A stretch of 64,000 bases of DNA, from NCBI GenBank assembly GCA_025360005.1, contig JANYDA010000008.1, positions 1 through 64,000 of the forward strand, given 5' to 3'. The position numbers were made by a program, and so were the translations under genes. Source of the DNA: Fibrobacteria bacterium. Lineage in GTDB: Bacteria; Fibrobacterota; Fibrobacteria; UBA11236. Below are positions 1-64,000 of this stretch, piece by piece. Under the pieces are notes generated by a model. It was not told where the DNA came from. It made no database searches and saw nothing but the letters and a program-made list of their open reading frames with translations. Within the stretch, counting starts at the first letter, position 1. Each line of letters begins with the position of its first letter.

Positions 1-1320
1 GGAGGCGGCCGGATTGACGAACAAAAGATTCTCGCGGATGGTGCCGGAGAACAGCTGCGTATCCTGCGTCACGAAACCTATCCGCTCGCGCAGCGCTTCC
101 AGATCCACCACGTTCGCCACGTGGCCGTTATACAGAATGCGGCCCGTTTGCGGCGCGTATAAGCCCACCAGCAATTTCACCAAGGTCGTCTTGCCGGAAC
201 CGGAAGGCCCCACAAAGGCCACCGTCTCCCCCGCCCGCGTTCTGAAAGCGATTTCGCTCAGCGCGTTGGTACTCGCCGACTGGTGCTTGAAGCTCACCTT
301 ATCGAAGGCCAAATCGCGGATATCGCCCACGCGCACGGGATTCTCCGGCCGCACCTCTTTCGGCGTCGCCAGGATGTCGGAAAAATTCTTCAGCGAGGCT
401 TCCGATTCCCGGTACACGTTCATCACGTTGCCGATTTCCTGCAAAGGGCCGAAGATGAAGAAGGAATAGATCCACAGGGAGAAGAATTGCCCCACGGTAA
501 TGTGCCCGGAAAAGATCAGGTAAAGCATCAGGAACATGATCCCGGTGCGCAAGGCGTTCACGCAGGTCCCCTGGATAAAGCTCAACGAGCGGATGTACTT
601 CACTTTCTTCAATTCCAGATCCAGAATCTTCTTGGTCGTCGCGTTCAACCGTTGTATCTCCTGGCTCGCCAACCCCAGGCTCTTCACCAGCTCGATGTTC
701 CGCAAAGACTCCGTGGTCGATCCCGCCAATGCCGCCGTCTCTTTGACTATCACCGCCTGGATTTTCTTGATGCGCTTGCCCAACGCGGAACTCAGGAAAC
801 CCAGGATGGGAATGGTGGCGAAATACGCCGGCGCCACCGCCCAATGCACCCGGAACGAATACACCGCCACGAATACCACGCCTATCAAGGTGGTGAACAC
901 CACGTTCACGGAAACCGTCAGCAGCTTCTCGATATCCGTGCGCACCTTCTGCAGCTTGCCCAACGTCTCTCCGCTGCGCTGATCCTCGAAAACCGCGTAC
1001 GGCAGCTCCAGCGAATGCGCCAGGCCGTCCGCGTAAATGCGCGCCCCCACCTTCTGGATGATCACGTTCAGATAATAGTCCTGGAAATTCTTGGCCACGC
1101 GGGAAACGAAAGCCACCCCGATGGAACCCAGCAACAGGAACCCCACGCCCCGGAAGAATTGCGAATAGGTCAGCGCATGGGTCTTGGTAACGTAATTGTC
1201 GATGATATGCCGGAAAATGAGCGGGTCCAGCAAGGAAAAGACTTGATTGATGGTGGCCAGGCCCAAGGCCAATGCCACCAACTTCCAGTAATGCCGAAGG
1301 TACCGCCAGAGAATATCCAT
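1..1320 (-). CDS. ABC exporter half-transporter (TMD-NBD fusion), truncated by the window edge
   Basis: The visible 440 codons begin at ATG 1320 and run off the left edge without a stop. The N-terminal ~310 residues are hydrophobic and have the layout of a six-helix exporter membrane domain (MsbA/ABCB type). The nucleotide-binding domain follows, with Walker A GPSGSGKTT near residues 369-377 and a Q-loop reading TQDTQLFSGTIREN near 423-436. The ABC signature and Walker B lie beyond the window. Proteins of this type dimerise in the inner membrane and use ATP to export lipids, peptides or drugs. The substrate cannot be read here. The start is the first ATG giving a normal first helix. Confidence 0.9.
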   Translation of the reverse strand, partial: MDILWRYLRHYWKLVALALGLATINQVFSLLDPLIFRHIIDNYVTKTHALTYSQFFRGVGFLLLGSIGVAFVSRVAKNFQDYYLNVIIQKVGARIYADGLAHSLELPYAVFEDQRSGETLGKLQKVRTDIEKLLTVSVNVVFTTLIGVVFVAVYSFRVHWAVAPAYFATIPILGFLSSALGKRIKKIQAVIVKETAALAGSTTESLRNIELVKSLGLASQEIQRLNATTKKILDLELKKVKYIRSLSFIQGTCVNALRTGIMFLMLYLIFSGHITVGQFFSLWIYSFFIFGPLQEIGNVMNVYRESEASLKNFSDILATPKEVRPENPVRVGDIRDLAFDKVSFKHQSASTNALSEIAFRTRAGETVAFVGPSGSGKTTLVKLLVGLYAPQTGRILYNGHVANVVDLEALRERIGFVTQDTQLFSGTIRENLLFVNPAAS

Positions 1321-1432
1321 GCCCGCCGCTTCCTGCGGGAACCCCCGCCTGGAAAACAAAGTTAGACCGACCGCTCCATTATTGCCAAATTTTCTTTTCC
1401 ATCGCGCCCGAAAATGCTAAAATAAAACCACT

Positions 1433-1930
1433 ATGAAGCTCTCGAGTTCCAACTCCGCCGCCAAGACCATGACGCCCAAAGCCACGGTATGCGTCCATGG
1501 CAACATCGTCAACCCCGAGTACCCGGAGATCATCGACGAAGTCTCCCGCAAAGGCTGGGGCACCACCTTCTGGGGCAAGGAAGACACCACCAATTGGTTC
1601 CATATTCCCCTCTCAGTGCCCAACTTCCTGGACGGCGGCCGCCCCAAACTCACGCGCGTCTTCCTCTTCTTCCACAACACCTCGCGTTCGCCCATCAACG
1701 CCGTGCACATCTACGACGGCCCGCGCCTCATCAAAGCCTTCGACAATCTCCGCCTGGCGGGCGATCACGCCCGCGTGCTGGATCGCGCCAACAGCTTCAC
1801 CATCGAAACGCCCTGCGAAATCCTTTTCGGGCTGGGGCTTTCCGTCAGCGTCGCCTTCCCGGCCTCACCGGAACCAAAGCCCCCGCGCTGGATCCTGTTC
1901 ACCACCGCCGGCGCCGAATTCAAAATCTGA
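1433..1930 (+). CDS. DUF6623-like protein of unknown function
   Basis: A 165-residue protein without signal peptide or membrane segment. It opens with a short polar leader, then VCVHGNIVNPEYPE, followed by KGWGTTFWGK, NWFHIPLSVP and a VHIYDGPRLIKAFDNL segment, and ends in ILFTTAGAEFKI. This alternation of short hydrophobic strands with conserved HGN, GWG and YDG elements resembles, from memory, the uncharacterised DUF6623 family, which is likely a compact beta-sandwich. No function is known to me. It is divergent from the ABC exporter and stands alone. No strong ribosome binding site precedes ATG 1433. The family name is a recollection and not a search result. Confidence 0.7.
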   Translation: MKLSSSNSAAKTMTPKATVCVHGNIVNPEYPEIIDEVSRKGWGTTFWGKEDTTNWFHIPLSVPNFLDGGRPKLTRVFLFFHNTSRSPINAVHIYDGPRLIKAFDNLRLAGDHARVLDRANSFTIETPCEILFGLGLSVSVAFPASPEPKPPRWILFTTAGAEFKI

Positions 1931-2066
1931 TTCATTAGAAAAAAGGCCGGGCGGCTCGCCGACGGCGGGGCATCCTCACGCCGCTTCCCGGCGGTCGCAT
2001 AAGCAAAGCCATTGCAATCCGCTTTTTCCTTTTTGACGGACCCAATCCGGATTCCTAGACTCAGGC

Positions 2067-2396
2067 ATGCGGCCATTACCAGCTCTTGCGATGTTTGCGC
2101 TTATCGGTTGTAATTCATCGCCAAGCGAATCCGTTTCGCCTGGTTCCCAACCCAGAGAGTTGGGAACCCTTACGGCCATCTACCCTGTCCTGGACTCTAC
2201 AGGGGCCTGGAAAATCCGATTGCACATGACCAAGGATACCATCGTGGTCGACCTGGCCTTGATCCAAGCATTCACGGTCGATAGCCTGGGCAAATCGATT
2301 TTCCGATCCACCACCGAACCTTTCTATACCGAGGATGGAACTTGCTTCTACTCCCGGAAGAAACCCGATTGCCTGGAATTCAGGGAGGCGAAGTGA
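2067..2396 (+). CDS. small putative lipoprotein
   Basis: A 109-residue protein with a short lipoprotein signal: MRPLPALAMFALIGC, a hydrophobic stretch ending in a lipobox (LIGC, Cys15). A Ser/Pro-rich tether follows, then a small beta-rich domain containing two later cysteines (CFYSRKKPDC) that could form a disulfide. After lipidation it would sit in the inner or outer membrane facing the periplasm. The fold is not recognised. The next gene is convergent, with about 35 bases between stops. Confidence 0.6.
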   Translation: MRPLPALAMFALIGCNSSPSESVSPGSQPRELGTLTAIYPVLDSTGAWKIRLHMTKDTIVVDLALIQAFTVDSLGKSIFRSTTEPFYTEDGTCFYSRKKPDCLEFREAK

Positions 2397-2431
2397 TGAG
2401 GCATCGGCAACCGGCTTCGCCATCCGGAAAA

Positions 2432-3439
2432 TCAATTGGGAATGCCGCGGGGCGCCCCGCTTGATCTCCCCGGCATTTCTGCAAGTCTGGTGAACAACTC
2501 GCAGGAAGCCTCGATCTCATCCTTGCGGATGGACACGCTTTCCACGTTCACGCCGATGGGTATCCCTTTCTCCTGCGCGAAGGCGCGGACATCGGCGAAT
2601 ACGTGCTGGGCAAGCTCCACGGACTTCGCAAGGATATCGCGGGAATGCCACAAGTCGTTCTCCACCCAGCGCGGAAAGGAAATACCCAGCCATTTCATGA
2701 ACTCCATGGTCTTAAGTGAACCGCAAGGACTGAAACTCAGGATCAACGGCACCGGTTGCAACCGCTCGCGTGCGAACCGCAAGGCATAGTCGGAAAGCAG
2801 GGACTTGGTGGCACCCGCGTCGTATACGGTCTGGGAGATGAAGAACCGGCAGCCCCCGGCGTGTTTGGCCAGCAAGCGTTCATCCTCATCTTCCTTGCGG
2901 GCGTGCCGCTCGGCGATGGCCACGCCGCCGAAACAGGCCGGCACGGCGCTTTGCCGCATCAGGCCATAGGCTTCCGGGAGCGCCAGGCTCGGGGCGGAAC
3001 CGCCAGCCAATCCCGGCGCGGATTGGGGCTGGGCGCCCGGCACGACTCCTGGCCGGGACATGCTTGCAGGGGCGCCTACCAGAACATAGGCATCCTCATC
3101 CGGAGAACAGGCGTCCAACCAAGCGCGGAAATCCTCACGGCTCAGATTGGCGACGCACTTGTAGAACACCTTGGGTACGGACAAGCCGGCCAGGTAATCG
3201 CGGGCATAATCCATCGGCTCCAAAGTGGGCAGGAAAGGAAAGGGGCGTTCCACGCCTGTACGCGCAGCCTCATCCTGGAGATCGTAGAGGACCAGGCCAT
3301 CCGGCGCTAGGTCGGCGATGCGGCGCATCTGCGTTTCCGCGATGGCGCGGATCTTGGCGGGATCCTGACCGCGCTTGGGCGGCGTGAGTCCATAAAGGCG
3401 TAAACCGTCGCTTCGGTTTCGGATCCTATCCAAAAGCAT
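2432..3439 (-). CDS. methylenetetrahydrofolate reductase-like TIM-barrel protein
   Basis: A 335-residue cytosolic protein. The pattern GLTPPKRGQDP, then IADLAPDGLVLYDLQDE, then SVPKVFYKCVANL and YVLVGAP, with later FGGVAIAERHARKEDEDERLLAKHAGGCRFFISQTVYD, matches the FAD-linked reductase superfamily that includes MetF. MetF reduces 5,10-methylene-THF to 5-methyl-THF for methionine synthesis. The ISQ-x-x-Y(D) element corresponds to the region that binds folate/FAD in MetF. It diverges from canonical MetF in its N-terminus and carries a Pro/Gly/Ala-rich insertion near residues 125-150, so a substrate other than methylene-THF is possible. There is no adjacent metE/metH gene. A lipoprotein gene lies 15 bases upstream on the same strand. 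Confidence 0.6.
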   Translation of the reverse strand: MLLDRIRNRSDGLRLYGLTPPKRGQDPAKIRAIAETQMRRIADLAPDGLVLYDLQDEAARTGVERPFPFLPTLEPMDYARDYLAGLSVPKVFYKCVANLSREDFRAWLDACSPDEDAYVLVGAPASMSRPGVVPGAQPQSAPGLAGGSAPSLALPEAYGLMRQSAVPACFGGVAIAERHARKEDEDERLLAKHAGGCRFFISQTVYDAGATKSLLSDYALRFARERLQPVPLILSFSPCGSLKTMEFMKWLGISFPRWVENDLWHSRDILAKSVELAQHVFADVRAFAQEKGIPIGVNVESVSIRKDEIEASCELFTRLAEMPGRSSGAPRGIPN

Positions 3440-3454
3440 TGACGCGCCCGCCGT

Positions 3455-4189
3455 TCAGAACTCGCTTTCGGCGCCGGTAAGCCCGTAGGCCACGAGCTCC
3501 ATTTCGAATTTATTGTCGATGCCGCGGCTGCGAACGGTACCGGCGATGGGCACGGCGGGGTGCGACCAGGAGTCCGCCTCGGAATGCCAGGGTCCCCATT
3601 GTCCCTTGCTGCGCATGCGGTAGCATCCGTCGAACTTGCCGGCAGGGGCGACGGCCTCTTCCTGGGCGACGCCCTTCCACTGCACTGCCAGGTTGGAAAC
3701 CATCCCCTTATATAGCGACTGCATCATAGGCATCAATTCCGGGGGCAGTTCGTTCACGCGGCCCTTCACGTCCTTGGTTTTGGCGGCGCGGATTTGCAAC
3801 TGCGAAGGATCGGTGCGGTCTCCGAACCAGACCAGCATTTTCTGAATGGTCCGTCCCTGGTAAGTATCCATAACGGTTTCAACCCAGTAGGCGCCGTCCA
3901 CCTCCTCGAGGATTTTCTGCGTGTATAAAGAGGGCTGCGATTTGCTGTCCAGAATCTTGTATTGGGTCCATTGACCGGGCGCCAGCGGCATGGGGGCGTA
4001 TTCCCCAGCCTTGGGAGCGCGCGTATGCGCCGAAGGAGGCGGAAGGGAAGCCAGGCGCCGATCGATATCGGCCTTGGCAGCCTGGTTGATGGATGGGGCG
4101 CAACCCAACAAATTGAGAGAGACAATCAGCCAGGGGGCCAGGATGGCAGCGGAGCGGGACACAGTCGATGGACGGGATGTTTTACGCAT
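3455..4189 (-). CDS. putative lipoprotein
   Basis: A 244-residue protein beginning with a basic N-terminus and a hydrophobic core ending in the lipobox LLGC (Cys29-30 region). It is therefore probably lipidated. The mature part has a Pro-rich linker followed by a soluble domain with PLAPGQWTQYKILDSK, VDGAYWVETVMDTYQGR and QMLVWFGDRTDPSQLQ-like strands. These look like a single beta-rich domain of the kind seen in uncharacterised envelope proteins. No catalytic motif is visible. It is divergent from the downstream histidine kinase gene and lies just upstream of the MTHFR-like gene on the same strand, possibly cotranscribed (15-base gap). Confidence 0.65.
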   Translation of the reverse strand: MRKTSRPSTVSRSAAILAPWLIVSLNLLGCAPSINQAAKADIDRRLASLPPPSAHTRAPKAGEYAPMPLAPGQWTQYKILDSKSQPSLYTQKILEEVDGAYWVETVMDTYQGRTIQKMLVWFGDRTDPSQLQIRAAKTKDVKGRVNELPPELMPMMQSLYKGMVSNLAVQWKGVAQEEAVAPAGKFDGCYRMRSKGQWGPWHSEADSWSHPAVPIAGTVRSRGIDNKFEMELVAYGLTGAESEF

Positions 4190-4287
4190 TTTCCAAAATT
4201 AATAAAAAAGCGGCGACGTTCCCCTTGAGCACCAACCCATCAAGGTTTTCAGACTGGCTATCGCCGGCTGGCTTTCAAGATCCAAGG

Positions 4288-4316
4288 TTGAAAATTATTT
4301 TTTCCCAGGTTAATTT
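4288..4316 (+). promoter_or_regulatory. candidate sigma-70-type promoter for the hybrid histidine kinase
   Basis: TTGAAA at 4288-4293 and TAATTT at 4311-4316 are separated by 17 bases, in an AT-rich stretch of a divergent intergenic region. A transcript would start near 4323, about 40 bases before ATG 4364. The spacing is ideal; the -10 box matches the consensus only partly. Confidence 0.45.
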
Positions 4317-4363
4317 CAATAGTCTTCCCCAAGCCTGGCCTAATCGAAACGGTAGTACCAATC

Positions 4364-6820
4364 ATGGACGATTCTACTTCGGAAATGCATGAGTCACTTC
4401 AACAAGACACAAATCATTTCCAACTCTTGGTGAACGCGGTCACCGAGTACGCCATCTATACTCTTGATTTGCAGGGCCGGGTAGCGACCTGGAACACAGG
4501 CGCCGCGCGCATCAAGGGGTATGAATCCGCGGAAATCCTTGGCCGGCCTTTTCGGCTTTTCTTCACGGAGGAGGCTCAGGCGGCGGGTTTACCGGAAGCC
4601 TTGCTGGAAGAAGCCCGGAAAAAGGGAATCGCTAAAAACAATGGCTGGCGGGTTCGTAAAGATGGTACCCGCTTCTTCGCGGACGCCACCATCTCGCCCA
4701 TCTACGACAAGAATGGAACCTTACGTGGATTCGCCAAAGTCACCAGGGATACGAGCGATAAAAAGTTCCTTTCGGATTTGCAGGTCCACAACAATAAACT
4801 AGCGGAAAGCGAAAACCGTCTGCGTTTGTTGGCCAAAGAAGTGGAGAATGCGCGGAACCGATTGGATATCATTTTGAATGGCGTGGACAATGCCATAACA
4901 GCCCAGGACAAAACCGGGAAACTCGTATTTGCCAATGCCGCCGCCGCCCGGAATTTGGGATACGCCTCCGCGGAAGCGCTTTTAAACGCACCTCTATCCG
5001 AAATCATGGGACGCTATCGGATTCTTGATGAGGATGGCAATCCCTTTCCGCTGGATAGAATGCCCGGAAGGCTCGCTCTGATGGGGCTGAACGGCGAATC
5101 GGTCATCATGAGGTATCAAGAAATAGCGACCGGGATGGAAAAATGGTCCATAGTCAAAGCAACGCCCGTCCGTGATCATGATCAAGTCACCTTGGCCATC
5201 AATTTTTTCCAGGATATCACGGAGTTGAAACAAAAGGAGCTGGAGGAGCGAACCGCCAAAGAGCAACTACGGGTTATTTTGGAGGGCATTTCAGATGCCA
5301 TCACCGTGCAGGACGCCAACGGAAAAATCCTATACCTCAATCAGGCCTGCGCTACCCTGCTGGGATTTTCCTCGCCTCAGGATGTAATTGAATTGGCCCT
5401 GGATCCGGATCAGGCGGCCACTATCGCGAAACGCATCTCCATTTTCGACGAGGGGGGGAACCCATTTCCTTCGGAAGAGACTCCGAGCAGGCGGGCTCTT
5501 CGAGGAGAAAATCCCGCGCCCATGTCCCTTCGCTTTAAAATGTCGGATGAACATAGGGACCGGTGGGTTATAAGTAGCGCCAAACGGATTGTGGATGAGA
5601 AAGGCGCATTGAGATTCGTGGTAGGCATATTGCACGACATCACGGAATTGAAAGAAAGCGAATTAAATCTGCACCAATCCCAGAAAATGGAATCCATCGG
5701 GAAATTGGCCGGGGGAATTGCGCACGATTTTAATAACATGCTCACCGCTATCAACGGCTTCAGCGATCTTATTCTCGGAAATCTCAAGGAATCCGATGGG
5801 AGTTTATTCGATCACGTCACCGAAATACGGAACGCCGGAGAAAAAGCGGCATTATTAACCCAACAACTTCTGGCCTTCGGCCGAAAGCAGATTTTATTTC
5901 CGAAAATAATCGAATTGAACAATGTCTTAGGTGGCGTGAACATCTTATTGCAAAGATTGATCGGCGAAAACATCCGGCTGATTACGATTCTTCATCCGGG
6001 CTTGGATAAAATTAAAGCGGATCCGGGTCAGATTGAACAGGTTATCCTCAATCTTGCCCTCAATTCCCGGGATGCGATGCCGGATGGCGGCAATCTCACC
6101 ATGGAAACGACCAATGTGGATCTGGATGAAGCCCATGTCAGCACCCATCTTGAATCGAAACGGGGGAGACATGTCATGCTGGCCATTACGGATAACGGAG
6201 TGGGCATGGACCCTCACGTTAAGGCCCGGCTGTTTGAACCCTTCTTCACAACCAAAGGGCTTGGAAAAGGCACCGGCCTCGGTCTTGCGACCGTATTCGG
6301 AATCATCAAGCAAAGCGGAGCAAGCATTCATGTCAATAGCGAACCGGGTAGGGGCACTACCTTTAAGGTTTATTTTCCATCCGTGGAATACGCAGATATT
6401 GCGCCGGAAGGAAGAGACGGAACCGTCATGGCCGAAGATTGCCCTCATAGTGAAACCGTATTGATCGTAGAGGATGAAGAAGGGGTACGAAGGCTTGTTC
6501 AACACACGCTGTCCAAATGCGGTTATCATTGCCTGACCGCTCCGGATGCCGAAACCGGATTCAAAATATCCGAGAATCAACCCGGTAAAATCGACCTTCT
6601 TCTCACCGATGTTGTCTTGCCGGGAATTAATGGCAGGATCCTGGCCGAAAAAATCGCCCGTGCAAGGCCGGGTATCAAGGTCCTGTACATGTCAGGCTAT
6701 ACGGATAATGTCATCGTGCACCATGGAGTTTTAGATGCGGGTACGGAATTCATTAATAAGCCCTTCTCTCCCGAGACTCTTAAACGCAAAGTTCAGGAAG
6801 CTCTGACGGGAAAAAAATAG
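4364..6820 (+). CDS. PAS-PAS-PAS hybrid sensor histidine kinase with C-terminal receiver
   Basis: An 818-residue protein with no membrane segment, so probably a cytosolic sensor. Three PAS domains occupy about residues 18-135, 165-290 and 300-430. A HisKA domain follows with phosphoacceptor His454 in GIAHDFNNML. The HATPase has N-box NLALNSRDAMPDGG (~562), G1 DNGVGMD (~610) and G2 GKGTGLGLA. A receiver domain spans about 697-815 with acidic pocket VEDEE, phosphoacceptor Asp749 (LLLTDVVLPG) and conserved Lys in NKPFS. It would autophosphorylate on His and relay to its own Asp. No separate response regulator is adjacent, so the output is unknown. By eye its codons are more AT-rich than those of neighbouring genes. 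Confidence 0.93.
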   Translation: MDDSTSEMHESLQQDTNHFQLLVNAVTEYAIYTLDLQGRVATWNTGAARIKGYESAEILGRPFRLFFTEEAQAAGLPEALLEEARKKGIAKNNGWRVRKDGTRFFADATISPIYDKNGTLRGFAKVTRDTSDKKFLSDLQVHNNKLAESENRLRLLAKEVENARNRLDIILNGVDNAITAQDKTGKLVFANAAAARNLGYASAEALLNAPLSEIMGRYRILDEDGNPFPLDRMPGRLALMGLNGESVIMRYQEIATGMEKWSIVKATPVRDHDQVTLAINFFQDITELKQKELEERTAKEQLRVILEGISDAITVQDANGKILYLNQACATLLGFSSPQDVIELALDPDQAATIAKRISIFDEGGNPFPSEETPSRRALRGENPAPMSLRFKMSDEHRDRWVISSAKRIVDEKGALRFVVGILHDITELKESELNLHQSQKMESIGKLAGGIAHDFNNMLTAINGFSDLILGNLKESDGSLFDHVTEIRNAGEKAALLTQQLLAFGRKQILFPKIIELNNVLGGVNILLQRLIGENIRLITILHPGLDKIKADPGQIEQVILNLALNSRDAMPDGGNLTMETTNVDLDEAHVSTHLESKRGRHVMLAITDNGVGMDPHVKARLFEPFFTTKGLGKGTGLGLATVFGIIKQSGASIHVNSEPGRGTTFKVYFPSVEYADIAPEGRDGTVMAEDCPHSETVLIVEDEEGVRRLVQHTLSKCGYHCLTAPDAETGFKISENQPGKIDLLLTDVVLPGINGRILAEKIARARPGIKVLYMSGYTDNVIVHHGVLDAGTEFINKPFSPETLKRKVQEALTGKK

Positions 6821-6850
6821 CCTGATCGATTAGCGGCCAGATTCACAGTC

Positions 6851-7417
6851 TTAAGTATCCGCCGCCCCGCGCGCCATGATGATTTTCCCAGTGCGCACCA
6901 TTTCCTTGATGCCGTATTTGTCCAGCATCAATTCCATGGCATCCAGCTTTTCCGTGCTGCCGGTCACCTGCAGCATCAGGGTCGACTCGCTCAGATCCAC
7001 GGTCTGGCTCTTGAAATGCTCGGCGATCTGGAGGATCTCCGTGCGCTTGTCCGCCGGGCTGTTCACCTTGATCAGGGCCAGTTCCATCTCCACCGTCACT
7101 TCATCGGTATGATCCTTGGCGTGGATCACGTCGATCAGCTTGTTCAGCTGCTTGATGATCTGTTCCAGCGTCTTGGCCTCGCCGGAGGCGGTGATGTTCA
7201 TGCGCGAGAACTTGCCGTTATGCGCGGGCGAGACCACCAGCGATTCGATATTGTAGCCGCGCCGGTTGAAGACCAGGGCGATGCGGATGAGCACGCCGGG
7301 CCGGTTGTTCACCAACAGGCTAATGGAATGTTGGGGGATGCCCGTGGGCAGGGCCCTGGCGGCCTTGCTCTCGATCACGGAGAGTTTGGTAGTGGCGCCG
7401 TTAATGCCGTTCAACAT
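6851..7417 (-). CDS. ilvN: acetolactate synthase, small (regulatory) subunit
   Basis: About 188 residues. The N-terminal ACT domain begins with QHSISLLVNNRPGVLIRIA, followed by FNRRGYNIESLVVSPA, which is the valine-binding fold of IlvN/IlvH. A second ALS-specific C-terminal ACT-like domain covers roughly residues 95-175. The subunit binds the catalytic IlvB, raises its activity and confers feedback inhibition by branched-chain amino acids. ATG 7417 is chosen because AAGGAAGGA lies six bases upstream; an in-frame upstream start at 7444 lacks this. It follows ilvB on the same strand after a structured 156-base spacer. Confidence 0.93.
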   Translation of the reverse strand: MLNGINGATTKLSVIESKAARALPTGIPQHSISLLVNNRPGVLIRIALVFNRRGYNIESLVVSPAHNGKFSRMNITASGEAKTLEQIIKQLNKLIDVIHAKDHTDEVTVEMELALIKVNSPADKRTEILQIAEHFKSQTVDLSESTLMLQVTGSTEKLDAMELMLDKYGIKEMVRTGKIIMARGAADT

Positions 7418-7434
7418 GTTCAGTCCTTCCTTAT

Positions 7435-7565
7435 GCAGATTCAAAATGCGCAGAGCGTTGAGTTTGCCCGCGAACAGCCCAACAGGGGCTGTGAGCCACC
7501 CGAGTGGCAGCTACAAATGCCAACTCAGAAGCGATGCGCCTAACGCAGATTCAAAAAGCGCATCG
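7435..7565. repeat. direct repeat and hairpins in the ilvB-ilvN spacer
   Basis: An 18-bp sequence occurs at 7435-7452 and again at 7545-7562 with one mismatch (GCAGATTCAAAATGCGCA versus GCAGATTCAAAAAGCGCA). Between them are short perfect stems: 7474-7480 with 7486-7492 (ACAGCCC/GGGCTGT), and 7495-7499 with 7504-7508 (GCCAC/GTGGC). A further 8-bp stem pairs 7532-7539 with 7558-7565 (CGATGCGC/GCGCATCG) and encloses part of the second repeat copy. No U-run follows, so it does not look like a simple terminator. Confidence 0.6.
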
Positions 7566-7573
7566 GCCGGGGC

Positions 7574-9289
7574 TCAGGTACTTCCCACGGGTTTTGCCAT
7601 CGCCTTCTTGGGCGCTTCCAGGACCATTTCCGAAATCGCGGAGCCGGCCGGGATCATCGGGAACACGTTGTCTTCCTTCTCCACTTCGGCCTCGATGATG
7701 CAGGGCCCGTCGTTATAGGCCAAGGCGGCCGCCAGGGTCTTGCTCACGTCCGCGTTGCGCTTGATGCGGAATCCCTTCATGCCGTAGGCTTCCGCCAGCT
7801 TCACGAAGTTGGGATTGCCTTCCAGGTCCACGCCGGAATAGCGGTTCTCGAAGAACAAGGCCTGCCATTGGCGCACCATGCCCAGGTACTTGTTGTTGAT
7901 GATGAGGATCTTGATGGGAAGCTTGTTCAAAGCGGCCGTGGCCAGTTCCGACAAGGTCATCTGGAAACCGCCGTCGCCGACCACGGCGATGACCATGGCG
8001 CCCGGTCGCGCGAACTGCGCTCCGATGGCGGCGGGCATGCCGAAGCCCATGGTCCCGGCGCCGCCGGATGAGATCCAATGGAAACGCGAATCGGTTTTGT
8101 AGAATTGCGCCGCCCACATCTGGTGCTGGCCCACATCGGTAGTGACGATGGCCTTGCCCTTGGACAGGCGGTAGATCTCGTCCAGCACGTACTGGGCCTT
8201 GAGGCCGCCTTGCTTGCCGTACTTGAGCGGGAATTGCTTCTTCCACTTCTTGAGTTGCGCCAGCCAGCCTTCGGTATCGCCTTTGCGGGTGAGCGGGATG
8301 AGCTCCTCGATCACCAGCTTGGCATCCCCCACGATGGAGCAATCGGGCTTGATCATCTTGCCGATTTCCGCGGGGTCGATGTCCACGTGGATCTTGACCG
8401 CGTTGGGGCAGAATGCCGAGTACTTGCCGCAGATGCGATCATCCCAGCGGGAGCCGATGGACATGATCAAATCGCAGTCCACTACCGCTTTGTTGGCATA
8501 AGCGGTGCCGTGCATGCCCAGCATGCCCAGGCTCAGTTCATGGGATTCCGGAAAGGCGCCCTTGCCCAGCAAAGTATTCACCACCGGGATCTGCAGCTTC
8601 TCGACCAATTGCTTGAGCGCGCGGCTTGCGTCCGAGATCACGGCGCCATGGCCGATCAGAAACAGGGGTTTCTTCGCTTTCGCCAACAGGTCCGCGCATC
8701 TGGCGATGGCGGCGGAATCTCCGTTGCTGGGAACGGTGTATCCCGGCAGATCGATCTCAACATTGTAGTTGGGTTCGAACAGGGCGCCGGAAACGTCCTT
8801 GGGAATATCGATGAGCACGGGACCGGGCCGGCCGGACTCGGCTATATAGAAGGCTTCCTTGATGATACGGGGAATGTCGTTCACGTTGCGGACGAGATAG
8901 GAATGCTTGACGGCCGGATAGGAAATGCCCACCACGTCCGCCTCCTGGAAGGCGTCCAGGCCCAGCATGGATTGGATGGTCTGGCCGGTGATGACCACCA
9001 TGGGCACCGAATCCATGGCGGCGGTCATGATGCCGGTGATGGTATTGGTGGCGCCGGGGCCGGAGGTGACGAGTACCACGCCGGCCTTGCCGGTGGCGCG
9101 CGCCATCCCGTCGGCCATATGCGTGGCGCCCTGTTCATGGCGCGTGAGGATGAACTTGATGGGCGAGTCTACCAAAGCATCGAAAATGGGAATTGCGGCT
9201 CCGCCGGGATGGCCGAATATGTACTCCACTCCGTGCTGATGAATGCAATGGATTAAGGCTTCCGCTCCGGTACAGGTTTTATGGGCCAT
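7574..9289 (-). CDS. ilvB: acetolactate synthase, large (catalytic) subunit
   Basis: A 571-residue, full-length thiamine-diphosphate enzyme. It condenses two pyruvates to 2-acetolactate, or pyruvate with 2-oxobutyrate, in valine, leucine and isoleucine synthesis. The N-terminal PYR domain has GVEYIFGHPGGAAIPIFDAL with the downstream Glu of RHEQGATHMADG. The central FAD/DHAP-fold domain spans about 190-340. The PP domain carries the ThDP motif GDGGFQMTLSEL ending in NNKYLGMVRQWQ. ATG 9289 is preceded by AGAGGCG about seven bases upstream. A strong promoter lies 42 bases upstream, and ilvN is the next gene. Confidence 0.96.
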   Translation of the reverse strand: MAHKTCTGAEALIHCIHQHGVEYIFGHPGGAAIPIFDALVDSPIKFILTRHEQGATHMADGMARATGKAGVVLVTSGPGATNTITGIMTAAMDSVPMVVITGQTIQSMLGLDAFQEADVVGISYPAVKHSYLVRNVNDIPRIIKEAFYIAESGRPGPVLIDIPKDVSGALFEPNYNVEIDLPGYTVPSNGDSAAIARCADLLAKAKKPLFLIGHGAVISDASRALKQLVEKLQIPVVNTLLGKGAFPESHELSLGMLGMHGTAYANKAVVDCDLIMSIGSRWDDRICGKYSAFCPNAVKIHVDIDPAEIGKMIKPDCSIVGDAKLVIEELIPLTRKGDTEGWLAQLKKWKKQFPLKYGKQGGLKAQYVLDEIYRLSKGKAIVTTDVGQHQMWAAQFYKTDSRFHWISSGGAGTMGFGMPAAIGAQFARPGAMVIAVVGDGGFQMTLSELATAALNKLPIKILIINNKYLGMVRQWQALFFENRYSGVDLEGNPNFVKLAEAYGMKGFRIKRNADVSKTLAAALAYNDGPCIIEAEVEKEDNVFPMIPAGSAISEMVLEAPKKAMAKPVGST

Positions 9290-9330
9290 TTTTTCGCCTC
9301 TGCTGAATGACTTTAAGACAACTTTAGGGA

Positions 9331-9358
9331 ATTATAACATGTTTTGGGAAAATTTCAA
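9331..9358 (-). promoter_or_regulatory. sigma-70-type promoter of ilvBN
   Basis: Read on the minus strand: TTGAAA (9358-9353), a 16-base spacer, then a perfect TATAAT (9336-9331). The predicted transcription start is near 9324, giving a 5' leader of about 35 bases before ilvB. That leaves no room for a leader-peptide attenuator or T-box. Confidence 0.75.
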
Positions 9359-9687
9359 TGTTGTTTTGAATGTTTATACCCAAAAATTCACTTAAAGGTG
9401 ATAAGTTTTAAGTAAATGCGCAACGGTTTGTTCAATAACTGCATTTTGATGGGACATTTTATCATGCTTTTTAAACTTTACTCTCTAAAGCTATCATTTA
9501 AGTCTAAAATCATACTTTAAAATGAATTCATTGGTTACAAAATGCGTGTTTTATGGGGAAAATGGGATTTCCGATGGCCCCGCAAGGCCTTCGCCGTGGG
9601 GCGCGCTTTTCCCTCCATTCCAATGATGGAGCGCACTTACGTTGGAACCGGCGGGCCTTATCTTCCTTTCCACACGAAAGGAAACCC
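9359..9687. other. AT-rich divergent regulatory region between ilvB and radC
   Basis: About 330 bases without a gene. The first ~180 bases (to about 9540) are strikingly AT-rich for this genome, with many TTTAAA/CTTTAA-like patches. They probably hold the radC promoter and possible regulator sites, although I could not choose a convincing -10/-35 pair. The second half is GC-rich. It contains a perfect 6-bp stem at 9613-9618/9626-9631 and a looser stem around 9577-9600 ahead of radC. No tRNA or known riboswitch fold was recognised. Confidence 0.5.
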
Positions 9688-10359
9688 ATGCAATCCCTTA
9701 AAGACCTCTCTCCTTCCGAATGGCCGCGCGAAAAACTCATCGACTCCGGCCCCGACAGCCTGACCAATGCGGAATTGCTCGCCATCATCCTGGGCCGGGG
9801 CCAACCCGGCAAGGATGTGCTGACTTTGGCGGCGGAGGTGGTGGAGAAACTGGGCGCGCTGCAGGATGAATTGACATTGGACACCTTGCTGGACATCAGC
9901 GGCATCGGCCCCAGCAAAGGCTGCCAGATCCTGGCCAGCATCGAATTCTCGCGCCGCTTCCTCACCACGCGCAAGAAGGTGAAGATCCGCACGCCTAAAG
10001 ACGCCCTGCCTTTGTTGGGATCGTTACGGATCGCCGCGCAGGAAAGCGTGGTGGTGCTGACCTTGGACGGCAACAACCAGGTGATCAAGATGCATCCCAT
10101 CACGCGAGGGCTGGCCAACCAAAGCCAGATCCATCCGCGCGAAACGTTTTATCCCGCCATCCAGGATCGCGCCGTCAGCATATTGGTGGCCCACAATCAT
10201 CCCTCCGGAAACCTGGAGCCTTCCGAATCCGATCTCGTGGCCACGCGCCGGTTGGTGGATGTATCCAGGACCTTGGGCATTCCCGTGCTGGACCATATGA
10301 TCGTATCGGAGAGCGGGTTCCTGTCCATCCGGGAAAGGTTCCCGGCTTATTTCAGCTGA
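9688..10359 (+). CDS. radC: RadC family (JAB/MPN domain) protein
   Basis: A 223-residue protein. The N-terminal helical part contains a helix-hairpin-helix-like segment (LLDISGIGPSKGCQILASIEFSRR). The C-terminal RadC/JAMM domain has the metal motif HNHPSGNLEPSESD, preceded by an upstream Glu in AAQESVVVLTLD. The family was once tied to DNA repair, but its biochemical role is unsettled. I start at ATG 9688 because AAAGGA sits six bases upstream and the protein then begins MQSLKDLSPSEWPREKL, as RadC proteins usually do. The open frame extends further upstream but without family similarity. Its downstream neighbour is convergent. Confidence 0.92.
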   Translation: MQSLKDLSPSEWPREKLIDSGPDSLTNAELLAIILGRGQPGKDVLTLAAEVVEKLGALQDELTLDTLLDISGIGPSKGCQILASIEFSRRFLTTRKKVKIRTPKDALPLLGSLRIAAQESVVVLTLDGNNQVIKMHPITRGLANQSQIHPRETFYPAIQDRAVSILVAHNHPSGNLEPSESDLVATRRLVDVSRTLGIPVLDHMIVSESGFLSIRERFPAYFS

Positions 10360-10372
10360 GGCCCGCATCCGC

Positions 10373-11233
10373 TCAAAGATATTCCTTGACCCATTTCTCG
10401 ATATCTTCCAACGGATGCGCTCCCACTTCCATGCGCTGGATAACGCCTTTGCGATCGATGACAACCAAGGTGGGATAGGCGAAGGCCTGGTATTGGTGCG
10501 TGGTCAATTGGCCCACGTCGTTGAAGAGCGGATAGGACTCTTTGCCCGCGGCCTGGAAAGCTTGCAGATCCTCCAGGCTTTCGGAACTGATGCCTATGAC
10601 CTGGAGTCCCTTATCATGGTACTTCTTGTACACGGCTTGCAAAACCGGAATGGTGGCGCGGCAGGGCCCGCACCAGGTGGCCCAGAAATCCAGCAGCACT
10701 ACCTTGCCCTTGTTCTGCAACAGCGTGCCCGCATCGCCGGAATAATATTTCCCGTCCAAGGCGGGCGCTTTGCTTCCCACCAGCATCCTGGTGATGGACT
10801 GCATGTCTTCCGGCCGCGGGGACAGCGCCATCTTCTGCAGGGAGGCCTGGCCGTTGCGGCCGATGCGCAGTTCCACCAGGTCCCCGATGGTTTTGCTGTG
10901 GATGGTATCCAGCAGGGTTTTACGCCCGTGCAGCGGAACCCCGTTGATGGCGAGGATGATATCCCCCGCCTTCAGTCCAGCCTGATCGGCGGATGTCCCT
11001 TTGAATACCTGTTGGATGGCAACGGCGCCCTCCGGAGTAGCGGGGCCATAGGCGGGCGGCACTTCCGCCGGGGCCACGTCGGCGATGGCCACGCCCAACC
11101 AGGCGGCCGGTTTCGCTTTCGCCGGCGATGGGGAGGGAGCAGCCCAGAGGCACGCGCTGCATGCCAGAACCCACGCTATCGTTCCCCATCCCATCCGCAC
11201 CGAGCGGTGGATATTTTGCCAAGTCCTTTTCAT
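10373..11233 (-). CDS. exported PDZ-thioredoxin-like disulfide/redox protein
   Basis: A 286-residue protein with a signal-type N-terminus (hydrophobic TIAWVLACSACLWA at about 17-30) and an Ala/Pro/Lys linker. A PDZ domain spans about 42-135 (GVAIADVAP, then DQAGLKAGDIILAINGVPLHG). A C-terminal TlpA/ResA-like thioredoxin domain spans about 155-286, with active site WATWCGPC near residue 185 and a cis-Pro in AYPTLVVID. It probably reduces periplasmic disulfides, with the PDZ domain tethering a peptide or partner. ATG 11233 is chosen because GGAGG lies seven bases upstream. PDZ-TlpA fusions are uncommon but known. The partner is unknown. Confidence 0.85.
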   Translation of the reverse strand: MKRTWQNIHRSVRMGWGTIAWVLACSACLWAAPSPSPAKAKPAAWLGVAIADVAPAEVPPAYGPATPEGAVAIQQVFKGTSADQAGLKAGDIILAINGVPLHGRKTLLDTIHSKTIGDLVELRIGRNGQASLQKMALSPRPEDMQSITRMLVGSKAPALDGKYYSGDAGTLLQNKGKVVLLDFWATWCGPCRATIPVLQAVYKKYHDKGLQVIGISSESLEDLQAFQAAGKESYPLFNDVGQLTTHQYQAFAYPTLVVIDRKGVIQRMEVGAHPLEDIEKWVKEYL

Positions 11234-11347
11234 GCGGAGCCCTCCGTGCAAGACCCCCAATGTACGAATTACTTTTCCGGTATGCAGCCCGTTGCCAGGT
11301 GGCCAAGCGGGGGTCAAGCGGCCAAGCATTCCTCGAAAGGAACCCGC

Positions 11348-11893
11348 ATGCCGATTTACATTGCCCTATTGCGCGGCATCAATGTCAGCGGGCACAAACC
11401 CGTGCCCATGGCGGAATTGCAAAAGCTGTTCGAGAAGCTGGGGCACAAAGGGGCCAGGACTTTTATCCAATCCGGGAACGTGGCCTTCCGAAGCGGGGAA
11501 AAGGACCCGGGAAAATTGGCGGTCGCGCTGGAAGCGGCCATCCTGAAAAAATTCGGGTTCGATGTGCCGGTCATTCTCCGGACATTGGAAGGGATGCGCG
11601 CGGCCCTGAAAGGAAACCCTTATGCCAAGCCGGAACCGGCCGAAGGCGAACGCGTGTACATCACCTTTCTGGACCGCGCGCCCGGGAAGGACGCGGCCAA
11701 GGATTTGCAGACGCACTCCGACCCCGTCGATGAACTGAAGCTGGTCAAGACGGAAGTCTATATCCTGGCCCGCAAGGGCTACGGGAATTCCAAGCTCTCC
11801 AATGCCTTCGTGGAAAAGAAAGCCGGCGTGCGGGCCACCACCCGCAACCTGGAGACCACGGCCAAGCTGATTGCGCTAGGGGAATCCCTATGA
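11348..11893 (+). CDS. DUF1697 family protein
   Basis: A 181-residue soluble protein. It opens with the family hallmark IALLRGINVSGHKPVPMAEL, continues with FIQSGNVAFRS, and has later YITFLD and the C-terminal RATTRNLETTAKLIAL, where TTRNW/L is typical of DUF1697. The function of the family is unknown. The start at ATG 11348 is supported by GAAAGGA seven bases upstream and by the protein beginning directly with the conserved strand. The frame is open further upstream but that part carries no family similarity. It faces the TSP3 protein gene convergently, with a gap of about ten bases. Confidence 0.9.
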   Translation: MPIYIALLRGINVSGHKPVPMAELQKLFEKLGHKGARTFIQSGNVAFRSGEKDPGKLAVALEAAILKKFGFDVPVILRTLEGMRAALKGNPYAKPEPAEGERVYITFLDRAPGKDAAKDLQTHSDPVDELKLVKTEVYILARKGYGNSKLSNAFVEKKAGVRATTRNLETTAKLIALGESL

Positions 11894-11903
11894 AGCCGCT
11901 CCC

Positions 11904-12926
<1,023 letters not shown>

Positions 12927-13032
12927 CGGAGGGCTCCCTCTAGTGGCGGAAACGGATCAAAAGATAAATAAAATCCTATTCGGGTGAATGGATGCGGGGA
13001 CGTCCTGCTCTCTAAGAGCGGCGGACGGCGCG

Positions 13033-14208
13033 TCAAGACGGCCTGGCGCGGCCGGGGAGGGTATTCCGGAGCATCCAAAAACCGGCGAGACCGGTTGCCA
13101 AAGCCATGGCGCCGGCCAGGAGGAAAACCGCGCGCAGCGAGAACGCATGCCATACCAGGCCCGCGGTAAGGCCCGCCAAGGAAGACGGGATGCCCGCGTA
13201 GAACACCGGCGCCAGCGCCTGCAAGGCCGCCCGTTCCTCCTTGCGGTAGGTGCGATCGATGAAGATGCTGAAGCCGGTGAGCGCCCCGGAAAAGAAGCAT
13301 CCGTGCAGGGTCAGCGCCAGGTAATATTGCCACACTTCGCCCGCCAGCGCCAGGCCCGCCACCTTGATCACGGTGCCCAATATCCCCAGGCCTATCACGT
13401 AACGCAATCCCAGCCGGCGCAGCGCCGCCGCGCAGAGCAGCATCAACGGTATTTCGCAACCGGTGGAGATGACCCAAGCCATGCTGATGGTGCGTTGGCC
13501 CTGATGCCAACGGTCGATCAGGTAATTGCCCTGCACGCTGGTGGCCATGACATTGGCGAAATTGATGAGCCCCAGGAAAAGCAGCAACCGTAAGGTGCGC
13601 GGCTGGCGCAGCAGCTTGAGCGCGGCCGCGAAGGTGGGCATGGCGCCCATGGGCGGGGGCGGGGGCGCGGCGCGGTATTCCCAGGCCACCGCGGCCAGGC
13701 TCAGGAACAAGAAAGCGGCGAAGCCGCCGTAAAGGATGGGCAGATCCCTAGGGGAAGGGAAGCAGGCGCTGATGACGCAGCCTACCAGGAACCCCAATGT
13801 CCCCAGGCTGCGGACGCGGAAGAAGGCGCCGTGCCCGTGCGAGCGCATAGCTTCGAAAGTGCAGGCCGCATTGAGGGGGAAAATCCCCGCGCCGCAAATA
13901 GAGAACGCGCAGAAGCAGGACAACAACGGCCAAAAGCCGTACACGTGAGGCAGCAGGGCCAAGGCCGTTCCCGCACCGGCCAGCATCAGCATCAAAGGCA
14001 GCCGCGGACCGCGGAAGCGGCGGATGATGGAGACCTGGAAAAGGGGCGAGAGGATGCCCACGCCCTGGCCGGCCATGATGATGAAGCCGATTTGCAGGCC
14101 CTGCAGGCCGCGGCTTTCGAACAGGTAGGAATGGAACTGCCCGGAGGAGAACCCCACGAAGATCAGGAACATGGTGAGGCTTACGCCGAAGAGCGGAACG
14201 GTGTTCAC
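13033..14208 (-). CDS. MFS transporter of the MFS_1-like (LacY/HcaT-type) group
   Basis: About 391 residues and about twelve hydrophobic helices, with a charged mid-loop (EYRAAPPPPPMGAMPTF) at the centre as in major facilitator proteins. The first loop has GFSSGQFHSYLFESRGLQGLQIGFI and the 2-3 loop RRFRGPRLPLML, reminiscent of the HcaT/sugar-proton symporter group. The transported substrate cannot be assigned. No ATG lies near the expected N-terminus. I favour GTG 14208; a TTG at 14235 or ATG at 14172 are alternatives. It is an inner-membrane protein with no coupled neighbour. Confidence 0.85.
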   Translation of the reverse strand: MNTVPLFGVSLTMFLIFVGFSSGQFHSYLFESRGLQGLQIGFIIMAGQGVGILSPLFQVSIIRRFRGPRLPLMLMLAGAGTALALLPHVYGFWPLLSCFCAFSICGAGIFPLNAACTFEAMRSHGHGAFFRVRSLGTLGFLVGCVISACFPSPRDLPILYGGFAAFLFLSLAAVAWEYRAAPPPPPMGAMPTFAAALKLLRQPRTLRLLLFLGLINFANVMATSVQGNYLIDRWHQGQRTISMAWVISTGCEIPLMLLCAAALRRLGLRYVIGLGILGTVIKVAGLALAGEVWQYYLALTLHGCFFSGALTGFSIFIDRTYRKEERAALQALAPVFYAGIPSSLAGLTAGLVWHAFSLRAVFLLAGAMALATGLAGFWMLRNTLPGRARPS

Positions 14209-14279
14209 TGCATTACCCGCGGGCAAGTATAGCAAACCCGAGGGCAGGGTGCCTTAGGAAACCTGGACGTTACCCTGGT

Positions 14280-16481
14280 TCAATGCGCCGGATTCCAGAC
14301 GAACACCTGGTTCCGCATGCCGGAACGGGTCTGCACGCTGATGACGTAGCGGCCCCGGCCCAGCAATGCCCCATTGCCGTCCTTGCCGTCCCATATCCAG
14401 CGGCCCATGGCGGCCGAGCGCGCCCCGGGACGATAGGTGAAGAGGACCTTCCCGTGCAGGTCATAGATGCGGATGCATTCCACCTCCACGGGCGCCTTCC
14501 AATCCAGGAACAGCAGGGAACCGCGCAGGGTCAGATCATAGAACAGCATGGTCATGGGCGCTTCCTGGATCCCGGTGGCCTGCATGCCGCCGGCGATGGA
14601 ATTCCCGTCGCCCACCAACTGGGCTTCGGAAGCCAGGAAGGCCGTGTACTGGCTCAGCACCTGGTAATCCTCCGAGACCTTTACGATGGCCGCCTTGTTG
14701 GCGCTTCCGGTTCCCTGCGCCAGGCTCAATTGGCCGATCTTCTCGCGCGCCCATAGCTTAGGCACCGCCCAGCCGAGGTTGTCCCGCACGGTGAAATCCA
14801 CGCTCCGGGTCAGCGTCACGGGCGCGCCTTGCTTGCGCGCGGACAAGGTCACGGTATGCGTTCCTTGGCCGGAAAACATCCCCGAGATTCGGTAGGGCAG
14901 GCCGCGGTAGAGCCGCGCCGAAACCGGCAGCAGCACGGCCGAGGTATCCAGGCCGCCGAAGTCCACGCTGATGCCTTCCAATTGCGGCGACTCGATGCGG
15001 CCCCAGGCGGCATCCACCAAAGCCCCGGCGGCATCCCCGGAAAGCACCGGGGTAGCAAAGCCGTTACCCACCTTGGCGCACTCCTCCAGGAAATAACGGT
15101 TGAGATTGTCCCCGGCCCCGAACGTCAGGATGGTGGGATGGGAGGGATGCGCGGCGATGGCGCCCACGATCGCCGATTCGTCGGTGATGAATCCGTCCGT
15201 GAGGAAAACGTAGTAACGCTGCTTTTCCGCGCTGACGGGCAGCGCCAGGGAAGCGTTGACGGCATTGAGCAATTGCGTACCGCCTTGGATGGACAATCCC
15301 CGGATGAAGGTTTCCGCCCTGGCCAGGTTGGCGGCCGTGGCGGGCACGGGAGCATTGCTCCCGAAAGCGTAGTTCACCGCGTCGCTGAAGGAGAGCACGG
15401 AAATGTTATCGGCCGGGGTAAGGCGCGAAAGGATGTTGAGGGCTATCTCCTTTTCGCGCTCCAGCGGCCAACCCGTTTGCGATCCGGAAACATCGACCAG
15501 CAGCACCAGATCCATGTCGCCGCGCTTGCCCGCGAACAAGCCCGCGTCCGGGTAGAGGTTGAGCATGAAGAACCTCTGCTCCTTGGCATCCGCCGCCAGG
15601 GCCACGGAAAAGTCCGGGGCGGAAGCCGCCCGCTTCATGCGCAAAACGAAATCGCGGTTGGGGTAGGTAGCCTGGGTCTTGAGCATCACGGCGCTGGTGA
15701 AGGACAGGCCCGGCTTATCGTCATGGCCGAGCACCAGGCGATCCTCCAGGCCCTTGCGCATATCCGCCAAAGCGCCCACGTCGACGGGATGCGTCGGCGA
15801 ATAGACGGAGGCCAATTCCATTCCGGATTCGATCAGCACGTTGAATTGGAATTGCGGGCCGGAGCGATCTTCGGGCGGGTTCCAAGGCGAAGCGAGCGCC
15901 TTGCCGGCCGAGGTTTTTCCCGCGGGCCCGGACTGGAAACGCGGCCCGATGCGGGTGGGAAAGGCCAGCTCCAATTCCCCGTCCACGAATTTCAGCGGCA
16001 TGGAGAGGCGGATCTCCACGAATGCGGAATCGCCCGGTCCCATGCTGGCGATGCGCTGCATGAAGATGTTCGGCCGCTCCTGCAGCAGCAAGGCGGCCTG
16101 CCCGCCGGCCTGTTTGATGGAATCGTATTTCGCCTGGGCGGCTTCCCGTTCCAGGATCCTGGCGACGTAAAGGGAGTCGCGGTATTGGTATTTCATGCCG
16201 TGCACGGCGCCTTGATCCGGCAGGGGGAAGAGATAGACCGCTTCCGATTTGGCGCGGAAAGGGTTCACGAATTTTTGCGAGACCACGATTTGGGCGATGG
16301 CGTCCGTCACCACCACGTTGACCCGCGTGAAGGCCGGCGAGATCGCCACCTGCAATTTGCTGTCCGGATCGATCATGCCGCAAAGCGGGCCGTGCAGGGA
16401 ATCCAGCGGAATTTGGCTGAAGGCGCTCAGCGCCAGCGCCGCGACCAGCAACGGCAATCGGATCAATGACTTTGCGGACAT
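14280..16481 (-). CDS. secreted VIT-VWA domain protein with FlgD-like C-terminal module
   Basis: A 733-residue protein with a Sec signal (LIRLPLLVAALALSAFSQ). A VIT domain (~35-165) includes VSQKFVNPFRAKSEAVYLFPLPDQGAVHGM. A von Willebrand A domain (~318-490) carries the MIDAS motif DVSGS at about 328 and LTDGFITDE. After a beta-rich spacer, the last ~80 residues (IRIYDLHGKVLFTYRPG, then WIWDGKDGNGALLGRGRYVI) resemble the FlgD Ig-like/T9SS-type C-terminal module common in FCB bacteria. Such proteins are metal-dependent adhesion or scaffold proteins at the cell surface. The bacterial VIT-VWA function is undefined. Its length is typical and the gene stands alone. Confidence 0.88.
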   Translation of the reverse strand: MSAKSLIRLPLLVAALALSAFSQIPLDSLHGPLCGMIDPDSKLQVAISPAFTRVNVVVTDAIAQIVVSQKFVNPFRAKSEAVYLFPLPDQGAVHGMKYQYRDSLYVARILEREAAQAKYDSIKQAGGQAALLLQERPNIFMQRIASMGPGDSAFVEIRLSMPLKFVDGELELAFPTRIGPRFQSGPAGKTSAGKALASPWNPPEDRSGPQFQFNVLIESGMELASVYSPTHPVDVGALADMRKGLEDRLVLGHDDKPGLSFTSAVMLKTQATYPNRDFVLRMKRAASAPDFSVALAADAKEQRFFMLNLYPDAGLFAGKRGDMDLVLLVDVSGSQTGWPLEREKEIALNILSRLTPADNISVLSFSDAVNYAFGSNAPVPATAANLARAETFIRGLSIQGGTQLLNAVNASLALPVSAEKQRYYVFLTDGFITDESAIVGAIAAHPSHPTILTFGAGDNLNRYFLEECAKVGNGFATPVLSGDAAGALVDAAWGRIESPQLEGISVDFGGLDTSAVLLPVSARLYRGLPYRISGMFSGQGTHTVTLSARKQGAPVTLTRSVDFTVRDNLGWAVPKLWAREKIGQLSLAQGTGSANKAAIVKVSEDYQVLSQYTAFLASEAQLVGDGNSIAGGMQATGIQEAPMTMLFYDLTLRGSLLFLDWKAPVEVECIRIYDLHGKVLFTYRPGARSAAMGRWIWDGKDGNGALLGRGRYVISVQTRSGMRNQVFVWNPAH

Positions 16482-16720
16482 GAATGGCTCCGGGTAAAGG
16501 ATACCCTTAGCCGGAACAAATCCCGTGCCAATCCAAGCCGCCGCAAGTTGGCTTCAATCGGCCCTGAATAAAGGGACGAACCTCCGGTAGCGAAGTACCA
16601 CGGTCGCTTTTGAACCTTCAAAATAGGTGTATGTGGTCAATGTTTGTCCTGAGAATGAGGCATGCATCCATCCCCCGGTTCGGAAAACTCCGGGCCGAGG
16701 GATTGTAGTGGCAACCGGTT

Positions 16721-17026
16721 TTAAGCTGCTCCCACCGTTTTCGAGGCCTTATTATAAAGGCCGAAAAGCAGGAAGGTGGGGGCCCAATGGCCTACGAACA
16801 GGCTCCAGTGCCTGCGGCCCCGCAACTGCAGGATCAAGGAAGCCGCGATGGAAAGGAGCGCCGCGCCCGCAAACAGCAGGGAGGGCGTCACGGAGGCCGT
16901 CTTCTCCACCAATTCATTCACCTTCTCCGTGCCTGCTTGCACCTTTTCCAGGACGTCGTCTTTCGCGTCCATTGCGTTGTCCTTCAACTGGTCTGCTTCC
17001 GCGTGCGCGTGTTTCGAGGCTTTCAT
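16721..17026 (-). CDS. small membrane protein with N-terminal coiled-coil
   Basis: A 101-residue protein. Residues 1-42 are charged and heptad-like (HAEADQLKDNAMDAKDDVLEKVQAG), similar to YtxH-type or late-embryogenesis-like stress helices. Two hydrophobic segments follow: about 47-68 (PSLLFAGAALLSIAASLILQL) and 74-92 (LFVGHWAPTFLLFGLY). The short arginine turn LRGRRHW between them should stay cytoplasmic. It is probably an inner-membrane stress or envelope protein of unknown role. ATG 17026 has CTGGAG upstream at about nine bases. It is isolated between spacers of about 240 bases on both sides. Confidence 0.65.
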   Translation of the reverse strand: MKASKHAHAEADQLKDNAMDAKDDVLEKVQAGTEKVNELVEKTASVTPSLLFAGAALLSIAASLILQLRGRRHWSLFVGHWAPTFLLFGLYNKASKTVGAA

Positions 17027-17178
17027 CGTCTAAACTCCAGGATGACAGGAACGGGGATCCGAACCTTGCTTTGAAAATATGTTTGGAGCGCGGGGTAGGC
17101 GTTGGAAACTGAAGGCCTTTTCACCGGCAGACAATTTTCTTGCGGGATAGCGGAAAAATGATAGCATGGGGAAAGAGT

Positions 17179-17293
17179 GGTCGGTTTCGACCTGGCCGGC
17201 CAAAGCGGGTTATCGCTTTGGTCCGGGATCGGCTGAAGCAGTTACCGCTTGGGGCCGGGACCGGCTGAAGCGGTTACCGCTTGGGGCCGGTAT
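17179..17293. repeat. tandem hairpin repeat spanning the gltA stop codon
   Basis: Three tandem copies of a 32-33 bp unit lie at 17197-17229, 17230-17261 and 17262-17293. The last contains the final codons and stop of citrate synthase. Each unit forms a hairpin: CCAAAGCG/CGCTTTGG (17200-17207 with 17214-17221, 8 bp), AAGCAG/CCGCTT with one mismatch (17236-17250), and AAGCGG/CCGCTT (17268-17282). A fourth small stem GGTCG/CGACC sits at 17179-17192. No T-run follows, so this is a stacked set of stems in the 3' end of the gltA transcript and not a standard terminator. Confidence 0.8.
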
Positions 17294-18437
17294 ACAGATA
17301 GGACGGCCGCACGATGGGCACGCCTTTACCGCCGCGCGCTTCCTTGCGCTCATAAACTATTTGCCCGGCGATGCCCACGCAACGGGACAGGCCGAACAGG
17401 ACGGTGTAATAGTTCTCGTCCGTCAAGCCGCTGGCGCTGAGCAGGCAACCGGAAACGGCGTCCACATTGGGATAGGGATCGGCGGCCTTGCCTTTCTTTT
17501 TCAGGATCTCGCTGCCCACCTTGCGCAGGGTCACGGCCAGGCGGAAAATCGGATCCTTGGGCGCGATCTTCTCGCCCAGGCCGTATTGCACGGTAGCGCG
17601 CGGGTCTTCCACGCGCAGCACCGCATGGCCGAATCCATAAAGCACGCCGCCCTTGGCCAGTAGGTTCTCCACATAATCGTGGACCATCTTTTCATCGCTG
17701 GGATCCCGGATGTCCTTGCTGATATCCTTGAGGAAGCGCAGGCATTCCTGGTTGGCCATGCCATGCAGCGGTCCCGCCAAGGCGGCCATGGCGCCCACCA
17801 GGGAACCGAACATATCCTCGAGCCCGGAGGCGATGGCCTTGCCCACGAAGGTGGACAGGTTGCCGCCGCCGTGATCGAAATGCAGGATGGCGAATACCTT
17901 CATCAGGTGGGTGAGATCCTTGGAAGCGCCCGGCGCGCCCAGCATGTGCACGAAGTTCTCCACCCAGCCCAGTTCCGGTTGGGAAGGGATGGGATCGCCC
18001 CAGCCCGAACGGATGCGGTAAATGGCCGCCACCGCTTCCGGCAATTGCGCCACCACGTTGAGATAGTCCTTGGCATAGTCGCCGGTTCCCGAGTACATGC
18101 CCATGGCATTGATGGCGGACAGGAACCATTTCATGGGATGGCCCTGTTTGGGCAGGCTGCGCAAATGTTCGATGACGCCGGGATGCAGTTTGGAATGCCC
18201 GATCAGATCCTTCTTGAACGCGGCCAGTTGGGACGCGTCGGGGAGATCGCGCTTGAGCAGAAGATAAATGACTTCTTCCGGTTGCTTCTCGGCCAAATCC
18301 GCGATGGCATAGCCGCCATAGAATAGGCCGGTCATGGGATCGACGTGACTGTTGGGGCAAGTTCCCACCGGGAAGCCGCGCAAACCGGTGTCCAGTAGGT
18401 CTCTGGTGATCTTGAACAATACTTCGCTGTCGGACAT
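17274..18437 (-). CDS. gltA: citrate synthase
   Basis: A 387-residue enzyme that condenses oxaloacetate and acetyl-CoA to citrate in the TCA cycle. The catalytic residues are present: His in PLHGMANQECL (~223-227), His in GFGHAVL (~268) and Asp in PNVDAVSG (~324), plus the later Arg of the citrate site. The N-terminal FPVGTCPNSHVDPMTGLFYGGYAI is closer to the eukaryotic/type-I-like group than to the hexameric E. coli enzyme, because it lacks the long NADH-binding N-terminal domain. It lies 49 bases downstream of icd and the two are probably cotranscribed. Its stop lies inside a tandem hairpin repeat. Confidence 0.95.
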   Translation of the reverse strand: MSDSEVLFKITRDLLDTGLRGFPVGTCPNSHVDPMTGLFYGGYAIADLAEKQPEEVIYLLLKRDLPDASQLAAFKKDLIGHSKLHPGVIEHLRSLPKQGHPMKWFLSAINAMGMYSGTGDYAKDYLNVVAQLPEAVAAIYRIRSGWGDPIPSQPELGWVENFVHMLGAPGASKDLTHLMKVFAILHFDHGGGNLSTFVGKAIASGLEDMFGSLVGAMAALAGPLHGMANQECLRFLKDISKDIRDPSDEKMVHDYVENLLAKGGVLYGFGHAVLRVEDPRATVQYGLGEKIAPKDPIFRLAVTLRKVGSEILKKKGKAADPYPNVDAVSGCLLSASGLTDENYYTVLFGLSRCVGIAGQIVYERKEARGGKGVPIVRPSYLYTGPKR

Positions 18438-18486
18438 CCCTGCTTCCTTCCGGCTTAATTCCCGCTACGTTTCAAAATCGCGATCT

Positions 18487-19743
18487 TCAAACCGCTTCGG
18501 CGATGTACTTGGCGAACTCGGAGCATTTCACTTCCCGCGCCCCTTCCATCTGGCGGGCCAGGTCGTAGGTAACCGTGCCTTTGGAAATGGTCTTGCTCAG
18601 CGCCGCGATGATCCTATCGGCCGCTTCGTCCCAGCCCAGATGCTGGAACATCATGACGCCGGAAAGGATCACGGAACCGGGATTGATCTTGTCCAGTCCC
18701 GCGTACTTGGGCGCGGTGCCGTGGGTGGCTTCGAACACGGCGGCCTTGTCGCCGATATTGGCGCCCGGGGCCAGGCCAAGTCCGCCCACCTGCGCGGCGC
18801 ATGCGTCCGAGAGGTAGTCGCCGTTCAGATTGAGGGTGGCCAGCACGGAATACTCGTCCGGGCGCAGCAGAAGCTGCTGGAACATGGCATCGGCGATGCG
18901 ATCCTGGATCATGACCTTGCCGGCCGGGCGCTTGCCGTTGTGCTTTTCCCACACTTCGGCCTCGGTGATGACTTTGTCGCCGAACTCGGCCTTGGCCACT
19001 TCGTAGCCCCAACGCTGAAAGCCGCCTTCCGTGAACTTCATGATATTGCCCTTATGGACCAAGGTCACGGCAGGAAGGTTCTTCTCGATGGCGTAGCGGA
19101 TGGCGCGCGCTACCAGGCGCTTGGAGCCGAAAGCGGACACGGGTTTGACGCCGATGGCGCTGTCTTCCCGCAGAGTTTTCTTGGGCAGCTTCTGCTTGAT
19201 GAGGGCGATGAGGTCCTTGGCATCCTGCGTGTTGGCGTCGAACTCGATGCCGGAATACACGTCCTCCGTGTTCTCGCGGAAAATGGTCACGTCCAGCTTC
19301 TGCGGTTCCTTCACGGGGGCGGGCACGCCCTGGAACCAGCGTACCGGCCGCACGCAGGCGTATAGATCCAGCTCCTGGCGCAAGGCCACGTTGATGCTGC
19401 GGATGCCGCCGCCCACGGGCGTGGTCAAGGGGCCTTTGATGGCGACCTTGAATTCCTTGATGGCCTGCAGGGTCTCGTCCGGCAGCCATTGATCCTTGCC
19501 GTAAACGCCCAGGGATTTCTCGCCCGCGTAGATTTCCATCCAGGCGATCTTCTTTTTGCCGCCGTAGACCTTCTTCACCGCTTCGTCGAATACGTGCCGG
19601 GAGGCCTTCCAGATATCCGGGCCGGTGCCATCGCCTTCGATGAAAGGGAGGATGGGATGATCCGGGACCTGGATCTTGTTGTCGGCGTCGATTTGGATGC
19701 GTTCGCCCTCTTTGGGCACGGTCACGTGTTTGTATTCAGCCAT
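18487..19743 (-). CDS. icd: NADP-dependent isocitrate dehydrogenase
   Basis: A 418-residue enzyme that oxidatively decarboxylates isocitrate to 2-oxoglutarate with NADPH formation. Substrate and phosphorylation loop: [26 protein letters not shown]. Metal site: [20 protein letters not shown]. The cofactor motif [17 protein letters not shown] contains the Lys-Tyr pair that marks NADP specificity in E. coli-type ICD. The start is ATG 19743, where the protein begins [16 protein letters not shown]; longer open sequence upstream has no similarity. It is followed closely by gltA, forming a TCA pair. A possible transhydrogenase partner is encoded upstream on the same strand. Confidence 0.95.
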
Positions 19744-20111
19744 GGGATTTTCCGGTCGGTTGTAAGCTTCGGATGAGTCTGATTGTCTTTTGGAAATATA
19801 GTATGCGGGCCGTCCGGGCGGACAGAATCGGGCGGCATTTTTGCGGCCGTCAGGCAGCGCCCGAGGGAAGGACAAGGACCCAGGACGGGGTCGCGCCCTC
19901 CGGGATCAGAGGGGAATTTCGTCGACGATTATAAATAGTCCGCCGGACATTATCGGACAATTCTCCCCGGCCGGGATTTGGCGCCCGGACCACGCGTCCG
20001 GTCACGTCCCAAAAGTACGGTAAGCGCCGCGTGGCCGCGGAACGCGGATACTTTTCCACCCTTCCACCCTTCCGCCCGGTGACGCGGGCCCGGTTTTCCC
20101 GGCAGCGGGCC
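19744..20111. other. intergenic region between the transhydrogenase-like gene and icd
   Basis: About 370 bases with no supported gene. The icd promoter should lie here. A short AT-rich island around 19925-19965 (GATTATAAATAG, GGACATTATCGGACAAT) is the best candidate, but I could not settle on spaced boxes. No RNA gene was recognised. Confidence 0.4.
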
Positions 20112-21590
20112 CTACTCCGGTTTCCACTTGCGGATGCGCATGGATTGCGGAAAGGCCTGGGGCTTGAAAAGGGATTTGTTCACCAACAGGCGCAGGCATT
20201 CCTGGATGCCCTCGGTGATGGATGGATGCGGATGGATTGATTTCATGATATCGGTAACGCCTTTATCCTGATCCATCAGATGGGCTATCACCATGATGGT
20301 GTTGGAAGCCTGCGGGCCGGCGGCGCGCATCCCCAGGATGCGGTCCTGGCCGTCGTCGCTCACCAGGATCTTGACGAAACCGTCCGTGCGGCGCATGGCG
20401 ATGGCGCGGTTGAGGAGCGCGTTGGAATAGTACGCCAGCTGGTAGGGGATGTTGTTCGCCTGGCAAGTGGTCTCGTTGAGCCCAACCGCGGCCACCTCGG
20501 GATTGAAAAACATGATGGTGGACATGTTGCTGTAGCGCAGCGGGTATTTATTGCGCAGGTACATGGCCTTCACGGCGTAACGCCCTTCCATTTCCGCCAC
20601 GTTGTACAAGGCGGAATGCTGGGTCACGTCCCCCACCGCGAAGATGTTCCCCTTTACCCGGCAATCGCCGTCCGTATCCAGGGCCCCGCGGGCATTGATC
20701 TTGATGCCCACGTTCTCCAGGCCCAGCTTGTCCAGGTTGGGGATCCGGCCCACCGAGACCAGGGCCACGTCCACTTCCAACACCATGGATCGGCCGCCTT
20801 CGTAGTCCACCACCACTTCCAGGAAATCGTCATGGTGGATGATCTTGCGCAGGATGGAATTGTGGTGGACTTCCACGCCCCGGGCGGTGAGGTTCGTGTT
20901 CACGAATTCGCTGATGTCCGGATCTTCGCCGGGCAATATGCGATCCTGGCGATCGAGGAGATGCACCTTGGTCTGCTGGTAGTTGGAGAAGATGGTGGCG
21001 TATTCGCAACCCAGCACGCCCGCGCCGATGATGAGGAACCGCTTGGGGAAGGTGGTGAGGTTGAGCACGTCGTCCGAATTGAGCACGCGCTTATGATCGA
21101 CGGCGATGCCGGGGAAGTCCCTGGGCTTGGATCCGGTGGCGATGACAAAGAAATCCGCCTTGACCACCTCCATGGCTCCGTCCTTGTAGGCGATTTGCAC
21201 GCTCTTGGCGTCGAGAAAGGATGCCCAACCGCGCTTGAGTTCGATGCTGCCCGGTCCCTGCCAACGCGGCGGGGTGAAGGTTTCGATTTGGGAGAGGATC
21301 TGGTATTGCTTTTCCTTGGCGGCCTCGATGACGGTGTTGCGCACCAGCGAATAGTCGACGGTGAGTCCGGCGGCCCGGTAGCCCCGATCCACGGCCGCGG
21401 CCCCGGCGTAATCCTTGGACAGCTCCCACAGGGTTTTGGAAGTCATGGCGCCGTGCATGATGCCCGCTCCGCCTATGTTGCCGGCTTCGATCAAGACCAC
21501 GCGCTTTCCGAAATCGAAAGCCCGCATGGCCGCGGCGAATCCTCCCGGGCCCGATCCAATCACGCATACGTCGTACTTGCTGGTTTCCAT
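20112..21590 (-). CDS. pyridine nucleotide transhydrogenase (SthA)-like flavoprotein lacking the redox disulfide
   Basis: A 492-residue flavoprotein of the dihydrolipoamide dehydrogenase/SthA family. An FAD-binding Rossmann fold starts at VIGSGPGGFAAAMRAF (~10-25) and a second NAD(P) fold at FLIIGAGVLGCEYATIF (~185). FAD-contact motif GNIFAVGDVT and C-terminal dimer-interface HPHPSITEG (~449-457) are present. At the position of the redox CxxxxC the protein reads GGAGIMHGAMTSKTLWE, with no cysteine. It therefore cannot be an ordinary disulfide oxidoreductase. Soluble transhydrogenase, which moves hydride between NADPH and NADH, is the best fit given the neighbouring NADP-ICD. The start at ATG 21590 has GGAG five bases upstream. 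Confidence 0.75.
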   Translation of the reverse strand: METSKYDVCVIGSGPGGFAAAMRAFDFGKRVVLIEAGNIGGAGIMHGAMTSKTLWELSKDYAGAAAVDRGYRAAGLTVDYSLVRNTVIEAAKEKQYQILSQIETFTPPRWQGPGSIELKRGWASFLDAKSVQIAYKDGAMEVVKADFFVIATGSKPRDFPGIAVDHKRVLNSDDVLNLTTFPKRFLIIGAGVLGCEYATIFSNYQQTKVHLLDRQDRILPGEDPDISEFVNTNLTARGVEVHHNSILRKIIHHDDFLEVVVDYEGGRSMVLEVDVALVSVGRIPNLDKLGLENVGIKINARGALDTDGDCRVKGNIFAVGDVTQHSALYNVAEMEGRYAVKAMYLRNKYPLRYSNMSTIMFFNPEVAAVGLNETTCQANNIPYQLAYYSNALLNRAIAMRRTDGFVKILVSDDGQDRILGMRAAGPQASNTIMVIAHLMDQDKGVTDIMKSIHPHPSITEGIQECLRLLVNKSLFKPQAFPQSMRIRKWKPE

Positions 21591-21789
21591 TTCCGCTCCG
21601 GATCGATTTTCCCCAAGCATACCTTTTCTGGCCCGCGAATTCCAGTTGCGGGGACGGTTTCGCCGCATGGAAATGCAATGCCGTCCGGCCGCGGCGGCGC
21701 GGAGGGATTGTTATTTTTTGTTCCCGGAACCCAGATGGGCCGCAATGCGGCGGCGAACGGAAAGCCAATCCCAAGGACGAGGAGGAATC

Positions 21790-22074
21790 ATGACGGCGAT
21801 TTTCCCACCCAAGACCAGCATCCTATTCCCCAACCAATGGGCCGTGGACAGTTTCCTGCGGAAGCTGAAGACGCGGCCCGACTGGGAATTCAAGGCTTCC
21901 TCGGACGAACGGCGCGTGCGCGTTAAGCCCAAGGGAAGCGCGGACGGCATCCTCATCGGCCTCAACAAAGGCTTAGCCAGCATCACTTTGGATCTCAACG
22001 GAGAAAAGCTGCCGGCGGGCTCCGATGAAGTCTGGAAAGAGATTTACGAATTCGCCAACCGCTACCGGTGTTGA
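21790..22074 (+). CDS. small conserved-looking protein of unknown function
   Basis: A 94-residue soluble protein beginning MTAIFPPKTSILFPNQWAVD, with alternating short strands and helices (WEFKASSDERRVRVKPKG, DGILIGLNKGLASITLDLNG) and an acidic-aromatic C-terminus. It has no signal or membrane segment. The start at ATG 21790 has an excellent ribosome binding site (GGAGGA, five bases upstream), which is the main reason to call it real. It is encoded divergently from the transhydrogenase-like gene and convergently with queC, two bases from its stop. I do not recognise a family. Confidence 0.6.
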   Translation: MTAIFPPKTSILFPNQWAVDSFLRKLKTRPDWEFKASSDERRVRVKPKGSADGILIGLNKGLASITLDLNGEKLPAGSDEVWKEIYEFANRYRC

Positions 22075-22076
22075 CG

Positions 22077-22856
22077 CTATTGCGCCCGGCGCGCGCGCGC
22101 CAGCAAGGGATCTTCCAGACCCGCCTCCTGGAAACCTTTTTGCCGCAGCAGGCAGGCCGGACATTCTCCGCAGGGCGGGTAGACGCCTTCGTAACAGGTG
22201 TGGCTGTAAGCCAATGATTCCAGGGCGCCCAGTTCCCGGGCCCAATGTACGGACTCGGCCTTGGTCTTGAACATGAGCGGCGCGTGGATGGCGAAGCCTT
22301 TGGCCGGCGCCGCGGGATCCGGCGCTCCCGAATCGATCCAACCCAACCCCTGGCCCAAGGCGCGTTCCAGGCTTTTGAGGGTGGCGTCCCGGCAATCCGG
22401 ATAGCCGCTGTAGTCGGTTTGGCACACGCCCGTGACCAGATGACGGATGCCGCGCGTGAAGGCATAGCTGGCGGCGTAAGTGAGGAAGATGAGATTGCGG
22501 CCGGGCACGAAGGTATTGGGCAGGCCGCCGCCTTCCGGCATGGGTTCGATGGCCATGCCGGGATCGAGCAGGGCATTGCCGCCCAGCTCGCGGAAGAAAT
22601 CCAGCTTGAACACCTTGAGGGGAACGGAAAGGCGTTCGGCGATGGCTTCCGCCGCCGCCATTTCCGAGGCATGCCGCTGCCCGTAGGCGAAGAAAATCGC
22701 TTCCACGGATTTGAAGGCGCGCAAAGCCCAATGCAGGCAGGTGGTGGAATCCTGGCCGCCGGAAAAGACCACCAGGCAAGGCTGTTCCTCCAGCCGGGAC
22801 GTCGCCGCATTGGAGTTTCCCGATCCGTCTTCCCTTGCGCTCTCATTACCCTTCAT
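22077..22856 (-). CDS. queC: 7-cyano-7-deazaguanine synthase
   Basis: A 259-residue enzyme that converts 7-carboxy-7-deazaguanine to preQ0 with ATP and ammonia, on the queuosine tRNA-modification pathway. The PP-loop ATP motif is SGGQDSTTCL (~32-41). Also present are YGQRHASEM, the substrate segment NTFVPGRNLIFL and GVCQTDYSGYPDCR. A C-terminal zinc site reads CYEGVYPPCGECPACLLR. The first ~25 residues are an unconserved polar leader, so the true start could be slightly later. The start overlaps the stop of queE by four bases (ATGA), showing translational coupling. Confidence 0.95.
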   Translation of the reverse strand: MKGNESAREDGSGNSNAATSRLEEQPCLVVFSGGQDSTTCLHWALRAFKSVEAIFFAYGQRHASEMAAAEAIAERLSVPLKVFKLDFFRELGGNALLDPGMAIEPMPEGGGLPNTFVPGRNLIFLTYAASYAFTRGIRHLVTGVCQTDYSGYPDCRDATLKSLERALGQGLGWIDSGAPDPAAPAKGFAIHAPLMFKTKAESVHWARELGALESLAYSHTCYEGVYPPCGECPACLLRQKGFQEAGLEDPLLARARRAQ

Positions 22857-23479
22857 CGCATCCCCATTTCCTTGTGCAGTTGCAGGGATAGTTTCCAGCG
22901 GGGATTATCCATCACGGCCTTGGCCGTCTTATCCCATTCCGCCTTGGTCCCGGCCTTATCGCGCTCGCCGCCGCCCCAGGGCGCCGTACGGATTTCCTTG
23001 GGCTGGAGGAAATAATGCTGGAATTCCGAGTCCCGTTCGTAAAAGGAAAGATCCTGGGATTCAAAGACCAGCTTCAGCTCCTGGGCTCGCTTCAGCACCC
23101 AGGTCCCTTTTTGCGACAGCTTGGGGCTGACGGTCACCCAGTCTACGCCCAAGGTGTCCGCGGAGGTGCCGTTGGTTTCCAGGGTCACGTAATACCCCTG
23201 CATATGCAAGAGCTCGACCAAAGCCCGGAAGCCGCGCGCCTGGAGGGTAGGCTCGCCGCCCGTCAAAACCACGAATCGGCAGGGAAAGGGGGCGATGCGC
23301 GCCAGGATATCCGCCGGCGAGAGCTTTTCCCTGGGGCTGAAATCCGTATCGCAGAAGTCGCAAGCCAGGTTGCAGCCCGTACCGCGGATGAATACGGCCG
23401 CCGTACCCGCATGGAAGCCCTCACCCTGGATGGAGTGGAAGATTTCCGTAATGCGCAGAAGTGGGTTTTCCGTTGCCAT
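22853..23479 (-). CDS. queE: 7-carboxy-7-deazaguanine synthase (radical SAM)
   Basis: About 208 residues. It carries the radical-SAM cluster motif in GTGCNLACDFCDTDFSPRE (CxxxCxxC) and the glycine motif VLTGGEPTLQ. ETNGTSADTL and VSPKLSQKG are substrate or cofactor loops typical of QueE. The enzyme converts 6-carboxy-tetrahydropterin to 7-carboxy-7-deazaguanine. ATG 23479 is preferred because family members start at about MATENPLLRITEIFHSIQGEG; an ATG at 23533 would add 18 unconserved residues. It forms an overlapping pair with queC. queD and queF are not in the window. Confidence 0.94.
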   Translation of the reverse strand: MATENPLLRITEIFHSIQGEGFHAGTAAVFIRGTGCNLACDFCDTDFSPREKLSPADILARIAPFPCRFVVLTGGEPTLQARGFRALVELLHMQGYYVTLETNGTSADTLGVDWVTVSPKLSQKGTWVLKRAQELKLVFESQDLSFYERDSEFQHYFLQPKEIRTAPWGGGERDKAGTKAEWDKTAKAVMDNPRWKLSLQLHKEMGMR

Positions 23480-23604
23480 GGGATCGCCGGAGGCCGCCCA
23501 CCGGACGGCCCGAAGCCCGTTCAACTTTAGCAAGGATGGGCCGGCCCGGGAAGGCCCTTCGCGTTTTTACTTTATGGTTTACCTGAAGGGTGGCGCCGGG
23601 ATCC

Positions 23605-24258
23605 ATGCAAAACGAATCCTTCGAAAAATCCCAAAGGTACCTGATGCAACTGCTGGGGTACTTGGAAGGCATCCACTCCGCCATGGACCGGGATGCCGCC
23701 GAAGCGGGCCCGCCGGGTCCGGCGGGTTTGCCCGCGCGCCTGGGCGCCATCCTCACGGACAGCGGCTACCTGGAAGGCCTTCACCTCAAGGCCCAGGGCT
23801 GCCTGTCTTCGGACCTGCTCGAATTCATCCGCAGCATCGGCTTCGCCTTCGAGATCGAGGCCGGCCCCTTGGGCGCCTTCAAACTTCCCTTTGTCGACAA
23901 TGAACTGGTGATCCAACGCAAGACCTTGAATGATTTCATGGAGAAGGCATGGCTGGTCTATCATGCCGCCTTGCTTTCCGCCTACACCTTGAAGCCGCTG
24001 CGTTTTGAGCGCGTGCCTTCGGCCGACGGACTGGAGGAAGTGGTGCGCGTGCGGGAAGCCGCGCCGGGCAGCCTGGAAGCTCAGACGGGGATCATGGGAT
24101 CGGAAACCGTGCACCACCTGAACAACGCGCTTTCGGGCATCAGCAGTTACGTGAGCTTGATCCTGGAAGAGCGCAAACAGGATACGGATCTGCAGGATAA
24201 ATTGGGGCTGGTGCTGGAAGCGGCAAAGCAGGCGGCGGCGATTTTACCGGGAAGCTGA
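23605..24258 (+). CDS. orphan protein ending in a histidine-kinase-like DHp helix, without an ATPase domain
   Basis: About 217 residues. The first ~150 form a soluble region of unrecognised fold (LMQLLGYLEGIHSAMDRD, FIRSIGFAFEIEAGPLGAF). Near the C-terminus is VHHLNNALSGISSYVSLILEER, with His170 placed as in the H-box of HDFNN-type histidine kinases, followed by a second helix (LGLVLEAAKQAAAIL). That helical pair is what a DHp dimer would look like, but no N, G1 or G2 box follows. It could be a phosphotransfer or decoy protein, or simply a remnant. ATG 23605 is chosen; an in-frame GTG at 23590 is also possible. It is convergent with the next gene. Confidence 0.55.
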   Translation: MQNESFEKSQRYLMQLLGYLEGIHSAMDRDAAEAGPPGPAGLPARLGAILTDSGYLEGLHLKAQGCLSSDLLEFIRSIGFAFEIEAGPLGAFKLPFVDNELVIQRKTLNDFMEKAWLVYHAALLSAYTLKPLRFERVPSADGLEEVVRVREAAPGSLEAQTGIMGSETVHHLNNALSGISSYVSLILEERKQDTDLQDKLGLVLEAAKQAAAILPGS

Positions 24259-24287
24259 CCTCAGGGAGAATGCGGAAAGAATTTTCG

Positions 24288-24305
24288 ATTTTCAATTTGC
24301 AAAAT
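24288..24305. repeat. intergenic 18-bp AT-rich motif, copy 1
   Basis: ATTTTCAATTTGCAAAAT in the 56-base spacer between two convergent genes. The identical 18-mer recurs at 48429-48446, and its exact reverse complement is at 43772-43789. A 17-base match is at 48287-48303. A CT-rich tract (CCCTTCTCC) follows immediately. Confidence 0.75.
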
Positions 24306-24314
24306 CCCTTCTCC

Positions 24315-25037
24315 TCAAAACCCTTTATTCACAACCACCTTCACCCGCATCTCTTCCTTATGATCCCCCGCCAGCCCTATGGCCACGCAGGCTTCCAGGT
24401 TGGAGCCGCGGCCCAGGCCCACCATGACACCCGGTTGCAGATCCATGGCCAGGTTGCCTTCAAAGTCCTTGCTTTGGCTGGAACCGATCAGGCCCAGCTC
24501 CAGGGAGAGGCCGCTGCCGAAGGACAAGGTGGGGTAGAATCCGGTTTCAAAAGCCATCAGGGCGTCGTCGGCGACCAGGGCGTCCATGAAGCCTACCCGC
24601 GCCGCCAAGCGCGCGGAGAGGGGACCGCCATAGCCGAAGCGGTGGTGGCTGGCCAGGGAAAAGCCTTTTCCGGATTTGATATCGGCCGGGACCAGCAGAT
24701 CCGCCTGGAAGGAAGTCTGGCTACGCGGCAGGAATTTCACCCCGAAGACCAGGTACGACACATGGTCATCCACGTTTCCCCAAGCGGTCTTGACGCCGGC
24801 TCCCAGCTCCACCTGGGGGGAGGCCTTGACGGCCACGGCCACGGGAATGAGGAAGACATCCGTACTGCGGGAGTCGATGATGCCGGCGGCGGACAAAGTG
24901 GCGCCTGCGGCGAACATCCCGCGCGGCTCAAGATTATAGGAACTCTCGTGGATGGGATTGAAGGCCTGGCCGGATGGAGGGGCGGCGCATAGGAACGCGG
25001 ATAACGCCGCCAGGGTAACTTTCATGTTACGATGCAT
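24315..25037 (-). CDS. predicted outer-membrane beta-barrel protein
   Basis: A 240-residue protein with a signal peptide (MKVTLAALSAFLCAAPPSGQA). The mature part alternates short amphipathic strands with Gly/Asp turns: FAAGATLSAAGI, FLIPVAVAVKASPQVELGAGVKTAWG, YLVFGVKFLPRSQTSFQADLLVPADI. It ends in VKVVVNKGF, whose C-terminal Phe is the usual outer-membrane signature. About 10-12 strands would fit a small barrel of the transporter/OmpW-like class. ATG 25037 has GGAG five bases upstream and puts MHRN ahead of the signal; an in-frame ATG four codons later is possible. It is convergent with the DHp-like gene. The cargo is unknown. Confidence 0.75.
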   Translation of the reverse strand: MHRNMKVTLAALSAFLCAAPPSGQAFNPIHESSYNLEPRGMFAAGATLSAAGIIDSRSTDVFLIPVAVAVKASPQVELGAGVKTAWGNVDDHVSYLVFGVKFLPRSQTSFQADLLVPADIKSGKGFSLASHHRFGYGGPLSARLAARVGFMDALVADDALMAFETGFYPTLSFGSGLSLELGLIGSSQSKDFEGNLAMDLQPGVMVGLGRGSNLEACVAIGLAGDHKEEMRVKVVVNKGF

Positions 25038-25297
25038 TTCCGCTCCGCATTCTTCTCCCTTGCATCCCTTGGGGGGCTTGCTGCAAAGTATAAGATTTTT
25101 GCGGTCCATTGCGGCCCCGGTTTCTTGTCCGTTACCCGCCTGCCGCGATAATGGAGGCAGGCGCGGCCCGATGGCCCGATGGGGCCGGAAGGGCCGGGCG
25201 GCCCAAGTCCGCCGCCCATGACCGCGTACCATGCGCGGAACCCCATGTTCTGGCTGAGGGAGTTTTAAAGCCCGTCCGCAATGACTATTTTCAACGG

Positions 25298-26485
25298 ATG
25301 CCCACTCCCATGCAGAAGACCAAGCAGAAAAAAAAGGCGCGCGCGCCCAAAAGCAAACCCGCATCCCGCCCCGCAAGCGGCTGGGACGAGGCCTCCATCC
25401 TCAAGGTAGCCCGCAAATCCATCCAGGCCCTGAAGCCGTACGTGCCCGGTAAGTCCATCGAAGAAGTGCGGGCCAAATACCATCCCGGCCAAATCACCAA
25501 GCTGGGTTCCAACGAGAATCCCCTGGGAGCCAGCGGGCAGGTGATCGAAGCTTTGCGCGCGGCCCTGCCCCGCGTCAGCCTGTATCCGGACGGGGCCAGC
25601 CGCGATCTGCGCGGCGCGTTGGCGCAAGCCCACGGCGTCGCCCCGGAACAGGTGGTGGTCGGCAACGGATCGGACGAGGTGCTGCTCATGATCGCGGCCG
25701 CCTTCCTCAATCCGGGGGAAAAAGTGCTGGTCTCGGAGAATACCTTTTCCGAATACGAGTTCTCCGGCCGCGTCATGGACGGTCGCATCGTCAAGATCCC
25801 GCTCAAGGGAAACCGCTACGATCTGGCCGGCTTCCGCGGCAAGCTATCCCCGGCCCCCAAACTGGTTTTCCTGTGCAACCCCAACAATCCCACCGGATCG
25901 TATTTCACGCATGCGGAATTGGCCGCCTTGCTGCGGGCCGCGCCGTCCAAAACCTTGGTGGTGGTGGACGAAGCCTATTGCGAATACGCGGACGCGGCGG
26001 ACTTCCCGCGCAGCTTCGAGCTTCTGCGCAAGCATCCCAACCTCATCGTCACCCGCACCTTCAGCAAGATTTTCGGCATGGCGGGCCTGCGCCTGGGATA
26101 CGGCTTCGCGCATCCCCTGATCATCCGCGAGCTGGCGCGCGTAAAGACGCCTTTCAACGTGAACCTGCTGGTGCAGGCCGCTGCGCTGGCCGCGCTGGCG
26201 GACAAGGATTTCCGGGCCCGCTCCATCGCCAACAACCTGGCGGGCCGGGCCTTTCTGCAAGCCGCCTTCCGGAAGCGCGGATTGGAAGCCATCCCCACCC
26301 AGGCCAATTTCATCTGCTTCCGCACGGAACGTCCGGCCGTGGATTTATGCGAAGACCTGCTCAAGCAGGGCGTGATCATCCGCGCTTTGCGCAGCTTCGG
26401 CCTGGACTATTGGAATCGCGTGACGATAGGGACGCAGGAACAGAATGAGCGGTTTCTGGCGGCGTTGGACGAAGGCCTAGGATAA
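25298..26485 (+). CDS. hisC: histidinol-phosphate aminotransferase (class I/II PLP enzyme)
   Basis: A 395-residue PLP enzyme. Motifs: LGSNENPLGAS (substrate loop), VVGNGSDEVLLMIAAAFLNPGE, FLCNPNNPTGSYFT, VVVDEAYCEYAD and the Schiff-base lysine in TRTFSKIFGMAGLRLGYG (Lys257). Arg near the C-terminus binds substrate phosphate. It catalyses transamination of imidazole-acetol phosphate to histidinol phosphate, and many members also act on aromatic substrates. The first ~30 residues are a Lys-rich low-complexity tail (KTKQKKKARAPKSK). ATG 25298 is chosen; 25310 is an alternative. No other his genes are nearby, so a role with aromatic amino acids is possible. Confidence 0.88.
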   Translation: MPTPMQKTKQKKKARAPKSKPASRPASGWDEASILKVARKSIQALKPYVPGKSIEEVRAKYHPGQITKLGSNENPLGASGQVIEALRAALPRVSLYPDGASRDLRGALAQAHGVAPEQVVVGNGSDEVLLMIAAAFLNPGEKVLVSENTFSEYEFSGRVMDGRIVKIPLKGNRYDLAGFRGKLSPAPKLVFLCNPNNPTGSYFTHAELAALLRAAPSKTLVVVDEAYCEYADAADFPRSFELLRKHPNLIVTRTFSKIFGMAGLRLGYGFAHPLIIRELARVKTPFNVNLLVQAAALAALADKDFRARSIANNLAGRAFLQAAFRKRGLEAIPTQANFICFRTERPAVDLCEDLLKQGVIIRALRSFGLDYWNRVTIGTQEQNERFLAALDEGLG

Positions 26486-26540
26486 AGAAAGGGTTTGCAA
26501 AAAAATTCTTTCACCCTTCGCTTTTTGAATCCCCCCGCGC

Positions 26541-29500
26541 TCACCCCGTCACCTCCATCGCCAACATGGTCAGGTCGTCATGGTAGGGCTCGCTGCGGAT
26601 GAAGACCCGCACGTCGTCCAGGATGGTTTTCAGAACGTTTTCAGGCTCTTCGATCTTATCGCCCGACATCACTTCCAAAAGCCGCTTGATGCCGTAGAAT
26701 TTGCGATCCGAATCCATGGCTTCGGAGAGGCCGTCCGTGAAAATCAGGTAGCGATCGCCGTGCGTCAATTCCAGGACCCGCTCTTCCATCCTGTCCGCGA
26801 AATCCTTGCCGGAAACCATGCCCAGCGCCAGCCCTTTGGGCATCATCGGCTCCGGCCTGCTCCCGTTGTTCCCGTGCTGGATCAATAGGGGCGGATGGCC
26901 CGCGCGCGCATAGGACATGGACTTGCCGTCCTTATCGATGATCAGGCAAAGCGCGGTGACGAAACTCTTATCGTCCAGATCCAGGATCATAAGATCATTG
27001 ACGGCGCAGAGCAATTGCTTGGAGGAGGATTCATAGCGCGCTTCGGCGCGGAAGGTGCTGCGCAGCATGGTCATCACCAGCGCTGCGGGAATGCCCTTGC
27101 CGCTTACGTCGGCTATGACCACCACCCAGTTCCCGGAATCCGTCTGGAAATAATCCAGGTAGTCTCCGCCCACTTCATAGGCCGGATGATAAACGCCTTT
27201 GAGGTTGACGCGCGGTATGGACGGCTTGTTCTGCGGGGTGAACCGGCGCTGGATGTCCTGGGCGACCTCCAGTTCGCCCTGCACGCGGGCCTTCTTTTCC
27301 AGTTCCTGAAAATTGTTGGCGTTGGAAAGGGAGATGGCGGCTTGCGCCGCGAGGGTATTGAGGATCACCTTCTCCTGCTCGAACCAAGCGGCGAACGCGG
27401 CGGGCGCGAAGAGTTGCACCACGGCCAAGGATTTGTCCTCCACCAGCAAAGGCACCGCGGCATATACGGGAAAACCGTCCAGGCCCGGCCATGCGATTTC
27501 GGCGAAGCCGGCGTCCGCCTTGCGATTGGGGATGAGCATGGGTGCGGTCAGGGGCTCCGGCCCCTTGGCCAGAAGGGCCGCCTCGCAGGCCTGCTTGGAT
27601 TCCAGCGCGGAAAGGCGCGCGGTGGCGGCGATACAGCGGTAGCCGTCCGGGCCCATTTCGCAGAACGCGGCCTCAATACCTGGATAACTGCGAGCGAAGG
27701 TTTCCAGGATGGCCGGCAACAATTCCCTGCGATGGTTGAAATGCGCCAGGCGATGGGCGGCCGAATTCAGGAAATGCAATTGGCTGACGCGCGACTCCAG
27801 CCGCTGGTTGGCCTCTTGCAGCATACGCTCGCCTTCGCGCAGGGCGCGCTCCGTGCGCAGATGCTCCTTGATCTCCTGCACCAGGGCGGCCGTGCGCTCC
27901 TGGACGCGCACTTCCAGATCCTCCTTGGCCTTGCGGATGGCTTCCTGCGCCACCATGCGTTCGGTGACGTCGCGGGAGATGCCCACCAGTCCCGTGACCG
28001 CTCCTTCGCTATCGTAGATGGGAACCTTGGTGGTGGAAACCCATGCATCCGGGCGGTTGTTGGTGAAGGTCTCCCGCTCCACCTTGTCCACGATGGGGAC
28101 GCCGGTCCTGAGGATCTCCTGCTCGTCGTTGAACGCCTGTTGCGCGTGATCCTGGGTGAAGAAATCGAAATCGGTTTTGCCGATGGCGTCTTCCAGCCGT
28201 TCCAGGCCTTCCAGGTGGATGCCCTTGCTCACGCGGATGAACCGGCTCTGGGTGTCCTTGAAGTAGATAGCGTCCGGGATGTGGGTGAGCATGGCCTGCA
28301 GGAGATTGCTCTCGCGGGCCAGCGCCGCCTCGGCCCGCTTGAGCGCGGTCACATCCCGGGAAATGCCGCAAGTGCCCACGATGTTGCCCTTGATATCGTG
28401 CAAGGGCATCTTGGTGGTGACCACGGATCGGGAGTTGGTCTCCACCGTATTGTCCACTTCCAGCTTGTTGATCATGGCTTGTTTCTGGGACATGATGCGC
28501 AGTTCGTCCACGCGCGCTTCCCGGGCATAGGGCGCGGCGAAGAAATCCATGTCGGTCTTGCCCAGGATCTCCGCCTTGGAAGGCGTGCCCATCTGGACCA
28601 CCATGGCCTTGTTGACCCAGGTGAAACGGCTGTCCTTGTCCTTGAAATAAACCAGGTCCGGCGCGTTCTCCAGCAGATCGTTCAGCAGGGCGCTTTCGCG
28701 CGCCATCGCCTCTTCCGCCTTCTTGAGCGCGGTCACGTCCTTGGTCACGCCGCAGGTGCCGATAATGTTGCCGTCGACGTCATGGAGCGGTATCTTGGTG
28801 GTATATACCCAGCGCGGGCTCCCGTTGGCGTAATTGTCCTTTTCCAGTTTATTGATGATGGGCACGCCCGATTCCATGATGCGGAGCTCGTCCTCGCGCG
28901 CCTCATGGGCGTGTTCTACCGAGAAGAAATCGAAATCGGTTTTGCCTACGATGTCTTCCTTGCCGCGTTTGCCCATGCTGTCGACGACGCTGCGGTTGAT
29001 CCAGGTGAACCGGCTTTTCCCGTCTTTGAACCAGACTCCATCCGGGATGCTTTCCAGCAAGTCGTTCCGCAGAGCGCCTTCCGTGGCCAGCACCTGCTCG
29101 GCCTGCACCATCTTGGTGAAGTCCTTGGAAATGCCGCAGATGCCGATGATGCCGCCGTCCGCGTCCCGCAACGGGATCTTGGTGGTCAAAACCCACATGG
29201 GCGATCCGTCCGCGTAATGATCGGATTCCAGCTTGTTGAGTATGTATTCGCCGGTGCGCACCACGCGTTGGTCATCATCGAACGCCTGTTGCGCCCTCTC
29301 CACGCTATGGATGTCGAAGCTGGTCTTACCGATGAGATCGGAGCGGCTGCCAAGGCCCCGCAGCTTGTACATGTTCCGGTTCACCCACATGAAGCGGCAA
29401 TCCTTATCCTTGAAATAGATATGGTCGGAAATATTGTCCGCCAGCACGTGGAAGGGGCGGAGTTCCTGCTCCAGCTCGCGGTTGCGGGCTTCCAGTTCCG

Positions 29501-29597
29501 CGATGCGCGCTTCCGCTTTCCGCAATCGCGTTTCCGCGTCCGCTTGCTTGGGTTTTCTTCCCTGGGGCTTTCCGCCGTCCTTGCTGCCTTCTGCCAT
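26541..29597 (-). CDS. PAS(x4)-GAF-SpoIIE (PP2C) phosphatase signalling protein
   Basis: A 1018-residue cytosolic protein. After a Lys-rich start and coiled-coil come four PAS domains (about 40-165, 168-290, 295-418 and 420-548). Each carries the same core: x-YFKDKD-x-RFxWVN-like and IPLxDxDGxIIGxCGIxKD. A coiled-coil (~550-605) and a GAF-like domain (~610-770) follow. The SpoIIE-type phosphatase (~790-1018) has GGDYLDYF, VVVIADVSGKGIPAALVM (~820-837) and YLIFTDGLSEAMD. Enzymes of this kind dephosphorylate anti-sigma-factor antagonists, linking sensed signals to gene expression. No partner (STAS or anti-sigma) gene is adjacent. The start codon is eight bases from the xerC stop. Confidence 0.92.
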   Translation of the reverse strand: MAEGSKDGGKPQGRKPKQADAETRLRKAEARIAELEARNRELEQELRPFHVLADNISDHIYFKDKDCRFMWVNRNMYKLRGLGSRSDLIGKTSFDIHSVERAQQAFDDDQRVVRTGEYILNKLESDHYADGSPMWVLTTKIPLRDADGGIIGICGISKDFTKMVQAEQVLATEGALRNDLLESIPDGVWFKDGKSRFTWINRSVVDSMGKRGKEDIVGKTDFDFFSVEHAHEAREDELRIMESGVPIINKLEKDNYANGSPRWVYTTKIPLHDVDGNIIGTCGVTKDVTALKKAEEAMARESALLNDLLENAPDLVYFKDKDSRFTWVNKAMVVQMGTPSKAEILGKTDMDFFAAPYAREARVDELRIMSQKQAMINKLEVDNTVETNSRSVVTTKMPLHDIKGNIVGTCGISRDVTALKRAEAALARESNLLQAMLTHIPDAIYFKDTQSRFIRVSKGIHLEGLERLEDAIGKTDFDFFTQDHAQQAFNDEQEILRTGVPIVDKVERETFTNNRPDAWVSTTKVPIYDSEGAVTGLVGISRDVTERMVAQEAIRKAKEDLEVRVQERTAALVQEIKEHLRTERALREGERMLQEANQRLESRVSQLHFLNSAAHRLAHFNHRRELLPAILETFARSYPGIEAAFCEMGPDGYRCIAATARLSALESKQACEAALLAKGPEPLTAPMLIPNRKADAGFAEIAWPGLDGFPVYAAVPLLVEDKSLAVVQLFAPAAFAAWFEQEKVILNTLAAQAAISLSNANNFQELEKKARVQGELEVAQDIQRRFTPQNKPSIPRVNLKGVYHPAYEVGGDYLDYFQTDSGNWVVVIADVSGKGIPAALVMTMLRSTFRAEARYESSSKQLLCAVNDLMILDLDDKSFVTALCLIIDKDGKSMSYARAGHPPLLIQHGNNGSRPEPMMPKGLALGMVSGKDFADRMEERVLELTHGDRYLIFTDGLSEAMDSDRKFYGIKRLLEVMSGDKIEEPENVLKTILDDVRVFIRSEPYHDDLTMLAMEVTG

Positions 29598-29604
29598 GTT
29601 TCCT

Positions 29605-30540
29605 TCAGGCCCGGGGGTGGGCCTTAGCGTAGGTTTCCTTGAGTTTCCGAACGGAAACGTGGGTGTACTTCTGGGTGGTGGAGAGGGAGGAGTGCCCCAG
29701 CATCTCCTTCACGGCCATCAGATCCGCCCCGTTGTCCAAAAGGTGGGTTGCGAAAGAATGCCGCAGCACGTGGGGGGAGGATTTCCCGCGCCTCCCCATC
29801 GCATGTAACCGTTCAGTTACCGTACGTTGGATGATACGCTGCCCCACCGGCTTGCCCTGGGCGGAGACCAGCACCGGCCCCGCGGACGTCTGCACCCCGT
29901 GTTCGCGGCATAGCGCGCGGTAGCTGTCCAGCATGGCCTTGGCGGAATCCGTTAGCGGTACGGTGCGGATGCGGTTGCCTTTGCCCAATACGCGCGCCCA
30001 GGAGGAATCGCGCGCCAGGTTGCTCCACTTGAGCCCGATCAATTCGCTTAAGCGCAGGCCGGAGCCGTAGAACATCTCCACGCACAACCGCGTGCGCGCG
30101 GCCGCGAAGCCCTCCGGTTCCGCCGCCAGCACATGGTCCAGGAACTGCTCCCCCGCCACGGCCACCAGCTTGCTTTCCTTTCTGGGGAAAGCGATGGTCT
30201 GGGCCGGATTGCGCGCCAGCCCGTGCTGCTGCACCAGAAACCTTCCGAAACCTTTGAGGCAGGCCAGTAATCTTCCTTGGCTGCTGGCCGCCAGAACGCG
30301 GGCCTGCGCGGATAGGAACATCTGCAGCCCGCGCTTATCCAAGGCCAGCGCGTCGGCAGGGCCTTTTCTGGCGGCCCAGGCGGACAGCTTGTCCAGATCT
30401 CGCGAGTAGGCGGAAAGGGTATGCGGGGAATAGCCGCGGACATCCCGAAGCTGATCGAGGTATTCCCCGATGGCCTGGGAAAGGCCCAGGACGGATGCGC
30501 GGGATACATCGGATTTTTCGGATGGGTCCATGGAGGTCAA
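29605..30540 (-). CDS. xerC: XerC-type tyrosine recombinase
   Basis: A 311-residue recombinase. The N-terminal SAM-like DNA-binding domain includes YLDQLRDVRGYSPHTLSAYSRDLDKLSAW. The catalytic domain has GSGLRLSELIGLKWSNL (Arg ~161), the HxxR box HVLRHSFATHLL (~256-260), LGHSSLSTTQKYTHVS (His/Trp position and Tyr nucleophile ~293). XerC works with XerD at dif to resolve chromosome dimers; length and motifs fit that role better than a phage integrase. It sits between the HD-GYP gene (33 bases upstream) and the SpoIIE gene, all on the same strand, so it may be co-expressed with the two signalling proteins. Confidence 0.88.
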   Translation of the reverse strand: MTSMDPSEKSDVSRASVLGLSQAIGEYLDQLRDVRGYSPHTLSAYSRDLDKLSAWAARKGPADALALDKRGLQMFLSAQARVLAASSQGRLLACLKGFGRFLVQQHGLARNPAQTIAFPRKESKLVAVAGEQFLDHVLAAEPEGFAAARTRLCVEMFYGSGLRLSELIGLKWSNLARDSSWARVLGKGNRIRTVPLTDSAKAMLDSYRALCREHGVQTSAGPVLVSAQGKPVGQRIIQRTVTERLHAMGRRGKSSPHVLRHSFATHLLDNGADLMAVKEMLGHSSLSTTQKYTHVSVRKLKETYAKAHPRA

Positions 30541-30573
30541 TCCGGTTCGTTCCGTGGAAAAGTAGTAATTCGC

Positions 30574-31767
30574 CTATTGCAGGCGCGCAAACTGGATTTT
30601 GAAACCGTCTTCTTCGGCCATGTCCAATGTCCAGGGTTTGATCTTCTTCTTTTCCCTGTCGAAGATGATGAGCAATACGGGCTTTTCCGGATGCGCGATG
30701 GTGCAGCGCGCCACCACTCCGGAAAATCCGGTGTACTTCCGGTATTTCTTGTCCTCGATGATGACCACGCGCGAACCCACCGGGAACACGGGAACGATGG
30801 TGATGAAGGCGTCCACCACGGCGCGGTTGAGATGCGAGCCCGCGGACTTGATCACCGAGCGCATTGCTTCGTCCGGGGATTGCGGGGCCACGGTGTTGGG
30901 CATAGGGCTGAGAAGGGAGATGTAGCTATCGGCCACGGCCGCGATTTCCGCGTAGCGGTGGATCATGCCCTTCTTGGGGCTCAGGGTCTTGAGGGGGATC
31001 TGGTTGTCGCCGCGCAGGCCGCGGGGATAACCTTTACCGTCCTGCCGCTCGTGATGCTGGTAGGCCACGTGCGAAGTGGTGATGCCGATGCGATCATTCT
31101 GGCGCAGGATGGAATAGCCCAGGGCGGGATGCTCACGGTACAGATGCTGCTCCTGCTCGGACATCCGCCCCAGTTTATTCATCAAGGCATCGGGGAAAAC
31201 CACCTTGCCCAGATCCATCAACAGGCAGCCCAAAGCCAGTTCTTCGATCTCGCGCTGCGTGTATTTGAGCTTGTTGGCCAGGATGATGGCGGTGACGGCA
31301 ACGTCCAGGGCATGCTGGTAGAGGTATCCGCTCTTGGTGCGGATGGAGGCGAAATTCACGGCCACGGGTTCCTTGGAAAGGAGATCGTCCAGGATCTGCT
31401 TGATGAGCTTCTTGATCTCTTCCACGGCGATGATGTTCTTGAAGCGGGTGGTATCCGTGAGCGCGCTGGCGATGCTGGCATGGGTGAAGGTTTTGATCTG
31501 CGCCACCTGCTTGAGGATGTCCGCGTTTTCCTTCACCATGAACTGGGATTGCAGCGCCAACTGCTCGCTGACATTCTCTTCGGGAATGACCAGCTCGGTG
31601 CCTTCTTCCGCTATCCAGGCAGCCGTCAATTCGATTTCGCGCATCTTGACCAGCACGCGTTCGTTGATCACGTTTCCCGCGGAGAGCAGGAGTTCGCCGG
31701 ACTCGCTCACTATGGAGCGGGCGAGCAGCATTCCCGGCTTGATTTCGTCCAGCCCCAGCTTGATCAT
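30574..31767 (-). CDS. HD-GYP domain protein with a degenerate HD pair
   Basis: A 397-residue protein. The N-terminal ~130 residues form the module often fused to HD-GYP (GLDEIKPGMLLARSIVSESGELLLSAG). The HD-GYP domain has YLYQHALDVAVTA, then CLLMDLGKVVFPD, HPALGYSIL, HHERQDGKGYPRGLRG (~236-250) and YAEIAAVADSY. HD-GYP enzymes hydrolyse cyclic-di-GMP, but the defining HD dyad here reads MD (~184), so one metal-binding His is absent. A C-terminal PilZ-like or beta-rich tail of ~90 residues (FPVGSRVVIIEDKKYRKYTGFSGVV) follows. ATG 31767 is chosen over an upstream TTG. It is probably the first gene of a three-gene unit with xerC and the SpoIIE phosphatase. Confidence 0.88.
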   Translation of the reverse strand: MIKLGLDEIKPGMLLARSIVSESGELLLSAGNVINERVLVKMREIELTAAWIAEEGTELVIPEENVSEQLALQSQFMVKENADILKQVAQIKTFTHASIASALTDTTRFKNIIAVEEIKKLIKQILDDLLSKEPVAVNFASIRTKSGYLYQHALDVAVTAIILANKLKYTQREIEELALGCLLMDLGKVVFPDALMNKLGRMSEQEQHLYREHPALGYSILRQNDRIGITTSHVAYQHHERQDGKGYPRGLRGDNQIPLKTLSPKKGMIHRYAEIAAVADSYISLLSPMPNTVAPQSPDEAMRSVIKSAGSHLNRAVVDAFITIVPVFPVGSRVVIIEDKKYRKYTGFSGVVARCTIAHPEKPVLLIIFDREKKKIKPWTLDMAEEDGFKIQFARLQ

Positions 31768-31848
31768 GGAATGCCTAATTCTCTTGCTAAAACCGCAGGA
31801 AGTCAAGGTTCCGGGCGGGCTCGCGGGACCCGGGAAAGGCCCCGGCCC

Positions 31849-32838
31849 TCAATTCGGCCGGGATACGCCTATGAGGCGGGAATAGGCCAATCCGGAAAGC
31901 CAGGTCCTTCCCAAGTAACGGTGATAGCGCAGCGCCTGTCGGCATTCCCATCCCGCCCAGGCAACCCGGATCCCCATCGAGGCCTGGAAAGGAGGACCGG
32001 AGAATCCGCCCGTAAGCTCCAGGCTGGGATGCGGCCTTATGGAAAGCGATGCCAGTGTCCGCCACGGCGCGTTTCCCGTCTTGCGGAAATCCAGCCGCAG
32101 GATTTGCGAGGGTCCGGCCGTTTGGGAACCCGCCTGTCCCGGAACGGGGTCCGGATCGCGGCTGTCCGCTTCCAGCCCCCATTGCCATACCCTATCGGTA
32201 GCATCCCCGTTACCTATCCCCACCCCGCTGCCGATCGCCCCCCCATTAACCGCGCCCAAGGGAAGCCCCAGCATGAAAACTCCCGCCTTCAACCGGTGGA
32301 ACGGGCGCCAGGCCGCTCCCAATCCGTGACTCCAAGCCAGCGAAGATCTGCCCTCCGGCCATTGCGAGCTCCATCCGCTCCAAGCCAAACCCAAGTCCAG
32401 GACTCCGGGAAACCCGCCTCCCATCCCACCCAGGCGCAGCGATTGCGTGATCTGGTATCCCTGCTCGGAATACAAACCCTCCACCGCGGTCTGGCGCCAT
32501 TCCGCGGATACCCCCCAACGCGAACCATCCAGGAAGCCCCCCGCCTCCGCCACCGCCAACTCATCCATTCCGTAGGGACGGTGGAAATCCAGGCGCAGCC
32601 CCAGACATCCCGGCCGCAGCGCCGCCGGGTTCTGCCCGAACGCGGATCGCTCCGCGGCCGTGGCGCCGCCCGCTCCCAACGTGGCCGCATAGGCTCCGGA
32701 AACCAGCGCCTGGTTGCCGCATTCGCCCGGCGCGGCGATCCAGAGTAGGACCGGCAGGCAGCAGGCGGGAAACGCGCATGTTACGTTGGGGAGGAACCGG
32801 AGCGTTGCGGTTTTCCGCTCCGGCCGGCGTTCGCTCAT
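31849..32838 (-). CDS. predicted outer-membrane barrel protein (possibly PorV/PorQ-like)
   Basis: About 329 residues. A basic N-terminus and hydrophobic signal (CAFPACCLPVLLWIAAPGECG) are followed by GAYAATLGAGGATAAERSAFGQNPAALRPG. This resembles the ‘NPAGL’ opening of PorV/PorQ/FadL-like outer-membrane proteins. The rest alternates strands and Gly-rich turns (WGVSAEWRQTAVEGLYSEQGYQITQSLRLGG). The start at 32838 overlaps the stop of the lamin-tail gene in an ATGA, so the two are translationally coupled. The C-terminus (GLAYSRLIGVSRPN) lacks a terminal aromatic residue. In T9SS bacteria PorV/PorQ carry substrates at the surface; that role is inference here. Confidence 0.65.
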   Translation of the reverse strand: MSERRPERKTATLRFLPNVTCAFPACCLPVLLWIAAPGECGNQALVSGAYAATLGAGGATAAERSAFGQNPAALRPGCLGLRLDFHRPYGMDELAVAEAGGFLDGSRWGVSAEWRQTAVEGLYSEQGYQITQSLRLGGMGGGFPGVLDLGLAWSGWSSQWPEGRSSLAWSHGLGAAWRPFHRLKAGVFMLGLPLGAVNGGAIGSGVGIGNGDATDRVWQWGLEADSRDPDPVPGQAGSQTAGPSQILRLDFRKTGNAPWRTLASLSIRPHPSLELTGGFSGPPFQASMGIRVAWAGWECRQALRYHRYLGRTWLSGLAYSRLIGVSRPN

Positions 32839-34454
32839 CGCGTCCCCGTCAGCACCACGGCCTGGCGCTTTGCCCGCTTGCCTGCGATAGCCAAGGCCAG
32901 CAGATAGGGACCGGAGCGGAGCGATCTCCCTCCTTCGTCGGTACCGTCCCAGGTATGCACCCTGCGGCCGGGACCGCCGCAGCCCAACTCGCGTACCTGG
33001 TTGCCTTCCAGATCGAACACGCGTAAGACATAGCTTCCCCGCAGCAGACCCACCTCCACGTCCAAGGGACGGCCGGGCCCCACCGTTTTGCCGGACAGGC
33101 TCCACGCGTCTTCCGTCACCGCCGCGGCGGCGTATCCGGGCGTGCTCGCTCCCGGACCCGCCGAGCCGTCGCGCGTCCGCGCCATCCCATCGCCTACCGC
33201 CTCCCCATCCGCGCCATAGGCCACGCTGTCCACCGTAAACCCGGCCAGGGAAAGCGTCAGGGTATCTCCGGAGTTACGTAGCGGGCGCCAACCCGTTATC
33301 GGCAGGACGCGCGCCTTGAGGGCGCCGTAGCGGGCCGCGAATTTGTCCAGGCTCCCGGTCAGCACCAGGAATCCCCCCGGCTCCAGCCCGCCCGCCTTGC
33401 TACCCAGCGCATGGCCGTTGAAAGCCGCCCCGGCCAGATCCAGTTTCCGCCCGATGCCGCCGGAGTCCGCCGTGCGGTTGCGGATTTCCACCCACTCCGC
33501 CTCGCCCGCCTGGGGCGCGGCATGCCATTCGGTGAAGGCCAGGGGGCGGCCCGGTTCCACCGGCAGCAGAAACGCGTTGTTGCCGGGATCTTCGTCCGGG
33601 CCCAGGACGGCGTGTACTATGCCGCGCAATCCCGCGCCCATCGTGATGCGCGCAACCGTCTCCCCCGCGGACGGCGCCGCCACCGGAACCGAATCCAGCA
33701 GCGTTTCCGCCTCGCCATCCCAGTCCGCGTCCAGACGCAGGGAAAGATGGGTCGCGGGAACGTCTCCCGTTCCCAGGTTCGCCACCCGGACCTGCAGGAC
33801 GCCTCCCCCCTCCGCGCCTTTTACGGACGGCCTGGCCGGCACCCAGGTAACCTGCATGATACCCAGATCCCTCTCCGCCTTGCGGGCGCTGCGGCTGTTG
33901 CGTAACCCGGGAGTCGCGGAGTCGCCCCCCGGGCGCGGACCCAGGGAAGCCAGAAAGCGGCGGTAGCCGGCATCCGCTTCCCAGGTGTTCTCCCAGCTTA
34001 CGCCCGGCCTGGGCGCGGGCAAGGCGTAGTCCTCCCCGCCGCCGCGCCAGCCCAGCTTCACTTGGGCGCCCCGCGTATTGGCCAGGCTCAGGCCGCTCCA
34101 TTGCCGCCCGCATTCCATGCCCCCGTTCTCGGCGGGCAGGGAATCCCGGCACAGCAGGAAAAGGGCGCCAGGCGCCAGCACCAAGCCGGACAGAACCAGG
34201 CCTTGCGCGTCCGCATCGATTCGGAGCGAGTCCAGCCGCAAGGTATCCGCGTCGGGATTGCCCAATTCCAGGAACTCGCCCTGGGCATCCGCCACGGCGG
34301 TGGGATCCGCAAAGGCTTCGGAAAGGATGGGGCCGGCGGCTGCGCCAGCGGCGGCGGCGAGGGCGGCCAGGCACAAGCCATATACGGGAAAAGAAAACCC
34401 GGATGGGCCTAGGCCCGGATTGCTTAAGGCTGGGACACTACGGGGGATTGGCAT
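32835..34454 (-). CDS. secreted lamin-tail (LTD) domain protein with FlgD-like C-terminal module
   Basis: A 539-residue protein with a signal peptide (VYGLCLAALAAAAGAAAG). A first lamin-tail-like domain (ILSEAFADPTAVADAQGEFLELGNPDADTLRL, ~45-165) is followed by a CARDB-like spacer (VLQVRVANLGTGDVPATHLSLRLDADWDG). A second LTD (AFTEWHAAPQAGEAEWVEIRNRTADSG, ~305-430) comes next. The final ~75 residues (YVLRVFDLEGNQVRELG, then HTWDGTDEGGRSLRSGPYLLALAI) form a FlgD/T9SS-type C-terminal module. It is a cell-surface or secreted protein. It overlaps by four bases the downstream barrel gene. ATG 34454 is taken; a TTG nine bases earlier is possible. Confidence 0.8.
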   Translation of the reverse strand: MPIPRSVPALSNPGLGPSGFSFPVYGLCLAALAAAAGAAAGPILSEAFADPTAVADAQGEFLELGNPDADTLRLDSLRIDADAQGLVLSGLVLAPGALFLLCRDSLPAENGGMECGRQWSGLSLANTRGAQVKLGWRGGGEDYALPAPRPGVSWENTWEADAGYRRFLASLGPRPGGDSATPGLRNSRSARKAERDLGIMQVTWVPARPSVKGAEGGGVLQVRVANLGTGDVPATHLSLRLDADWDGEAETLLDSVPVAAPSAGETVARITMGAGLRGIVHAVLGPDEDPGNNAFLLPVEPGRPLAFTEWHAAPQAGEAEWVEIRNRTADSGGIGRKLDLAGAAFNGHALGSKAGGLEPGGFLVLTGSLDKFAARYGALKARVLPITGWRPLRNSGDTLTLSLAGFTVDSVAYGADGEAVGDGMARTRDGSAGPGASTPGYAAAAVTEDAWSLSGKTVGPGRPLDVEVGLLRGSYVLRVFDLEGNQVRELGCGGPGRRVHTWDGTDEGGRSLRSGPYLLALAIAGKRAKRQAVVLTGTR

Positions 34455-34580
34455 GCCCGCCAAGTTAGGCGGCCCGGACGCGTTTGTCCGTGCCGGGCGT
34501 CACGATTATCTTGGGGGATTGTCGTGTCTTCCCGGGCGTCACGACGGTTTGGGGATCGGATCAGGGCGATGGAGAACGCG
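34455..34580. other. spacer with a short direct repeat
   Basis: A 126-base spacer between apt and the lamin-tail gene. It contains a 13-bp direct repeat CCGGGCGTCACGA at 34493-34505 and 34532-34544 (39-base spacing). This may be an operator or a chance duplication. The lamin-tail/barrel pair probably starts transcription here, although I see no clean promoter. Confidence 0.35.
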
Positions 34581-35156
34581 TCAATGGCCGGGGAATTGCA
34601 CCAGGGAGAGGATCTCGTGGCCCTTGCCGCGCAATCCCGCGCTGCCGCCCAGATCCGGCAAATCCACGATCACGCCGCAGGAGACCACCTCCGCGCCCAG
34701 CTTACGCAGCAATTGGATGGAAGCGTTCATGGTGCCGCCCGTGGCCATCAAATCGTCCATCAGCACCACCCGTTGGCCGCGAATGATGGCGTCCTTGTGG
34801 ATCTCGACGCAGTCCGTGCCGTACTCCAGCTGGTATTCATAGCGTTCCACCTCCGCCGGAAGCTTGCCTTGCTTGCGGATGGGGATGAAACCCTTTCCCA
34901 GCCTGTCCGCCAGGGCCGCGCCGATGATGAAACCACGGCTCTCGATCCCGACGATGGAATCGAAAGGCACGGGCCCGTAGCTTTCGGCGAAAGCGTCGAT
35001 GCACAGGCGGAAGCCATCGGCGTCGTTCCAAAGCGTGGTGATGTCCCGGAACATGATGCCCGGCTTGGGGAAATCGGGAATGCAGCGGATCTTGGAGCGG
35101 ATGCGATCCGCCCGCGCGGCGTCGGAGGCGGCAGGCTTCTTCTGGGTACCTTCCAA
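34581..35156 (-). CDS. apt: adenine phosphoribosyltransferase
   Basis: A 191-residue enzyme that salvages adenine with PRPP to AMP. It shows the family start DFPKPGIMFRDITTLW, the IVGIESRGFIIGAALA segment, and the PRPP motif RVVLMDDLMATGGTMNA. The C-terminal CGVIVDLPDLGGSAGL is also typical. The best start is a TTG at 35156, because GGAGGT lies three bases upstream (35160-35165) and no ATG fits. The first ~15 residues are an extra polar leader. It follows the winged-helix gene by 28 bases, near the end of a long minus-strand run that begins with accA. Confidence 0.94.
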   Translation of the reverse strand: MEGTQKKPAASDAARADRIRSKIRCIPDFPKPGIMFRDITTLWNDADGFRLCIDAFAESYGPVPFDSIVGIESRGFIIGAALADRLGKGFIPIRKQGKLPAEVERYEYQLEYGTDCVEIHKDAIIRGQRVVLMDDLMATGGTMNASIQLLRKLGAEVVSCGVIVDLPDLGGSAGLRGKGHEILSLVQFPGH

Positions 35157-35184
35157 GTTACCTCCGTGGGCCCGCGGGCCCCGC

Positions 35185-35517
35185 TCAGGATTTACGGGAA
35201 GACCGGGGGACCAGCTTCGGCTTCAGGTACAGGCTGCGATCCCGCTCGGTCAATCCCAGCATGGCTTTCTTGAGGAGCGAAAGCAACTCTTTCCGCAGCT
35301 CATAGTCCGGATTGAAGCTGAACATCTGGCGGTTGGCTTCTTTCTTGACCGTGACCACCCCGCCTTTCATCAGGTTCTTCAACTGCGTCTGCACCCCGAA
35401 TAGCGGCAACTTGAGATTGATCGTCAATTCCCGCGGGTACGTCTCTTTATAGACGCTCAGGTAGAGGAGGATCTTGGCCCGCGTAGCGGAGCCGATCAGG
35501 GAACGAAGCGCTTTCAT
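35185..35517 (-). CDS. winged-helix (ArsR-like) transcriptional regulator
   Basis: A 110-residue DNA-binding protein. The winged helix is clear: LIGSATRAKILLYLSVYKETYPRELTINLKLPLFGVQTQLKNLMKGGVVTVKKEANRQMFSFNPDY. The recognition helix is about residues 37-52 and the wing about 55-68. No metal-binding cysteines are visible, so its effector is unknown. A C-terminal basic tail ends the protein. The start at ATG 35517 has GGGAGG seven bases upstream. It sits between dapA and apt on the same strand (30 and 28 base gaps), so it may regulate this operon or act elsewhere. Confidence 0.78.
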   Translation of the reverse strand: MKALRSLIGSATRAKILLYLSVYKETYPRELTINLKLPLFGVQTQLKNLMKGGVVTVKKEANRQMFSFNPDYELRKELLSLLKKAMLGLTERDRSLYLKPKLVPRSSRKS

Positions 35518-35547
35518 GATATTGCCTCCCCCCGGTGCGGGTCGCCC

Positions 35548-36558
35548 CTAACCGTGGTATTTCTTCAGGCTGGGTGCGGTGGTGGAAATCAGCTCCATGA
35601 TCCGGGCATGGGCTTCTTCACCGCCCTTGGTTTCCCGCACAGGAACCAGGGGCAGATAGAGCGGGGAATTGAAAAAAGTCGCCAAGGGAATAGGATTCTT
35701 GCGGCAGAAAACCGCCTTGACCAGGGGATCCAGCGCAGCCTGCATCGCCTCTGCGCCTTTGCGATCTCCATCACGGTATGCTTTGATAATGTTGCGGAAT
35801 GCGCGCGCGGCTTCCGGGATGTTGCCGGAGGCGGAGATGATGCCTCGTCCGCCCATTTCCAGGATGGCGAAAAGGGAATCGTCCTCGCCGCTGACCACGG
35901 ACATATCGTCCGGCAGAATGCGCTGGAGCACGCTTTGCGTGTCCTCACGGTGCTTGCCCGGATTGCGGAAGTCCACCGATTGCTTGAGGCCGATGATGTG
36001 ATCGTTGCGGCTCAGGTGCACCAGGGTATCCGGTTCCAGGTAGCTGCTGGTGCGGCCGGGAACGTTGTAGATGACCACCTTGGCGCCGGTTTCCCGGGCC
36101 ACCGTCTCATAGTGCCGTACCAGCCCTTCCTGGGGGGGATTATTGTAGTAGCCGGTCACGCACAGGCAAGCCAGTTCCCCGGCGTCGCGCTGGATGGCCT
36201 GGATCATGTCCACGGTCTCGCGCGTGCAATTGGATCCCGCCCCGGCGATGATGGGCACGCGGCCGTCCACGTAGTCCAGGGTGAACTTGAGGAAGTCGAT
36301 ATGCTGCTTGTGGCTCACCGTGGGGCTTTGCCCGGTGGTGCCGACCGGGACCAATCCGTCCACGCCGGCGGCCACCAGGTCGTCGATGATGATCTTGGCC
36401 TTGGCGTAGTCGATGCCGTTGCGCAGGCGCGAAGCGTCGTCATCGAGGAGCGGCGTGAACAGGGCCGGGAAGACCCCGGAGAATTCCTTGGCGGAAGACA
36501 GGCTCTTGCGCTTGCCGCGTTGGGCCGGGTGATTCTGGTTCTGATCGGCTTGGGACAT
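35548..36558 (-). CDS. dapA: 4-hydroxy-tetrahydrodipicolinate synthase-like aldolase
   Basis: A 336-residue, somewhat long member of the DapA/NanA aldolase family. After a ~25-residue polar leader come FSGVFPALFTPLLDDD, then DGLVPVGTTGQSPTVS (the GTTGE/Q loop), PIIAGAGSNCTRETVDM and VIYNVPGRTSSYL with the active-site Tyr (~163). The Schiff-base lysine is in IIGLKQSVD (~191) and GRGIISASGNIPE follows. It makes the first committed lysine/diaminopimelate intermediate from aspartate semialdehyde and pyruvate. GTTGQ instead of GTTGE is a small deviation, so a related aldolase role is possible. It starts one base after the accC stop. Confidence 0.88.
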   Translation of the reverse strand: MSQADQNQNHPAQRGKRKSLSSAKEFSGVFPALFTPLLDDDASRLRNGIDYAKAKIIIDDLVAAGVDGLVPVGTTGQSPTVSHKQHIDFLKFTLDYVDGRVPIIAGAGSNCTRETVDMIQAIQRDAGELACLCVTGYYNNPPQEGLVRHYETVARETGAKVVIYNVPGRTSSYLEPDTLVHLSRNDHIIGLKQSVDFRNPGKHREDTQSVLQRILPDDMSVVSGEDDSLFAILEMGGRGIISASGNIPEAARAFRNIIKAYRDGDRKGAEAMQAALDPLVKAVFCRKNPIPLATFFNSPLYLPLVPVRETKGGEEAHARIMELISTTAPSLKKYHG

Positions 36559-36559
36559 G

Positions 36560-37918
36560 CTACTTCTCGATTAAAAGTTCCGGATGCTGCTCCAGGAACT
36601 TGGTGCTGTATTGGCCTTTGACAAACAGGGGATGCTGTAGGATGCGTTTGTGCAAAGGAATAGTGGTCTTAATGCCCATGATGACGAACTCGTCCAGCGC
36701 GCGCAACATGCGGGCGATGGCGTACTCGCGCGTAGGCGCATGCACGATGAGTTTGGCGATCATACTGTCGTAATTGGGCGGCACTTCATAGCCGCTGTAG
36801 CAATGGGTGTCGATGCGCACTCCCATGCCGCCGGGCAGGTGGAAGTCCGTGATGGTGCCGGGACAAGGGCGGAAATCGTTCCAAGGATCCTCGGCGTTGA
36901 TGCGGCATTCGATGCTGTGGCCCGCCATCATGATGCTCTTCTGGGAGAACTCCAGCTTCTCCCCCGCCGCGACCAGGATTTGCGCGCGCACCAGATCGAT
37001 GCCGGTGACCATTTCGGTCACGGGATGCTCCACCTGGATGCGCGTGTTCATCTCCATGAAATAGAAACTGGAATCCTTGCTATCGAACAGGAACTCGATG
37101 GTGCCCGCATTGTAGTAGCCGGCCCCCAGCGCGCCCGCCACCGCTATCTTGCCCATCTTGGCCCGTACCTCCGGCGATACGGCCGGGCTGGGGCTTTCCT
37201 CGATCAGTTTCTGGTGCCGGCGTTGGATGGAGCAATCGCGTTCGCCCAGGTAGGTCATGTTGCCGTGCTTATCGCCCATCAGCTGGATCTCGACGTGGCG
37301 AGGCTCGGTGAAATAGCGTTCCAGATACAGGCTGCCATTGCCGAAATTGGCCAGGGCTTCCGCCGCGGCCACCGGGAACAGCTTCTTCAGCTCTTCCTCG
37401 TTGAGCGCCACGCGCATGCCGCGCCCGCCGCCGCCCGCCGTGGCCTTGACGATGACGGGATAGCCCACCACGTTGGCCGCCGCGATGGCGTCCTTGAGGG
37501 TATTGACCAGGCCGTCCGAGCCCGGGATGGTGGGCACGCCTGCGGCCTTCATGGTGGCTTTGGCGGAACTCTTATCGCCCATGGAACGGATGGAATCCGG
37601 CGAAGGGCCGATGAAGGTCATGCGGTTCTCTTCGCACATCTCCGCGAACTTGGCGTTCTCGGAGAGGAAGCCGTAGCCGGGATGGATGGCATCGGCATTG
37701 GACAGCTCCGCCGCGGCCAGGATCTGTTTCATGTTCAGGTAGCTGGCCTTGGAGTTGGGCGGGCCGATGCAGATGTCCTCGTCCGCGAAATGGACGTGGA
37801 GGGAATGGGCGTCGGCGGTGGAATGCACGGCCACCGTCTTGATGCCGAGTTCTTTGCAGGATCGGATGACGCGGAGGGCTATTTCGCCTCGGTTGGCGAT
37901 CAGGATCTTTTTAAACAC
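36560..37918 (-). CDS. accC: acetyl-CoA carboxylase, biotin carboxylase subunit
   Basis: A 452-residue ATP-grasp enzyme that carboxylates the biotin on AccB with bicarbonate and ATP, the first half of malonyl-CoA synthesis. The start [23 protein letters not shown] is diagnostic. ATP-grasp motifs include [14 protein letters not shown] and [19 protein letters not shown]. The catalytic segment is [22 protein letters not shown], followed by [18 protein letters not shown]. Its start overlaps the pilT stop by eight bases and dapA follows after one base. It belongs to the acc operon although a pilT gene separates it from accB. Confidence 0.96.
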
Positions 37919-39011
37919 CGAGCATCCAGCTCCGGTCGGAAGTGCCTTCGACCCCGCGCACCTTCAACTCGAAATCGTCCGGATTGCTGGCGGCGCGCAA
38001 CGCGGTCTCGTAGCTGATCAGGTCGTCCTGGTACAGCCGCAGTATGGATTGATCGAAGGATTGCGATCCGTATTGGGTATAACCCTCGCGGATGCTGGCG
38101 TCTATCATGTGGGTATTCTCGGGTTGCGTCAGGAGTTCCCTGATGGTTGCGTTGTTGACCAGGATTTCGCAGGCGGGCACGCGGCCCAGGCCGTCCTTGC
38201 GCGCCAAGAGGCGCAAGGTGATGATGGACACCAAGGTGCTGGAGAGCATCAAGCGCACCTGCTGGTGCTGGTGGGGCGGGAAAAAGGAAATGATGCGATT
38301 GACGGTTTCGATCGCGTTCATGGTATGCAGGGTGGAAAGCACCAGGTGGCCCGTGTCCGCGGCGGACAGGGCGATGGACATGGTTTCCTGATCGCGGATT
38401 TCCCCGACCAGGATGACGTCCGGATCCTGGCGGAAGGCGGAACGCAGGGCGGTGGTGAAACCGGTGGTGTCCGAATTGACTTCGCGCTGGGAGATGATGC
38501 TCTTCTTGTCCTTGTACAGGAATTCGATGGGGTCTTCGATGGTGACGATGTTGGAAGAGGTATGCTCGTTGATATGATCGATCATCGAGGCCAGCGTGGT
38601 GGACTTGCCGGATCCGGTGGTTCCCGTCACCAGGATCAGGCCGCGCTTGCGCAGGGACAGATCGCGGATGACTTCCGGCAGGCCCAGCTGCTCGAACGCG
38701 GGCACCACGCCCACGATGGCGCGGACAGCCAGCGCCGGAGTGCCGCGCTGCTTGAAGGCGTTGACGCGGAAGCGGCCGATGTTGCGGATGCCGATGGCGA
38801 AATCCAGCTCCAGCTTTTCGTCGAAGGTGGTCTTCTGGTTGCGGTCCATCAGATCCAGGATGAACTGGTCCATTTGTTCCGGGGTGATCCGCTCGTTCTG
38901 GAGCCGGTACAACTCGCCGTTGATCCGGAAGGCCGGCTGGCCCCCCACGCGCAGATGCAAATCCGACGCATTGCGGAGCACCATCTCCTTGAGGAGGGAC
39001 TCAACGTTCAT
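37911..39011 (-). CDS. pilT: type IV pilus retraction ATPase PilT
   Basis: A 366-residue secretion ATPase. PilT N-terminus: [27 protein letters not shown]. Walker [16 protein letters not shown]. The Asp box [10 protein letters not shown], Walker [14 protein letters not shown] and His box [16 protein letters not shown] follow. The retraction-specific segment near the C-terminus (AREIL-like [16 protein letters not shown]) supports PilT over PilB. It powers pilus retraction for twitching, surface sensing or DNA uptake. ATG 39011 has GGAG six bases upstream. It sits between accB (37 bases upstream) and accC (8-base overlap), an unexpected place; no other pil genes are in the window. Confidence 0.93.
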
Positions 39012-39048
39012 GGATTCTCCGCCATCATCTTGCTTCCGGGACGGGGAA

Positions 39049-39534
39049 TCAACCGGGCCTGATACGGAACAGCACGGTTCCGTATTCCACCGGCGTTTCG
39101 TTTTGCACGCAGACTTCCTCGACCACGCCCGATACATCCGACTCGATCTCGTTCATGATCTTCATGGCTTCGATAATGCAAAGCACTTGGCCGGCCTTGA
39201 CCACGGTGCCCACCTGGGTAAGGGCCGGCGAACCGGGCGATGAGCTGGCGTAAAAAGTCCCCACCATGGGCGAGGTGACGTCCTTGAATTTGGATCCCGC
39301 TTTTTCGGGACCGGCGCCGGGGGCGCCTGCGGGCTGGTAAGTGGGCGCCGCAATCGCAGCCATGGCCGCGGGCGCCGCCGCCATGGGCATGGCCACCATG
39401 CCCGTCTGCATGGGCGCGGCCCGGAAGACTTCCTTCTTCAGCACGACCTTGGATGTCTCGTCGCTGAAGCTGATCTCGGTGAGACTGCTCTTATCAAGCA
39501 GCTTGACCAGGGAAGCCACGTCGTTCAATTGCAT
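39049..39534 (-). CDS. accB: biotin carboxyl carrier protein of acetyl-CoA carboxylase
   Basis: A 161-residue carrier. The N-terminal helix (LNDVASLVKLLDKSSLTEISFSDE) and Ala/Pro/Met-rich flexible linker (~45-85) precede the biotinyl domain (~85-160), which begins TSPMVGTFYASSSPGSPALTQVG. The biotinylated lysine is in IEAMKIMNEIE. It carries the biotin between AccC and the AccA/AccD transferase. It follows the TPR gene by about 48 bases and precedes pilT. Length and architecture are standard. Confidence 0.96.
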   Translation of the reverse strand: MQLNDVASLVKLLDKSSLTEISFSDETSKVVLKKEVFRAAPMQTGMVAMPMAAAPAAMAAIAAPTYQPAGAPGAGPEKAGSKFKDVTSPMVGTFYASSSPGSPALTQVGTVVKAGQVLCIIEAMKIMNEIESDVSGVVEEVCVQNETPVEYGTVLFRIRPG

Positions 39535-39582
39535 GTTATGTCCTTCATTCTTGTCTCGGGGGGCAGTCGCACCCGTCCGTTC

Positions 39583-42438
39583 CTACTTCTTCCGTTTGGG
39601 AACCTTCAGCCCCGGCCTGGGCCTGCGAGGGTCCGATCCGGGCCCGCCGGCTCCGCCTTCCGGCTTGGCCGACTCGATCTCTTCAATCCGCTTGCGGACC
39701 GATTCGTTTTCGGGTTCCCGTTCCATGAGCTGGCGGTAGATTTGCAACGCCTGCTCTCTCAAACCTTGCTGGAAATATATTTCCGCTAGGGTAACCGTGG
39801 CAACATTCGCTCCCGCTCCGGTCCCGGAAGGCATTTCCTCCTCTTCCGGATAACCGTCCTCCTCGTCCAACATGGGAGCCAAATCGGGCGTGGGCTTGTC
39901 CACGGGCTTGGTTGAGCCGGTGATTGGCGGTAATTCCTCTTCGGTATCCATTCCGGCGGGAACACCCGTTTCGGTCGGTGATCCGAATCCGTCCGCACCC
40001 GCTCCGGCCGCAGCATCCTCTTCCGAGACGAATAGGGACATTTCCGCGCCTGTGGTCGCGGCCGCAGCCGCATCACCACCTGCCTCCGCGAATAAAGCGT
40101 CCAAACGTTCGGCGACTTCCGCGCCATCCACCATCTCGATGGAGGCCGTGTCCGACAAGGCGGCCAAATCTTCCGGAGCCAGGGTTCCGAAGGAATCCGT
40201 CTCGTCTCCCAGCGCGGCCAAATCCTCATTCGGCAGGAACATGGTGTCGCCGGCATCCATCCCGGAGGCGGGAACTGCGGATCGTTGATCGGCATCCTCA
40301 CTCTGGCGCGCCAGCCACTCGGCCACGCTCTCCTTTATGCGGCCGGCGTCCTTGGGCACGCGCGCTTCACGGAGGGAAGGATCCCCCATGGCAGGCATGA
40401 TCACGGTGAGGTCCGACTCGTCTCCGGGCGCGGGCTTGCCGGCGTTCCCGCCCCTGTCGTCCGGACCGGGTGTCCCGAAAGTTACGGTATCGCCGGCGTT
40501 AACAGGGTCGCGGCCCGGCAGTAATCCTTTGGGCCTGAATGTCTCGCCTTCCTCCTCGATGCGGAAGAGTTTGTCCAACTGCTCTTCTACGTCGGCGCCG
40601 GTAATGCTGGGACCGTCGCCGGCATCGCCGAACCAGCCGGGGGGCAGCATGGATTCCGTGGACATCACGTCCCCGGTGGGAGGCGGCGGGGGCGTCCCGT
40701 TATCCTGGGCCCAAGGTTTCATTTCCCGGAGGGTTTCGGTCTGGGACGCATCCATCGGCAGGGAACCGGTCCCGGCTCCAAAGCGGGTTCCGTCCGGCTC
40801 TTCTGCGCTCGAGGTTTCCGGGCCGGCCAAAGGCATTTCCGCCTCGGCTTCCGGAGCGCTTTCTGCTGGGAAAGCCGGAACCGCATCTTCCCCCACTATG
40901 GCGGAGCCCGGGGATTTGGCGGCCAGCGCGGGCTCTTCCCCGAAAAGAGAATCCAATTTGTCTGCCACATCCTGGCCGGTGACCAGGTCTTGGCCGGGTT
41001 CCGGTAGGTATCCGGGTTCCCGGAACGCGACTTCGCCGCCGAAAGAGACTACTTCGCCCATGCTCACGGATTCCTGCACCCTGGGTGCAGGCGCGACGGG
41101 TAACCGCGAGGATACCTGGGCGGATGGCGGAACGAGATCCCCCTCCTCGGTAAGATTGAAAAGCTCGTCCAAGCGGCGCTCGATGTCCTCTCCCAGGACC
41201 CCGCCGCTTTCATCCATCTCCCCCGGGCGGGAGCCGTCGGTGCGGCCGGACGCTGGCGGTGGCGTCACGAACTCTACTCCGGACTCCAGATCGTCGGCGG
41301 TGGGGAGATCCGGGAGCGAAGCCATATCGATGGGGCTGGGTTCGGATGGGGTCCCGGCTGCGGCTTGCATCGCGGTCTCGTTGCCCAGGAAATCAGGTTC
41401 CGACCCGGCGGGCGTCTCTCCGCCGTCCATGACCCGCATTTCACCGGTGGCGGTGGCGGAGCTTTCGGGAGCGTAGGGTTCGGCGGCGGAGAAATCGATG
41501 GGGACCGGGGCTTCCTGGACGGGCGACTCGGCGGGCGCGGGAGTCCAGGTCGCGGTTCCGGAGCGGGAGGATGAAGTAGGGCCGTCGTCGGATCCGAAAA
41601 GCGAGTCCAAACGATCTTCCACGTCCTGGCCGGAAATGGGGGGCGCATCCTCGGCCGGCTCCCCCCTCTCATCGATGGGCTCCTCTTTGAGGACGTCCAT
41701 CGGTTTCGGCTCTGCCAAGGCATCGGGAACCAAGCTCTTGCGGGTATCCTCCATCGAGGGCTCGCGGAAATTGGCAGGAGGCGGCTGCAGGGCGCTCTCC
41801 AACCCCACGGCGCCCGCGGGAGGAAGGGAGCCGAACTCATCGGGCAGGGGCGATAAAGCGTCTTCCAGGGACTCTTCGATGAGGCTCATGGAACCGGAGG
41901 CGTCCGAATCGCCGGGCAGGAAATCGGAAGCGACGTCGTTGAGGTTCACTTCCAATACGTCGCCGGCAAAGCCTTCCGGCTTGGCGAAGGTTTCCTCTTC
42001 CCGGGCGGCGGGCGTTGAGGCCGCGGACGGCATAGCGGTAAGGGGAGACGCTTCACCCAGCAAAGCCCGGATTTCCCGGTCCCAGGGTTCCACCTCGAGG
42101 ATCGACTTGTAATATCCCGCCGCGGCATCCGCCCATTGCAGCTTGGTCATGATGCGGGCCAGGAAATGCATAGCGGAAAGGCAACGGGGATCCAGCCGTA
42201 AGGCGGCTTCGAAAGGTTCGCGCGCCTCTTCCATGCGGCCCGCGTCCATGAAGGATTTACCGAGCACCAGGTAGGCGGAAAGAGTATTCGGACGGACGCG
42301 CAGTCCGTCCTGGCAAACCTGGATGGCTTCTTCGAGCTTGCCCTCTCCCCGCAGCACGTCCGCCAGGCGCGGAAACCCAGGCGCTCCCGGCCCCGGGAAC
42401 TTCCGTTGCAATTGATCGGCAGTATACTGGATGCTCAT
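39583..42438 (-). CDS. large TPR protein with disordered acidic linker bearing five LDxLF repeats
   Basis: About 951 residues. The N-terminal ~130 residues are TPR-like (LADVLRGEGKLEEAIQVCQDGLRVRPNTLSAYLVLGKSFM). A final TPR is at the C-terminus (LAEIYFQQGLREQALQIYRQLMEREPENESVRKR). The ~700 residues between are low-complexity Pro/Glu/Ser/Ala. Within them recur five amphipathic motifs: DVEDRLDSLFG (~266), DIERRLDELFNL (~411), DVADKLDSLFGEE (~485), DVEEQLDKLFRIEEEG (~608) and EVAERLDALFAEAGG (~768). There is no signal peptide. It is probably a cytosolic scaffold with repeated partner-docking sites. It lies between the Trm112-like gene and accB; its partner and function are unknown. Confidence 0.8.
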   Translation of the reverse strand: MSIQYTADQLQRKFPGPGAPGFPRLADVLRGEGKLEEAIQVCQDGLRVRPNTLSAYLVLGKSFMDAGRMEEAREPFEAALRLDPRCLSAMHFLARIMTKLQWADAAAGYYKSILEVEPWDREIRALLGEASPLTAMPSAASTPAAREEETFAKPEGFAGDVLEVNLNDVASDFLPGDSDASGSMSLIEESLEDALSPLPDEFGSLPPAGAVGLESALQPPPANFREPSMEDTRKSLVPDALAEPKPMDVLKEEPIDERGEPAEDAPPISGQDVEDRLDSLFGSDDGPTSSSRSGTATWTPAPAESPVQEAPVPIDFSAAEPYAPESSATATGEMRVMDGGETPAGSEPDFLGNETAMQAAAGTPSEPSPIDMASLPDLPTADDLESGVEFVTPPPASGRTDGSRPGEMDESGGVLGEDIERRLDELFNLTEEGDLVPPSAQVSSRLPVAPAPRVQESVSMGEVVSFGGEVAFREPGYLPEPGQDLVTGQDVADKLDSLFGEEPALAAKSPGSAIVGEDAVPAFPAESAPEAEAEMPLAGPETSSAEEPDGTRFGAGTGSLPMDASQTETLREMKPWAQDNGTPPPPPTGDVMSTESMLPPGWFGDAGDGPSITGADVEEQLDKLFRIEEEGETFRPKGLLPGRDPVNAGDTVTFGTPGPDDRGGNAGKPAPGDESDLTVIMPAMGDPSLREARVPKDAGRIKESVAEWLARQSEDADQRSAVPASGMDAGDTMFLPNEDLAALGDETDSFGTLAPEDLAALSDTASIEMVDGAEVAERLDALFAEAGGDAAAAATTGAEMSLFVSEEDAAAGAGADGFGSPTETGVPAGMDTEEELPPITGSTKPVDKPTPDLAPMLDEEDGYPEEEEMPSGTGAGANVATVTLAEIYFQQGLREQALQIYRQLMEREPENESVRKRIEEIESAKPEGGAGGPGSDPRRPRPGLKVPKRKK

Positions 42439-42508
42439 GAATCCCCCGTCGAAACGGAAACCGGAACAGCGCAAGGGAACCCGTTAATCGGATTCCCGCA
42501 AGTCCTTA

Positions 42509-42766
42509 TTATATCAAACCTTCCAGGGGAATTGCCTCATCAATCAGCATAATGGGGATGTCTTCCCGGATGGGGTATAAATACTTCTTATCCGCCCGGA
42601 TTAGGCCGGAATCCATCTTTTCCTTCACGATTTCCCCGCCCCGGTTGCGCAATTGCCCCGCCTCCACCTTGATGTTCAGCGCTTCGATCAACCCCGCCTC
42701 GGCCAAAGCCACGTCGTCCTTGGTTTCCGGGCAACACAGCATGTCCAAAAGTTCCTGATCCACCAT
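42509..42766 (-). CDS. Trm112-like small protein
   Basis: An 85-residue protein beginning VDQELLDMLCCPETKDDVAL and ending with KYLYPIREDIPIMLIDEAI, the two ends of the Trm112/UPF0434 fold. Only the N-terminal Cys pair remains of the zinc site, as in many bacterial members. A charged insert (~28-58) is longer than in short relatives. Bacterial Trm112-like proteins are thought to act as activators or accessory subunits; the partner here is unknown. ATG 42766 has AGGACGG just upstream, and the gene follows accA by about 11 bases. Confidence 0.85.
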   Translation of the reverse strand: MVDQELLDMLCCPETKDDVALAEAGLIEALNIKVEAGQLRNRGGEIVKEKMDSGLIRADKKYLYPIREDIPIMLIDEAIPLEGLI

Positions 42767-42777
42767 TTACCGTCCTT

Positions 42778-43731
42778 TCAACCGGCGAACTGCCCGATGG
42801 AAGTCACCTTGTTCAGGCGTTTCTCCACCAATGCGTCCACCTGCAATTTGTTCAACGCTTCCAACTCTTCCGTCAGCACCCCCTTGAGGATGCGGTACAT
42901 CTGCTCCGGATCCCAATGCGCGCCGCCCAGCGGCTCGCGGATGATGCGGTCGATGATCTTCAACTCGAAAAGGTCCGCCGCCGTGATCTTCATGGTCTCG
43001 CTGAGATCCATCTTCTTGGAGCTGTCGCCCCAAAGGATGGCGCTGCAGGACTCCGGGGAAATGACCCCGAACCACGCGTTCTCCAGCATGAGCAAACGAT
43101 CGCCGATGCCGATGCCGATGGCCCCGCCGCTGGCGCCTTCGCCGATGACTATGCAGAGGATGGGCACGCGCAACACCGACATCTCCATGATGTTCTTGGC
43201 GATGGCTTCCGCCTGGCCGCGCTCTTCCGCGCCGATGCCGGGATAGGCCCCCATGGTATCGATCAGGGTGATCACGGGCAGGTGGAACTTCTCCGCCATC
43301 TTCATGCACCGGAGCGCTTTGCGGTAGCCTTCCGGATGCGCCATGCCGAAATTGCGGCGGATGCTTTCCTTGGTATCCTTGCCCTTCTGATGTCCCATGA
43401 CCATGACGCTTTGCCCGTTGAACCTGGCCAGGCCGCATACCAGAGCGGGATCGTCCCCGAAATAACGATCGCCGTGCAGCTCGGTGAAATCGGTGAAGAG
43501 ATGCTGCACATAATCCAGCGTATATGGCCGGCCTGAACGCCGCGACAGTTCCACCCGGTTCCAGGCCGAGAGCTTGGAGGCGATCTTCTTCTGCAGCGAG
43601 TCTTTTTTCGCCAGCAGATCCTTCACGTCCGCAGCGTTGATCTCGCTGTTCTTGAGCAGATCCTCGATCTTCATGGACAGTTCCACCACGGGCTGTTCGA
43701 ATTCGAGATGCGGGCCCTTAGGGATGGGCAT
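42778..43731 (-). CDS. accA: acetyl-CoA carboxylase carboxyltransferase, subunit alpha
   Basis: A 317-residue crotonase-fold subunit that transfers the carboxyl group from carboxybiotin to acetyl-CoA together with AccD. Diagnostic segments: HLEFEQPVVELSMKIEDL, AWNRVELSRRSGRPYTLDYV, LHGDRYFGDDPALVCGLA, GMAHPEGYRKALRCMKMAEKFHLPVITLIDTMGAYPGIGAEERGQ and GEGASGGAIGIGIGD. ATG 43731 has AGGAG six bases upstream and gives the standard MPIPKGPHLEFE start. It begins a minus-strand run with trm112-like, the TPR gene, accB, pilT, accC, dapA, the wHTH gene and apt. accD is not here. Confidence 0.96.
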   Translation of the reverse strand: MPIPKGPHLEFEQPVVELSMKIEDLLKNSEINAADVKDLLAKKDSLQKKIASKLSAWNRVELSRRSGRPYTLDYVQHLFTDFTELHGDRYFGDDPALVCGLARFNGQSVMVMGHQKGKDTKESIRRNFGMAHPEGYRKALRCMKMAEKFHLPVITLIDTMGAYPGIGAEERGQAEAIAKNIMEMSVLRVPILCIVIGEGASGGAIGIGIGDRLLMLENAWFGVISPESCSAILWGDSSKKMDLSETMKITAADLFELKIIDRIIREPLGGAHWDPEQMYRILKGVLTEELEALNKLQVDALVEKRLNKVTSIGQFAG

Positions 43732-43771
43732 GGATGCTCCTTTGCTGGCAATGCTCCGACGGGGAAAATTC

Positions 43772-43789
43772 ATTTTGCAAATTGAAAAT
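43772..43789. repeat. intergenic 18-bp AT-rich motif, copy 2 (inverted)
   Basis: ATTTTGCAAATTGAAAAT in the 84-base spacer between the GT2-Rossmann gene and accA. It is the exact reverse complement of copies 1 and 4, and is followed by TGAAAATCGCAAAATC, a second partial copy, and a CT-rich tract. Confidence 0.75.
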
Positions 43790-43815
43790 TGAAAATCGCA
43801 AAATCTTCTCCTTCT

Positions 43816-45537
43816 TCATTTCCTGAAATTCAAATCGATCAGACTCATCATCCCCGGTTCCGGTTCCCCCACCAGGAGTTTGACTTCCAGTTCGTGGTTG
43901 GATTTCTCCGAGAGCAGCTTGACGGCCATCTGGAAGGCGCCTTCTTCCACCGCGATGATGACGCCTTGCAACTCCACCTTATTGACGATGGAGGGCAAGG
44001 TGTTGAGATCGCCGATCAGGTTCTGCATAATGTCCTGGGAAACGCGGCCCGCCCCCAGTTTGATGAAGCCGACGAATTCATAGCCTTCCAGGTGCTCCTG
44101 CACTATCAGATCGGCGAGTTTTTTCGCGCGGGTATTGTTGCCCACAATAGCGATGCGCTTGGTGGAGCCCATGATCTTGGCGAAAATCTTCCCTCCCTGG
44201 ATGGCCAGGAACCTCCAGGCTGTGAGGCTGAAGATGCTGAAGAGAGCGGCCAAGGCGAAGGCCACCCGCGAATAGGCTTCTTCGCGGATGAAAAAGCTGA
44301 AGGCGAAGAAGCCCAGGAAGGAAACGCACAAGGTGGCGAATACCGTTTTGCGCTTCTGCACGAAGCGCCCGTAGTCGCCGATATAGGCCATGGGAGCCAG
44401 CACCGCCAACGACACCAGGGAATGCCAGAAGAAATAAAGGTTCCGATCGGTGGTATATGGCGTGGACATCCCCAGGTAACCCATGTAGCCGAAAGTCACC
44501 GCGGCCAGAATGCCGTTCACCAGAAGCAGATCCGCCGACCAGCGCTGCCATTTCTGGAACCGCGAATAGCCGAAGTTGACCAAGGCCAGCAAGGTGACCC
44601 CAAGATAAAAGAACGAAAGCGGCAAGGCGCGCAGCTCGAAATGCTTGCGCGAGAAGATGACCATGGACTCGTAGAAATAGAGGAAGGATCGGAAAGGCTT
44701 GCTCTTGGCGCTTTCGCCTTTGAAATGGATGGCCGTGGTCTGGGGATGGTAGAAGTTCCGCTTCCCCAGCAGCTTGATGCGGAAACAGATGTCCAAATCT
44801 TCCCCGTACATGAAGAAGTCCTCATCGAAGCCGCCTACGGTGCGGAACAGATCCGTCTTCACGCACATGAAGGATCCGGAGACCGCGTCCACCTCGTGGG
44901 TCTTGTTCTCGTCCAGGAAGGTGAGGTTGTACCGGCCGAAAACCCGGCTCTTGGGGAACAGGCCGGAGAGCCCGATGAACTTGAAAGCGGCAACCTGCGG
45001 CGAAGGGAAACTGCGCTTGCAGGCCAATTGCAAACTGCCGTCCCGGTTCACTATCTTGCAGCCCGCCACGCCGATATGTTCCTGCGCGCGGAAGAAATCC
45101 CACATCACCTGGAAAGTATTCTCGCTGACCAAGGTATCCGGATTCAGAAACAGCAACAAATCCTGCGAGGCCACGGAGGCGCCCCGGTTGCATCCGGTGC
45201 CGAATCCAAGGTTGCGATCGGACTTGAGCCACAGCACTTCCGGATAGCGGGGCTTCAAGAGCGCCAGCGTCCCGTCGCGGGAATCATTATCGAAGACGAT
45301 GACTTCGATGTCCCCGGCGAAGGTTTCCGCGGCATGGTAGATGCTTTGGATGCAGGCATCCAGGTATTCTCGCACGTTATAGGAAACGATGACGATGGAA
45401 ATCCCGACGGTCTTGGACGCATCCGCTTCCGACGCGCTTTCCGGATCGGTCGTTCCGTTCATGACGGGTTCCGGGCCCGCCGGCCGCGAGCCGGGCTTGA
45501 TGCGGTGACCGGGAAGGTTCCGCAGGAAGGAACTCAA
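43816..45537 (-). CDS. GT2 glycosyltransferase fused to a membrane/Rossmann module
   Basis: A 573-residue protein. The N-terminal GT-A domain (~25-290) has ISIVIVSYNVREYLDACIQSI, VIVFDNDSRDGTL, the sugar-nucleotide site LFLNPDTLVS, and FDEDFFMYGEDLDICFRI, a rhamnosyltransferase-like GT2. About five hydrophobic segments (~300-445) follow. A Rossmann-like domain (KRIAIVGNNTRAKKLADLIVQEHLEGYEFVGF, ~450-573) resembles the CoA-binding module of polyprenyl-phosphate sugar transferases. The catalytic C-terminal domain of that family is absent. It starts in a 4-base ATGA overlap with the preceding GT2 gene, so it acts in the same surface-glycan pathway. Confidence 0.82.
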   Translation of the reverse strand: MSSFLRNLPGHRIKPGSRPAGPEPVMNGTTDPESASEADASKTVGISIVIVSYNVREYLDACIQSIYHAAETFAGDIEVIVFDNDSRDGTLALLKPRYPEVLWLKSDRNLGFGTGCNRGASVASQDLLLFLNPDTLVSENTFQVMWDFFRAQEHIGVAGCKIVNRDGSLQLACKRSFPSPQVAAFKFIGLSGLFPKSRVFGRYNLTFLDENKTHEVDAVSGSFMCVKTDLFRTVGGFDEDFFMYGEDLDICFRIKLLGKRNFYHPQTTAIHFKGESAKSKPFRSFLYFYESMVIFSRKHFELRALPLSFFYLGVTLLALVNFGYSRFQKWQRWSADLLLVNGILAAVTFGYMGYLGMSTPYTTDRNLYFFWHSLVSLAVLAPMAYIGDYGRFVQKRKTVFATLCVSFLGFFAFSFFIREEAYSRVAFALAALFSIFSLTAWRFLAIQGGKIFAKIMGSTKRIAIVGNNTRAKKLADLIVQEHLEGYEFVGFIKLGAGRVSQDIMQNLIGDLNTLPSIVNKVELQGVIIAVEEGAFQMAVKLLSEKSNHELEVKLLVGEPEPGMMSLIDLNFRK

Positions 45538-46244
45538 GCGCTGCCGTCCAGGAAACGGAGCCGGATAAGCAGGAAAAGCGCTTCCTTGATTATCTTGCTC
45601 GACATCTTGGATACTCCCGCGGTCCTATCCATGAAGATGATGGGGATTTCCTGGATGCGGAAACCTTTTTTCCAGAGTTTATAGGTCACTTCTATCTGGA
45701 AAGAATAGCCGTCGGAATGGATTTTCGCCAAATCCAGGGACTTCAAAGCCGCTACGCGGAAACATTTATAGCCGCCGGTGGTATCCTGGATGGGTAAGCC
45801 CGTGGCCCAGCGGGCATAGACGTTGGCGAAATAACTGAGCAAGAGGCGGCTCATGGGCCAATTGATGACGGTCACGCCTTTAACGTAGCGGCTGCCGAGA
45901 ACCAGATCATGGGTCTCTATCTCCTCCAGGAATTTGGGGAGGAAATCCGGATCGTGGGAGAAATCCGCGTCCATCTCGAATACATAGTCGTATCCGTTCT
46001 CGATGGCGAAGCGGAAGCCGCGCACGTATGCGCTACCCAGGCCTTGCTTGCCTTCCCGCTGGATCAGATGGAGGTACTTCCGAAGCGGGAGTTGCTCCTT
46101 GACCCACTTCCCGGTGCCGTCGGGAGAACCGTCGTCGACGATCATCACGTCTACGCCGAGCTTGGTCGCCTCGATCCTTTCCAACAACCTGGGCAGGTTC
46201 TCGATCTCGTTATACGTAGGGATTATGACAAGGGTTCTGGCCAT
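45534..46244 (-). CDS. polyprenol monophosphomannose synthase-like GT2
   Basis: A 236-residue enzyme of the DPM1-type family. Motifs: TLVIIPTYNEIENLPRLL, VMIVDDGSPDGTGKWVKE, GLGSAYVRGFRFAIENGYDYVFEMDADFSHDPDFLPKFL, LVLGSRYVKGV and TGGYKCFRVAALKSL. It transfers a sugar, usually mannose, to a polyprenyl phosphate to make a lipid-linked donor for later enzymes. It lacks the C-terminal membrane helices of the longer versions. Start ATG 46244 is two codons after a GTG alternative at 46250. It is translationally coupled to the following GT2-Rossmann gene, suggesting that enzyme or its partners use the donor. Confidence 0.88.
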   Translation of the reverse strand: MARTLVIIPTYNEIENLPRLLERIEATKLGVDVMIVDDGSPDGTGKWVKEQLPLRKYLHLIQREGKQGLGSAYVRGFRFAIENGYDYVFEMDADFSHDPDFLPKFLEEIETHDLVLGSRYVKGVTVINWPMSRLLLSYFANVYARWATGLPIQDTTGGYKCFRVAALKSLDLAKIHSDGYSFQIEVTYKLWKKGFRIQEIPIIFMDRTAGVSKMSSKIIKEALFLLIRLRFLDGSA

Positions 46245-46391
46245 GGTCACTGCCTTCGGAGCGCCTTAACCCAGCCTCGTCGGGTGTGGGGGGGAATATA
46301 GCAAATGGCTTGCAAGGGGCCTCCCGGATTTGCGGAATTTAAGGCGTCGGCGCTGAAAGCATGGGCAAGGAAGGGCATGGAAAACGCGGCC

Positions 46392-47279
46392 TCAAATGGA
46401 AGTGGGCGATATTTCGTCCATGCGCCGGATTTGGTCCCCCACGTCCCTGGGCTTGAAGCCCGTGGCGGCGGCCAGTTTGTCCGTACGCAAGCCCGATTTC
46501 AAAGGGCGCCGGGCGGTTTGCTTCAAATCCGCCGTGAGACAGGATTGGATTAGCCCGCGATCCAATCCGTAATGATCGGCGATGGCTTCCGCCCATTGAT
46601 GGCGGCTGTTCCATTCCGATCCCGCCACGTGGTAGGTTCCCGTATGCCCGCCTTCGACCAGCTTCCAGATCCCCAGGGCCAAATCCTCCGCCAGCGTGGG
46701 ATTGCCCCATTGGTCAGTGACGATGCGGACCGGCTTGCCCGCTTTTAAACTGTCGCGCACGAAATCGACGAAGCTGGTCTTGGATCCTTTGCCGCGGCCC
46801 CAAAGGGTCATGGTACGCGCGATGATGGATCGGGGCGAATGCGCCAGCGCCAATTTTTCGGATTCCAGCTTGGTGGCGCCGTATACGCTGAGCGGCCGGG
46901 TAGGCGCATCCTCTAGGTAAGGGCCTGCCTCCCCGTCGAAGACGTAGTCCGAGGAAATGTGCGCCATGGGAATGCCGGCGGCTGCCATCCAACCCACCGC
47001 GTCCCGGTTTATAAGACCGGCCAAGGCGGGATCCCGTTCGCATAGATCCACGTCCGTGACGGCTGCGGCATTGAAGATCCAGTCCGGTGCGAAGGCGGCG
47101 ATGGCGGCCTCCAGTTCCGGGCGCTTGGAAACATCCACGCTACGGTAACCGGAAAGGGACTCCGGGAGCGCGGGAGCCTTTTCCAGGCCGGTCCCTACCA
47201 GATCCCAGGCGGGACCAGGCCTGGTCCTCAGCAGATTCTGGCCCAACAGGCCGTTGCATCCAATAATAAGGGCCTTCAT
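46392..47279 (-). CDS. rfbD: dTDP-4-dehydrorhamnose reductase
   Basis: A 295-residue SDR enzyme. NAD(P)-binding ALIIGCNGLLGQNLL (~3-17), NAAAVTDVDLCERDPALAGLINRDAVGWMAAA, SSDYVFDG, and the YxxxK pair in YGATKLESEK (~127-134), followed by RTMTLWGRGKG. The C-terminal part (NPTLAEDLALGIW, ~205 onward) is the typical substrate domain. It makes dTDP-L-rhamnose, a sugar for O-antigen or capsule. ATG 47279 has AAGGAAA upstream. It overlaps nothing, but lies just downstream of the GT2 gene ending at 47329. The other rhamnose genes (rfbA, rfbB, rfbC) are absent here. Confidence 0.85.
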   Translation of the reverse strand: MKALIIGCNGLLGQNLLRTRPGPAWDLVGTGLEKAPALPESLSGYRSVDVSKRPELEAAIAAFAPDWIFNAAAVTDVDLCERDPALAGLINRDAVGWMAAAGIPMAHISSDYVFDGEAGPYLEDAPTRPLSVYGATKLESEKLALAHSPRSIIARTMTLWGRGKGSKTSFVDFVRDSLKAGKPVRIVTDQWGNPTLAEDLALGIWKLVEGGHTGTYHVAGSEWNSRHQWAEAIADHYGLDRGLIQSCLTADLKQTARRPLKSGLRTDKLAAATGFKPRDVGDQIRRMDEISPTSI

Positions 47280-47328
47280 CCGTTTCCTTGCTGCGATCGG
47301 GCGGTGCGGCCGAACTGGGCCGGGCCCT

Positions 47329-48279
47329 TCAGGCCGGCCCATCCGCGCCGAGACCGGAGGTGCGCGCTACGGGGTGATTGCGATCCGCCATGCGATGGTT
47401 GATCATTTCGCCCAGCAAGCCTATCGAAATGAACTGGACGCCGACGATCATGAAGGCTACGCCGGCCAGCATGAGGGGACGCACGTGCCCATTGCCCGTA
47501 AGGGCCCAGGTGACTGCGAATCCGGCCAGGATCAGAAAACCTATCAGGCTGAACAGGAGCCCAACGAACCCGAACAAATGCAGGGGACGGCTGGTATAGC
47601 GATGCAGGAACACCAAGGTGATCAGATCGAACATGCCGTTGTTGAGGCGGGCCCAGCCGTATTTGGAAACCCCGAATTGGCGGGGCCGATGCTCGACGAT
47701 TTTCTCCGCTACCGTGAAGCCGTTCCAATGCGCCAGCACCGGGATATAGCGGTGCAATTCCCCGTAGAGATCCAGGCTTTTCACCACTTCCAGCTTGTAG
47801 CCCTTGAGGCCGCAGTTGAAATCGTGCAGCTTGACGCCGGCCACTTTGCCGGTGATGGCGTTGAAGAGTTTGGAGGGAAGGGTTTTGCCCAGCGGGTCGT
47901 AGCGCTTCTTCTTCCATCCGGACACCAGATCGGCGCCGTCCGCGAGCATCTTGATGATGCCGGGTATCTCCGCGGGATTATCCTGGAGATCGGCGTCCAT
48001 GGTGATGACGTACTTCCCGCGCGCGCGCGCGAAGCCTTCCGAAAGGGCCGCCGCCTTGCCGCAGTTCTGGCGGAACTGGACGCCTCGGATGCGCGGGTCC
48101 TGGGCGGACAAAGCTTGTACGCAGGCGAATGTCCCGTCCTTGCTGCCGTCATCGATGACGATGGCTTCGTACTCGATGCCTTCCCGCCCGCACACGTCCC
48201 GGATCTCCTTGGCCAGCACCGGCAGGCTTTCCACTTCGTTATAGGCGGGGATGATGATGGATAGGGTGGGAGAATTCAT
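47329..48279 (-). CDS. membrane-anchored GT2 (undecaprenyl-phosphate glycosyltransferase type)
   Basis: About 316 residues. The GT-A domain has LSIIIPAYNEVESLPVLAKEI, IVIDDGSKDGT, NCGKAAALSEGFARARGKYVITMDADLQDNPAEIP and HDFNCGLKGYKLEVVKSL, typical of GtrB/ArnC-like enzymes. Two C-terminal helices follow (LFGFVGLLFSLIGFLILAGFAV and LMLAGVAFMIVGVQFISIGLLGEM). It attaches a sugar to undecaprenyl phosphate for export. ATG 48279 is chosen; a TTG fifteen bases earlier is possible. No clear ribosome binding site is visible because the upstream DNA is the AT-rich repeat. rfbD follows on the same strand, its start 50 bases below this gene's stop. Confidence 0.9.
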   Translation of the reverse strand: MNSPTLSIIIPAYNEVESLPVLAKEIRDVCGREGIEYEAIVIDDGSKDGTFACVQALSAQDPRIRGVQFRQNCGKAAALSEGFARARGKYVITMDADLQDNPAEIPGIIKMLADGADLVSGWKKKRYDPLGKTLPSKLFNAITGKVAGVKLHDFNCGLKGYKLEVVKSLDLYGELHRYIPVLAHWNGFTVAEKIVEHRPRQFGVSKYGWARLNNGMFDLITLVFLHRYTSRPLHLFGFVGLLFSLIGFLILAGFAVTWALTGNGHVRPLMLAGVAFMIVGVQFISIGLLGEMINHRMADRNHPVARTSGLGADGPA

Positions 48280-48286
48280 AAAACCG

Positions 48287-48446
48287 TTTTGCAAATTGAA
48301 AATTGAAAATCAAAAGATGCAAATTGGAGGAGAAGAGAGCGCATCCAATCCCACGTTGCGATTCCTAAAGAGTATCCCAAAAACGCGGCCGCAATGGCGG
48401 CTTTCCGTTTTCCAATCTGCAGTTTGCAATTTTCAATTTGCAAAAT
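48287..48446. repeat. 160-bp spacer bounded by an inverted pair of the AT-rich motif
   Basis: The left arm TTTTGCAAATTGAAAATTG (48287-48305) and right arm CAATTTTCAATTTGCAAAA (48427-48445) are perfect 19-bp reverse complements. They enclose ~120 bases of mixed sequence in the spacer between the flippase-like and GT2 genes. The ends match the single copies at 24288 and 43772. It looks like a small non-coding element with terminal inverted repeats, although no target-site duplication is obvious. Confidence 0.65.
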
Positions 48447-48491
48447 TCTTCCTCTTCCTCTTGACCAGTATAGTCATTCCTCATTCCGATT

Positions 48492-49535
48492 TCACGGAGG
48501 CGGCGCGTCTTTTGCGGTTCGGCCCTTCACAAAGTAAAATCCTCCCCCCAGCATGACAACCAGGCCGATCACCGAAGGAAGGAAAGCCAAAGCGGCGGCG
48601 GTAACTTTGATGTCTCCCCCTGCGACGGCGGCATCCAGTACGCCCGGCAAGGTATAAAGATAGGTGCCGATGGTCTGAGGGATGCCCCAGCCGCCCACGT
48701 TCAGGGGAATAACGCCCGCCAAGGCGATGACGGGGATGAAGCAGAAGAAGAAGACCGGCGAGATATGCACGCCCAGGCCGATGGCGGAAAACCAATGCAC
48801 GTCGATGCGCAGTATCTGCACCAGGCAGGAGACCATGATGACCCAGCCCATCTCCAGCCTGCGGGCGCGGTAGGCCAAGAGGATATCCTGCAAACGCGCA
48901 TGCGCTTCTTCCAGCCATTTCATGCCCGTGAGATGGATGAGGGAATGCACCAGAGAGGCGACGCGCCGGCTAAGGAGCAAGGTGAGCACCAGCATGAATA
49001 CGGCGAAGACGAAACCCACCGCGTACAGCAAGTGCCGGAAATCCGCCTGGTCCAAGGTGCGCTGCCACAGGGCCGCCGCCACGGCCACCAGCGAAAGCAG
49101 AGAGAGCGTGAAGAAACCGATCAGCCGATCGAGGAAGGTGGATGCCACCGCCTTGCCCCAACCATCGGCGCCTTTCTTCACTTCGTAAACGCGCAAGGCG
49201 TCCCCGCCCACGGTTCCGGGCAGGAAGTTGTTGAGGAACATGCCGGAATAATAGGTGCGGAAGCAGGCGCGGTACCCGAAGCCGATGCCTTGCATGCGCA
49301 AGAGCAGGTACCATTGGTAGGCTCCGGCCGCAACCGAAAGCAAGAAGAAGAGCCCGCCCAACAGCACCCAGCCGGCTTTGGCGGACAATAGCGTGGCGAG
49401 GATGAGCCCGCGGCCGTTCTTCTCTATCACCCAGTACAGCACCGCCACCGCCGCGATCAGGCGCAGCCAGAACCACGCCTGTTTCTTATGCTTGCGCCGC
49501 GCTCCATTCCCGCCGGAAGCTTCCCTCCCGCTCAT
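48492..49535 (-). CDS. flippase-like membrane protein (lysylphosphatidylglycerol synthase TM / AglD family)
   Basis: A 347-residue protein with about eight membrane segments, from WFWLRLIAAVAVLYWVI and AGWVLLGGLFFLLSVAAGAYQWYLLL onward. The family hallmark YYSGMFLNNFLPGTVGGDALRVYEVKK (~92-118) is followed by VASTFLDRLIGFFTL. The later FIPVIALAGVIPLNVGGWGIPQT segment is also typical of the LPG_synthase_TM/UPF0104 family. Such proteins are associated with lipid or lipid-linked glycan movement or modification. ATG 49535 overlaps the GT4 stop by four bases (ATGA). This is evidence that it serves the same glycan pathway. Confidence 0.85.
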   Translation of the reverse strand: MSGREASGGNGARRKHKKQAWFWLRLIAAVAVLYWVIEKNGRGLILATLLSAKAGWVLLGGLFFLLSVAAGAYQWYLLLRMQGIGFGYRACFRTYYSGMFLNNFLPGTVGGDALRVYEVKKGADGWGKAVASTFLDRLIGFFTLSLLSLVAVAAALWQRTLDQADFRHLLYAVGFVFAVFMLVLTLLLSRRVASLVHSLIHLTGMKWLEEAHARLQDILLAYRARRLEMGWVIMVSCLVQILRIDVHWFSAIGLGVHISPVFFFCFIPVIALAGVIPLNVGGWGIPQTIGTYLYTLPGVLDAAVAGGDIKVTAAALAFLPSVIGLVVMLGGGFYFVKGRTAKDAPPP

Positions 49536-50689
49536 GCGCCGTCCCCTTCCGCGGCCGGGGCCGCGGCGCGGCCGCCGGCCTCCCGCCAAGCTTCCAGCAA
49601 TGCGTCCCTTGTCACTTCATAGGCCTTATCCCAAGTATGCCTGCGACCCCAGGCCAGCGCGTTCGCGCGCATGGAATCCGCCAATCCCGGATCGCCCAGG
49701 ATGCGGCGCAAGGCGGAAGCGAATGCCGCCACGTCTCCGAACGGAACCAGGAAGCCGGTCTCGCCGTTGCGCACGCTATCGCAAAGCCCCGGTACATCGG
49801 TGGCCACTACGGGAGTGCCGCAGGCATTGGCCTCGATAGAGGTCAGTCCCCAACCTTCCTTAAGCGAGGAGTTCACCACCACGCGCGCGGCTCCGTACAG
49901 CTCCACTTTTTCCGCCTCCGAGACAAAGCCCAGGAAATGCGTCCAAGCCTCCATGCCCTGGCCTCTGGCCATTTCCTTCAGTCGCGGCACATCGTCGCCG
50001 GAACCTGCGATCTGCAATTCCAGATCGGGGAAATCCTTTTTGAGGCGCGCCGCCGCGTTCAGGATCACGTCCAGGCCCTTGTACCTTTTGATGCGGCCTA
50101 CATAGAGGATCTTGTTCCCCGTTTTCGCCGCCTCCGCGGGCGGGCGATACAAAGCCAGGTCCGCCCCTTCGGGGGCGATGGCGACGCGGCCGAATCCCTT
50201 GGCCAGGAGCTCACGGCGGCTGCTGGCGGAACCGGTCAGCACCCGGGTGCGCCGGTAAACCGACGGCATCAGGCTCTCGAAAGCCAGCACATAGAGGGCC
50301 ATGGGCCAGGCGGCCTCGTGGAACAGAACGCGGCCGAAGAGATGGTGGATCTGCGCCACCACCGGGAGCGCGGTCAACCAGGGTAACAGGAACGGTACCT
50401 TGTTGGAATCGTCAAGCACCACGTCGATGGCGTCCCTGCGGCACCATGAGCGCAAGCGGAACCAGACCGAATAGTTGAAGAGGAATTTGCCGCCCACGCG
50501 CCGGACCAGCACGCCGCCCACCTCCTCTTCCGGTTTGCAGCCGGGAAAGGCATGGGAGTATTGGATGCAGGTGAATCCGTCCCGGACCAGGCGGAAGGCA
50601 ACTTCATGCAGGTGGACCTCCGCGCCTCCGGCTTCCGGATTCATCATGTCGCGCCAGTTGATCAACAACACGCGAGGCTTGGCGGCCAT
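49532..50689 (-). CDS. GT4-family glycosyltransferase
   Basis: About 385 residues in a GT-B fold. N-terminal: RVLLINWRDMMNPEAGGAEVHLHEVAFRLV. The C-terminal donor half has NKILYVGRIKRYKGLDVILNAAARL, LQIAGSGDDVPRLKEMA and the EX7E-like KEGWGLTSIEANACGTPVVATDVPGLCDSVRNGETGFLV, all typical of GT4 (retaining) enzymes. It likely adds a sugar to a lipid-linked surface glycan. ATG 50689 is favoured by the conserved start. An ATG at 50776 would add 29 residues and overlap the DUF2723 stop. The downstream stop overlaps the flippase-like gene start by four bases. Confidence 0.88.
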   Translation of the reverse strand: MAAKPRVLLINWRDMMNPEAGGAEVHLHEVAFRLVRDGFTCIQYSHAFPGCKPEEEVGGVLVRRVGGKFLFNYSVWFRLRSWCRRDAIDVVLDDSNKVPFLLPWLTALPVVAQIHHLFGRVLFHEAAWPMALYVLAFESLMPSVYRRTRVLTGSASSRRELLAKGFGRVAIAPEGADLALYRPPAEAAKTGNKILYVGRIKRYKGLDVILNAAARLKKDFPDLELQIAGSGDDVPRLKEMARGQGMEAWTHFLGFVSEAEKVELYGAARVVVNSSLKEGWGLTSIEANACGTPVVATDVPGLCDSVRNGETGFLVPFGDVAAFASALRRILGDPGLADSMRANALAWGRRHTWDKAYEVTRDALLEAWREAGGRAAAPAAEGDGA

Positions 50690-50759
50690 CCGGCCGCCCG
50701 CCTTGTCCGGCCGGGCCGGGACGCTCGGCGGGGTTTCCAAAATGACCGCGGTCCTTATT

Positions 50760-53700
50760 TCAGGACTTGCCCGCATTGGCGGACGAAGCCTTGGCTGCCG
50801 TATCCTTGCCCTTGGCTTTGGCCTCGCCGGGCTTGGCCTTTTCCGGCTTGGCCATCTTCTCGGCCTTGGCGGGCTCTTTGCCCAGTCCCGGTATGCCGCC
50901 CACCGAACCGGACGGAACCGGCGACGGGGCTCCCGGCTGCATGGCGGACGGGCCTTTGCCGGAATCGCTTCCGGGCAGCGGGGGCGCGGATTGGTTCCTG
51001 ATCTGGGTTTCCAGGAATTGCAACTGTTGGCTCACCATGGACGCGTATTGATGGCTGGGATTGCCCTTCAGCCATTCCGCCAATACGTCGTGGGCTTTGC
51101 GCAAGTCCCCGCGTTTCTGGTAGAGATCGCTCAGCCCGTACCACAACTCAAAATCGTTGGGAGAGGATTGCTTGAGCGAATTCAGAAGCGACTCGGCCTG
51201 CGGGAACTTGTTCTGTTCGATGTACAGTTGCGCCAGGTTGGCGCCGAACAGCCTGGGATTGGGGGCGTCCTTGATGCCTTTATGGTAGTAGGCTTCCGCC
51301 TTGGGATAATCCTTGATGGCCGCATACAGTTGCGCCCCGTAGTAATTGTTCCGCCATTCGCGCGGCAGGATGCGCGCATTCAGCTGCAGGTATTTCTCCG
51401 CGAACGCGATCTTTCCGTCCCGATCCTTCTCCTTGGAGGCCAGCGCGGCCTTGATGGAATCGGACGGCGCGGCGCCGCCTTGCTTGCGCAGGTCTTCCAG
51501 CTGGCGCTGGATTTCCGTCAGCTTTTCCTGCGCCCACATCACCAGGCGGAAATTGGTGGCGGAATAATTGGTGAGCAGGCCTTCCGTATTCAGATCCACG
51601 AAGAGCTTGGGATCCCCCAGGCCGCGGAAGCGGTAGATATCGTCCACCATATGCGCGGTGACGGGAGCGTCGATTTCCTTGTTCTTCTTCTCTTCGATGA
51701 GGGTATAGACCATGCCTTCCATCACCAGGTATTTCTCCAGGCCCATCATATTGTCGTCGGATACGGTGACGGCGAAGTGGATGGGATGCTTGGGATAATT
51801 GTTCTGGACTATGTGGAGGACCATGATGTCCTGCACCTTAAGGTAAGGACGCGGCTCCAGCTCCACCGTGATGGCGGAGTTGGGCACCTTGAAGGCCACG
51901 TTCTGCTTGAAGCGCCAGGGCTCCGGTTCCAGGTGGTCGATTTCATCGTCGGAAAAACCGATGGCGAGCTTGGGTTCATGCGTCTTGAGCTGCTTGACGT
52001 ACCAGTTGGTGTTGACCAAGGACAGGTTCACCACGCGCACGTCCTTGCGGATGCCTTCCACTTCCTGGATGAACCACAATGGAAAGGTGTCGTTGTCCCC
52101 GTTGGTGAAGAGAATACTGTTGGGTCGACAGGACATCAGCAGGTTGTAGGCATAATCCCATGGGATATAATCCCCGTGCCGGTTGTGTTCCTTGAAATTG
52201 GAGTAGGCCGGGACGGCGATCGACAACGCCAAAAGGGAAAGACCCACGCCCCGCGGCAACATCCCTCCCCTTCCCGATCGTTGGCTCAGCTTGTTCAGCA
52301 GAAAGGCGGAAGCCACGCCGAAGAGAATGCCCATATAGATGAAACCGGGCGTGTAGAAATAGTCGCGATCGCGCACCTCGATGTGCACGTTCTCCGGTTT
52401 CTGCTGCGGACTGAAATTCTGCTGCTTCCAATAATCGTAGTCGCGCATCTCCATCTGCGTGCCGTCGGCGAAGTTCATGTAGAACACCAGGCCGTAGCTG
52501 GTGGCCGCGTAGAGGATAAGCAGGTAGGCGCCCAGGTGGGGATTGCGCTTGTACACCAGATAGCCGCCGTATACGAACGGGAACTGGAAGAGCAAGAACA
52601 GGAACATCTGCCAGCCGGGATGCTGGCCCAAATTGATCCAAAGGGTATCGAACTCATGCTTGACAGGCGCATTGCGCGTCACGGATTCGTTTTCGTCCGC
52701 CCGGGTCTCGCCCACCTTCCAGGGGAAATATTGGCTCAGCATGTAGCCGCCGTAGCCCATATGGGGATAGACCAGCATTTGGTGCAGGAACTCTCCCCGG
52801 CGATGGAAGGCGCGCGCCAGCATGGATTCGGACCCGTATTGCTTGCGCTCCAGATATTCCTTGAATACGTCCCAGGTGCGCGGTTCGTTCTCGTCGATAT
52901 TGGGATTCACGTTGGAACGCAGCGGCACGTAGGCGTAGCTGGAAAAACCCAGCAATGCCACCAGGCTGAGCATGATGGCCATGTTCCAGCGACCCTTAGC
53001 CTCCTGGTTCTTGGCCAGCAGCTTGGCTATCACGGCTACCACCATGGTCCCGGCGGCGTAGAAGATGAAATCTCCGATATCGTACACGATGGAAAAAAGC
53101 CCCAGGCCCGTGACCGCCAAGGGAAGATCGAATTTCATGTCCGGCACGGACGCGTACACGATGGCGCCCAGGACCAGGATGGAGAGGTAGGCCCATACCA
53201 TATCGAGCTTGGCGCCCTTGATCAGGACTACGGAAGCGAGCACGAACCCGCCGATCAGGAATACGTACCCGAGCCAGTTCTTGCGGTGGTTGTCATCGGA
53301 GAAGACCACGAACAGGCCCACGGCCGGGATGGTGATGAAGGAGAAGGGGTGGATGCCCATCCCCAGGAAGCCCAGATAGGTGATGAGCAGCAGAATGCGG
53401 TTGGCCTTGGGGGTGCCGCGGCGCTCGTACCAATCCAACGACAGCCAGGAGATGGTCATGACCAGCATCATGGAAGTGCCGTAGACTTCCGCTTCCACCG
53501 CGCTGAACCAGAAGGTGTCCGAAAAAAGCACCAAAGCCGATCCGATGGCCGCGGAGCAATAGGTGGCGAAGCGGGACAGCTTGCCCTGGAACACGAGCGC
53601 GAACAGCTTGACCGAGAACAGAAAGCACATCATCACCGTGACCGCGCTGGTCAGCGCCGAAATCAGGTTGACGCGCGTGGCGGCTTCCTTGAAGGGCGCC

Positions 53701-53900
53701 GTCATGATGAAGACGCGGGCCATCAGGGTGAACAAAGGGTTTCCCGGGGGATGGGGATTGCCCAGGATATTGGATGCGCCCACCAGCTCGCCGCAATCCC
53801 AGAAGGAAACCGTCGGGGCCATGGTCACCAGGTAGACGGCGAAAGCCACGCCGAATATCAGCAGGGCCAGTAGGGTTTTCAGTTGCTTCTCATTCAGCAT
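50760..53900 (-). CDS. DUF2723 (GT117-like) membrane protein with TPR tail
   Basis: A 1046-residue protein. The N-terminal ~280 residues match the DUF2723 glycosyltransferase-like core: TMAPTVSFWDCGELVGASNILGNPHPPGNPLFTL, with the Asp-x-Gly-Glu just outside the first helix, and many membrane segments. A central periplasmic/TM region follows to ~600. TPR-like repeats occupy ~770-960 (AEAYYHKGIKDAPNPRLFGANLAQLYIEQNKFPQAESLLNSL). The last ~80 residues are a Pro/Ala/Lys low-complexity tail (KAEKMAKPEKAKPGEAKAKG). DUF2723 proteins are presumed polyprenyl-linked sugar transferases of surface glycans. It overlaps nusB by eleven bases at its start and precedes GT4. Confidence 0.9.
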   Translation of the reverse strand: MLNEKQLKTLLALLIFGVAFAVYLVTMAPTVSFWDCGELVGASNILGNPHPPGNPLFTLMARVFIMTAPFKEAATRVNLISALTSAVTVMMCFLFSVKLFALVFQGKLSRFATYCSAAIGSALVLFSDTFWFSAVEAEVYGTSMMLVMTISWLSLDWYERRGTPKANRILLLITYLGFLGMGIHPFSFITIPAVGLFVVFSDDNHRKNWLGYVFLIGGFVLASVVLIKGAKLDMVWAYLSILVLGAIVYASVPDMKFDLPLAVTGLGLFSIVYDIGDFIFYAAGTMVVAVIAKLLAKNQEAKGRWNMAIMLSLVALLGFSSYAYVPLRSNVNPNIDENEPRTWDVFKEYLERKQYGSESMLARAFHRRGEFLHQMLVYPHMGYGGYMLSQYFPWKVGETRADENESVTRNAPVKHEFDTLWINLGQHPGWQMFLFLLFQFPFVYGGYLVYKRNPHLGAYLLILYAATSYGLVFYMNFADGTQMEMRDYDYWKQQNFSPQQKPENVHIEVRDRDYFYTPGFIYMGILFGVASAFLLNKLSQRSGRGGMLPRGVGLSLLALSIAVPAYSNFKEHNRHGDYIPWDYAYNLLMSCRPNSILFTNGDNDTFPLWFIQEVEGIRKDVRVVNLSLVNTNWYVKQLKTHEPKLAIGFSDDEIDHLEPEPWRFKQNVAFKVPNSAITVELEPRPYLKVQDIMVLHIVQNNYPKHPIHFAVTVSDDNMMGLEKYLVMEGMVYTLIEEKKNKEIDAPVTAHMVDDIYRFRGLGDPKLFVDLNTEGLLTNYSATNFRLVMWAQEKLTEIQRQLEDLRKQGGAAPSDSIKAALASKEKDRDGKIAFAEKYLQLNARILPREWRNNYYGAQLYAAIKDYPKAEAYYHKGIKDAPNPRLFGANLAQLYIEQNKFPQAESLLNSLKQSSPNDFELWYGLSDLYQKRGDLRKAHDVLAEWLKGNPSHQYASMVSQQLQFLETQIRNQSAPPLPGSDSGKGPSAMQPGAPSPVPSGSVGGIPGLGKEPAKAEKMAKPEKAKPGEAKAKGKDTAAKASSANAGKS

Positions 53901-54327
53901 CTTGCTCGTTCCTTTGCGTGGAATTGGAAAAGGTTTTCGCGATGGCGTCCAGGACGCCGTTCACGAACCGGCTCGAATCGCCGGTGGAGAATTTCTTGGC
54001 GATGTCTACCGCCTCGTTGATGGCCACCCGCAGGGGCACATCGGAAAAGAACATCAGTTCGGCCGTGGCGCATCGTATGATCAGTTTGTCCACGATGGCG
54101 ATACGCTCCAGATCCCAATTGGCGGAAGCGGCCGCCAGCTTGGCATCCAGTTCATCCTGGTTCTCGAGCACCTTGCGGGCAAGCTTCACACCGTATTCCC
54201 GGGCGTCCATGGCCAGATCCGGATCCGCGGAAAGCCCTTGCAACGCCTCCGCGAAGGCCTCCTTGCCCACCTCTACGGCATACAGCAATTGCATCGCGAA
54301 TTCGCGACCGCGCCGGCGGGAAATCAT
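53890..54327 (-). CDS. nusB: transcription antitermination/rRNA processing factor NusB
   Basis: A 145-residue, all-helical RNA-binding factor. It starts [18 protein letters not shown], with the later [47 protein letters not shown] and [33 protein letters not shown] signature. With NusE it binds boxA and aids rRNA transcription and processing. It follows ribH with a 4-base ATGA overlap and its stop overlaps the DUF2723 start by eleven bases. ribH-nusB linkage is a classical bacterial arrangement. Confidence 0.95.
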
Positions 54328-54788
54328 TTAAGCTGATCCCATAGGCTCGCCATTTCCAAGGCCGCCAAAGCCGCGTCCCAGCCCTTGTTGCCGCCCTTGG
54401 TGCCGGCCCGTTCCAGAGCCTGTTCCAGGTTATCCGTGGTCAGCACCCCGAAGATCACGGGCAGCCCGGATTGCATGGCCACCTCGGCCACGCCCTTGTT
54501 GACCGTATTCACCACCAGATCGAAATGCGGGGTTGCGCCGCGGATGACCGCGCCCAGCGTGATGATGGCCTTGTACTTGCCGTTATCCGCGAGCTTCTTG
54601 GCCACTTGCGGAATTTCGCAAGCGCCCGGCACCCACACCACCGTCAGATCGGATTCCTTGCCGCCATGGCGGAGGAAACAATCGCGCGCGCCGGACAATA
54701 GCTGTTCCGTCACCAGGGAATTGAAGCGGGAAACCACCACCGCTACTTTAAGGTTCTGGGCCGTGAGCTTTCCTTCGATAATCGCCAT
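54324..54788 (-). CDS. ribH: 6,7-dimethyl-8-ribityllumazine synthase
   Basis: A 154-residue enzyme that condenses 5-amino-6-ribitylaminouracil with DHBP to form lumazine, the last step before riboflavin synthase. Motifs: [59 protein letters not shown] and [36 protein letters not shown]. These line the active site and form the family’s typical 150-residue subunit of a 60-mer or pentamer. It follows ribBA by one base and overlaps nusB. Length and motifs are standard. Confidence 0.96.
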
Positions 54789-54789
54789 A

Positions 54790-56142
54790 TCAACTCCTTT
54801 TCCCTGCGGACTTCAATGCAGCAACCGGTTTCAATCTCTTTTTCGCGGCCGGCTTGGCTGTTCCGTCCGATTTTCGCGTTCCCGGGCGCGCGCTTTTTCC
54901 GGTCCCGCTTTCCAATCCCTGGCCTTCCGGGAAACGGTGGCCCGCATGGGCGCATTGGGACAGATCCAAAGGCGATTGCCTGGTGATCTTCAGCCCATAA
55001 CCTTCCAAGCCTTGGATCTTGCGCGGCGAGTTGGTCAATAGATGGAGATGGCGGACGCCCAGATCGTAAAGGATCTGCGCCCCTATTCCGTAGGTGCGCG
55101 CGTCCATGAACAAACCGTGATGGGTCCCGCCCAGATAGGTCCCGGGCGCGTCCGCCTTCTTGCGGGCCAGGCGCGCGTTCCGGACGGGTTGCCTTTCCAT
55201 GGCCTTCGATTCGATCTGGTCGTACGCCTGGATCTTACGCGTGAAATCGGCTTCCGCATCGGTTTGCCGCATGTAGAGGAGTACGCCGCCCGTCTTGGCC
55301 ACGTGTTCCAACCCGGCATGCAGCATACAACCGCAATTGCAGAGCATGGTCCCGAAGACGTCCCCGGTCAGGCATTCCGAATGCACGCGCACGTTGGCGG
55401 GATGCTTGGGCGAGATGTCGCCCATGACCAAAGCGATGTGCTTGCGGCCGTGGATCACGTCTTCATAAACGTAGGAACGGAACCTCCCGTAGCGCGTAGG
55501 CAGTTCCGGCGAAGCGACTAGGCGGATGAGTTTCTCCTGCGTGCGCCGGTAGCCGATCAAATCCTCGATGGAAATGATCTTGAGCTTATGCTTGCGCGCG
55601 AAGCGCTGGGAATCCTTGAGGCGGGCCATGGTCCCGTCCTCGTTCATGATCTCGCAGATGACACCGGCGGCGCCCAAGCCGGCCAGCTTGATCAGATCCA
55701 CGGCGGCCTCGGTATGGCCGGCGCGCACCAGCACGCCGCCCTTCTTGGCTTTGATGGGAAAAACGTGCCCGGGCCGGATGAAGTCCTCAGGGCCGAAACT
55801 TTCGTCCGCCAGGGCCAGCGCGGTAGCGCTGCGATCGGCGGCGGAAATCCCGGTGGTGGTGCCTTCCCGCACTTCCACGGATACGGTGAAAGCGGTATCG
55901 TGCCGGGACAAATTGCTTTCCGCCATCGGAGGCAATCGCAAGGCCTCGACCCGCTCGGAGGTGAGCGCTACGCAGATGAGCCCGCGCGCATGCTTGGCCA
56001 GGAAATTGATCTTGGCGGGAGTGGACTTGCGCGCGGCGAACACCACGTCGCCCTCGTTCTCGCGCTCCTTGTCGTCGACGACGACTATTGAGCGGCCTTT
56101 TTTGAGATCGGCCACGGCTTCCGGAATGGTATTAAACTCCAT
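54790..56142 (-). CDS. ribBA: RibBA: DHBP synthase with a divergent GTP cyclohydrolase II domain
   Basis: A 450-residue fusion. The N-terminal DHBP synthase domain is complete ([68 protein letters not shown]). The C-terminal GTP cyclohydrolase II domain keeps the zinc cysteines ([17 protein letters not shown], ~254-270) and D-x-R in [14 protein letters not shown]. Where nearly all GCHII proteins have EGRGIG it reads [14 protein letters not shown] (~290-303), and a ~20-residue insert precedes FMDAR. The last ~50 residues are a Lys/Arg-rich tail. The GCHII activity is therefore uncertain. ATG 56142 overlaps ribE by eleven bases. Confidence 0.9.
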
Positions 56143-56827
56143 AGCCCCATTTTCCCAGGCTGGCCGCGTCCAAAGCCGCCGACGCCGAGGCCCCGCCGGC
56201 ATTGGGCTGGGCCGATAGGGCTCCGCCCTTAGGGATGAAGCCCAGTAGCTTCTCCACGTATTTACCGATTAGGTCCACCTCGAAATTCAAGGCATCACCC
56301 GGTTTCATACCGCCCAAATTGGTATGCGAAAGCGTATGCGGCACCAAAGCGATGCGGATGGTATCGGCTTCAATGGCGGCGATGGTGAGGCTCACTCCAT
56401 GGAGGGCCAGCGATCCCTTCTCCACGCAGTAGCGGGCCTGCGCATGGGGTATGCGGATGGTGAGTTCCCTGCCCGCGCCCGCCGGCAAATCCCGCCAGGC
56501 GGAAACCGCGGCTACTCCGTCCACATGGCCCTGCACGATATGTCCGCCCATGGGATCGCCCGCTTTGAGGGCGGCTTCCAGATTGACCGAGCCTCCCGCC
56601 GGCAGCGAACCCAAGGTGGTGCGTTGCAAGGTTTCCGGCACCGCGGTAGCGGTGAAGCCATCCGGAAGAATCTCCTCCGCAGTCAGGCATACGCCGTTGC
56701 AAGCTACACTGTCGCCGGCCTTAAGCGCTTTGGCCACGCCCGGCGCGCTCACGAGAAAACGCAAAGCCGTACCGATGGGAATCCTTTCCCGGATCACGCC
56801 GACTTCTTCCACGATACCGGTGAACAT
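56132..56827 (-). CDS. ribE: riboflavin synthase, alpha subunit
   Basis: A 231-residue enzyme with two repeated lumazine-binding domains. The first opens MFTGIVEEVGVIRE and has GDSVACNGVCLTAEEI; the second has GGHIVQGHVDGVAAV and LALHGVSLTIAAIEADTIRIALVPHTLSHTNL. It dismutates two lumazine molecules into riboflavin and a pyrimidine recycled to RibH. A ~25-residue Gly/Ala/Ser tail follows the catalytic part, longer than usual. It lies between ribD (42-base gap) and ribBA (11-base overlap) in the rib operon. Confidence 0.95.
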   Translation of the reverse strand: MFTGIVEEVGVIRERIPIGTALRFLVSAPGVAKALKAGDSVACNGVCLTAEEILPDGFTATAVPETLQRTTLGSLPAGGSVNLEAALKAGDPMGGHIVQGHVDGVAAVSAWRDLPAGAGRELTIRIPHAQARYCVEKGSLALHGVSLTIAAIEADTIRIALVPHTLSHTNLGGMKPGDALNFEVDLIGKYVEKLLGFIPKGGALSAQPNAGGASASAALDAASLGKWGYGV

Positions 56828-56869
56828 GGTTCCCTGAACTTTCGATCGAAAACAAAACGGGATCGGACT

Positions 56870-57973
56870 TTATTCTTCGGACTTGGCCTGCCCGAATTCC
56901 GTCAGAAAATCGTTCCCGAAGGCAGTTAAATTACGAAATTTGAGGGCTATTCCCCAGTCCTGGGTGAGTTTGGCATCCCATCTCTCGCCCAAGGGAAGCA
57001 TTTGCGGGGCGGTAAGGACAAAGAGCTTGTCCCATTTACGCGCGTTCAGAAACAACGCCCATAGCTCGGGACCGCCTTCCAGCAGCACCGAATGATAGCC
57101 CCGCTCTGCAAAAAGGACCATTAATGCGTCCAAAGCGTCGGAACCCGTAGCGGGCGCGGACATAGCGATATGCTCAACCCGTTCCGGCAATCCGGCTCGG
57201 GACTCCCCCAGCACCAAGGTTTTGGATGGCCTATCCGCCGAGAAAACCTTGGCTGCTTCCGGAAACGGGCCGCACCGGCTCAGGATAATGGTTTCGGGAA
57301 CCGGGCCGTGGGACAATCGCGGCGTCAAGTCCGGATCATCGATGCGCAGGGTCCGCCCGGTAATGACCACGGCGTCTACGCGCGCTCGCAAGCCATGCGT
57401 CCATTTCCGCGCCGCCTCGCCCGTGATCGCCGTTTCCGTTTCCGGGCGGCCATTGATGCGCCCATCCAGGCTCTGGGCTATTTTCAGAATGATGAGCGGC
57501 CGACCGTAGGCGATGCGGAAGAAGAAGCCCTCGTAGAAAGCCTCCGCTTCCTCTTCCATCAGCCCCACCAGCACTTCGATGCCGGCCGCGCGCAGCCTGC
57601 GGATGCCTTCCCCGCCCACCAGCGGATTGGCGTCCTGGATGGCGACCACCACCTTGCGGATCCCGGCGGCCAGGATGGCGTCCACGCAAGGGGGAGTCCG
57701 GCCCTGGTGGCTGCAAGGTTCCAGGGTAACATACAGGGTACTGCCCTCCGCGTTTTCGCCCGCTTTCCCCAAGGCCACCACTTCCGCATGGGGCTGGCCA
57801 GCCGGCCGCGTGCCGCCCTTTGCCACTACCAGCCCCCGTTTGGCCAGCACCGCCCCAACGGGCGGATTCGGCAAGGTCTTGCCCTTCACCTTGCGGGCTT
57901 CCGCGAAGGCCAGCTCCATGAAACGCTTATCGGTAGGCGTCCAGCGGGCAGGTTTGGCGTGCGTGTTTTTCAT
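56870..57973 (-). CDS. ribD: bifunctional pyrimidine deaminase/reductase
   Basis: A 367-residue fusion. The deaminase half has FMELAFAEARKVKGKTLPNPPVGAVLAK, the zinc His in GQPHAEVVAL, and the cysteine pair LEPCSHQGRTPPC. The reductase half has KIAQSLDGRING and ARVDAVVITGRTLRIDDPDLTPR, and VLLEGGPELWALFLNA. It performs the deamination and side-chain reduction after GTP cyclohydrolase II. ATG 57973 fits the family start and has GGAACGGA upstream. It is the first rib gene; no FMN riboswitch consensus precedes it. A strong terminator of the upstream barrel gene lies at 58058-58086. Confidence 0.93.
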   Translation of the reverse strand: MKNTHAKPARWTPTDKRFMELAFAEARKVKGKTLPNPPVGAVLAKRGLVVAKGGTRPAGQPHAEVVALGKAGENAEGSTLYVTLEPCSHQGRTPPCVDAILAAGIRKVVVAIQDANPLVGGEGIRRLRAAGIEVLVGLMEEEAEAFYEGFFFRIAYGRPLIILKIAQSLDGRINGRPETETAITGEAARKWTHGLRARVDAVVITGRTLRIDDPDLTPRLSHGPVPETIILSRCGPFPEAAKVFSADRPSKTLVLGESRAGLPERVEHIAMSAPATGSDALDALMVLFAERGYHSVLLEGGPELWALFLNARKWDKLFVLTAPQMLPLGERWDAKLTQDWGIALKFRNLTAFGNDFLTEFGQAKSEE

Positions 57974-58057
57974 ATCCGTTCCGGCGGAAACCAGTGCCGC
58001 TGCGGGGGTGAATATCATAACGCGGCGGGATTTTGGCCAGGGAACCGGGAAAGGGGC

Positions 58058-58086
58058 AATAAAAAAACGCCCCATAAGCCGGGGCG
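58058..58086 (-). terminator. rho-independent terminator after the outer-membrane paralogue
   Basis: Read on the minus strand, a 6-bp CGCCCC/GGGGCG stem (58068-58073 with 58081-58086) with a 7-base loop is followed by seven T and then ATT. It closes the three-gene outer-membrane operon and separates it from ribD. Confidence 0.85.
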
Positions 58087-58140
58087 CATCCCATTCACCA
58101 ACGTCGAGTCCGGGCGGCGGACCGCCGGGAGTATGTAAGC

Positions 58141-59484
58141 CTAGAAGAAGTAGGCGACCTTGAGCATGGTATACCAATCCTTGGGAGTGGTGGTAACGGC
58201 TTGGGATCCGGGAGCGCTATTGTCGCCGTCGCCCGTGTAAATGCCGGGGCGGAAATGATCGTTTGCCACTTGGAAGCTGATCTTGACATGGCTTTCGATC
58301 ATCCGCGATCCATACACGGACCATTTCCAATTATCGCGCTTGTGATTGATGTAATTCCCGTCCGCATCCTTCAGAGGCAAGGCGTTTTGGTGGCTGCCGG
58401 CAGTATGATTGAATCCGGCCAGGTCATCTTTGACGGGGGATCCATACCATTCGATTTCCGTCGCCAGACGATCCAGCAACTTGAACATCGGGAAATTGAA
58501 CCCGATCATCATCGGCATGCGATGGAGATAATCACCATAAAGCTTTTTATAGGCAGGACCATTGTCCAAGCCCAACAAGGCTACTTCTCCGTAAAGTTTC
58601 AAATCTTCCGGCCCAAGAATCCTGGTATTGCGCATCAATGCCTTCGGATCGAAGGCCCCGTTTACCATCAGTTTGATACCGGCGAATCCGATCAGGGTGG
58701 AATCGTGCGTTACGGGATCCACATAGGTGGAATAGGTGGAAACCCAAGAGCCGTCCGTGAGGGAGTCGGTAATGGAATACAGCTCGTGATAGAAATTGAC
58801 GCCGCCGCCCAACCGGAACGCGGAACCGAATTTATACTGGGCCAGGTAGGCAAGGGACAAATCGAAATACGGGAAGAACTCGGTCTCCGAATTGATGATG
58901 ACATCATGTTGGAACGCGCCCATCTCATGATGGAGCTGGACCCCGAGCAATGATGCCACGGGAAGCACGTTCTTCTGCTCGAAACCGGACAGCAGGACGC
59001 CGGGATAAACCGGTCCGCGGAGCAAGTAAAGCCCCAGGTTTTGCACTTCGGGATTATAGTCGTACGGGAAAAGCCCGGCGCGAAGGAAAAGTTTTGATTG
59101 CTCCTCCTTGATCATGTTGAAGGTGAAATGCGCCTCGGATACATAAGGGGCCAAATACGACGGGGCGTAGCCTCCATTGCTGCTGATATTGGCGGGAAAG
59201 CTATGTCCGTACGCAACGCCGATTCCGGCGACACCATCCAGCCTTTCGGAGAGTTTGGTTTTTGCCGAGAGCTGCGCTCCCGAGGAATATACGGAACGGC
59301 CCTTGAAATCCTTGCCGTTTTCAGGATCCGAACTATGGCCGATGCGTCCATATTGGATCCAGCCGGCGCCATTTATTTCAAGCGCTTGGCTGTCTTCCGC
59401 TTTAGGCTGGAACAAACCTGCCACCGCCAGGATAAGGGCGGATGTTGCGGAAATTCTTGGGAATCGGATTGTAAACAAGTTCAT
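58141..59484 (-). CDS. outer-membrane beta-barrel protein, paralogue A
   Basis: About 447 residues. A signal (RISATSALILAVAGLFQPKAEDSQA) is followed by LEINGAGWIQYGRIGHSSDPENG, and the chain ends TTPKDWYTMLKVAYFF. Amphipathic strands such as TKLSERLDGVAGIGVAYGHSF and LFLRAGLFPYDYNPEVQNLGLYLLRGPVYPG alternate with turns. These segments recur in the two adjacent genes, so all three are paralogues. The terminal Phe, Gly-rich N-terminus and even strand spacing indicate a ~16-18-strand porin-like barrel. The cargo is unknown. ATG 59484 has GGAAAG eight bases upstream. A rho-independent terminator follows. Confidence 0.85.
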   Translation of the reverse strand: MNLFTIRFPRISATSALILAVAGLFQPKAEDSQALEINGAGWIQYGRIGHSSDPENGKDFKGRSVYSSGAQLSAKTKLSERLDGVAGIGVAYGHSFPANISSNGGYAPSYLAPYVSEAHFTFNMIKEEQSKLFLRAGLFPYDYNPEVQNLGLYLLRGPVYPGVLLSGFEQKNVLPVASLLGVQLHHEMGAFQHDVIINSETEFFPYFDLSLAYLAQYKFGSAFRLGGGVNFYHELYSITDSLTDGSWVSTYSTYVDPVTHDSTLIGFAGIKLMVNGAFDPKALMRNTRILGPEDLKLYGEVALLGLDNGPAYKKLYGDYLHRMPMMIGFNFPMFKLLDRLATEIEWYGSPVKDDLAGFNHTAGSHQNALPLKDADGNYINHKRDNWKWSVYGSRMIESHVKISFQVANDHFRPGIYTGDGDNSAPGSQAVTTTPKDWYTMLKVAYFF

Positions 59485-59504
59485 GACTGCTTTCCCCAAA
59501 AGTC

Positions 59505-60821
59505 CTAAAAGAAGTAAGCGACTTTAGTGGTCCAATACCAATCTTTAGGCGTTGTCGTCGTCTCAACCCCGGTCGCAAGATTGTGGTATCCGCCCAAGCG
59601 CAAATGATCATTGGCGAACTGGCCCGAAAACTTCACGTGTCCGGAAACCACCTTGTCGAGATTAAGAGACCATTTCCAATCATCGCGGGCGGGATTGGAT
59701 TCCCTGTCGATTTCCGGAAGCCAGGAGCCGTATTGCGCGCCGAGATTGTCGCTGGAATTCTTCGAAGCGTAGTATTCGACCTCCAGCGAAAAGTTATCGA
59801 CGAAACGGAAGGTGGGGAAATTGAAACCCACCATCACGGGGATTCTCCGTTTGATATCATCATAATATTTGCCGACATTCTTCACCCCAAGAATTGCCGC
59901 TTCACCATAGAGAATCAAGTCCCCATTCCCGAGCGCGCCCTGGAAACCGAAAAGAGCTTTAGGGTCCAAATGGAAGCGGGCCATGACCTTGGTACCGGCC
60001 AAAGATCCCGTTATGGTATCGTACACGGTTCCGCCTTGAGCATCGACCCCTATGCTGTCCACTTCAAAGCAACCCGTATTGTACTCCCCTAATTCGCTCG
60101 TGCCGATGCAATCCTTACCTGGCGACGTCAAGCGTTTACTCTGGGGGATCAGCCGATAGAAGTTGACGCCCGCCCCGAACTCCAATCCGGGAACCGGCTT
60201 ATAGGTGATGACATCGGCGAGCGAGAAATCGTAAAAAGGACGGTCTTCCGTCTCCGAATTCAAAATCAAATCTTCTGTGAAGGGGCCGATTTGATAACTC
60301 GCCATGAAACCGGTGAGGCTTCCGAACCCGGATACAAGCGTTCCAGGATAGGTATAACCCTTCAGCAAGTATAAACCGAGATCCTTTGCATCAGGATTGT
60401 AGGAGTACCCGAAATTTCCCGCGGTAAGACTGAGCTTATCCTCGCTCGTGAACAAAGGGGATGAGTGTGTGACTCTTGCCTCGGAAACGAAGGGCACCCA
60501 GAAGGGATACCATATATTCGCATTGGTGGACTTTCCTCTGGAAAGATGGACATTGATGGTCCCCAACCCGAACCCACCATTCCAATTTTCGTTAAACTTC
60601 ACATTCGCGCCGAATACGGCGCCGGCATTCTGCATCCAATTCTTATTGTAGTCGTTGAGGCTGTGCGATTCGGTGGTGAAGCTATGCTCGACCCGACCCA
60701 TTTGCAACCAGCCCGCGCCATGATATTCCAGCGAGGGCTCTTCCGCCAAGGATAGGCAAGGCAAGGCGGCCATCAGGACCAGTAAGGAAAACAGTTGCGA
60801 TGTCCTCAGTTTTGAAACCAT
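59505..60821 (-). CDS. outer-membrane beta-barrel protein, paralogue B
   Basis: About 438 residues. Signal peptide LFSLLVLMAALPCLSLA, then SLEYHGAGWLQMGRVEHSF, and C-terminal TTPKDWYWTTKVAYFF. Internal segments (LTAGNFGYSYNPDAKDLGLYLLKGYTYPGTL and VPVMVGFNFPTFRFVDNFSLEVEYYASKNS) match those of the neighbours. It carries an extra ~10-residue loop with two cysteines (GKDCIGTSELGEYNTGC) that could form a disulfide on the surface side. ATG 60821 is used. It lies 17 bases after the paralogue C stop and 20 bases before paralogue A, consistent with an operon. Confidence 0.85.
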   Translation of the reverse strand: MVSKLRTSQLFSLLVLMAALPCLSLAEEPSLEYHGAGWLQMGRVEHSFTTESHSLNDYNKNWMQNAGAVFGANVKFNENWNGGFGLGTINVHLSRGKSTNANIWYPFWVPFVSEARVTHSSPLFTSEDKLSLTAGNFGYSYNPDAKDLGLYLLKGYTYPGTLVSGFGSLTGFMASYQIGPFTEDLILNSETEDRPFYDFSLADVITYKPVPGLEFGAGVNFYRLIPQSKRLTSPGKDCIGTSELGEYNTGCFEVDSIGVDAQGGTVYDTITGSLAGTKVMARFHLDPKALFGFQGALGNGDLILYGEAAILGVKNVGKYYDDIKRRIPVMVGFNFPTFRFVDNFSLEVEYYASKNSSDNLGAQYGSWLPEIDRESNPARDDWKWSLNLDKVVSGHVKFSGQFANDHLRLGGYHNLATGVETTTTPKDWYWTTKVAYFF

Positions 60822-60838
60822 TTTGCATGAACCCTGTT

Positions 60839-62215
60839 TCAAAAGAAATAACCTACGCGAAACATGAAGTACCAGTCCTTGGGAGTAGTCATGGCCTCCG
60901 CCGTTCCGCCGGTGGAATTGATCAGGCCGGTAGCGATGGGACGGGGACGATAATGATCATCCGCGATCTGGCCGATGAACTTGACGTGGCCTGCCACAGT
61001 TTTCTCAACGTTGAGAGACCACTTGATATTGTCCCGGGTGGAATCCGCATAGCCGCCGGCGACCGGCATGGGCGAAGGCGTGGGCCGAGTGGGAAGCTGA
61101 ATGGTCCAATCCGCTACCCCATTCAAGGTTCCGATATTCGCCAAGTCATTCCGGTAGCGGGATCCGTAATATTCTCCTTCAATGGAAAGGAAATCAACCA
61201 GGCCCCAAACGGGAAGATTGATTCCGACCATCACGGGAATGCGGCGGGAGATCTGCTTGTAAACTGAACCATAGTTCTGGACTCCCAATACGGCCGCTTC
61301 GCCATACAGCTTCAGATCCTTGCTGCCAAGGCCTTGTATTCCCAGGAATTTGTTGAATTCAATGCCGAATTTTCCCATCAGTTTTATTCCCTGATGAGAG
61401 AAGAACACGGTATCCCCGGCAGTGGAATCAATTACTTCGTAACTGTGGCCGACGTCGTTCCCCGGGCCCAGGTGGCCGGGAGTTTCCAACTTGGAATTAT
61501 AGGGGATAAGGCGGTAAAAATTGACGCCGCCCCCGATTTCTATGGCATCGAGCATCTTGTACTGGGCCACATAAGCCAAGCTCCAATCAAAAGTGGGCGG
61601 AAGCTCTTTTTCATTTTTGAAAATCAGATCTTGTGAGAAGTTCCCCGCCCCTTGATGCAGCTGCAATCCAATCACATTGGCCTTGGTGGAATCGGTGCTG
61701 AAATCCTGGAAGCCGCCCATAAGCAAGCCGGGATATACCGGACCCCGGAGAAGATAGGAACCCAGGTTTTTTGCATCGCGATTGTAGGTATAGTTGAAGC
61801 TTCCGATGGTGAAACTGAGCGAGGGACGGCTTCTCTCACCCGTATATCCAGTTAACCTGGCCTCGGTGATGAAGTTCTGGAACAGGGAAATGGCATCGTA
61901 TTTGGCTTTGGAGTTTCCCTGAAAGTTCCCTAGCGAATGGGTGGCTTTGTAGGCCCCGAATCCGAAGGCCCCTTCCAGGTTGTCGCTCAAATCCGCCACC
62001 GCCGTGAATTGCGCGCCGACGGTTTGCAACCAAGCGCCTTGCAGGTTGATGCTATTGCCGCTTCCGTCGTTGGTCAGGGAATCATGGGAGGCCACGAGCT
62101 TGCCGGCATCCAACCAGGAGCCACCGTGCATCTTGAAAGACGTCTTTTCGACGCCGGCCAAGACTGCGCCGGCCTGCGCCCAAACAAGTGTTGCGATTAG
62201 AATCTTGCTTCTCAT
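60839..62215 (-). CDS. outer-membrane beta-barrel protein, paralogue C
   Basis: About 458 residues. Signal MRSKILIATLVWAQAGAVLAG, then TSFKMHGGSWLDAGKLVASHDS, ending TTPKDWYFMFRVGYFF. The shared segments (SFTIGSFNYTYNRDAKNLGSYLLRGPVYPGLLMGGF and RIPVMVGINLPVWGLVDFLSIEGEYYGSRYRNDL) confirm it is the third paralogue. It has a longer loop near residues 385-405 (PTRPTPSPMPVAGG). It is the first gene of the operon; ATG 62215 is chosen because the signal peptide then begins cleanly. An open stretch upstream (to 62269) has no signal features. No function is assigned. Confidence 0.85.
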   Translation of the reverse strand: MRSKILIATLVWAQAGAVLAGVEKTSFKMHGGSWLDAGKLVASHDSLTNDGSGNSINLQGAWLQTVGAQFTAVADLSDNLEGAFGFGAYKATHSLGNFQGNSKAKYDAISLFQNFITEARLTGYTGERSRPSLSFTIGSFNYTYNRDAKNLGSYLLRGPVYPGLLMGGFQDFSTDSTKANVIGLQLHQGAGNFSQDLIFKNEKELPPTFDWSLAYVAQYKMLDAIEIGGGVNFYRLIPYNSKLETPGHLGPGNDVGHSYEVIDSTAGDTVFFSHQGIKLMGKFGIEFNKFLGIQGLGSKDLKLYGEAAVLGVQNYGSVYKQISRRIPVMVGINLPVWGLVDFLSIEGEYYGSRYRNDLANIGTLNGVADWTIQLPTRPTPSPMPVAGGYADSTRDNIKWSLNVEKTVAGHVKFIGQIADDHYRPRPIATGLINSTGGTAEAMTTPKDWYFMFRVGYFF

Positions 62216-62359
62216 GGAAATCGGACCCTTGGGAAAAATGCAGCCGAAAAGATTGCTCATGAAGTGCACCGAAAGTTAATAACAATCAAAGTTATGACAA
62301 GGGGATTTTTCGGGATCGGTCTCGGATTAATCCGCGATTGGGGATGCGAAAAAGAACGC

Positions 62360-62391
62360 AAAAAAAAAGCGCGAATATGGATTCGCGCTTC
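62360..62391 (-). terminator. rho-independent terminator after the DUF1080 gene
   Basis: A perfect 9-bp stem (AGCGCGAAT at 62368-62376 with ATTCGCGCT at 62381-62389) and a 4-base loop. On the minus strand it is followed by eight T residues. It ends the DUF1080 transcript just before the barrel operon. Confidence 0.9.
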
Positions 62392-62416
62392 TGTTGATCG
62401 GTGAATTTCGAGGTGC

Positions 62417-63673
62417 TTAGATTCGGGTCACCCGTTGATGGGTGATACCCTTGGCGGTCTTGATATCCAGCGTCAAAAGCCCATTCACCTTGGACGTGAA
62501 GGAATAATTGATGTTGCCGGCGGCGCCCGAGAAAACCTCCAATACGCGGCCTTGCATATCACGCACCGTTATCGTGTGATCTTCGTCGATATTGCCGGCA
62601 AGCATGCCGGAAGCGGCGCTCAGAGCATAAGATTTCACGCCGTTATTCTGGCGTCGCATCGCGACGGTGACCAAAGGTTTGCCTTCGTTATCCAGTTCCC
62701 GGATTTTGTAATTCCGGTACCAGTTTCCCTTTGCTCCGCCGAAACGCCCGCCGCCGTGAACCTGAAATCCGATAAAGCTGGGGGTATCCACTTTTATGAT
62801 GGAGTCGGCCCAGATGGGAACCCACATGGTCGCCCCAAGCTTACGGAATGCGGACTGCATATGGATTTTTCCCGTGCCGGCGGCGGTACCCCCGTAGAAC
62901 TTGATGCGCACCTGATTCCAACCATCGAAGCTCCACAGCCGGTTCCAGTCGGCGGCAAGGCAGCCACTCGCGGCACAGCCCAAGGCTTCTGCTTGAGGCA
63001 GTCCCAGATTGGATGGCTTGTTATGGTTTCCCGTCCAAACGGTCCAACCGCCTCCACCATGGCCGCCATCAGCCGGCAGCCTATCGTTCCCACCTGCGGT
63101 CGTATTCAAGTCATGCGGATCAGTCCCCGAATTATACTTGGTCGGCCGGAAATCATAGCTGCCCTGATAGCCGCCCTCCGGCCAGGTACCGCCGAAAGAG
63201 GCGCCCTGGATATAATCCATAACGGTCTGGTAACAAGTTCCGCCGGGCGTGGTACGATTGAAAAATCCGCCATCGTCGCCGAAGCTGGGCCACATATCAA
63301 AGGTGACCTCGTAGCTACCGTACTTATGCTTCGTCAGCAGCAGGCCGCCCACATTGCCGTTGCGTTGGGTTGAATAGATGGCATGCTCAACGGGGTCGAT
63401 CCTCCAGATGGCGCCTTTAACCCGGTCACCGCTGCTATGGCTGGCCTGGCAATCCTGCCAAAGACCTTTCCAGGTCGAACCATCGAACAAAGGTGTATAG
63501 CCATCCGCATCCACCGTGGTCGAGGCCACCTCTCCGCTGGTGGGCGTCACCTGGCACAGGTAATCATCCGTGATCGGCGCCGCCGGCTGGGCCATAGCAG
63601 GCAAGACTGCGACGGCCCCGATGGCGATGACGCTGTGAACGGTTTTCTTAATCCATGACATGTTTGGTTCCAT
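62417..63673 (-). CDS. secreted DUF1080 (3-keto-disaccharide hydrolase-like) protein with sorting-type C-terminus
   Basis: About 418 residues. Signal peptide (KKTVHSVIAIGAVAVLPAMA). The DUF1080 concanavalin-like domain (~50-310) begins DADGYTPLFDGSTWKGLW and includes GGLLLTKHKYGSYEVTFDMWPSFGDDGGFFNRTT and FIGFQVHGGGRFGGAKGNWYRNYKIRELD. This fold is linked to glycoside or keto-sugar cleavage. The final ~75 residues (ITVRDMQGRVLEVFSG, then GLLTLDIKTAKGITHQRVTRI) resemble a T9SS-type A sorting module, frequent in Fibrobacterota enzymes. It likely acts on polysaccharide outside the cell. ATG 63673 has GGGAG close by; ATG 63661 is an alternative. A strong terminator follows. Confidence 0.82.
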   Translation of the reverse strand: MEPNMSWIKKTVHSVIAIGAVAVLPAMAQPAAPITDDYLCQVTPTSGEVASTTVDADGYTPLFDGSTWKGLWQDCQASHSSGDRVKGAIWRIDPVEHAIYSTQRNGNVGGLLLTKHKYGSYEVTFDMWPSFGDDGGFFNRTTPGGTCYQTVMDYIQGASFGGTWPEGGYQGSYDFRPTKYNSGTDPHDLNTTAGGNDRLPADGGHGGGGWTVWTGNHNKPSNLGLPQAEALGCAASGCLAADWNRLWSFDGWNQVRIKFYGGTAAGTGKIHMQSAFRKLGATMWVPIWADSIIKVDTPSFIGFQVHGGGRFGGAKGNWYRNYKIRELDNEGKPLVTVAMRRQNNGVKSYALSAASGMLAGNIDEDHTITVRDMQGRVLEVFSGAAGNINYSFTSKVNGLLTLDIKTAKGITHQRVTRI

Positions 63674-64000
63674 ACTTCTCCCACGCGAATAACCCATGAA
63701 TCCCCCGATTGAACGATCCGATTTGAATTTAATTTTTGCAACTCCCAAGCTTTCCGCCTTCCAGAGTAGAGGGAACTATCGAATGTGAAGCGATTAGGCT
63801 CCCGACGCCCCCGAACCCCTACGTTCGCCCCCACGAACGGATAGCCTTGAAGCCCGCAAATCTCCCGTCAGCCGAGATCATTGAAAACTACGAGGGCCAT
63901 CGTGGCCCCGTCTATGCTACCAAGGATAAAATGTATGTCGGAAAAGGATATTTGGAGGGTTGATTTTAAAAAAATTTGGGTCTTTTCGTTTCCTCAATGG
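63674..64000. other. right-end spacer without a confident gene
   Basis: About 330 bases to the window edge. It should hold the DUF1080 promoter (an AT-rich patch around 63720-63740). On the plus strand an open frame from 63736 to 63963 has protein-like composition in its second half (IIENYEGHRGPVYATKDKMYVGKG). It lacks a ribosome binding site and any recognised family, so I do not call it. An A/T-rich run at about 63965-63980 may belong to the next gene’s border. Confidence 0.4.

Follow-up and report, generated by a model that had tools for sequence, protein, structure and literature searches.

What does a TPR protein bind that carries one short motif five times in a disordered linker, and what is its place among the acc and pilT genes around it? 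This question is raised by a gene in the window, which is the whole stretch of 64,000 nucleotides of Fibrobacteria DNA that was analysed. The gene, its parts and its neighbours are given below; f and g codes are search labels for families and genera.

39583..42438, minus strand: TPR scaffold gene with the motif array, 951 aa, ATG at 42438; orthologues assigned by synteny
42049..42438, minus strand: N-terminal TPR domain, residues 1-130 (Pfam TPR; AlphaFold2 pLDDT at least 85 in every ten-residue block)
39811..42048, minus strand: disordered acidic linker, residues 131-876 (pLDDT mostly <50; 39% identity in the genus; absent in genus g2, G006-G009)
39670..39810, minus strand: C-terminal TPR, residues 877-923, TVTLAEIYFQQGLREQALQIYRQL (Pfam, genus conservation, AlphaFold2)
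39586..39651, minus strand: basic tail, residues 930-951, RRPRPGLKVPKRKK (RPLAGVRIKKK in several other families)
42532..42766, minus strand: trm112-like gene, upstream of the TPR gene, kept in nearly all loci examined
39049..39534, minus strand: accB, between the TPR gene and pilT (Pfam Biotin_lipoyl)
37911..39011, minus strand: PilT-family pilus retraction ATPase (TIGR01420, 456.6 bits, above cut-off; start set at MNVESLL), adjoining the TPR gene in other families

The Pfam matches of the scaffold were to TPR-type families only (residues ~24-126 and ~880-915), in agreement with an earlier note on this DNA that had placed TPRs at both ends. Among six same-genus genomes, no part of the protein was more conserved than the C-terminal TPR (0.92); the N-terminal TPR reached 0.76. 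AlphaFold2, run on 29 orthologues, gave a confident fold in the two TPR ends only. The pTM of the scaffold was low (0.37), so the motif helices were not placed confidently relative to the TPRs.

The gene order in the window genus was GT2-GT-accA-trm112-TPR-accB-pilT-accC-dapA, which bears out the run from trm112 to accC read earlier. Other families held parts of this order, often trm112-TPR-pilT. The acc genes adjoined the scaffold gene in families f1, f2 and f4; in the f3 and f5 loci the order trm112-TPR-pilT persisted and acc genes were not found alongside. A link to lipid synthesis, which the earlier note had considered together with motility and polar organisation, was rejected on this adjacency in some families only, and on genus g2, which retains acc genes without pilT or the motif linker. 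The motility and polarity context was upheld.

The linker contained five copies of the consensus [VI]xGx[DE][VI]xxxLDxLF. The strict pattern G-x-[DE]-[VI]-x3-[LM]-D-x-[LM]-F had exactly five matches, compared with 5e-5 expected from shuffled linkers. The G of the matches stood at 270, 416, 488, 614 and 772, where the first reading had put the motifs at ~266, 411, 485, 608 and 768.

41596..41637, minus strand: motif 1, ISGQDVEDRLDSLF, residues 268-281 (AlphaFold2 helix 271-280)
41158..41199, minus strand: motif 2, VLGEDIERRLDELF, residues 414-427 (AlphaFold2 helix 416-426)
40942..40983, minus strand: motif 3, VTGQDVADKLDSLF, residues 486-499 (AlphaFold2 helix 488-498)
40564..40605, minus strand: motif 4, ITGADVEEQLDKLF, residues 612-625 (AlphaFold2 helix 614-625)
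40090..40131, minus strand: motif 5, VDGAEVAERLDALF, residues 770-783 (AlphaFold2 helix 772-784)

An equivalent of motif 1 was found in families f3, f4 and f5. The helices predicted in the linker were one per motif and a single extra one at 706-714. Over six same-genus proteins, identity was 87% at the motif positions and 39% (19% gaps) elsewhere in the linker; of 20,000 random sets of linker windows, not one matched the motif conservation. The proposal that selection acts on the motifs in a drifting linker thus held, also when the homologues were checked for absence of the motif and for drift equal to that of the linker. The array might instead be a product of low-complexity repeat drift with no specific binding role, as the near-identical tandem copies in the orthologues of G069 and G064 show repeat expansion. 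This is hardly credible, because each motif position is kept between species at the above identity although the copies of the window genus differ among themselves, and because two unrelated proteins, described below, have the motif as well.

A degenerate sixth motif had also been suspected near residue ~870. The stretch in question, PPITGSTKPVDK, actually starts at residue 837 and was rejected because it aligned to non-motif linker in the congeners. A genuine sixth motif (VSGEDVSSRLxELF or VSGAEVAARLDDMF) lies between motif 5 and the C-terminal TPR in four of the five congeners; it is missing here and, so far as the alignment indicates, is lost in the window genome. In addition, two linker segments without LDxLF were conserved in the genus: MSTESMLPPGWF (residues 592-603, 40630-40665, minus strand, identity 0.88) and EEDGYPEEEEMP (residues 859-870, 39829-39864, minus strand, identity 0.87).

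When the whole genome was scanned with the motif profile, the five scaffold copies were followed by the C-terminal end of a Roadblock protein of MglB type (...EQVADKLDLLFPGDK) at E 0.45, a match that is weak and not significant alone and is lifted by its position and recurrence. This protein was assigned to MglB by comparison with solved structures, its NCBIfam MglB match being below the cut-off, and its gene stands directly after that of an MglA-type GTPase. MglB is the GAP of MglA, a Ras-like polarity GTPase. The motif tail was present in the MglB of six of the six genus members and of G014 (family f4). The score of the window-genome tail against the profile was equalled in only 5 of 20,000 shuffles. 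For the Myxococcus MglB tail, 1704 of 20,000 shuffles were as good, so that the link to Myxococcus rests on the structural register and the shared core residues. The MglB of family f3 had no motif tail, yet the f3 TPR protein retained the array, and the f7 MglB tails were without the LF core. Chance matches of the profile in G054 and G007 were inspected and dismissed. A natural MglA-MglB read-through was rejected as well, every scorable junction being out of frame.

The structure of Myxococcus MglB is known: a core (10-131), a disordered stretch (131-146) and a Ct-helix (147-157) that lies on MglA in 6IZW, in a pocket formed by helix alpha5, strand beta2 and the beta2-beta3 loop (PMC6785124). 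Residues 147-157, matched to the PDB chain, are EISDDDIDNLF. The AlphaFold2 model of the window-genome MglB had the same arrangement, with the core at 8-134, disorder at 137-148 and a predicted helix at 149-156 on the motif. Like the motif, the M. xanthus Ct-helix (PDB 6IZW) is a short acidic helix ending in I-D-N-L-F after a disordered stretch, and the scaffold copies likewise had a helix core of the type [ILM]-D-x-[LM]-F after a disordered stretch. The difference is that MglB, a Roadblock protein, has a single terminal copy, whereas five lie inside the scaffold; furthermore, the Ct-helix docks into the MglA pocket, whereas docking of the scaffold motif is proposed here. In the Myxococcus structure, MglB Asp154 and Phe157 contact MglA Lys185 and Lys181, and these two MglB residues are the counterparts of D and F in the LDxLF core.

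The MglA of the window genome aligned without gaps to Myxococcus MglA (5YMX/6IZW), with Lys181, Lys185, Leu64 and Ile67 kept. Both lysines, Leu64 and Ile67 were likewise kept in the f7-f12 MglA proteins that were read. Position 185 differed elsewhere, being Met in f3, Ser in f2 and Arg in f5. Where MglA has Lys185, 104 of 123 motif copies had D or N at the D position, and in f3 (Met185) 15 of 27 copies had D. This covariation of motif D with Lys185 is no more than suggestive, because neither the copies nor the species are independent and the identity of residue 185 was taken at family level.

In the same genomes MglB ends in this motif, and the likely partner is therefore MglA. The earlier view that one partner is bound repeatedly is still the best explanation, whereas AccB and PilT, its candidates, are less likely than MglA. 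Since the motif also forms the MglB tail, the scaffold probably brings several MglA molecules together and thereby controls type IV pili. In our judgement, the protein is fairly probably a cytoplasmic multivalent docking scaffold of the MglA/MglB polarity module acting on type IV pili; the cytoplasmic location, MglA binding, multivalency in the cell and pilus-control role are what we infer from the sequences. Each motif would fold into a short amphipathic helix, in imitation of the C-terminal helix of MglB, and would bind the MglA pocket that helix alpha5 makes with the beta2-beta3 loop. The array could concentrate several MglA molecules or, alternatively, competition for the same pocket could hold MglA near MglB. 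The folded TPR ends may hold further partners; proteins of the pilus machine, for instance the neighbouring PilT, are plausible ones. It is also conceivable, with chances a little short of even, that the scaffold, through its high valence, condenses MglA into a hub at pilus sites and that lineages dropping MglA rewrite or lose the motif.

The motif was found in a third class of proteins, predicted to have a single TM span, with one copy at the C-terminus:

L174:2541-3611, L175:1283-3292 and L177:1977-3128: C-terminal-motif proteins with an apparent N-terminal membrane span and an EATQEF element
L169:1952-3169 and L170:2667-4109 (minus strand): C-terminal-motif proteins of family f7 of similar look, with an apparent N-terminal membrane span

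The spans were judged from the sequence by eye. A further member, in L176, had its start interrupted by unread bases, and no family was matched by the L174 protein in Pfam and NCBIfam. TPR domains often bind terminal peptides, and MglB and the single-TM proteins bear the motif at their C-termini. The motifs might thus bind the TPR domains of the scaffold itself, in cis or in trans, with self-assembly and capture of the MglB and membrane protein tails. This is distinctly unlikely, as genus g2 retains both TPR ends without any motif; the low pTM, with its lack of a confident helix-TPR placement, weighs weakly either way.

The use of one MglA pocket by several proteins has a precedent. The helix of RomR can replace the MglB helix on MglA in a chimera (PMC6785124). 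Like the motif, the Glu-rich C-terminal helix of RomR is the helix of a second protein for this pocket, and the pocket is therefore shareable. Unlike the scaffold, RomR has one helix on a response-regulator protein and no TPRs, and it also binds MglC (PMC12719032).

The layout was earlier described as having no named family, which needs qualifying, as Myxococcus SgmX has a comparable overall plan (PMC7519303). SgmX is a TPR effector of MglA-GTP for type IV pili (PMC7519303) and recruits the ATPase for pilus extension to the pole (PMC7519303, PMC11580455). Like the scaffold, SgmX and also Bd2492 of Bdellovibrio are TPR proteins without a known middle domain; they are MglA effectors for type IV pili, as is proposed for the scaffold (PMC7519303, PMC3983030). 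SgmX also has TPRs at both ends, the likeness being drawn from published descriptions. However, it has 14 TPRs and MglA is bound by the three C-terminal ones (PMC11580455), whereas the scaffold has a short N-terminal TPR domain and a small C-terminal TPR, and would bind MglA through linear motifs of its disordered linker. The neighbourhood is different too, acc/pilT for the scaffold and the tamAB operon for SgmX. By analogy, the scaffold most likely works like SgmX with MglB-tail-like motifs; homology with SgmX is not claimed.

A search of the contig collection with the full protein returned two close relatives only, and whole-genome searches served better. The orthologues in f7, f9, f11 and f12 had the N-terminal TPR and the motif array, the C-terminal TPR where the ORF was complete, and in most cases the basic tail. 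Of the 29 orthologues examined from genomes with MglA or MglB, 28 had 1-14 motif copies by the relaxed pattern; the sole exception was G010, in which MglA was present and the scaffold was without an LF-type motif. Several genomes are drafts, in which an apparent gene absence may be a missing contig. Four drafts (G053, G084, G070 and G072) had motifs but no MglA match, and missing contigs are a likely, though unproven, explanation because their genus siblings have MglA. In G100, MglB was present with no MglA match.

In the four genomes of genus g2, MglA and MglB were not found, nor was a PilT-family or related ATPase in that genus. The g2 TPR protein had ~230-310 residues, with both TPR ends kept, the linker gone and no motif (4/4). 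In genus g11, MglA and MglB were not found in the 12 genomes listed, while PilT was kept in the seven checked. No LF motif was present in seven g11 orthologues (one partial), and the array unit was turned into DLTGDMDSLLAS, with repeats of the type DLTGD[MI]xSLLAS. The loss of MglA and the loss or change of the LF motif are thus associated, which is suggestive because only two lineages, g2 and g11, are involved. Direct binding of the motifs to the neighbouring pilus ATPase PilT (or PilB) would agree with the proximity of the TPR and pilT genes in several families and with the fact that g2 has lost both the motifs and the pilus ATPases. It would leave the motif on MglB unexplained, and g11 has PilT but not the LF motif; we regard it as very unlikely.

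The g11 array, which occurs without MglA, indicates that the array can serve something else. FliM-type SQxEIDALL peptides dock receiver domains, and the DLTGDMDSLLAS units look like them. The motif might accordingly dock another polarity or pilus component common to MglB and the scaffold, for example a CheY-like or pseudo-receiver domain; the persistence of the DLTGDMDSLLAS array in g11 speaks for this. It also agrees with Myxococcus, where the pseudo-receiver of FrzS binds SgmX (PMC11580455). However, the LF form tracks MglA, and the D and F of the motif match the two Ct-helix residues that touch MglA lysines in the solved structure, so receiver docking is unlikely, though it deserves to be weighed. 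Docking to MglA remains the preferred reading of the LF form. As a separate observation, the g11 repeat (L204, L205, L206, L207, L208, L209 and L154) reads EQL...DLTGD[MI]xSLLAS, similar to FliM-type receiver-docking peptides.

FimV of Pseudomonas, a TPR protein with an acidic linker, is polar and has an influence on type IV pili; it carries a LysM part in the periplasm and spans the membrane. The scaffold shares the TPRs and the acidic linker. It differs in that a LysM domain was not found in it by Pfam, which matched TPR families only.

Known MglA effectors come from very few bacteria, and the recognition of this GTPase is poorly understood. If the proposed docking is true, a conserved and countable linear motif common to the GAP and a scaffold would be a sequence signature for MglA partners, and multivalent control of a bacterial small GTPase would become directly testable. 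It would also give an opening onto the polarity and pilus biology of Fibrobacterota, of which no report of such kind was found in the literature searched.

Some features of the mglAB side were also observed. The MglA proteins of this phylum (L183-L200) had a long C-terminal extension, which was Pro/Gly-rich in the window genus. Its end was often a basic tail (KKKGFFDGLFKKEK, QKGFLSKFFNKD) similar to the membrane-targeting tail of MinD, and this tail may anchor MglA to the membrane. The MglB of f9 and f11 can have a similar basic ending.

L062:9907-11919, minus strand: mglAB-side locus with the MglA extension
L062:12274-15415, minus strand: upstream of mglAB, two proteins without a Pfam match and a DUF4388 protein

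One of the two proteins without a Pfam match was small and Roadblock-like by eye, and the genes upstream of mglAB in L062 are possible further members of the polarity module.
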